DNA of 23,847 nucleotides from a virus: positions 1-23,847 of the IMG/VR virus record IMGVR_UViG_3300025151_000302; one strand, written 5' to 3'. Below are positions 1 to 23,847 of the stretch, in pieces (position 1 is the first letter of the stretch; every line of letters starts with the position of its first letter). The notes below the pieces were generated by a model. The model saw only the letters and a list, made by a program, of their open reading frames with translations. It had not been told where the DNA came from and ran no database searches. Position numbers and translations under genes: made by a program.

Positions 1-3000
1 ACCTTTACCTGCTTGTTTAGCACCAGCTAGTCTTTCATTACTTGTAGTTGCTGCATTATATTTACCAATTCCTCTAAATATTTCGTCAGCACCTGCCTCT
101 CGGTATGCATCAAGTTGTTTTAATGTAAATGATTTAAGCATGTAGAAGATTCTACCTTTACCCATACGAGTATATAAAGCTGGCATTTCACTTGCAGTTG
201 CTGGTGCAACATCAAGAAGTTTGTGAAATACTAACTCTTCAACTTCTAATGGTACAAACTTTGAATTTGGTGCATTATCTCTTGCTGCTATGGAAATTTG
301 ATCTGCCCTTTCTCTTCCAAAGTAAGGAGTTAGTTCGTCAGACAATCCTTTAGTATCTTTCTTTGCTATCTTATGGTACTTCCTCCATGCAGCATTCATA
401 AAAGTATTCTTACCAAGCTGATCAATTTTCTTTAGCCCGGTTGCGGTAAATAATGTATCAAGTGTTTTACTTAAAAATGCATTGCTTGAAGTTGTATCGT
501 AATCCTTGCCACTTAATCCTATACTATCTGTAAAATTATAGACATCTTTGCGGTTAAACAAACTCTTGAAGGTATTATCCATGCCATTAAAATGTGCAGA
601 AAAACCAAGATCACCAAACTGTGTAATAGCAGATCCGAAGTTTGTCATTACTTGAATATAGTTGGCATTCTTTAATCCTTGAATTGCAGGTGATACAGGA
701 ACTCCTCCGAATCGTGATTGTATTAATGATCTTAACTTCTGTATGTCTTGCTCTGAATACTTCTGACCCTTGAGCATGTTTTTTGCAACCTTGTCAGCTA
801 GTGTGTCGCTAATGTCTGCACGCATTCCTAAGTCTGCTAATGGGTTTGTGTCAAAGCTACCTTCCATGCCAACATTAGGTGCATTCTTGCTTTTTACCTG
901 ACCTAAGAATTTTCTTTTCTCTACCGCATCAACCATAGAATCGATATAGTTGTTCAAGGCATCAAGTGGTTTTGCATAACCACCCTTTACTTTTTTGTAC
1001 AACTTTACATCATTAATTGATCTGGTCTTTGTGTTTCCTGGGCCAGAGGACTTGACTCTTCCAGCGAGAGTTCTAGCAGTTATTTCTGCACGCTCTTGAT
1101 TTGTAAGATTATCAACAGATATTTTGTGTTCATCTGCATACTTTGCAAATGCTTGGTCTATTGATGTGGTTGCCTCTCTTGCGTCTGGATCACTATCAAG
1201 AAACTTTCGCAGTGAAGGATAATCTAATACTTGTCTTGGGAAATAATTTTCACGAAACCCAACCTCAATGCCACCCTCTTCTCTACCATACGCTCTTATT
1301 GCTGTAAGTGTATCAAGAGTGTCTTTAAATTCTTTTCCGAATTTATGCATTACATTTTTCTTATCTAGCATTTCTCTAATGCCATCAAAGTTTCCTGTAT
1401 TTAAGTCATCATTAAATTTCTCCAATGCAGCTTTATCATTTTTAAGAAGTTTATTTACAGACAAAATAAATGGTTGTGCAGATTTTTTGAACTGTGATTT
1501 TCTCTTCAAGCCTTTCAGATCAACCTCCCTAAATGCCTTTGCTACAAATGGGCCAATATTTTTTGCTTGGCGTGAAATTGGAGTAAGCACATCACCAAGT
1601 ATATCTTTTACATCGTTTATTATTTGACCTGTTTTACCCGGTAACTTGTAAATGCGATCTGCGTCTTGCGCAACTCTTGCTTGCTTGGTAGATGTATGTT
1701 CAGCAGCAGATGGATTAGCTTTTATTTGTGCCTTTGCTTTCTTAAACTCTGCACTCTTTATATATTTCTTTGCTCCTCTGTATCCTAGCGTGCCTAGTGC
1801 CAAAGCTGTAAGAAGCTCAAACCCACCCAAGGACGCACGAGATACACTATCATCATCATCCTCCATCATTTCAAGAAGTGCAATTGCACCTGTGCCTGTG
1901 GTGAGCAAGCCTGTGATTAAACCTTCCTTCTCAAAAAACTTTTTAGTTCGTGGATTCTTTGCAGCACGTCTGCGAATTTCTTGCAGTGCTGCTTCGTCTC
2001 CGCTCTGTGCTGCCTGTGCCAATTGAAACTTATTTGAGTTGCTTACCCCTCGAACATCTGGATTTGTTTTTTGTGTGCCAGGTGGAGTGTCTCTAGCTTT
2101 ATTAACAATATCAAATGTTTCATCACTAATTTTACTATCTGTAGTAGCAATTCTGAATAGCTTTTCTTTTAATGCTCTTCCTCTTGGAGTGTTTCTACTT
2201 GCTCGTTCAGAAAGTTCTTCAGCAAAAATATTTTGTATATTTGGATCATTGGTTTCTTCAAGTTGCTTGATAAGTTCATCACTATAAAATCTTTTTATAT
2301 CATCTACAGCAGCAATTCTTTTAGCTGGTATTCTATCACTTGCTGCTTGCCTTCTTTCTGCTTCTACTGCTGCTCTTCCAATTGGTTCAGGATCAGGTTC
2401 AGGTATGCCACCCTTCGCACGAATTGCTTCATCGCTTGCGTTTCTAGCTTGAGCTTTCTTTGTGCCTTTTGCTAATGCGTCAGTTACTTTCTTGCTCTTT
2501 CTAATGCCAAAGAAACCCAACAGACCTGCCATTGCTAGACTGCTACCACTAGCTTCTTCATCCTCTGTAAACATGGAAGCAGCAGCGGAAACCCCTGCCC
2601 CACCAAGCAATACATTTTGTACAATATTATGCTTCCGTTCTAACGCACGCTTTTCTTTTTCTAGTTGCTTGCGTTGTTTGGTAGATTTACCTCGGTGATC
2701 TAGTTTTGCAATCTCCGTATCAATCTCCCTTAACCTACGTGTGTCACCAATATTACCTTTTGCAACAATAGGATTTACGCCTGTGAAGATTTCATTGTCA
2801 GATGCTAGTTTACTTTCAAAAGCTTTTCGCAAATCTTGCATCTCTGGTGTTAACTCTTGCCCGGAGGATATTCCCTTAATCATGTCCTCTGATTCAAGTA
2901 ATAGCTTATTCTCTATACCACTAAGTAAACCTTCTGCATAGTCTTCTACAGGTATTGCATCTACCTCAATGATTCCATCATCTGTTAAGGTTCTTGATTG

Positions 3001-3903
3001 TCCTATCCTTGCTTGTTGCGGGCCACCTAATCCACGTGGGCCAGGCAGTTGTGGTTGGTCTAGTTGCCTAAGTCTTCTTGGCCCAAGACCTGTATTAGGA
3101 TCAAGTGCTGTTGCTGCCGTTAATTCTGTTGTGTCTGGGTCTCTAAATGTAAAGTTACCTTGTGGGTCACGAAATGTAAAAAAGCCTACAGGTCTGCCTA
3201 CCTCGTAATTACTTGCACCACCTGCTTCTTTAACTTGCTCTTGTACTGCTTCTTTAAACTCTACACGCTTTTGCCCTTCTTCCGCAGGTAGACCTAAATC
3301 CTTTAAAAACTTAGCTTCTACCGCACCAAGCGTGCCACCAAACACACCACCAAACAGAAGGGTGGTTGCAATCTCTTCCTGTGTTGGTGCGCGGTCTTCA
3401 TCGATAAATGTTCGTGCAGTTAATTCTGCCCCTGCTAAACCTGCACCCTGTGCTGCCCGTGTTGCGGTTCTACCTGCTGCACCCATGCCAGCAAGCTTGC
3501 CTACTCCTACACCACCAAGCACAGTTGCTGCTCCAAGTTCTCCTAGTCCAACATCATCTTGCAAGCCTCTGCCTATTCTGTATTGCTGAGATAAGTAGTT
3601 ACCTAATGCAGATCCACCTGCAAAACCTAACGGATTACCTCCTGTAAAAACCCCACCTAATACAGTACCAAGTAGTTCTGTACCTATGATTACACCCATA
3701 TCTACTGCGTCTGCTTCACGAGCTTCTGCGTATTGAAATGGTGCAGCTTCTGCCTGTTGTCTTGCCTCTAAATCTGAACCTCCAGCAGCATCCACATATT
3801 TTTTCAAATCTTCATAATTTGTGTAAGTGAATGGTTCTTTTTCTTTAGATTTAGTTTCATCTAAAATTTCACCATATTGCTGATAGTATTCAGAAAGCTT
3901 CAT
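1..3903 (-). CDS. Giant virion protein, at least 1301 aa (3' end outside window)
   Basis: From ATG 3903 (ribosome-binding AAGGT at 3915-3911) the frame is open without a stop to base 1, exactly 1301 codons. N-terminus MKLSEYYQQYGEILDETKSK; residues about 68-200 are glycine/alanine-rich hydrophobic (IIGTELLGTVLGGVFTGG, ATVLGGVGVGKLAGMGAAG). Two further hydrophobic hairpins interrupt charged regions (NVLLGGAGVSAAASMF... LAMAGLLGFFGI; GLITGLLTTGTGAIALLEMM ... FELLTALALGTLGY). The visible C-terminal third contains TNFGSAITQFGDLGFSAHF, GKNTFMNAAWRKYH and MPALYTRMGKGRIFYMLKSF, which read like a conserved helical domain of large phage polyvalent/virion proteins (possibly LPD38-like; unverified). Best guess: ejected internal protein that inserts in the host membrane, gp16-like in role. 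Confidence 0.8.
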   Translation of the reverse strand, partial: MKLSEYYQQYGEILDETKSKEKEPFTYTNYEDLKKYVDAAGGSDLEARQQAEAAPFQYAEAREADAVDMGVIIGTELLGTVLGGVFTGGNPLGFAGGSALGNYLSQQYRIGRGLQDDVGLGELGAATVLGGVGVGKLAGMGAAGRTATRAAQGAGLAGAELTARTFIDEDRAPTQEEIATTLLFGGVFGGTLGAVEAKFLKDLGLPAEEGQKRVEFKEAVQEQVKEAGGASNYEVGRPVGFFTFRDPQGNFTFRDPDTTELTAATALDPNTGLGPRRLRQLDQPQLPGPRGLGGPQQARIGQSRTLTDDGIIEVDAIPVEDYAEGLLSGIENKLLLESEDMIKGISSGQELTPEMQDLRKAFESKLASDNEIFTGVNPIVAKGNIGDTRRLREIDTEIAKLDHRGKSTKQRKQLEKEKRALERKHNIVQNVLLGGAGVSAAASMFTEDEEASGSSLAMAGLLGFFGIRKSKKVTDALAKGTKKAQARNASDEAIRAKGGIPEPDPEPIGRAAVEAERRQAASDRIPAKRIAAVDDIKRFYSDELIKQLEETNDPNIQNIFAEELSERASRNTPRGRALKEKLFRIATTDSKISDETFDIVNKARDTPPGTQKTNPDVRGVSNSNKFQLAQAAQSGDEAALQEIRRRAAKNPRTKKFFEKEGLITGLLTTGTGAIALLEMMEDDDDSVSRASLGGFELLTALALGTLGYRGAKKYIKSAEFKKAKAQIKANPSAAEHTSTKQARVAQDADRIYKLPGKTGQIINDVKDILGDVLTPISRQAKNIGPFVAKAFREVDLKGLKRKSQFKKSAQPFILSVNKLLKNDKAALEKFNDDLNTGNFDGIREMLDKKNVMHKFGKEFKDTLDTLTAIRAYGREEGGIEVGFRENYFPRQVLDYPSLRKFLDSDPDAREATTSIDQAFAKYADEHKISVDNLTNQERAEITARTLAGRVKSSGPGNTKTRSINDVKLYKKVKGGYAKPLDALNNYIDSMVDAVEKRKFLGQVKSKNAPNVGMEGSFDTNPLADLGMRADISDTLADKVAKNMLKGQKYSEQDIQKLRSLIQSRFGGVPVSPAIQGLKNANYIQVMTNFGSAITQFGDLGFSAHFNGMDNTFKSLFNRKDVYNFTDSIGLSGKDYDTTSSNAFLSKTLDTLFTATGLKKIDQLGKNTFMNAAWRKYHKIAKKDTKGLSDELTPYFGRERADQISIAARDNAPNSKFVPLEVEELVFHKLLDVAPATASEMPALYTRMGKGRIFYMLKSFTLKQLDAYREAGADEIFRGIGKYNAATTSNERLAGAKQAGKG

Positions 3904-3917
3904 TTAAAATACCTTGA

Positions 3918-5213
3918 TTATCTTGCACCACCAGTCATTAATTCTGCCACACTAGGATCTAAATTAGAGTAATCCATATTCATACCACTCATGTAACCAC
4001 TTCTTTGATCAGGTGTTACTTGGGTATCTATATATTGTTGTTTTTTTAAATTTTCTTCTTCTGCTAACTTCATAGATTCTGATCTAGGAATTTGTATTAT
4101 TTCTCCATTTGCTAAATTATGATTTACAATTTGCTGCATCATAAGCTGGTGTTCTTCTTCAACTAACTTTTTTAAACTATCAAGCTTTACTGCATCTCGC
4201 TTTGATGCATCTTCTGATATTGTTGCTATTCCTGTTCTTGGACTAAATTCAATTAATGAATCTAAAGTAAAAAACTCATCATCATCTTTTTTTGTAAAAC
4301 TTTTACTATTCCGCAAAGATTTTATTTTAGATGAAACTGCATCAATCTGTTTGTCAATAACTTGATTTTTTGGATTAGAACTATCAGCAGGTTGTCTTAA
4401 TATGTCCATTTGCAATCTAGTAGCATCAGTCAAAGACTCTGTTCTTTCTCTTGATGCCTTCTGCCCAGCTAAAGTTTCCTTCATGGATTCACCTTGCATC
4501 GCACCAACATTACCAGCACCTCCTAAACTATCATCGAGTCCCTTTTGTACTTGTTGCCCTCTCTTTAAATTCGATAATCTTAATTTAGATTCAGCATCTT
4601 TTGTTGGATCGCTTGCAAAAAACTTCAATGCTTCTGGACTTCTAGATTTTAATAAACTTGGATTATTAAGAAGTCTACTCGCACCCAAGGTAAGGTCTCC
4701 TGGTTGTAATGTTCCATTATCTACAAGACTTTTTATTTCATCTCTTGTTCTATCTAATGCGTTAAATGCATTATCCATATTACTAGCAGATTCCATTCTT
4801 TGTTGATTTAGGAACTCAGCAGATTGTAATTGTGCGGTAGATAAGTCACGTACTAATTGCTTGGATTGCACCTTATCCTTCATAGCAAGCTCGCCAGCTA
4901 GACCTTTAAGGTCTGCCATACTCATATCTCCCTTGCTAAACTTTTCTAGTCTTTGGAAATTCTTTTTATCATCTACCTCATTACCTGTGCTAGTAAATGA
5001 ATCCATGTATTGCGGAAGCATGGCCTCAATCTCACCTGTCAGTTCTGCACGCTTCTCTTTGTTAAGCCCATACTGTTGAATCATGCCTCCAATCTGCTGC
5101 CCCATATTGGCATACATTTGCCCTTGCGCACGCCCTGCTTCCATAATGGGTCGAGTATCGACCCGTGCTAGCGCTGATCCGTAATTTCCGCTAAAGAATG
5201 GTTTTCTTGCCAT
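3918..5213 (-). CDS. Internal virion protein candidate, 431 aa
   Basis: The start is set at ATG 5213 (MARKPFFSGNYGSALARVDT) because AAGGAG at 5228-5223 lies 9 bases upstream; the longer frame from 5246 would begin inside the previous gene. The protein is mostly helical with charged heptads (NKEKRAELTGEIEAMLPQYM, QSKQLVRDLSTAQLQSAEFL, SLKKLVEEEHQLMMQQIVNH) and no membrane segment. The N-terminal FFSGNYGSALARVDTRPI block looks conserved from memory among marine phage virion proteins. Sitting between the 1058- and >1301-residue proteins it is probably part of the same internal core/ejection complex, like the gp14-15-16 set of T7 in order, not in detectable sequence. Confidence 0.78.
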   Translation of the reverse strand: MARKPFFSGNYGSALARVDTRPIMEAGRAQGQMYANMGQQIGGMIQQYGLNKEKRAELTGEIEAMLPQYMDSFTSTGNEVDDKKNFQRLEKFSKGDMSMADLKGLAGELAMKDKVQSKQLVRDLSTAQLQSAEFLNQQRMESASNMDNAFNALDRTRDEIKSLVDNGTLQPGDLTLGASRLLNNPSLLKSRSPEALKFFASDPTKDAESKLRLSNLKRGQQVQKGLDDSLGGAGNVGAMQGESMKETLAGQKASRERTESLTDATRLQMDILRQPADSSNPKNQVIDKQIDAVSSKIKSLRNSKSFTKKDDDEFFTLDSLIEFSPRTGIATISEDASKRDAVKLDSLKKLVEEEHQLMMQQIVNHNLANGEIIQIPRSESMKLAEEENLKKQQYIDTQVTPDQRSGYMSGMNMDYSNLDPSVAELMTGGAR

Positions 5214-5218
5214 AATAT

Positions 5219-8200
5219 TTATCTCCTTATTTTTGAGTCCATCCACTTACGGATTCTTGCTTTTAATCTTGGCTTGTCTGATATGAAGTTTGCAAAGCGT
5301 TCTCCGTATTTTATGTAGGCTTTTCTAAATAATGATGGTGAATCATTCAGCATCCATTTACGGAATAACAACCATGCTGGATTATGCTCACCATATACTT
5401 CACGTGCTACCCAGCAGAATCCACCAAGTAATGTAGCTCCACCACTTGCAGCAGCACCTGCCCCACCTAGCAAGCCACCACCAAGTGAACCAAGTCCACT
5501 ATATATACCAGCAGTCTTAGTTGCATCTGCTGCTACTTGTGCATTGTACATGTTGGCTGCGTTAGTTGCTTGATTCTGTATGTATCCTAGTCCACTCTCT
5601 GGGTTCAAATATGCAGGGCCTGAGTTAAGTCCATAGCCAGCTTGTCCAAATACAGATTGCCCGGCTTGCAAGCTTCCTCCTCCTCCTCTGCCAAGTACTG
5701 CTTGGAATGGATCAAGGGTGGATGAGTCTTCTAATGCTGCAAGTCCACCGGCAGCTTGGATGTAACCAAGAATACCTGACTGCTTGAGTTGTTCATTTAA
5801 GCGATCCGCATCCATTTGCGCGCCTGTCTCAAATTGGTAATTTGAAATTTGGTTAGCTAAGTTGTTTAGCTGAACTTGCATATCTTCTTGCGCACCATAC
5901 TTATTTGCCTCCTGGCTAAACTGCTGATTTGCCATTAAGCGCTGCTGATTAAGTTGTGCCTCTGCTTGCTCTTGCGTAAGTCCAGCCTCTAATCCCATTG
6001 CGCGAGCTTGTTGAGTAAAGCCAGCATCTGCCATTGCTTTTTGCTGTGCCATGTTTGCTTTCAACTGCTCTTGATTTAGACCAGCTTGCAAACCACTTTC
6101 TCGCCTCTGTTGTTCTGCTGCTAAGTTTGCTAGATTAGCTTGCTGTGCAAAGCCTGCCTGTGCTTGTTCCCGTCCTAGTCCAGCTTGCACACCAAATTCT
6201 GCTGCACGATTACTTGCTTGTTGATTTGCAAGTGCAGCATTCAATGCTTGAGCAGAACCAAACTCTGATGCTCGGTTACTTGCTTGTTGGTTAGCAAACT
6301 CCTGTGCTTGTTTCTGTTGTGCAGCTAATGCTTCTTGGCTCAAACCTGCTGCCATACCAGCTTGTAATGCCTGGTTGGTTGCTGCTTGGTTTGCAAGTTG
6401 TGCTTGCATGTCTTGCCCAGAAGAATACTGAAGTGCTTGGTTTTGTGCTGCTTGGTTTTGCATGGCAGCTTGCAAACCCCGACTAAGGTCGGACTGCTGA
6501 AGATCTGCTTCCTGACCAAGTGTTCTTTGTGCAAATGCTTGATTCTGCATTTTGCGTGCGTTGTCTTCAGCAACCCTTGCCTCTGCCTCTGCAATTGCAC
6601 CTGACTGATCAAATGTTCTACCCATCATGGTTGATCTTGCACGAGCAGCTTCTGCAATTTGTCGCTCCTCACGGTCTGTAAGTCCTTGGTCAAGTCCAGC
6701 CTCTGCATCTGCCATTAATCTAGCACGCAAACTATCTGCTTCAATACGTCCACCATCTAAGCCTGCAACTGCACTATACCCCCTACCCTCTACGCCAGCA
6801 GAAGGATCGTAAGATGTGGCTGCACTTAAGGCTAATGGGTCTGCTGCTTGTGCTGCGGTGTAACCACTACCTGTTACATTTGCAGTTGGATTGTATGTTG
6901 TGCCAGCAGTTAGCTTTTGCCCGGTAATATCTGCTAATTCATCGTATCCTGTTTTTGCAGTTAAGGACATTGGATCTGCAACAGATGCACCTGTAAAGGA
7001 AGTGCCTGTCTTTAGGTCAACAGGTGTGGTATTTTGTGCTGCGGTAAATCCCTTGCTTGTTAGTGATAGTGGGTCAGTTATACCTTGTGGCCCACCAATT
7101 GCCCCTGCTCCCGTAAGTGAATCTTTTTGTGATTCTAGTACTGACCTAGCAGACTCAAGAGCTTCTTGAGTGCCAGGTTTGTAGTCTTCCATGATGTCCT
7201 GGTATGTACCAGATAAACGAGCAACATCCTTTAAATCACGCTCTCGTTGACGAGACAAGTTACCTGCTTGGATGTCCTCGCCAAATGCAGATAAACCTAA
7301 GAAGTTACCACTCTCATCAAACCCAGCTTGTCTGCCTGAGTCTGCTTGTTCGTATACAGTTTCAGTCGTAGTAGTTGCTTCTATATCATTGCTTTGTGCC
7401 CTTGCTTGGTACTTATCCAAACCACTTGCTATTTCATTACCTTGCTCGTCAAACAGAGAGTAATCTTTATCAGAATCGTAGCGTTTCCCTGGTGGTTTAC
7501 TTGGATCTCCTGTGTATGCGTATCCCCCCTTTGTCTTCGTAACCTCTCTCGCAACTGTGTTTTGCACATTACGCTTGTCCCCAAGCAGGTCAACCATGCC
7601 ATCGCCTTGGCGTTGGGTGGGTAGTGTGGTTACTTCTGTTGTGCCTGCTTTTGTGGCATCTTGTATTATGTTGCCATCTGTGTCTTTTGCGTAGATTGGT
7701 TGAGCTTCTGTTACTGCGTAGGAATTTTGATCATCTGACATTTTATAACCATCGAAGCTACTTGCACCATCAAGCAATTTAAATTCAAAATTCAGAATGG
7801 TTTTTCTGTCATTTTTTATTTTGTTTAAAATATCTTGATCAAAATTTTCGTCACTTTCAAGTTTACTAACCAAGTTATCAGTTGCAGTAGTAAGTGCATT
7901 TGCAACCCCTTTGTCTCCTAAAACAGGATCATTTGGATCAGTAGTTTTTGGTGTAATTTGCACAAAATCACTGCTGTTTATTGTATTTCCATTTTCATCT
8001 ACAAAATCTATTCTTGCTCTTCCTCCGTGAACTGCTGGCCCTTTTTTTGAACTAGCATCTGCAACAATATTTCCGTCTTTGTCTTCAATCACTACCTTCA
8101 TCCTTGCCTTCCCTGGTTCTGAGTATCCGGCAATTGCGCGTCCCTGATCATCATAAGTTACCTCTTGCTCGCCACCACCTGTAGTGCCACCTAGCAAGGT

Positions 8201-8395
8201 CTGCCTAAGAACATCTGTGTCTGTCTGTGCAGTCTTCTTACGAATCGATTCTTCAAGTGGAAGCAAAGATTCAAGTGACCCTGTACTTGCAAAGTCACCT
8301 GTGCCTGTGAGTAATTGTACTTGCGCTTTAAGTGCGTCTGCCATGCCTTCTCCATAACTCGGGGCGGCTGGCTGGTTGTAAGTTGGGCCTGACAT
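5219..8395 (-). CDS. Large repeat-rich internal/tail virion protein, 1058 aa
   Basis: Layout seen in the translation: 1-430 mixed alpha/beta with low similarity to anything I know; 442-545 glycine/threonine-rich beta repeats (GFTAAQ, GYTAAQAADPLALSA, GRGYSAV); 550-640 charged helix; about 663-838 an alanine/glutamine helix built on an 11-residue period (QQARAMGLEAG, LNQEQLKANMA); 870-990 glycine-rich with a zipper (GLGSLGGGLLGGAGAAASGG); 992-1058 a distinct basic, aromatic domain starting GFCWVAREVYGEHNPAWLLF. Position after the tail genes and before two more large proteins fits an ejected internal core or tail protein. Start ATG 8395 has AGGAGG at 8410-8405. The last arginine codons carry the ribosome-binding site of the next gene. 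Confidence 0.82.
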   Translation of the reverse strand: MSGPTYNQPAAPSYGEGMADALKAQVQLLTGTGDFASTGSLESLLPLEESIRKKTAQTDTDVLRQTLLGGTTGGGEQEVTYDDQGRAIAGYSEPGKARMKVVIEDKDGNIVADASSKKGPAVHGGRARIDFVDENGNTINSSDFVQITPKTTDPNDPVLGDKGVANALTTATDNLVSKLESDENFDQDILNKIKNDRKTILNFEFKLLDGASSFDGYKMSDDQNSYAVTEAQPIYAKDTDGNIIQDATKAGTTEVTTLPTQRQGDGMVDLLGDKRNVQNTVAREVTKTKGGYAYTGDPSKPPGKRYDSDKDYSLFDEQGNEIASGLDKYQARAQSNDIEATTTTETVYEQADSGRQAGFDESGNFLGLSAFGEDIQAGNLSRQRERDLKDVARLSGTYQDIMEDYKPGTQEALESARSVLESQKDSLTGAGAIGGPQGITDPLSLTSKGFTAAQNTTPVDLKTGTSFTGASVADPMSLTAKTGYDELADITGQKLTAGTTYNPTANVTGSGYTAAQAADPLALSAATSYDPSAGVEGRGYSAVAGLDGGRIEADSLRARLMADAEAGLDQGLTDREERQIAEAARARSTMMGRTFDQSGAIAEAEARVAEDNARKMQNQAFAQRTLGQEADLQQSDLSRGLQAAMQNQAAQNQALQYSSGQDMQAQLANQAATNQALQAGMAAGLSQEALAAQQKQAQEFANQQASNRASEFGSAQALNAALANQQASNRAAEFGVQAGLGREQAQAGFAQQANLANLAAEQQRRESGLQAGLNQEQLKANMAQQKAMADAGFTQQARAMGLEAGLTQEQAEAQLNQQRLMANQQFSQEANKYGAQEDMQVQLNNLANQISNYQFETGAQMDADRLNEQLKQSGILGYIQAAGGLAALEDSSTLDPFQAVLGRGGGGSLQAGQSVFGQAGYGLNSGPAYLNPESGLGYIQNQATNAANMYNAQVAADATKTAGIYSGLGSLGGGLLGGAGAAASGGATLLGGFCWVAREVYGEHNPAWLLFRKWMLNDSPSLFRKAYIKYGERFANFISDKPRLKARIRKWMDSKIRR
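5882..6409 (-). repeat. Hendecad (11-residue) repeat array within the 1058-aa protein
   Basis: About 16 consecutive 11-residue units can be laid out in constant phase (for example LNQEQLKANMA / QQKAMADAGFT / QQARAMGLEAG / LTQEQAEAQLN). Three units often form a 33-residue super-repeat, and ANQQASNRA recurs at exactly 22 residues (DNA copies near 6207-6231 and 6273-6297, 66 bases apart). An 11-residue period gives right-handed coiled coils or long amphipathic membrane-surface helices. Confidence 0.85.
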
Positions 8396-8398
8396 AAT

Positions 8399-8737
8399 TT
8401 ATTTCCTCCTAGTAATTCTGTTTAAATCGTAAAATCTTATAGGTCTATTCTTGTTCTCCCTTGCCCAGCCAACATAAGGAAGCTTAAAGGGCATGAGGTT
8501 TATCCAATGCTTCACGCACTCATCACCAACTGCCATGTGTACAAACCAAGCGTTTGGTTTTAATGTACCCCATTGTTCAGCAGGTGGGGTTTCACTGTCT
8601 TTGTCTACAGTCTTAGCTAAGATAAAACTTTTAGGAGTCTTATGCATATAGCCGTGTACAAGATAAGTGGATATATCCTTGAACATATCTATTCCACATT
8701 CATCATATAAATTATTGACTCGCTCCATGATGTTCAT
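8399..8737 (-). CDS. Conserved phage protein of unknown function, 112 aa
   Basis: Recognisable blocks are YLVHGYMHKTPKSFILAKTV, NAWFVHMAVGDECVKHWINL and LPYVGWARENKNRPIRFYDL. From memory, small proteins with a HGY...TP..F...(W)FVH.A.GD...LP.VGW.R pattern are common just before large internal virion genes in marine phages. The compact alpha/beta content and conserved histidines suggest a folded enzyme-like or chaperone-like domain, but no reaction can be named. Its last codons (AGG AGG AAA TAA) provide the ribosome-binding site for the 1058-residue gene. Confidence 0.78.
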   Translation of the reverse strand: MNIMERVNNLYDECGIDMFKDISTYLVHGYMHKTPKSFILAKTVDKDSETPPAEQWGTLKPNAWFVHMAVGDECVKHWINLMPFKLPYVGWARENKNRPIRFYDLNRITRRK

Positions 8738-8961
8738 AACTCAACCTCCTTGATTGGTACATCCCCCTTATATCCCATGAGCCAAAGAACAAACACTCGA
8801 TGAATACCATCTGCCACTTTTCCATCTTTTAAAAGGATTGGTTCTTTTATGCCATTTTCCTTTATGTCTTGTGCAAGCATAAATAAAGGCAAGCTCTCAC
8901 GAGCAACACGATTCCAATCAATATTGTATGGGCCAGCCTCAAATAATTCTTTTAGTTTCAT
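8734..8961 (-). CDS. ParB/sulfiredoxin-fold small protein, 75 aa
   Basis: ENGIKEPILLKDGKVADGIHR spans the ParB-N/Srx core: GI-x-PI-x-L...DG...DG-x-HR, followed by VLWLMGYKGDVPIKEVEL, the usual L-x-x-G-Y-x-x-x-P end. Full-length domains of this fold bind nucleotides (CTP in ParB) or cut DNA; here the domain stands alone without a helix-turn-helix. The first 30 residues are helical (RESLPLFMLAQDIKEN). Linked to both neighbours by ATGA overlaps. Its presence inside the tail-fibre module is odd; a DNA-protecting or ATP/CTP-using role is only inferred. Confidence 0.75.
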   Translation of the reverse strand: MKLKELFEAGPYNIDWNRVARESLPLFMLAQDIKENGIKEPILLKDGKVADGIHRVFVLWLMGYKGDVPIKEVEL

Positions 8962-9503
8962 GTACTAATTGTCGCTCCTAATGCGACCACTTTCCATGCA
9001 GATCCATCGCTCACTGCGACTGTGGCTGCACCTGCGTTTCCATCTGTTACGTAGATCATTTGCCCGGCGGGAGATGCACTTGGCACACCAGCTACATCGT
9101 ATGATTTTAATGTCATTATTGTTCCACTAATCGTGCCACCTGTCAGAGCAACTGCATTGCTCGCTTGGGTGGCAACTGTGCCTAGTCCTAAGTTTGTGCG
9201 TGCAGTACCAGCGGTTGATACATCTGATAAATTATTGCTTGGTTGTAGGAATGCAGAGGTTGCTTGTGTGGCTGCTGTACCTAACCCAAGTGCAGTCCTT
9301 GCTGCCCCGGCACTTGTGCTTCCTGTGCCTCCATCTGCAATCGCAATGGGTGAGGATAGACCACTAATTGTGCCACCTGTGATGTTTACATTTCCTTCGT
9401 TGATGGTGACTGTTGGTTCACCTAGTTGGTTAAGTGATGCAGCCGTTACATCTACACCTGTTGCAAAAGTAAATCCACGTGTAACTGTTGCGGTGATTGC
9501 CAT
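8958..9503 (-). CDS. Tail-fibre-like repeat protein, 181 aa
   Basis: It carries two copies of the well-known phage fibre repeat: IADGGTGSTSAGAARTALGL with GTAATQ, and NNLSDVSTAGTARTNLGLGT with VATQ, separated by a short linker; a third related strand is GNVNITGGTISGL/ALTGGTISGTI. The C-terminus (PAGQMIYVTDGNAGAATVAV then SDGSAWKVVALG) is a short beta module common at the end of phage fibre proteins. Such repeats form trimeric beta rods that carry receptor-binding domains. At 181 residues it is short for a full fibre, so it may be a connector piece. Start ATG 9503 is fixed by AGGGAGG 8 bases upstream; the stop overlaps the next ATG (ATGA). Confidence 0.85.
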   Translation of the reverse strand: MAITATVTRGFTFATGVDVTAASLNQLGEPTVTINEGNVNITGGTISGLSSPIAIADGGTGSTSAGAARTALGLGTAATQATSAFLQPSNNLSDVSTAGTARTNLGLGTVATQASNAVALTGGTISGTIMTLKSYDVAGVPSASPAGQMIYVTDGNAGAATVAVSDGSAWKVVALGATIST

Positions 9504-11132
9504 CTATGCAACCTCCCTTCTTGCATTTGCCCCTACTCCAATTGCTTCAAGACTCACATGTCTAAAACTTGGTCTGCCTGCGAAGACATTAATCTCAACT
9601 TCTGCCCCATATCCACGGGTACGACCCGTACCAAAGCGGAAGAGTGCTTCTTCTGTGCCATCTGCTGTATGACTTAATACTGTGGTGCTTGCGTCTGGAT
9701 CGAGTGTATTGACCTTTATATTGAATGCATCTGCATTAACTGTGTTTACACCCAACTGTCCACGCTTCCAACTCTTCACGCTAATATCTCCAAAGGTGTA
9801 TGATCGTGTGACAAGCTTACCTGCAATGGCAGTTGTACCTGACTCGCTTGTACTACCTATCTTGCGACCACTATCATCAATGGAGTTTTCTTCCATTAAG
9901 TACCAACCTGTGTCGTTACATGCGAATAATCTACGTCTTGTTGGTGCAGATCCATGCGAGCAAATTACCCAGTCATCTACATGAAATGCTAGACTACCTG
10001 ACATTGCTGGGTAGGAGTCAACGCTAGTCCATGTCGATGTAAGTAAGTTAAATACGAAAATCTTGTTAGGTACTGTGCTAGACACTGTAGGTACTGCAAG
10101 GTAGTATTTATTATCATACACCACACCACACGCTTTGTCTGCTGCTGCGTAGTTAACCTCATCAAATTGGTCTTGTATAGGTCTTGTCATGGGTATGGTT
10201 TCACCACTTACTTTACTAATAGCTACTCCAAGTCCCTTGGCAGGGTCTGTACCAGGTGACAAGACGATGACCCCATTATCAGATAGGAAGAATGTTTGTG
10301 GGCCAGACTGTGCGATTGATTTTCGTGCCACACATCCATGCTGTCTTGTAATTTCGTAAGTGTTAGCTGCGGAGGTTGTCGCAATGTTATTAATCATGTG
10401 GATGCTGTTACGCATAAACACGATTAACTGATCTTCTTGGTAAGGATAAAAGCCTACAAGAAAATCTGCACTTCCTTTATTTATTCTAAATTGTGAGTCA
10501 GCAGCGTAGTAATTATCTGTGTCTAACAAGTCAGACATGATAATGGAATAGTTGCTATCTGTGGGTTGTGGGATGATTAAGCGATTGCGAAAGAACACAC
10601 CATAATCTGTGTTTGGACATTGTATGCGTCCAGCACCTGGGCTTGCATTTGCTTTAACTACAAAGTCATTGCTTACATCTCCATCCCATTCAAGTGGTGT
10701 TTTATTCTTACCACGAAACAAAATGAGTTTTTCTAATGCCTGCACGAAGCTCGCGCCATCTGCCGTGGCCACAACTTCACTGCCTGGATAATCAATATCA
10801 ATGCCTGAGTTATTTGCATCATTCCAAAGGATTACTTTATCCTTGGTTGCAACTACCACATATTCATTTCCTGTTGCCGGATCTGAATAGAGTGTGGATG
10901 CAAATACCATCTCATTCGTACCATTGTAGCTAAGTGTAACTGCACCTGCCAAAAAATCTATACCTTTGCGCACTTCTGCAAGATCACCAATCAAGCGCAT
11001 ATTCTCGCTTGTCTGTACAAAGCCCGGTTCTAAACTTGTTGCTTCTTGGTATGAATCAATGCCACGAAATCCACGATCTCCGTCTGTAAGAACTTGGTCA
11101 TCTAGTCTACCCGATGTACGATAACGTGCCAT
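9504..11132 (-). CDS. Beta-propeller-like tail tube/hub protein, 542 aa
   Basis: The protein is almost entirely beta with repeated blade-like units: FASTLYSDPATGNEYVVVAT, then DKVILWNDANNSGIDIDYPG, FVQALEKLILFRGKNKTPLE, QLIVFMRNSIHMI, and HGCVARKSIAQSG followed by FFLSDNGVIVLSPG. The last pattern (GC-A-KS ... FLSD-GV) is what I associate with propeller-type tubular tail B/stabilisation proteins of short-tailed phages (T7 gp12-like, P22 gp10-like in role). Size and position after the connector and small virion genes agree. The last codons contain the ribosome-binding site (AGGGAGG at 9518-9512) of the next gene. Tail placement is fairly sure; the exact ring is not. Confidence 0.72.
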   Translation of the reverse strand: MARYRTSGRLDDQVLTDGDRGFRGIDSYQEATSLEPGFVQTSENMRLIGDLAEVRKGIDFLAGAVTLSYNGTNEMVFASTLYSDPATGNEYVVVATKDKVILWNDANNSGIDIDYPGSEVVATADGASFVQALEKLILFRGKNKTPLEWDGDVSNDFVVKANASPGAGRIQCPNTDYGVFFRNRLIIPQPTDSNYSIIMSDLLDTDNYYAADSQFRINKGSADFLVGFYPYQEDQLIVFMRNSIHMINNIATTSAANTYEITRQHGCVARKSIAQSGPQTFFLSDNGVIVLSPGTDPAKGLGVAISKVSGETIPMTRPIQDQFDEVNYAAADKACGVVYDNKYYLAVPTVSSTVPNKIFVFNLLTSTWTSVDSYPAMSGSLAFHVDDWVICSHGSAPTRRRLFACNDTGWYLMEENSIDDSGRKIGSTSESGTTAIAGKLVTRSYTFGDISVKSWKRGQLGVNTVNADAFNIKVNTLDPDASTTVLSHTADGTEEALFRFGTGRTRGYGAEVEINVFAGRPSFRHVSLEAIGVGANARREVA

Positions 11133-11282
11133 TCACTTGTTCTTCATTTCTAGGTAGAGTTTTCTACCCATGTACACGATTGTGATTACACCTGCGATAC
11201 ATCCGAATAAATCATCCAAGTGTGCCAGACCAAAGGTGGCAACTGTACCACCCATACCAAGAATTGCAGTGCGGTCTATCAT
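11133..11282 (-). CDS. Small membrane protein, 49 aa (holin-like candidate)
   Basis: ATG at 11282 overlaps the upstream TAA (TAATG). The protein MIDRTAILGMGGTVATFGLA continues HLDDLFGCIAGVITIVYMG and ends in a charged tail (RKLYLEMKNK). It has a weak first hydrophobic stretch (5-20) and a good second one (25-40), compatible with a two-helix hairpin and cytoplasmic basic tail as in class II holins. The next gene's ATG follows its TGA without any gap. No endolysin gene is visible in the window, so a lysis role is by position and topology only. Confidence 0.7.
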   Translation of the reverse strand: MIDRTAILGMGGTVATFGLAHLDDLFGCIAGVITIVYMGRKLYLEMKNK

Positions 11283-11398
11283 TAGAACAACCAATCTAAT
11301 ATGATGATGCCAACAACAAGTCCTACAAATATGGTTAGCATTTTGCCTTTCTTCGACATGTCCAAGAACTTGTCTCTTAATAATTCAAGATTTCTCAT
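11282..11398 (-). CDS. Single-pass membrane microprotein, 38 aa (holin-like candidate)
   Basis: ATG at 11398 opens MRNLELLRDKFLDMSKKGKM followed by the membrane segment LTIFVGLVVGIIILDWLF and a TAA at 11284-11282. A charged amphipathic start and one C-terminal helix of 17-19 residues is the layout of very small holin or accessory lysis proteins. The stop shares bases with the next ATG (TAATG). Support comes from the hydrophobic pattern and tight junctions; function is inferred. Confidence 0.68.
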   Translation of the reverse strand: MRNLELLRDKFLDMSKKGKMLTIFVGLVVGIIILDWLF

Positions 11399-11846
11399 TA
11401 CGGGAGGGTGGTTTTACAGGGAATGGTGCGCGAGTGGCGTGTTTAATTGCTTCGGTTTGGGAGCATTGACGAGCAGTGCGCTTGGCAATAAATATGGGAA
11501 TGGCAAGATAACCACCAAGTAATACTGCTGCACCAATTAGGATGTTTTTGATTGTGCTGGTGAACTTCTCAAAGCCTGACTTATGTTCCTCCATACCTTG
11601 TGCAACCAAGGCAGATACATCTCCGTGACTTAATGCTTCAATGGTTTCTTCTGCCTCAATGAGTGCATCCTTGTTTTTGAGTGCCTCACCAGCTAGTACG
11701 CCAGCACCAGCAGATAGTCCACCAACTAACGGGCCACCAATCGATCCGGCTGCACCTCCAGCCAATCCTCCCATTAGAGGGTAAGTGGAGCGCAAACTGC
11801 ACGATGCCATGCACAACGCCAATAATAGTATGGCGGTGTAAATCAT
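11385..11846 (-). CDS. Glycine-zipper lipoprotein with C-terminal membrane segment, 153 aa
   Basis: The N-terminus is a lipoprotein signal peptide (MIYTAILLLALCMASC), with Cys16 as the likely lipidated residue. Residues 25-53 form a glycine-zipper stretch (GGLAGGAAGSIGGPLVGGLS), residues 55-95 are amphipathic and acidic, and 101-121 are a clear membrane helix (NILIGAAVLLGGYLAIPIFI) followed by a basic tail. A lipid anchor plus a membrane helix next to two tiny membrane proteins suggests a role at the cell envelope: spanin-like lysis, superinfection exclusion or DNA entry. None can be chosen from sequence. The gene overlaps the next ATG by 14 bases. Confidence 0.75.
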   Translation of the reverse strand: MIYTAILLLALCMASCSLRSTYPLMGGLAGGAAGSIGGPLVGGLSAGAGVLAGEALKNKDALIEAEETIEALSHGDVSALVAQGMEEHKSGFEKFTSTIKNILIGAAVLLGGYLAIPIFIAKRTARQCSQTEAIKHATRAPFPVKPPSRNEKS

Positions 11847-12076
11847 TCGCCAGGAGGATTGGGGTTAGACCACTCGTCAGTTGCTAAGATGGTCAGTATT
11901 TCAGAATGCGAGTATTGTGTTTTGCCTTCCAGAAATGAAGGTGTTGTGTCCCCGTTAAATTTAACAAAAGTCAAAGAACCATCAAGTGAGTATCGAAGTG
12001 TATTTCCTGAAATTTCTTGGACTTTCGAAAAATCTACTGAATCAACTTCATCCGAATTTATTATAACATATTTCAT
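11843..12076 (-). CDS. Small conserved phage protein, 77 aa
   Basis: Begins MKYVIINSDEVDSVDFSKVQ, with NTLRYSLDGSLTFVKFNGD in the middle and YSHSEILTILATDEW near the end. From memory, small proteins with this layout (a beta sandwich half and a final HxEILxIL-TDEW helix) are common beside fibre genes in marine phages, with no known function. It is joined to the LamG gene by TAATG and to the lipoprotein gene by an ATGA overlap, so the three are probably translated together. Cytoplasmic chaperone for the neighbouring lectin is one idea only. Confidence 0.78.
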   Translation of the reverse strand: MKYVIINSDEVDSVDFSKVQEISGNTLRYSLDGSLTFVKFNGDTTPSFLEGKTQYSHSEILTILATDEWSNPNPPGE

Positions 12077-12960
12077 TAGCTTATTGTTGTAGAGTAAGTT
12101 GAATTACTGCCTGTGATATTTGCGCCACTTCCTCCTGAACCACTAACTGTCGATGCGTTCACTACAGTTCCTATCACATCAGTATTAGCAGGAGTGCCAC
12201 CACCTGAATCAGTATCTCCCGAAGAGTCTCCCATTCTATACCAAGCAACCAAATTATTGGATGCACTATTTAAATTAACAGCATCGCTAGTCGAATAACT
12301 ATTGTAAATACTACCTACATCCGAAGCGGTTAAAACACTGTTCCAAATACCTAGCTCGTCAATATGGCCATTATAGTACTCTGAACCGCCATAAGTGGAG
12401 CGACCAAATAAATGCCCCCCATAAGATGAATATGTGTTTAAAGTAAAATCATCGACTGTTGAATCAAGCGCCCCATTTACATATACTTTTGCCACCACAT
12501 TTGCTCCACTCCCACTTACTGTTAGCACTCCGTGATACCATGTTGAATTGCTTAGAGTTTGTCCTGATGAATCATAACCACTTCCAAAAGCATTAAAGGT
12601 TAAATTATTATTAGCGTTAAAACCAAACGCTCTGTATTTACCACTAGATGCCTCACCCCAAGAAACTAAAGCGTCCCAACTAGCGACCCCACTGCCACGA
12701 TTAAACCAACACGCAATCGAAAAATTAGTTTGTAAACTTAATGAAGAATCATTTGCCGATAAACTATCATCTGTACCATCGAAAAAAGCTGACAGACTAT
12801 TACTAATTTCTGGGTATCGCGCTTCATCGCTTTCATAGGTGCGCCAATTTGAACCGTCATAAATAATATAATCATTGGTATTCGTTTCAAAGTAAGCGTC
12901 ACCTGCCGATGGTGAACTTGGGCGAGTCGATGATGTGATTGATGGTATTGTCGTTGGCAT
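12076..12960 (-). CDS. LamG/concanavalin-fold lectin-like virion protein, 294 aa
   Basis: Residues 55-225 form a LamG-type jelly roll: FSIACWFNRGSG, TWYHGVLTVSG, VAKVYVNGALDSTVDDF and the diagnostic YNGHIDELGIWNSVLTASDV, followed by NNLVAWYRMGD. Such domains bind sugars or proteins on cell surfaces, so receptor binding or capsid decoration are the main options. The N-terminus (PSSPSAGDAYFETNTNDYII then YDGSNWRTYE) is a short strand-rich module often seen at the start of phage fibre proteins; the tail is serine/glycine-rich. CG dinucleotides appear clearly denser here than in the long downstream genes, a possible sign of recent acquisition. The stop overlaps the next ATG (TAATG). Confidence 0.85.
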   Translation of the reverse strand: MPTTIPSITSSTRPSSPSAGDAYFETNTNDYIIYDGSNWRTYESDEARYPEISNSLSAFFDGTDDSLSANDSSLSLQTNFSIACWFNRGSGVASWDALVSWGEASSGKYRAFGFNANNNLTFNAFGSGYDSSGQTLSNSTWYHGVLTVSGSGANVVAKVYVNGALDSTVDDFTLNTYSSYGGHLFGRSTYGGSEYYNGHIDELGIWNSVLTASDVGSIYNSYSTSDAVNLNSASNNLVAWYRMGDSSGDTDSGGGTPANTDVIGTVVNASTVSGSGGSGANITGSNSTYSTTIS

Positions 12961-12963
12961 AAT

Positions 12964-13206
12964 TTAAGAGTCGTTGTTAAAAATTAACCAAGTGCCGTCA
13001 GTTTTATAGATATAAAAATCATAAGTGTCTGTTCCGAAAGCAATATTGACTTGGTTTGATGGGTTACTTGGTGAACTTGCTAAAATATTAGCTCCTGTAT
13101 TGCGTGTTGTAACATTGAATATAGGGACTGCATTTGGACTACCACTACTAGTCGCAGACTTACCTCCACCTAGTCCAAGACCAAGCGATATGGTCGAACT
13201 TCCCAT
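12964..13206 (-). CDS. Small serine/glycine-rich virion protein candidate, 80 aa
   Basis: Unrecognised. The first 22 residues are glycine-rich and flexible (MGSSTISLGLGLGGGKSAT), followed by a beta-rich second half (NQVNIAFGTDTYDFYIYKTD then GTWLIFNNDS). A flexible head plus a small beta domain fits a fibre-tip or fibre-attachment peptide, and it sits directly before the LamG protein, with only three bases between them. No clear ribosome-binding site, so translation probably depends on the upstream gene. Confidence 0.7.
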   Translation of the reverse strand: MGSSTISLGLGLGGGKSATSSGSPNAVPIFNVTTRNTGANILASSPSNPSNQVNIAFGTDTYDFYIYKTDGTWLIFNNDS

Positions 13207-13207
13207 C

Positions 13208-13462
13208 CTAGATATTGTAGGCTATTACAGCACCACTCGTTAAAGTAATGCTTGAAAAATTTCCGTAAAGTACAGTGCCAGCAGATAACGTGGTTGCATC
13301 TTGCCCGGTGCAAATATCATCCAGGTTGGTGATGTTACTCACTTGGGCTGCAAGCACTGTGTCTTCTGTTGCTTGGATCGCAAAGAACTTACCTGTGTGT
13401 GCAGCAGTATCATTAATGTAAATTCCACCATTTAGTCCTAAACCTCTGTATTCTGATGCCAT
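13208..13462 (-). CDS. Small virion (decoration/spike-like) protein, 84 aa
   Basis: MASEYRGLGLNGGIYINDTA opens a compact beta-rich protein with AGTVLYGNFSSITLTSGAVI near its end. From memory, proteins with this opening and a final ITLTSGAVIAY strand are frequent small structural proteins of marine phages; precise location in the virion is unknown. A good ribosome-binding site (AAAAGGAA at 13478-13471) lies inside the 3' end of the preceding gene. Two bases separate its TAG from the next ATG. Confidence 0.75.
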   Translation of the reverse strand: MASEYRGLGLNGGIYINDTAAHTGKFFAIQATEDTVLAAQVSNITNLDDICTGQDATTLSAGTVLYGNFSSITLTSGAVIAYNI

Positions 13463-13476
13463 AATATTTGTTCCTT

Positions 13477-14310
13477 TTATGCCGATGAAACGGCAGTTGT
13501 TCCGTACGTAATAAATTGTAATGGGGTTGTTTGCCCCTCTTGTCTTTCGAGTTTATCTAACTCGCTTTGTAAAATTGCTTCTGCTTGTTGATATAAAACT
13601 TGTGCTTTGTCACCCTGCCCGTCTGCTTGTAACCAATCCCCATACGCTCCAATCACCGCATATTCGCTGAATACATATGGGAAGTCACTTGCGCCACTTG
13701 CATACTCTGGGAATGGTGCGCGGTAATACACCCATACAGGTGCAGTAGAATTATGGTCTGGCAATATTGCTTCTCCATACTCGCTCGCACCTGTCACATA
13801 CACATTCTTGTATGCTATATCACTTGCATTGCCATCGAGCGGATCATGGTCAGTGACTCGAAATATCTCGCTTATGGTTGTGCCAAAGTCCAGGTAGCTT
13901 AACATGCTTGCAGTGGCAGTTGCTCCACTTCCACTACCACCACTTATTGCAACTGTGGGTGTGCCTGTATATCCTGTGCCATTGTTGGTAACTGCAATTC
14001 CATTTACTTCTCCATCTGCATTGATAGTTGCAGTTGCTGCTGCACTTGAACCTCCTCCACCACTAAATGCAACAGATGGTGCAGATGTATAGCTCGCTCC
14101 TCCACTAGCTACTTGTACGCTTCGTACACGCACATCTGGTATGACTTGTGTTATACGTGATACAAATGGCCATGCAGTGCGATCCCAGGCTAACTTGCCA
14201 AAGCGATTAAAGCTTCGTACAGCTGCGGTTGTCTCAGCAGTAAGGAAAGAATCCACGCCAACCATACTTACTAGGTTGGTCAACATGGTGCTTACTGCTG
14301 CTCTTCTCAT
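13477..14310 (-). CDS. Head-tail connector/tail tubular A-like protein with inserted beta repeats, 277 aa
   Basis: The outer parts resemble the gp11-like tubular tail or adaptor proteins of short-tailed phages: a helical start (AVSTMLTNLVSMVGVDSFLT, VRSFNRFGKLAWDRTAWPF), a middle beta part (EIFRVTDHDPL, APVWVYYRAPFPEYA) and a helical C-terminal bundle (YAVIGAYGDWLQADGQGDKA then LQSELDKLERQEG). Between residues about 64 and 135 sit two repeats of the type G.(S/G)YT..P.V..SGG.GS.A.ATA, a glycine/alanine-rich beta unit more usual in fibre and surface proteins. Placement just after the head genes supports a neck role. The start overlaps the preceding stop (ATGA), and the connector call is by layout and order rather than by a signature motif. 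Confidence 0.68.
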   Translation of the reverse strand: MRRAAVSTMLTNLVSMVGVDSFLTAETTAAVRSFNRFGKLAWDRTAWPFVSRITQVIPDVRVRSVQVASGGASYTSAPSVAFSGGGGSSAAATATINADGEVNGIAVTNNGTGYTGTPTVAISGGSGSGATATASMLSYLDFGTTISEIFRVTDHDPLDGNASDIAYKNVYVTGASEYGEAILPDHNSTAPVWVYYRAPFPEYASGASDFPYVFSEYAVIGAYGDWLQADGQGDKAQVLYQQAEAILQSELDKLERQEGQTTPLQFITYGTTAVSSA

Positions 14311-14663
14311 GCGAAGCTTGGTTTATTAAAGCCTCCTTGTACGAAGGTCTTTTTGGAAAATGATTTTGCTTTTAAATGTGGGTTGTCACGAAAGAACTCA
14401 TTCGTGAACGCTTTGTCTCCCCAACATCCTTGCTTGTCTTGATGCCAGCGAAAATATTCACGGGCAGGTATTGTGCCTTTTAACTGACCTAGTCCTTCGA
14501 CTTGTCCACCTTGACCATTCTCTTTACCACACTCTAACTCACGCTTTTTTGCCTCGTACTTTTCGAGGTCAACTTCGTAACGCAAGTGCTTGTCTAAGTT
14601 CTTCATAAACTGAGAACCATTACCTTGAGATGGTTGCCACTTTGGTATGAATATTTCTGCCAT
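14307..14663 (-). CDS. Small conserved-looking protein, 118 aa
   Basis: The frame is open to 14714, but that extension would start with TTG and run through the terminator hairpin; ATG 14663 (MAEIFIPKWQPSQGNGSQF) is the likely start although no ribosome-binding site is evident. The N-terminal third is helical (NLDKHLRYEVDLEKYEAKKRE) and the C-terminal half has REYFRWHQDKQGCWGDKAF then EFFRDNPHLKAKSF. I have no firm family. From position between capsid and connector genes a head-completion or tail-attachment role is possible. Its TGA overlaps the next ATG (ATGA at 14307-14310). Confidence 0.72.
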   Translation of the reverse strand: MAEIFIPKWQPSQGNGSQFMKNLDKHLRYEVDLEKYEAKKRELECGKENGQGGQVEGLGQLKGTIPAREYFRWHQDKQGCWGDKAFTNEFFRDNPHLKAKSFSKKTFVQGGFNKPSFA

Positions 14664-14682
14664 AATAAATTGATGTGGAAAA

Positions 14683-14711
14683 GGGAGTAGCCCGCTATGC
14701 AGACTACTCCC
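14683..14711 (-). terminator. Terminator/attenuator-like hairpin after the head genes
   Basis: GGGAGTAG (14683-14690) pairs perfectly with CTACTCCC (14704-14711) across a 13-base loop, and TTTT follows on the minus-strand transcript. It lies between the decoration gene stop and the real ATG (14663) of the next gene. With only an 8-base stem and a short U-run it probably reduces rather than blocks read-through, giving more head than tail mRNA. Confidence 0.7.
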
Positions 14712-14727
14712 CAAATCCTAATTGCAA

Positions 14728-15156
14728 TTAAGCAAATTGACCTAAGTCAACGATACGTAATCCGATAACAATTTCTCCAGCAGTTGCGGATGCAATCGCT
14801 GCGTCTGTTACTTCCAAGATAATGGAAGTTGCGGTGTTTGTTCCACCAACGGGTTGTGACTGACCACCTGTGAATGCATCTCCTGTATTAAATACAGGTG
14901 CAGACATTGCGTCCACATCCAAGGCATCAATGAACTCATCTGGATCACCTGTTGATGTTCCTACGTCAATGACGAGGGAGGTTGTACCTGCAAACGCTTC
15001 AGCTTCGTATACACCTGCTAACTCAACTGCACCACCTGCTGGTATAGTTGCGATGGTTAATTGACCACCATTGCCGATTGTTTGTAAGTCTTCGTAGGTA
15101 GCGGTGTATACATGTGTAAAACCTCTACCTGCTTCATTATTTGATAATTCTGGCAT
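14728..15156 (-). CDS. Probable head decoration/minor capsid protein, 142 aa
   Basis: The chain is almost all beta-type and low in charge, with alternating hydrophobic strands (GQLTIATIPAGGAVELAGVY, TSLVIDVGTSTGDPDEFIDA, AGEIVIGLRIVDLGQF). Its place right after the major capsid gene and the good ribosome-binding site (AAGGAG at 15171-15166) point to an abundant virion protein; from memory similar beta proteins with a VG...GDPDxFI element follow capsid genes in many marine phages. A decoration (cement) protein is the best guess; a neck protein is possible. A terminator-like hairpin follows the gene. Confidence 0.72.
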   Translation of the reverse strand: MPELSNNEAGRGFTHVYTATYEDLQTIGNGGQLTIATIPAGGAVELAGVYEAEAFAGTTSLVIDVGTSTGDPDEFIDALDVDAMSAPVFNTGDAFTGGQSQPVGGTNTATSIILEVTDAAIASATAGEIVIGLRIVDLGQFA

Positions 15157-15185
15157 ATCTTAAATCTCCTTTATGTTAAGTGTTA

Positions 15186-16151
15186 TTAGTTAAAGTAACC
15201 GTGGGCAACAGGTGACAAACATGCCAATCCAGCTACTACGTCTACAAAACCTCTGCGGCCGCCACCTTGATTCTCAAGCTCAGTTACAGACTCAGCTTTT
15301 AAGGACATCATGGAAACATACTCAGGATCAATTAAGAGACCTGCATCTGCGTCAACTGTGTCACTTCCGCTTGTTCTATTGATAAACAAAGAAGGAACAA
15401 TTGAAACTTGTCCAAAATCACCGTCATAAACATTGACTGATAAGGTTATTTTCTTGCTCTCAGCATCTTGATTAACTTGATAGGTATTACGAGTTGAAGA
15501 AGACACTCTTGAGAAGTCAGAGATTTGCTGCTTCAATGCTGGGCCTGCAAGTAAGGTCAACTGTCCACCAGGCATTCCGTTTGCTTCGTAGAGTTCTTGA
15601 AGAACGCTATTGAAGGTTGTTTCGGTCTGCGTGGCAGTTGTGTCATTAGCAACATTCTGTGCGAATGTAGGAACGTCAGAAGGTTGTCCACCTACTCCAA
15701 GCCACTTTAACATGCCTCGTGTTTTGTAAGGTGCGCCTGCTCCAGCGTCTGCTTGACGATCTTGTGCAGAACAAAATGCACTTTCAATTGAACGTTTTAC
15801 GTTGCGTACTGCTTTGCTTTCTGCGTTTGCAAATTCTGATGCGACACCTGCTGTGTCAACCATCTCTTGGATGTCAGACACCATGAAGGTATCACGGAAC
15901 TTTTGAATGTAATTTCCAATTCTTGCCCGGTCAGCAGATTGATTCTTGAAGTTTGTAACATCTTCGCCTTCAGAAACTCCACCAAACTCAGGTGAATTTA
16001 ATTTATCAACTTGGTATTCAAAGAATGTACCTGTTGCTTTACCCTTTTTCATCAATGAAACAAAGGGCGTTGCCTCTGGTTCTAACGTTGAAATTATTGA
16101 CGTCAAGTTTTCTTTGTTGCCACTTGTATTGTACGACGTTGCTTTAGCCAT
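15186..16151 (-). CDS. Major capsid protein, SU10/DUF5309-like HK97 fold
   Basis: This 321-residue protein would build the icosahedral shell. The N-terminus TSYNTSGNKENLTSIISTLEP with TPFVSLMKKGKATGTFFEYQ is the hallmark opening of the DUF5309/SU10 capsid family, followed by RIGNYIQKFRDTFMVSDIQE and the helical SKAVRNVKRSIESAFCSAQD segment corresponding to the HK97 spine helix. The family call is from motif memory. The start is secured by a strong ribosome-binding site, AGGAGG at 16165-16160, 8 bases before ATG; it is the best in the window, as expected for the most abundant virion protein. There is no N-terminal delta domain of HK97 type, consistent with a separate scaffold gene upstream. 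Confidence 0.95.
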   Translation of the reverse strand: MAKATSYNTSGNKENLTSIISTLEPEATPFVSLMKKGKATGTFFEYQVDKLNSPEFGGVSEGEDVTNFKNQSADRARIGNYIQKFRDTFMVSDIQEMVDTAGVASEFANAESKAVRNVKRSIESAFCSAQDRQADAGAGAPYKTRGMLKWLGVGGQPSDVPTFAQNVANDTTATQTETTFNSVLQELYEANGMPGGQLTLLAGPALKQQISDFSRVSSSTRNTYQVNQDAESKKITLSVNVYDGDFGQVSIVPSLFINRTSGSDTVDADAGLLIDPEYVSMMSLKAESVTELENQGGGRRGFVDVVAGLACLSPVAHGYFN

Positions 16152-16181
16152 ATCTATATCCTCCTATTTTGTTTTAAATTA

Positions 16182-17285
16182 TTATTTTGCGATTGCTCGC
16201 TTTAGTTTTATGTAATTTTGGTAGTCTGCGATATTGCCAGATTTTTCAAACTTGGCATGAGCCGCTTGTACAGCTTTCTTATGTTTGCTCCCCTCGGATC
16301 TTGGTTTACTTGCACCTGCTTCTGCCGATGCGACAGGTGCAGTTGGTTTCTTCAATTTCTTCGGTTGACCTGCATTGGCTTGCTTTGCTTTGACTGCCTT
16401 TAATCCTTCAACCATAAGCCCAAGTGCAAAGTTGCTATTGGGTAGGTGGTCAACTAAAGGCTTGTAAAGCGGACTTTGTTTCACCTGCATGAACAATTGG
16501 TAGTCCTCACTTTCTCCATCACTTAGGAACTCAAAAGTTTGGACTGCCTGTTGGTCAGATTGTTGACGTTCTTGTATCCACTTCTGTCTTGCTGGAGCAT
16601 CTTTGCGAAGGATCTTTTTTGCATTCGCTTTGATTCTCTTTAAGTCAGCTTTGGTGTAAGTCTTGTCTCCATCCTTAACCACATATTCATTGCCAGCGTC
16701 ATCATACTCGACTTCGTTTTCCATCCCTTCGTCTGCCCATTCCATGAGCGTGTTAAGGTTCTCAACTTCTTTACTGAGTGCGTTGATGTCATTGACGTTA
16801 TGCAGTGCATTATCCTTGAGGAATGCAGGTTGTTCAGCAGGCACGGGTGCTTGCTCAACTTGTTGCTGGAGTTCTTGGTTTTCAGCAAGCAACGCTTTCT
16901 TCTGGGCGGTAAGCTTTCCAAACCGCTTGATTGCAGAAGCATTGAGATGCTTGGCTAATTCCTTAGACTCCTCCTCGGACAATGAATCCAAATCCAGGTC
17001 TTTAAACTTTGAAAGAACATTATCTGAAGGTTGTACGGGCGGCTCAGTCGATTCCTCTTCTGATTCTTCCGGCTCTTCAGCAGACTGATCCTCTGATTCT
17101 TCTTCCTCTGTAGATTGTGCAACAGGTTCAGATTCCTCTTCGGTGGTTTCAGTTTCCTCGGTCTGGCGTTTTTGCATCAAACTTGATGCGAGTTCTGCCA
17201 TTGAAAGGTTACCTTCCCCTTGCGTTAAACTATCAACAGAATTTTCGGAGGATTCTGAGACAACCTCATCAATTACTTCTTCCAT
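16182..17285 (-). CDS. Capsid scaffolding protein, 367 aa
   Basis: The gene directly precedes the major capsid gene, as scaffolds do. Residues 1-95 are extremely acidic (runs such as TEETETTEEESEPVAQSTEE), the middle is helical and glutamine-rich with a probable coiled coil around 115-150 (GKLTAQKKALLAENQELQQQ), and the last 60 residues are lysine-rich (QPKKLKKPTAPVAS, RSEGSKHKKAV). An acidic N-terminus with a basic helical C-terminus that grips the capsid protein is the usual scaffold design. No protease motif is visible. No good ribosome-binding site precedes ATG 17285. The strong negative charge could be partnered by the very basic microproteins encoded just upstream. Confidence 0.86.
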   Translation of the reverse strand: MEEVIDEVVSESSENSVDSLTQGEGNLSMAELASSLMQKRQTEETETTEEESEPVAQSTEEEESEDQSAEEPEESEEESTEPPVQPSDNVLSKFKDLDLDSLSEEESKELAKHLNASAIKRFGKLTAQKKALLAENQELQQQVEQAPVPAEQPAFLKDNALHNVNDINALSKEVENLNTLMEWADEGMENEVEYDDAGNEYVVKDGDKTYTKADLKRIKANAKKILRKDAPARQKWIQERQQSDQQAVQTFEFLSDGESEDYQLFMQVKQSPLYKPLVDHLPNSNFALGLMVEGLKAVKAKQANAGQPKKLKKPTAPVASAEAGASKPRSEGSKHKKAVQAAHAKFEKSGNIADYQNYIKLKRAIAK

Positions 17286-17305
17286 AAGATCAAGGCATAA
17301 ATTAC

Positions 17306-17340
17306 CTAGTGTAGCAAAATGTAGCTTTTAGTAGCAAGAA
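17306..17340 (-). promoter_or_regulatory. Candidate promoter/operator with three 10-bp-phased GTAGC repeats before scaffold
   Basis: GTAGC occurs at 17311, 17321 and 17331, exactly one helical turn apart (GCTAC on the coding strand). The last copy forms TGCTACACT, an extended -10-like sequence (TGn TACACT, 4 of 6 to TATAAT), with TTGCTA 18 bases upstream as a weak -35. A start near 17300 would give a leader of roughly 15 bases before the scaffold ATG at 17285, and the element sits just after the terminator, where a new promoter is needed. Whether it is a host-type promoter or a phage regulator site is inference. Confidence 0.5.
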
Positions 17341-17345
17341 AGGCA

Positions 17346-17390
17346 ATAAAAAACCCTCTGTGATCAACCCCACATAGATCACAGAGGGTG
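17346..17390 (-). terminator. Rho-independent terminator between microprotein cassette and scaffold
   Basis: A perfect 12-base stem (CCCTCTGTGATC at 17354-17365 with GATCACAGAGGG at 17377-17388, extendable by one A-T pair) closes an 11-base loop. On the minus-strand transcript it is followed directly by TTTTTTATT. It lies 36 bases after the stop of the 80-residue gene and about 70 bases before the scaffold ATG, so it separates two transcription units. Confidence 0.92.
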
Positions 17391-17424
17391 TAATGTAACC
17401 AACTACTATACTACAACAAAAGGC

Positions 17425-17667
17425 TTACATTTTATAAAAGGTATCAAGTTCCTCGTCTATTGCTTCAAGCTTTCCACACATCATGTAATGTCTGTTTGTG
17501 GAGTCTACAATAGCTTTGGTCTGTAATTGACGAATGACTTCTTCTCTCATTGCTTCACGCATTTCGATGTACTTCTTAAAGTGTGGGTCATTCTGCAACA
17601 TGGATAGTGCCTGTATTGCTTCTTCAGCATCTATCTCGTGGTAGGTTTTTCTTTTTCGGGGACTCAT
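17425..17667 (-). CDS. Small helical protein, 80 aa
   Basis: Unrecognised family. After a basic start (MSPRKRKTYHEIDAEEA) the rest is predicted to be almost all helix, with charged and leucine/isoleucine-rich stretches (YIEMREAMREEVIRQL, MCGKLEAIDEELDTFYKM) that could form a helical hairpin or dimer. An in-frame TAG lies just upstream of the ATG, so 17667 is the earliest start. The AGGAG at 17683-17679 is too far from the ATG for an ideal ribosome-binding site. It is the last gene before the intrinsic terminator at 17353-17389 and thus closes the packaging/portal transcription unit. Confidence 0.8.
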   Translation of the reverse strand: MSPRKRKTYHEIDAEEAIQALSMLQNDPHFKKYIEMREAMREEVIRQLQTKAIVDSTNRHYMMCGKLEAIDEELDTFYKM

Positions 17668-17716
17668 TGTGTATATCTAAATATTTCTCCTAGTATAAAA
17701 AATAGTGTATCTAATA

Positions 17717-17788
17717 TTATTTCTCGCTCGATGAAGAACATGACCAGCAATATGATCCAATACACTTCTCGTTGCAGATGGGACACAT
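17717..17788 (-). CDS. CxxC microprotein, 23 aa
   Basis: ATG at 17788 shares its A with the preceding TAA (TAATG), and the frame ends at TAA 17719-17717. The sequence MCPICNEKCIGSYCWSCSSS has five cysteines: a CxxC pair, a single cysteine and a second CxxC pair, which is the minimum for a zinc knuckle. So short a frame can arise by chance, but the cysteine density and the exact stop-start overlap favour a real gene. Function unknown. Confidence 0.5.
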   Translation of the reverse strand: MCPICNEKCIGSYCWSCSSSSEK

Positions 17789-17931
17789 TACTTACGCTTC
17801 CTCGCTGTCTTGGCTGCTTTCTTAAATGCCTTGGCCGTGGGTGCGCCTTTTGCTCCAGGCTTTCTCATCTTCTCACCACTACCTTTTTTTATACGCTTTC
17901 GTTTAGCGTGTATGTTTTTGTATAAACTCAT
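17788..17931 (-). CDS. Very basic microprotein, 47 aa
   Basis: ATG at 17931 follows the upstream TAG with no gap. The protein starts MSLYKNIHAKRKRIKKGSGE and has 14 lysines and 5 arginines against a single glutamate, a net charge near +18 in 47 residues. From memory, similar MSLYKNI...GSGEKMRKPG...AKAFKKAAKTA microproteins occur in other marine phages, which supports a real gene. Its TAA stop overlaps the ATG of the next frame (TAATG). A DNA-condensing or scaffold-neutralising role is a guess based on charge and position between portal and scaffold. Confidence 0.8.
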   Translation of the reverse strand: MSLYKNIHAKRKRIKKGSGEKMRKPGAKGAPTAKAFKKAAKTARKRK

Positions 17932-18195
17932 CTAACAATCCCATGCTTTGCGTGACCAATAGTTGGCACTAAGTTTATTTGTTTTTCCTTTAATACCACC
18001 TGACCTAGCACAGTAGCTCTTCTTGCGTGCAGGTTGGTTCTTCTTGATACTTAAATTTGCGTCACCAAATCGAATGGTCTTTTTCTTTCCACCTTCAGAA
18101 GCATAGACTACAAACTTCTTTTTTCCATAACCAGGTTCACCTTTGCGGATACGCCTTGGGCTATTTACTTTACTTGGTCTTCCGCTTGCCACCAC
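17932..18195 (-). CDS. Small basic conserved phage protein, 87 aa
   Basis: Start is GTG at 18195 (a second GTG follows directly); there is no ATG in frame. The chain opens GRPSKVNSPRRIRKGEPGYG, has a probable beta hairpin (KKFVVYASEGGKKKTIRFGD) and ends with a conserved-looking block, RKKSYCARSGGIKG then NYWSRKAWDC. From memory this FGD...CAR.xGIKG...YWSRKxWxC pattern recurs in small proteins of marine phages beside head genes; the biochemical role is unknown to me. The gene overlaps the 31-residue gene by 26 bases and lacks its own strong ribosome-binding site, so coupled or frameshifted translation is possible. Its TAG is directly followed by the next ATG. Confidence 0.82.
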   Translation of the reverse strand: MVASGRPSKVNSPRRIRKGEPGYGKKKFVVYASEGGKKKTIRFGDANLSIKKNQPARKKSYCARSGGIKGKTNKLSANYWSRKAWDC

Positions 18196-18265
18196 ATTTC
18201 TTTTTAGTCATTTTCTTTTTAGGTCTTCCAACCTTACTTCCATAAGTTCCCTTACCGTACGGCAT
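18170..18265 (-). CDS. Very basic microprotein, 31 aa
   Basis: ATG at 18265 is preceded by an excellent ribosome-binding site, AGGAGG at 18279-18274, buried in the last codons of the portal gene, so translation is very likely. The protein starts MPYGKGTYGSKVGRPKKK and has 11 lysines and 2 arginines in 31 residues with no acidic residue. From memory, microproteins beginning MPYGKGTYG are found near structural genes of other marine phages. Tight binding to DNA, RNA or the acidic scaffold is plausible but unproven. It ends inside the next gene with a 26-base overlap in a different frame. Confidence 0.75.
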   Translation of the reverse strand: MPYGKGTYGSKVGRPKKKMTKKKCGGKRKTK

Positions 18266-18269
18266 AATT

Positions 18270-20357
18270 TTATCCTCCTGTTGGTGCTGCTCCTGTTGTT
18301 CCAAATTGTGTGGGTGCTGCTCCCAGCCTTCCAATCTCAGCGTTTTGTTTTTGCTGAACTTGCATCTGTCTTTGCTGCATGTAGTTCTGTATACGCTCTT
18401 GTAATGCCGGATCTTGTTGTACCTTTTGTGCTACATCTGGTTGTTGTAACCATTGCTGGAACACTTGAAGTTTCATCTCGTGTGCATCATTAGGTTTAAC
18501 ATTAGGTGGTACACCAGCATAAATTTCTGCAATAGTCTGTCTCTCTTCATCCATTGCTTTTTGCGATGCGGTTTCCTTGGGAAGCATGATACTTTCCGCA
18601 GCCCCCGGTAAAATCTGCCCAACTGCAATTTGTAATAATCTCTCGGTGTCTAGCGTGCCATTCTTGTCGAGTTGTGCGCCAAGTTGTGCAATTGCTTTTA
18701 CACGCTCAAGCATTTGTTCTGGATCTTGTGTGGCAGCATCAAACTGCATGTAAAAATCAAATCGTTCACCAGCACTACCCTTGGCATACTTCTGCATGTC
18801 CTGCATACCTGTGACACGGAAGTATTCTTGGTCAGGCCCATACTGCTGGTAAAGTGAGTATACTTGATCAAGCACAAGCTTTAAGTGATGAAATACTTTA
18901 TCAATCACTTCTTGTTGCTTCATCTGTGCTTCCACAGGATTTACTCCTGGTGCGTTTCTACCAAAGTATCTATCTGCTTGTTCCTGTATGTATCTGCGAA
19001 GTTCTACATTAACTCCTGACCCACGGGGTGTGTCTGCAAATCTATACTCGTCTTGCGTGCGGTATGGAACACGGACACCTGGCCCCCATCGACTTGGACT
19101 GCGTCCAATTGGATGGAGGAGTGGGGGTAAAGTTGTTAACGATTGCGAGTCAATCGCTGCATCTGTTTCGACCTTGAGTACTTGCTGAAGGCTTTCAATA
19201 AGCTCCGGGTATGACCTGGACGAGTATAATTTTTTGTCTGTTTTTTCAAGTGTGGTAACTACAAATGGATATTGCCCATGCTGATAATCAAGAAGTTGAT
19301 GCTTGGCATAAAGATCACTAATATGAGCATGGTAGATCGTGCAGTAAATACCGGGTACATTATCCTCATCCAACAGTCTTTGATAACAGTACACAATTCT
19401 AACAAGGCTATTATCATCACTTCTGGTAAACTCATCATTCTCACGCAGTTGGTAGATATTCTCATCTGTATCCTCGCCCTGCCCTGCTAGTTCAATCGCA
19501 GCATCCACAAACTCTTCTGACCAATTTTCGGTACTAATTTTAGACCTTAATTGCTCTGGGGTCATGCTTACCACATGAAACATGTATGGTGCTTCTTGTG
19601 GATCTATACAATAGCTTGGCCAAAATACATCCTCATCTGGTGCAAGTGCTTTGATCTTGGGTCTACTTACAACTTGGCGTGTGACAGGTACTGTAGTTTC
19701 TCCGTCCTTACGCATTTCCTTCAACATTGCACGTGCTTTTGCTTTGCTAATATCAAACTGTGTTTTAAGTGCCTCACTTAATTCCTCGTCCATACTTCCA
19801 TCCTGTATAGCTCCGGCAATTTGTGGAAGGACTTGGGCAATCTCTTCAAGCTTAATGGTCTGTTGTTGCTTCAGTTCTTGATTCTCGTACCAAGCATAAT
19901 GAACCATCATACCTTTTTCAAAAAGATGATTTAATCCAAGTTCAATCTCAGGATAAAACTCCTGCATCTTAGAATTAATTAACCATCGTAAAAACATGGA
20001 TACCACATTGGCACGCTCCACATCACTTGATTCTGTGGGTGTGGCTACAATGTGACCACGTCGAATTGCATTCATTGACATTGCCACTCGGCAAGTAATC
20101 AATTCATCAGCCATGCGAACTTCTTGATCGCTTGCACCAACCCAAGGAAATACCTCACCTGTTGAACTCTGGTTAGCATACTTCTTAAAGTCATCACTCT
20201 TGCCTGCCCATAAGCAATTACGGACATCATAGTCTCTTTGTCTACGATCTAACCACTCACCTAAATCACTTTGTGTACGCTTGAAGGCTTCACTAAGGTA
20301 GGCAATGTCAGGCTCTTTGGAGACATATAATAATTCTGGATCGCTTGCAGAGAGCAT
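18270..20357 (-). CDS. Portal protein (head-tail connector), 695 aa
   Basis: The portal forms the dodecameric ring at the capsid vertex through which DNA enters and leaves. Position immediately after the large terminase and before the scaffold and capsid genes, and the size, support the call. Near the N-terminus are NCLWAGKSDDFKK (47-59) and FPWVGASD (70-77), a pattern I associate with portals of uncultured podovirus-like phages. The last 70 residues are glutamine-rich (QERIQNYMQQRQMQVQQKQ), as in the crown/barrel of P22-type portals. ATG at 20357 is the only plausible start, but it lacks a nearby ribosome-binding site; a GGGGG run is 23-27 bases upstream and a hairpin sits directly before it. 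The last codons (GGA GGA TAA) double as the ribosome-binding site of the next gene. Confidence 0.9.
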   Translation of the reverse strand: MLSASDPELLYVSKEPDIAYLSEAFKRTQSDLGEWLDRRQRDYDVRNCLWAGKSDDFKKYANQSSTGEVFPWVGASDQEVRMADELITCRVAMSMNAIRRGHIVATPTESSDVERANVVSMFLRWLINSKMQEFYPEIELGLNHLFEKGMMVHYAWYENQELKQQQTIKLEEIAQVLPQIAGAIQDGSMDEELSEALKTQFDISKAKARAMLKEMRKDGETTVPVTRQVVSRPKIKALAPDEDVFWPSYCIDPQEAPYMFHVVSMTPEQLRSKISTENWSEEFVDAAIELAGQGEDTDENIYQLRENDEFTRSDDNSLVRIVYCYQRLLDEDNVPGIYCTIYHAHISDLYAKHQLLDYQHGQYPFVVTTLEKTDKKLYSSRSYPELIESLQQVLKVETDAAIDSQSLTTLPPLLHPIGRSPSRWGPGVRVPYRTQDEYRFADTPRGSGVNVELRRYIQEQADRYFGRNAPGVNPVEAQMKQQEVIDKVFHHLKLVLDQVYSLYQQYGPDQEYFRVTGMQDMQKYAKGSAGERFDFYMQFDAATQDPEQMLERVKAIAQLGAQLDKNGTLDTERLLQIAVGQILPGAAESIMLPKETASQKAMDEERQTIAEIYAGVPPNVKPNDAHEMKLQVFQQWLQQPDVAQKVQQDPALQERIQNYMQQRQMQVQQKQNAEIGRLGAAPTQFGTTGAAPTGG

Positions 20358-20359
20358 AG

Positions 20360-20376
20360 TGTAGCATAAAGCTACA
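20360..20376 (-). promoter_or_regulatory. Hairpin/operator-like dyad directly upstream of portal start
   Basis: TGTAGC and GCTACA form a perfect 6-base inverted repeat around a 5-base loop, ending two bases before the portal ATG. The adjacent 10-mer TGCTACACTA (minus strand) recurs in front of the scaffold gene. In RNA the hairpin would sit at the ribosome landing zone; in DNA it would be an operator-like dyad. Upstream is TTGACT (20397-20392), a good -35 match, but no convincing -10 follows at the right distance. A role in regulation is inferred. Confidence 0.4.
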
Positions 20377-20398
20377 TTAGCCCCCTTATGTAGTCAAC

Positions 20399-22087
20399 TT
20401 AATAACCACCACCACCTGTGACCTGTATGTCACGATGGGTGACATGGTCTGCACCACTTACAAATAAATATCGCAGGCAGTCAATTTGGTCAGAGAAGTA
20501 ATCACTCTTACTCTCCCCTGCATATTCAAGCATGGAAGATATTGTATTCTCGCATTGATCGGAGAAGTAAAGCTTGGGGCAATTCTTGTCTGTCATGGTT
20601 TCTGTATCATCCCAACTCAGTGCATCATTAATCTTGGCAATACCTGAGTCTATAGACACACCTGGTGCAGCACGCATCACAAATCCCATGTTACTCATTG
20701 TATTGATTATATTACTTTCTCCCTCCTTTGTACGCACTGTGGCTGCTCCCATTCGTGGGTCAACTATCCGTTCAAATATCTCCTCACCATCTTCCTGTGC
20801 TTCAAAGTAGGATAAGTAGTCTGAGTACCCCCAACCTAGAGGACGTTGTCCAGGGCCAGGTTTACCCACTGCTTTACCAGCACCATTAATATGTGGGATT
20901 GCCCATGCTCCCATCGTACTATCAGGAAACTCACGATAGATGTATATCTTCTTGTCCTTCGTCACACCTGCCCATAATCCAACCCAAGGTTTACTGCCAC
21001 CCGGATCGCATATAAAGTAACGGGTTACATTTACAGATGGATCGAGAATGAATGGTATCTTACTATGTTCAATTACATTGGTCTCACGCTGGAATTTTGG
21101 AAATTTTCCTTCAAAGCTTTTACTCGGAATACCAAATAATCGAGCAAGCTTTACCTCCTGTGGTTGCTTGGAATAGGTACGCACAAGTTCATTGGAATCA
21201 ACGAAGGGTGAATCCTGTGACCAGAAATAATATATCCGACAATCTGGCCAATTAGCAGACACTTGCTCCAAGGGCAGTTCCCTGCCCATTAACTCGCTGT
21301 ATTTTGAACTAACTGTCGTAGCTCCTTTCAATAAACTATTAACTAATGGCGTGTATCCTTGCAGGGTCGTAAAGGTCAGAATTACACGCCCGTGGTAGTC
21401 TACTGTTCTACCACCGACAAGCGTATTAAAAATATTCTCAGGTGCTTCCTCGTCAAGATGGATGCAATGTGCAGACCATCCCTCAAAGATTTGTGGGTCT
21501 GCCATGTACTGCCTGTAATTATTAAAGTATATCGTACTCCCACGCTCGGCATCTGGTGTGGTTGGTGGCAAGATTGCTTTACCAGCATTAAATCCATTCT
21601 TCTGAGTATATTGTAAAGAATGATTAGTTCCTTTTTTCTTACTTCTCTTGTATCGTGCAGGCAGGCTCTCGTGGATATAACGTTGGCTATCAGAAATTGA
21701 TCTTTCCTCACTGACATGCATGGAACGTATCTCTGCTTCGGGTATGTTCTGTGCCAAGTGGACAAGCAAACGAGACGCAAAGGTGGTTTTGGACGAACGA
21801 TTGCCTCCCAAAATAATATGGATCTTTGTGGAATCCCAATTTTCCATGACCCTGCGCCACCCAGGAAGAGTCCAACCCCATTCGATTGGATCTTCCTTCT
21901 CGCTGTTTGGTTGGTCAAGAAGCAAGCGTGTAAGTGTTTCTGCTCGTACAGGATCTTGTACAGTTAGCCTATCTATCTCTTCATCTGATAATGCGCACTT
22001 TAACTCTCCTCTATCATACTTAAAGTCATCTGTCCAAGGCACGCCAAAGCGTGCGTCTATTTCATCTGCATAGGTTATTTTACCCAC
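20399..22087 (-). CDS. terL: Terminase large subunit (ATPase-nuclease DNA packaging motor)
   Basis: This 562-residue protein would pump phage DNA into the prohead through the portal and cut concatemers. Visible motifs: a Walker A-type loop GGNRSSKT at 94-101 following a beta strand (IHIIL), Walker B CIHLDEE at 208-214, and a possible coupling motif around LTFTT at 237-241. The C-terminal RNase H-like nuclease is marked by acidic residues in FICDPGG (D361), IVDPRMG (D443) and DYFSDQIDCLRYLF (D533/D536). Length and motif order fit a complete large terminase. Start is GTG at 22087; upstream purine-rich GAG lies about 12 bases away. The protein ends in a glycine-rich GGGGY tail. The portal gene follows after 41 bases. 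Confidence 0.96.
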   Translation of the reverse strand: MGKITYADEIDARFGVPWTDDFKYDRGELKCALSDEEIDRLTVQDPVRAETLTRLLLDQPNSEKEDPIEWGWTLPGWRRVMENWDSTKIHIILGGNRSSKTTFASRLLVHLAQNIPEAEIRSMHVSEERSISDSQRYIHESLPARYKRSKKKGTNHSLQYTQKNGFNAGKAILPPTTPDAERGSTIYFNNYRQYMADPQIFEGWSAHCIHLDEEAPENIFNTLVGGRTVDYHGRVILTFTTLQGYTPLVNSLLKGATTVSSKYSELMGRELPLEQVSANWPDCRIYYFWSQDSPFVDSNELVRTYSKQPQEVKLARLFGIPSKSFEGKFPKFQRETNVIEHSKIPFILDPSVNVTRYFICDPGGSKPWVGLWAGVTKDKKIYIYREFPDSTMGAWAIPHINGAGKAVGKPGPGQRPLGWGYSDYLSYFEAQEDGEEIFERIVDPRMGAATVRTKEGESNIINTMSNMGFVMRAAPGVSIDSGIAKINDALSWDDTETMTDKNCPKLYFSDQCENTISSMLEYAGESKSDYFSDQIDCLRYLFVSGADHVTHRDIQVTGGGGY

Positions 22088-22111
22088 GATTTAATATCTC
22101 TATTCCTACAA

Positions 22112-22318
22112 TCATTGCTTCTTCGAGCGTGTTGCACGGGATTTCCTTTTCACCGATTGTCCAGCCTTCCGTATCCGTTCCAACGTCTCTGGGCTTAATT
22201 GCAAGGGTGGTGGCCCTAGCTTTCTCAAGTCGCACCTCGGTAATTTGGCAACTGATTCGGATATCGCTCGTCCGTATTTTTTCCAATAAATCGGATTGTA
22301 TCCCTTGGGTACTTTCAC
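22112..22318 (-). CDS. Small basic protein, 68 aa, upstream of terminase
   Basis: A GTG start at 22318 overlaps the preceding TGA in a GTGA arrangement. The protein begins MKVPKGYNPIYWKKYGRAI, has a proline-rich middle (LRKLGPPPLQLSPETLERI) and ends with a lysine/arginine tail (SVKRKSRATRSKKQ). This tail suggests nucleic-acid binding. The terminase GTG follows after 24 bases. A small terminase role is possible from position but the protein is short and has no recognisable DNA-binding fold, so the function is left open. A 121-residue frame covering the same bases lacks these junctions and was rejected. Confidence 0.68.
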   Translation of the reverse strand: MKVPKGYNPIYWKKYGRAISESVAKLPRCDLRKLGPPPLQLSPETLERIRKAGQSVKRKSRATRSKKQ

Positions 22319-22464
22319 TTGCCATTACATTTGCAGGCATCTTCATAAAATTGCTTCCATTGCTTGCCACATTGCCAGCATCTCTGCCATCCAAACGGGG
22401 CTTTTCTTGCCCATAACTTCTGCTGCTCGACAGTCCATTCATCATCCCCGTCTATCCACTTCAT
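22315..22464 (-). CDS. Zinc-ribbon-like microprotein, 49 aa
   Basis: ATG at 22464 opens a 49-residue frame ending at TGA 22317-22315. The protein starts MKWIDGDDEWTVEQQKLW and continues with RCWQCGKQWKQFYEDACKC, giving a CxxC pair and a CxC pair about 12 residues apart, as expected for a small zinc-binding knuckle, and it has five tryptophans. The start overlaps the upstream stop (ATGA), and its own stop overlaps the GTG of the next gene (GTGA at 22315-22318), so its place in the coupled chain is well supported. It is masked by a longer, unlikely open frame on the same strand. DNA or protein binding is inferred only from the cysteine pattern. Confidence 0.72.
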   Translation of the reverse strand: MKWIDGDDEWTVEQQKLWARKAPFGWQRCWQCGKQWKQFYEDACKCNGK

Positions 22465-22667
22465 GCTTGCCTAGCTTGCTCCTCAGTTAATTGCTTCCAA
22501 ATATCACAACATCTGACCTTTAGATCGGTTACTTCCTTGGATAGCTCGTCATTATGTTTCTCTAGATCAATGACCCTGCTCTTAAGCACCATATTCTCAT
22601 CCGTTAATCTCCTCACCCATAATGGCCAGCTCTCTAGTTTCTTCCCTGTTGGTGCATATACATTCAT
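22461..22667 (-). CDS. Small coiled-coil protein, 68 aa
   Basis: Unrecognised family. After a short N-terminal segment (MNVYAPTGKKLESWPLWVRRL), residues 22-62 form a probable coiled coil with regularly spaced leucine, valine and isoleucine (ENMVLKSRVIDLEKHNDEL, then SKEVTDLKVRCCDIWKQL), so it is probably an oligomer. It is joined to both neighbours by 4-base ATGA overlaps (22664-22667 and 22461-22464). It lies two genes upstream of the large terminase, where a small terminase could sit, but no helix-turn-helix is evident and it is short for that role. Confidence 0.7.
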   Translation of the reverse strand: MNVYAPTGKKLESWPLWVRRLTDENMVLKSRVIDLEKHNDELSKEVTDLKVRCCDIWKQLTEEQARQA

Positions 22668-22846
22668 TCTTCATCCTCCTCTAGTTCCATGTCGCATTCA
22701 AAATCCACAACATCCTCCTCAAAATATTCATCCACTGCATCATGCATGCAGTTCAATAAATCAGAATCCTCCAAGTCAGATTCCTCTGACCAGCGATGGA
22801 TCAAGTTTTTCAACTCATGTATAAATTGTCTTTTTGCGTCTTCCAT
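22664..22846 (-). CDS. Small acidic protein, 60 aa
   Basis: No family is recognised. The first 20 residues look helical (MEDAKRQFIHELKNLIHRW), after which the chain is strongly acidic and ends in MELEEDEE. The high negative charge is typical of small phage proteins that bind or mimic nucleic-acid partners, but no function can be assigned. The TGA stop overlaps the ATG of the next gene in an ATGA arrangement (22664-22667), which supports it as a member of a translationally coupled chain leading to terminase. The start overlaps the preceding small gene by 32 bases and has only a weak ribosome-binding site. Confidence 0.6.
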   Translation of the reverse strand: MEDAKRQFIHELKNLIHRWSEESDLEDSDLLNCMHDAVDEYFEEDVVDFECDMELEEDEE

Positions 22847-23018
22847 AATTTACTAAGTCAAATTTCCCCTTGCTTGGCATTCTGCGTGGTATCGTTGTCC
22901 GATACACTGTGCCGCGTTTGTTGATTGCCAATTGATTCTTGTTCCAAAATCTGTGCCAAGCTTCGTTCATTTCTGCGTAACTTACTGAGCATTCATTTCC
23001 TTCCATAAACTCGTCCAT
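22815..23018 (-). CDS. Small hypothetical protein, 67 aa
   Basis: I do not recognise this protein. It is basic in its second half (NKRGTVYRTTIPRRMPSKGKF, then GRRKKTIYT) and rich in aromatic residues in the middle (AWHRFWNKNQ). The first ATG at 23018 lies 37 bases inside the methyltransferase 3' end but only one base after the stop of the overlapping WATP frame. A later ATG at 22970 (MNEAWHRFW, 51 residues) would clear the methyltransferase stop; neither has a strong ribosome-binding site, so the start is uncertain. Its end overlaps the next small gene by 32 bases. Confidence 0.55.
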   Translation of the reverse strand: MDEFMEGNECSVSYAEMNEAWHRFWNKNQLAINKRGTVYRTTIPRRMPSKGKFDLVNYGRRKKTIYT

Positions 23019-23847
23019 GCTAGTTCTGCTGTTTGGGGGACAACTCCGTTGCCCAAGAGCCTAAGTCTGTCCACCCTGTGCTGAGTCCCATGAGTTGCTC
23101 CACCCATGAAGGATTGAGCTTCGATGACCCTTGGTTCTTCCCACACGTATTGCTCTTCTCCTGGTCTTGCAGGCCATTGTGTATCTTTGCTTCCTCCGCT
23201 AGTATCTTGCCCCCCGTTCCGGGCTTGCGACTGCCTGGGTTGCCTGCTCGTGGGGTTGGCCAATTCTGCTCCTTGTAAATATCGCAAGTCTTCTTGTCCA
23301 CTTGCTCCCGTAGATTGCTCGGACGCTTCCTTCCCTTCCTCGCTCCGCTCGCTATCTTTTCCACTCCCTCCGCTGATCGAGTCTCCATGTAGTCCATCGT
23401 GTTTGGTGTTGCCCAATTCATCTGATTCAAGTCTCTCCCCAAGCACTTCTGATTGCTCTCCTTCGCAGTTCTCGCTCCCTCGATGTGGTCGGAGGCTTGT
23501 GGAGTTGCCCAATTTTTCTTCCGATCCTTCTCGCCTTTCGGCCTTTTCGGAAGACCTACAATTGATGGATGATTGCTCAAGCCTTGCTGTCCGTAATTTG
23601 CCTGATTCGATATTTTTCCTGCTTCCGCTGTTGTGGGCGTTGCCCAATTCTTCCCTTGTGGAAGATGCCCGGTCTCCACATACCTCAATTGTGTGCGATG
23701 AGCTTTCCTCGTTGGATCTGCTGCTCCATTGCTGTCCGAAGTCTGCGCGGTAGGCCAGGATGAACACTCGTTTCCTTTGGTGTGGAGCGCCAACTTCTTC
23801 CGCGCTGAATATGCCCCACGCGCATCTATAACCTTCTTCTTCCAAAT
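22982..23847 (-). CDS. C5 DNA cytosine methyltransferase, C-terminal part (5' end outside window)
   Basis: The reading frame enters from the window edge with no credible start, so the catalytic half (motifs I and IV with the PCQ cysteine) is not visible. About 15 residues in is a motif VIII-like stretch, VGAPHQRKRVFILA. The last 30 residues hold the motif X region, RVDRLRLLGNGVVPQTAEL, in the form usual for phage C5 methyltransferases. Between them lie about 200 hydrophilic residues where the target-recognition domain should be; they carry recurring LGN(A/S/T) or LANP blocks. The enzyme would transfer a methyl group from S-adenosylmethionine to cytosine C5, probably protecting phage DNA from host restriction. 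The same DNA is open for 257 codons in a second minus-strand frame. The family call rests on the two motif blocks; specificity and activity cannot be judged. Confidence 0.88.
   Translation of the reverse strand, partial: LEEEGYRCAWGIFSAEEVGAPHQRKRVFILAYRADFGQQWSSRSNEESSSHTIEVCGDRASSTREELGNAHNSGSRKNIESGKLRTARLEQSSINCRSSEKAERREGSEEKLGNSTSLRPHRGSENCEGEQSEVLGERLESDELGNTKHDGLHGDSISGGSGKDSERSEEGKEASEQSTGASGQEDLRYLQGAELANPTSRQPRQSQARNGGQDTSGGSKDTQWPARPGEEQYVWEEPRVIEAQSFMGGATHGTQHRVDRLRLLGNGVVPQTAELAWTSLWKEMNAQ
23020..23793 (-). other. Long overlapping ORF inside the methyltransferase gene (WATP-repeat frame)
   Basis: A 257-codon open frame overlaps the methyltransferase completely, shifted by one base on the same strand. 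Its translation has four blocks of NWATP or NWPTP and ends LNPSWVEQLMGLSTGWTDL plus a short basic tail. From memory, blocks of the type W(P/A)TP and a C-terminal LNPxWVEWLMG-GWTDL are found in phage proteins associated with cytosine methyltransferases, so this frame does not read like random shadow. The first plausible start is TTG at 23793 with no clear ribosome-binding site, and the frame is open further upstream. Its TAG stop is one base before the ATG of the next small gene at 23018. It could be a true overlapping gene, a relic of a fused frame, or a side effect of repeated DNA. Expression is unproven. Confidence 0.35.

Follow-up and report, generated by a model that had tools for sequence, protein, structure and literature searches.

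A phage C5-cytosine methyltransferase locus that probably encodes two polypeptides in overlapping reading frames

Two overlapping genes at the edge of a viral record

The window, by which we mean the whole stretch of 23,847 bases that was analysed, is an entire public virus record. ORF calling finds its minus strand open in two frames near one edge: alpha (22982-23845) is the methyltransferase frame, and beta (23020-23847) is nested in it at +1. Because the window is the whole record, the 5' ends of both genes are missing, and the start site of this particular locus is not visible, window and record being cut at the same place. The features are as follows, all on the minus strand:

22982..23845, minus: alpha, 3' part of a C5 cytosine methyltransferase gene (ORF; PF00145; PHROGs "DNA methyltransferase"; complete relatives)
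23020..23847, minus: beta, nested +1-frame ORF with WxTP modules and tail (ORF; phrog_1008; stop avoidance; substitution classes)
23750..23794, minus: alpha motif VIII, VGAPHQRKRVFILAY (VGAPHQRKRVF), from the alpha-frame sequence
23650..23760, minus: beta module M0 (SWPTAQTSDSNGAADPTRKAHRTQ...), also coding in the alpha frame (5 other loci have a module of this family)
23515..23649, minus: beta module M1 (NWATPTTAEAGKIS...) (module analysis)
23419..23514, minus: beta module M2 (NWATPQASDHIEGARTAKESNQKCLGRDLNQM), in 42 loci (subject to the bias of patterns taken from the window)
23266..23418, minus: beta module M3 (NWATPNTMDYMETRS...RKGRKRPSNLREQVDKK...) (identity to 25 distant loci, beta versus alpha frame)
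23119..23265, minus: beta module M4 (NWPTPRAGNPGSRKPGTGGKILAEEAK...) (module analysis)
23062..23118, minus: beta tail LNPSWVEQLMGLSTGWTDL, motif-IX-like (near-invariant across the family; similarity to motif IX not significant in hhalign)
23015..23065, minus: alpha motif X, LRLLGNGVVPQTAELAW / RLLGNGVVPQTAELAW (alpha-frame sequence; phrog_1008 positions 291-319)
22815..23018, minus: next small gene, 67 aa, overlapping the end of alpha (ORF; junction and gene recur in relatives)

A sequence-only reading had already described two open minus-strand frames at 23020-23793. ORF calling bears this out, except that the second frame stays open past the TTG at 23793, as far as the window edge. The same reading recognised a methyltransferase by motifs VIII and X, and both are indeed located in alpha, motif X (of the GNxVxPxxAE type) as RLLGNGVVPQTAELAW; alpha matches Pfam DNA_methylase PF00145 with an E value of 1.3e-9. 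The four NW(A/P)TP blocks that it read in the other frame are present, and with an additional SWPTAQ they make five WxTP modules, beta having LNPSWVEQLMGLSTGWTDLGSWATELSPKQQN as its C-terminal end. The LGN blocks that it saw in the methyltransferase frame also exist, but they are the same bases as the NWxTP blocks of beta, read one frame back. Finally, the beta stop (TAG at 23022-23020) lies, as described, one base before the ATG of the next small gene at 23018. This TAG-c-ATG/GTG junction opens the next small gene in about half of the relatives examined, a spacing suggestive of coupled translation; in other relatives the gene lies farther downstream.

Motif IX was absent from alpha on sequence and profile examination of the window and the complete relatives, which together present motifs I-VIII and X without IX, as required of a large subunit of the M.EcoHK31I kind; unlike an ordinary C5 methyltransferase, alpha does not combine its catalytic motifs with a target-recognition domain and motif IX in a single chain. 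In alpha-type genes the PF00145 match mostly stops at about position 165-206 of 324, compared with about 322 for canonical genes of the same genomes, and alpha of one complete relative aligns to M.HhaI only at residues 73-171 (motifs IV-VIII), so that the small domain would be left to be supplied. To judge from its sequence, alpha carries a polar linker under weak constraint from motif VIII to motif X.

Stop avoidance and selection in the two frames

Relatives were found in IMG/VR with patterns taken from the modules of the window, a procedure that biases module counts; the same kind of loci was retrieved with an alpha-frame or a beta-frame query. Both frames are open in all of them (about 55 distinct loci after removal of duplicates), with 11-34 stops in the third frame of complete genes. 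In the complete relatives beta is open over almost the entire methyltransferase gene, that is over some 280-490 codons (743 in one case, L039). The overlapping coding suspected by the sequence-only reading thus seems to be true dual coding, but it is not confined to the target-recognition region and spans almost the whole gene. Homologues freely carrying stops in the second frame would have refuted that suspicion, and no relative carries such stops.

In 10,000 synonymous shuffles of alpha, 5.4 stops are expected in the beta frame of the window, and there are none (p ~1e-4). Nearly all longer or complete relatives give p <=0.003 in the same test, and the third frame has stops as expected. There is a mild circularity here, as the span tested is set by the beta ORF itself; the control with canonical genes avoids it by starting at motif IV. 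In that control, 14 canonical C5 methyltransferase loci of the same bacterial genomes (a few of them possibly one gene counted twice) have +1 stops at the expected frequency, and ten alpha-type genes of those genomes have +1 open runs of 182-299 codons (p <=0.036).

The substitution analysis for each frame that had been recommended on the basis of the sequence was run, and it indicates constraint on both. Silent third positions of alpha are second positions of beta, so the four classes of substitution separate cleanly. For 24 independent pairs in the variable region, dNN/dNS of beta is 0.067 (0.043-0.098) and dSN/dSS 0.22 (0.13-0.40), the corresponding values for alpha being 0.17 (dNN/dSN) and 0.57 (dNS/dSS). 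SN/NS is 0.39 (0.25-0.54), meaning that, per site, changes that alter beta and are silent in alpha occur 2.6 times less often than those that do the opposite. The roles are exchanged in the N-terminal half of the window's family, where SN/NS is 4.4 and beta is moderately constrained (dNN/dNS 0.31, 0.21-0.45). In the window's family alpha is thus the less constrained of the two frames over the stretch from motif VIII to motif X. Across the overlap in the wider family (72 independent pairs), beta has dNN/dNS 0.134 (0.114-0.162) and dSN/dSS 0.29, and alpha dNN/dSN 0.162. We conclude, within what comparison of sequences can establish, that both frames are under purifying selection, and we regard the dual coding of alpha and beta as nearly certain. 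The suggestion that one of the two families was born from the other by a change of reading frame is not needed to explain the present constraint.

Modules, distribution and split loci

The relatives contain 218 modules that fall into about 60 families and recur in varied orders and contexts; this tally is biased by the search patterns and includes a few early pieces that are not real modules. Paenibacillus, Treponema, Clostridia and other viruses share module M3 (WATPNTMD...NLREQV) with the window. Compared with 25 distant loci, it has 63% identity in the beta frame versus 31% in the alpha frame, and this higher long-range identity in beta suggests that DNA cassettes have been exchanged and that the beta reading is what persists. 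The tail, LNPxWVExLMGxPxGWT (LNPxWVEwLMGfPxGWT), is near-invariant across the family.

The sequence-only reading had further supposed that the WATP frame belongs to a recurring phage protein family. Such a family exists: beta of the window matches phrog_1008 ("DNA methyltransferase") with an E value of 6.9e-14, phrog_1008 matches 30 of 30 short betas, and a query made from a consensus of WxTP and tail elements retrieved 61 phage records annotated as methyltransferase, as hypothetical or as both. In the cases examined, however, it is nearly always a nested +1 frame of a C5 methyltransferase and not a separate gene. Ten phage records (Paenibacillus, Acinetobacter, Escherichia, Aeromonas, Lacticaseibacillus, Stenotrophomonas and others) were inspected, and in each the frame with the WxTP blocks lies at +1 to the methyltransferase. 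The label of phrog_1008 hides that, in the loci examined, the matching region is nearly always this nested frame and not the methyltransferase frame. One annotated case is Paenibacillus phage Shelly, where a methyltransferase, gp55, contains a nested +1 "g55 internal gene" with WxTP blocks and LNPEWVECLMGFPIGWTDI; unlike the window's family, its beta starts inside alpha, and the annotators assigned it no function.

A scan for the tail pattern LNPxWVE[WQC] confirmed 331 stretches in species genomes; in viral contigs the number is at least 569. Among the best 160 of these loci (80 from bacterial genomes and 80 viral), beta is nested exactly at +1 in a C5 methyltransferase ORF spanning the tail in 155, and in the remaining 5 the alpha ORF ends earlier; none of the 160 has beta at offset 0 or +2. 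We also considered two other arrangements. A single-frame gene joining beta to motifs I-VIII was found in none of these 160 loci, and a separate WATP gene family can hardly be maintained, since almost all copies from phages, plasmids and the 80 bacterial-genome and 80 viral loci are nested, the main exceptions being L102 from Brevibacillus borstelensis (the same locus as L180) and L111 from a Bacillota MAG.

In these two loci alpha ends just after motif VIII and its frame is riddled with stops from there on, yet an intact beta extends past LNPDWVEWLMGFP into a motif X in its own frame. The absence of any WATP-frame protein outside the overlap would have counted against the original observation, and L102 and L111 show that this objection fails. 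The split shows that beta exists as an independent protein and that alpha can do without its variable region, and the gain of motif X in the beta frame ties beta to the methyltransferase. The phrog_1008 profile ends in a motif X resembling that of L102.

Several copies are unusual in other ways. L099 has one alpha stop. L092, on a Bacteroides finegoldii plasmid, has two alpha stops in the N-terminal half with beta open, and its sole annotation is a downstream piece, called hypothetical. The 743-codon beta ORF of L039 (L039:3443-5671) has nine WxTP-type blocks and continues for 236 codons beyond its LNPRWVEALMG tail, passing the end of alpha. L206 has an extra beta-only fragment (L206:2120-2353; one WxTP module and tail) directly downstream of a complete alpha, whose end it overlaps. 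Five alpha/beta gene copies with identical match statistics are present on one chromosome of a Roseovarius MAG (OX638333.1; L121-L125), and three in Lihuaxuella thermophila (L134-L136).

A two-polypeptide methyltransferase and its alternatives

We think that the locus very probably encodes a two-polypeptide C5-cytosine methyltransferase, written in one DNA stretch in two frames, in which beta provides recognition and a motif-IX-like segment. There are no protein or biochemical data, and the biochemical role of beta is an inference, as are the alpha-beta complex, target recognition by the modules, multispecificity and the anti-restriction purpose. Alpha, in frame 0, would contribute the catalytic motifs I-VIII and X, and beta, in the +1 frame, an array of WxTP modules and then the motif-IX-like segment. 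Beta would most likely bind alpha and supply the missing small domain, its tail doing the structural job of motif IX and each WxTP module recognising one DNA target. Exchange of dual-coded module cassettes between phages could then lead to several target sequences being methylated by one phage, and hence possibly to the evasion of several host restriction enzymes. Both proteins would start at one AUGUG or GUGUG in the window's family, and in other branches beta would have its own Shine-Dalgarno sequence and ATG inside alpha.

An arrangement of this kind is already known from one or two enzymes. A methyltransferase of the M.EcoHK31I type would be expected to need both polypeptides for activity and to have YGGCCR specificity; the small-subunit gene of M.EcoHK31I lies within the large-subunit gene in another frame. 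The large subunit of that enzyme has motifs I-VIII and X, and motif IX is in the small polypeptide (PMC3404938). As in M.EcoHK31I and M.EaeI, loci of the window type have a large chain with I-VIII and X and a nested second gene (at +1 in the 155 of 160). There are also differences: the window's family shares one AUGUG start with an overlap of about 0.8-1.4 kb, the carriers are phages and prophage-like loci for which membership of a restriction-modification system has not been shown, and beta is an array of exchangeable modules. Moreover, conservation here points to recognition in beta, and the fact that the target-recognition domain of M.EcoHK31I is predicted in the large subunit, not in its beta (PMC3404938), counts against this part of our interpretation.

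Motif X in the second chain, as met in L102 and L111 and not in the window, recalls M.AquI. In that enzyme alpha has motifs I-VIII and the second polypeptide the variable region, IX and X; unlike it, the window has one gene nested within the other in a second frame, and keeps motif X in alpha. The modules and mosaics of beta are in turn like those of the multispecific phage C5 methyltransferases of the SP-beta/phi3T type, multispecificity being inferred in our case. In these enzymes, which are single polypeptides read in a single frame, several short recognition modules lie in the variable region and are exchanged between phages.

It is possible, though we consider it unlikely, that beta is a real nested protein without being a subunit of the methyltransferase; it could, for instance, regulate alpha or be a separate protein that counters restriction or binds DNA. 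Beta has no match to any Pfam or NCBIfam family, the hhalign alignment of its tail with canonical methyltransferases falls on motif IX without being significant, and a search of PDB sequences with the beta profile found nothing. AlphaFold models of a short beta, run with 30 and then 106 sequences, are weak (pLDDT 66.7, pTM 0.40 with 106). Foldseek with this model found no match in the PDB and only marginal hits in a viral library, to phage proteins annotated as methyltransferases and to uncharacterised ones. Given the weak model and the lack of a PDB match, the small-domain role of beta is not structurally shown. Nevertheless, beta nearly always lies within a C5 methyltransferase gene, the alpha that accompanies it has neither a constrained variable region nor motif IX, motif X in the beta frame of L102 and L111 can be understood only with beta as a part of the methyltransferase, and M.EcoHK31I offers a precedent.

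The start sites bear on a second alternative, in which programmed frameshifting would fuse the N-terminus of alpha to the C-terminus of beta with no separate initiation. In complete genes of the window's family the start is AUGUGG in 30 of 40 and GUGUGG in 5, the rest having neighbouring starts; the first codon opens beta and the GUG two bases on opens alpha. In E. coli, translation of both frames can begin at an AUGUG site (PMC9841429). Other branches have the beta start within alpha. There, 73 of 119 genes have a Shine-Dalgarno-like site before the first internal beta ATG, synonymous resampling predicting 31.9, and later beta ATGs have one in 99 of 1308 cases; these figures are evidence that the start sites of beta are under selection. 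The constant +1 offset would indeed allow a single +1 shift to produce the fusion, and no search for slippery sites was made. However, we find this explanation very improbable in view of a beta start codon beside or inside alpha with apparently selected Shine-Dalgarno sites, the moderate constraint on the N-terminal half of beta in the window's family, and the loss of motif X that a fusion would entail.

We see still less reason to regard the +1 frame as an untranslated shadow kept open by base composition and codon usage. The strand is poor in T (16-20%), which lowers the frequency of stops in every frame, but shuffles that preserve composition and codon usage still give about 5 stops per gene, with the third frame as expected, and canonical C5 methyltransferases of the same genomes do carry +1 stops. 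To this must be added the Shine-Dalgarno enrichment at the first beta ATG, the persistence of beta where the alpha frame has decayed, and the rarity, in the variable region, of substitutions silent in alpha and changing beta; the last two, as comparative evidence, appear to us already to refute the idea. Lastly, that beta could be an out-of-frame homing endonuclease inserted in the methylase, as might be imagined from the ShiLan element of mycobacteriophages, an out-of-frame HNH ORF in a phage methylase gene (PMC11855218), can practically be set aside, since there is no insertion (beta is coextensive with the motif-bearing alpha, in all relatives), beta matches no HNH or other endonuclease family, no relative was seen that lacks the beta segment and has an otherwise intact alpha, and the criteria of a ShiLan-type HNH insertion (absent from relatives; HNH in the other frame) are not met.

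For the family as a whole, the two-polypeptide reading would imply a large and mostly unannotated branch of C5 methyltransferases in which recognition resides in an out-of-frame protein, the WxTP modules act as independent units, dual-coded cassettes, each having to be meaningful in both frames, are exchanged so as to alter or extend the methylated targets against host restriction, and one AUGUG starts both subunits; on this broader proposal our own opinion is evenly divided. No paper on a widespread nested methyltransferase family was found in the open-access literature, most subscription journals being outside the search. As far as that literature shows, what is new is the breadth, the quantified selection on two frames, the cassettes that are dual-coded and put recognition in beta, the AUGUG start common to both genes and the derivatives that are split.

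Long same-strand overlaps with measurable selection on both frames are rare, most candidates resting on open frames alone, and beta has come through all the sequence tests applied to it (stop avoidance, substitution classes, starts, long-range conservation and survival after decay of alpha). The family is widespread, and neither Pfam nor NCBIfam has a model for it. For many methyltransferases of phages and bacteria, therefore, only one of the two proteins has probably been annotated, which would explain a possible failure of such enzymes when expressed alone. The family would also offer a natural system for the evolution of modular specificity under two-frame constraint, and its AUGUG sites would be a native collection of dual starts.

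Just before the terminase gene, the window contains another pair of ORFs dual-coded on the same strand (22080-22328 and 22112-22318, minus strand). A 68-aa ORF (VKVPKGYNPIYWKKYGRA...) is overlapped by a second one (..SESTQGIQSDLLEKIR...), and about 8 bases separate the two starts (ATGGCAAGTG in the window). Neither frame has a stop in any of 33 distinct loci, where shuffles would give 1.5 second-frame stops per locus and the third frame has a mean of 4.3.
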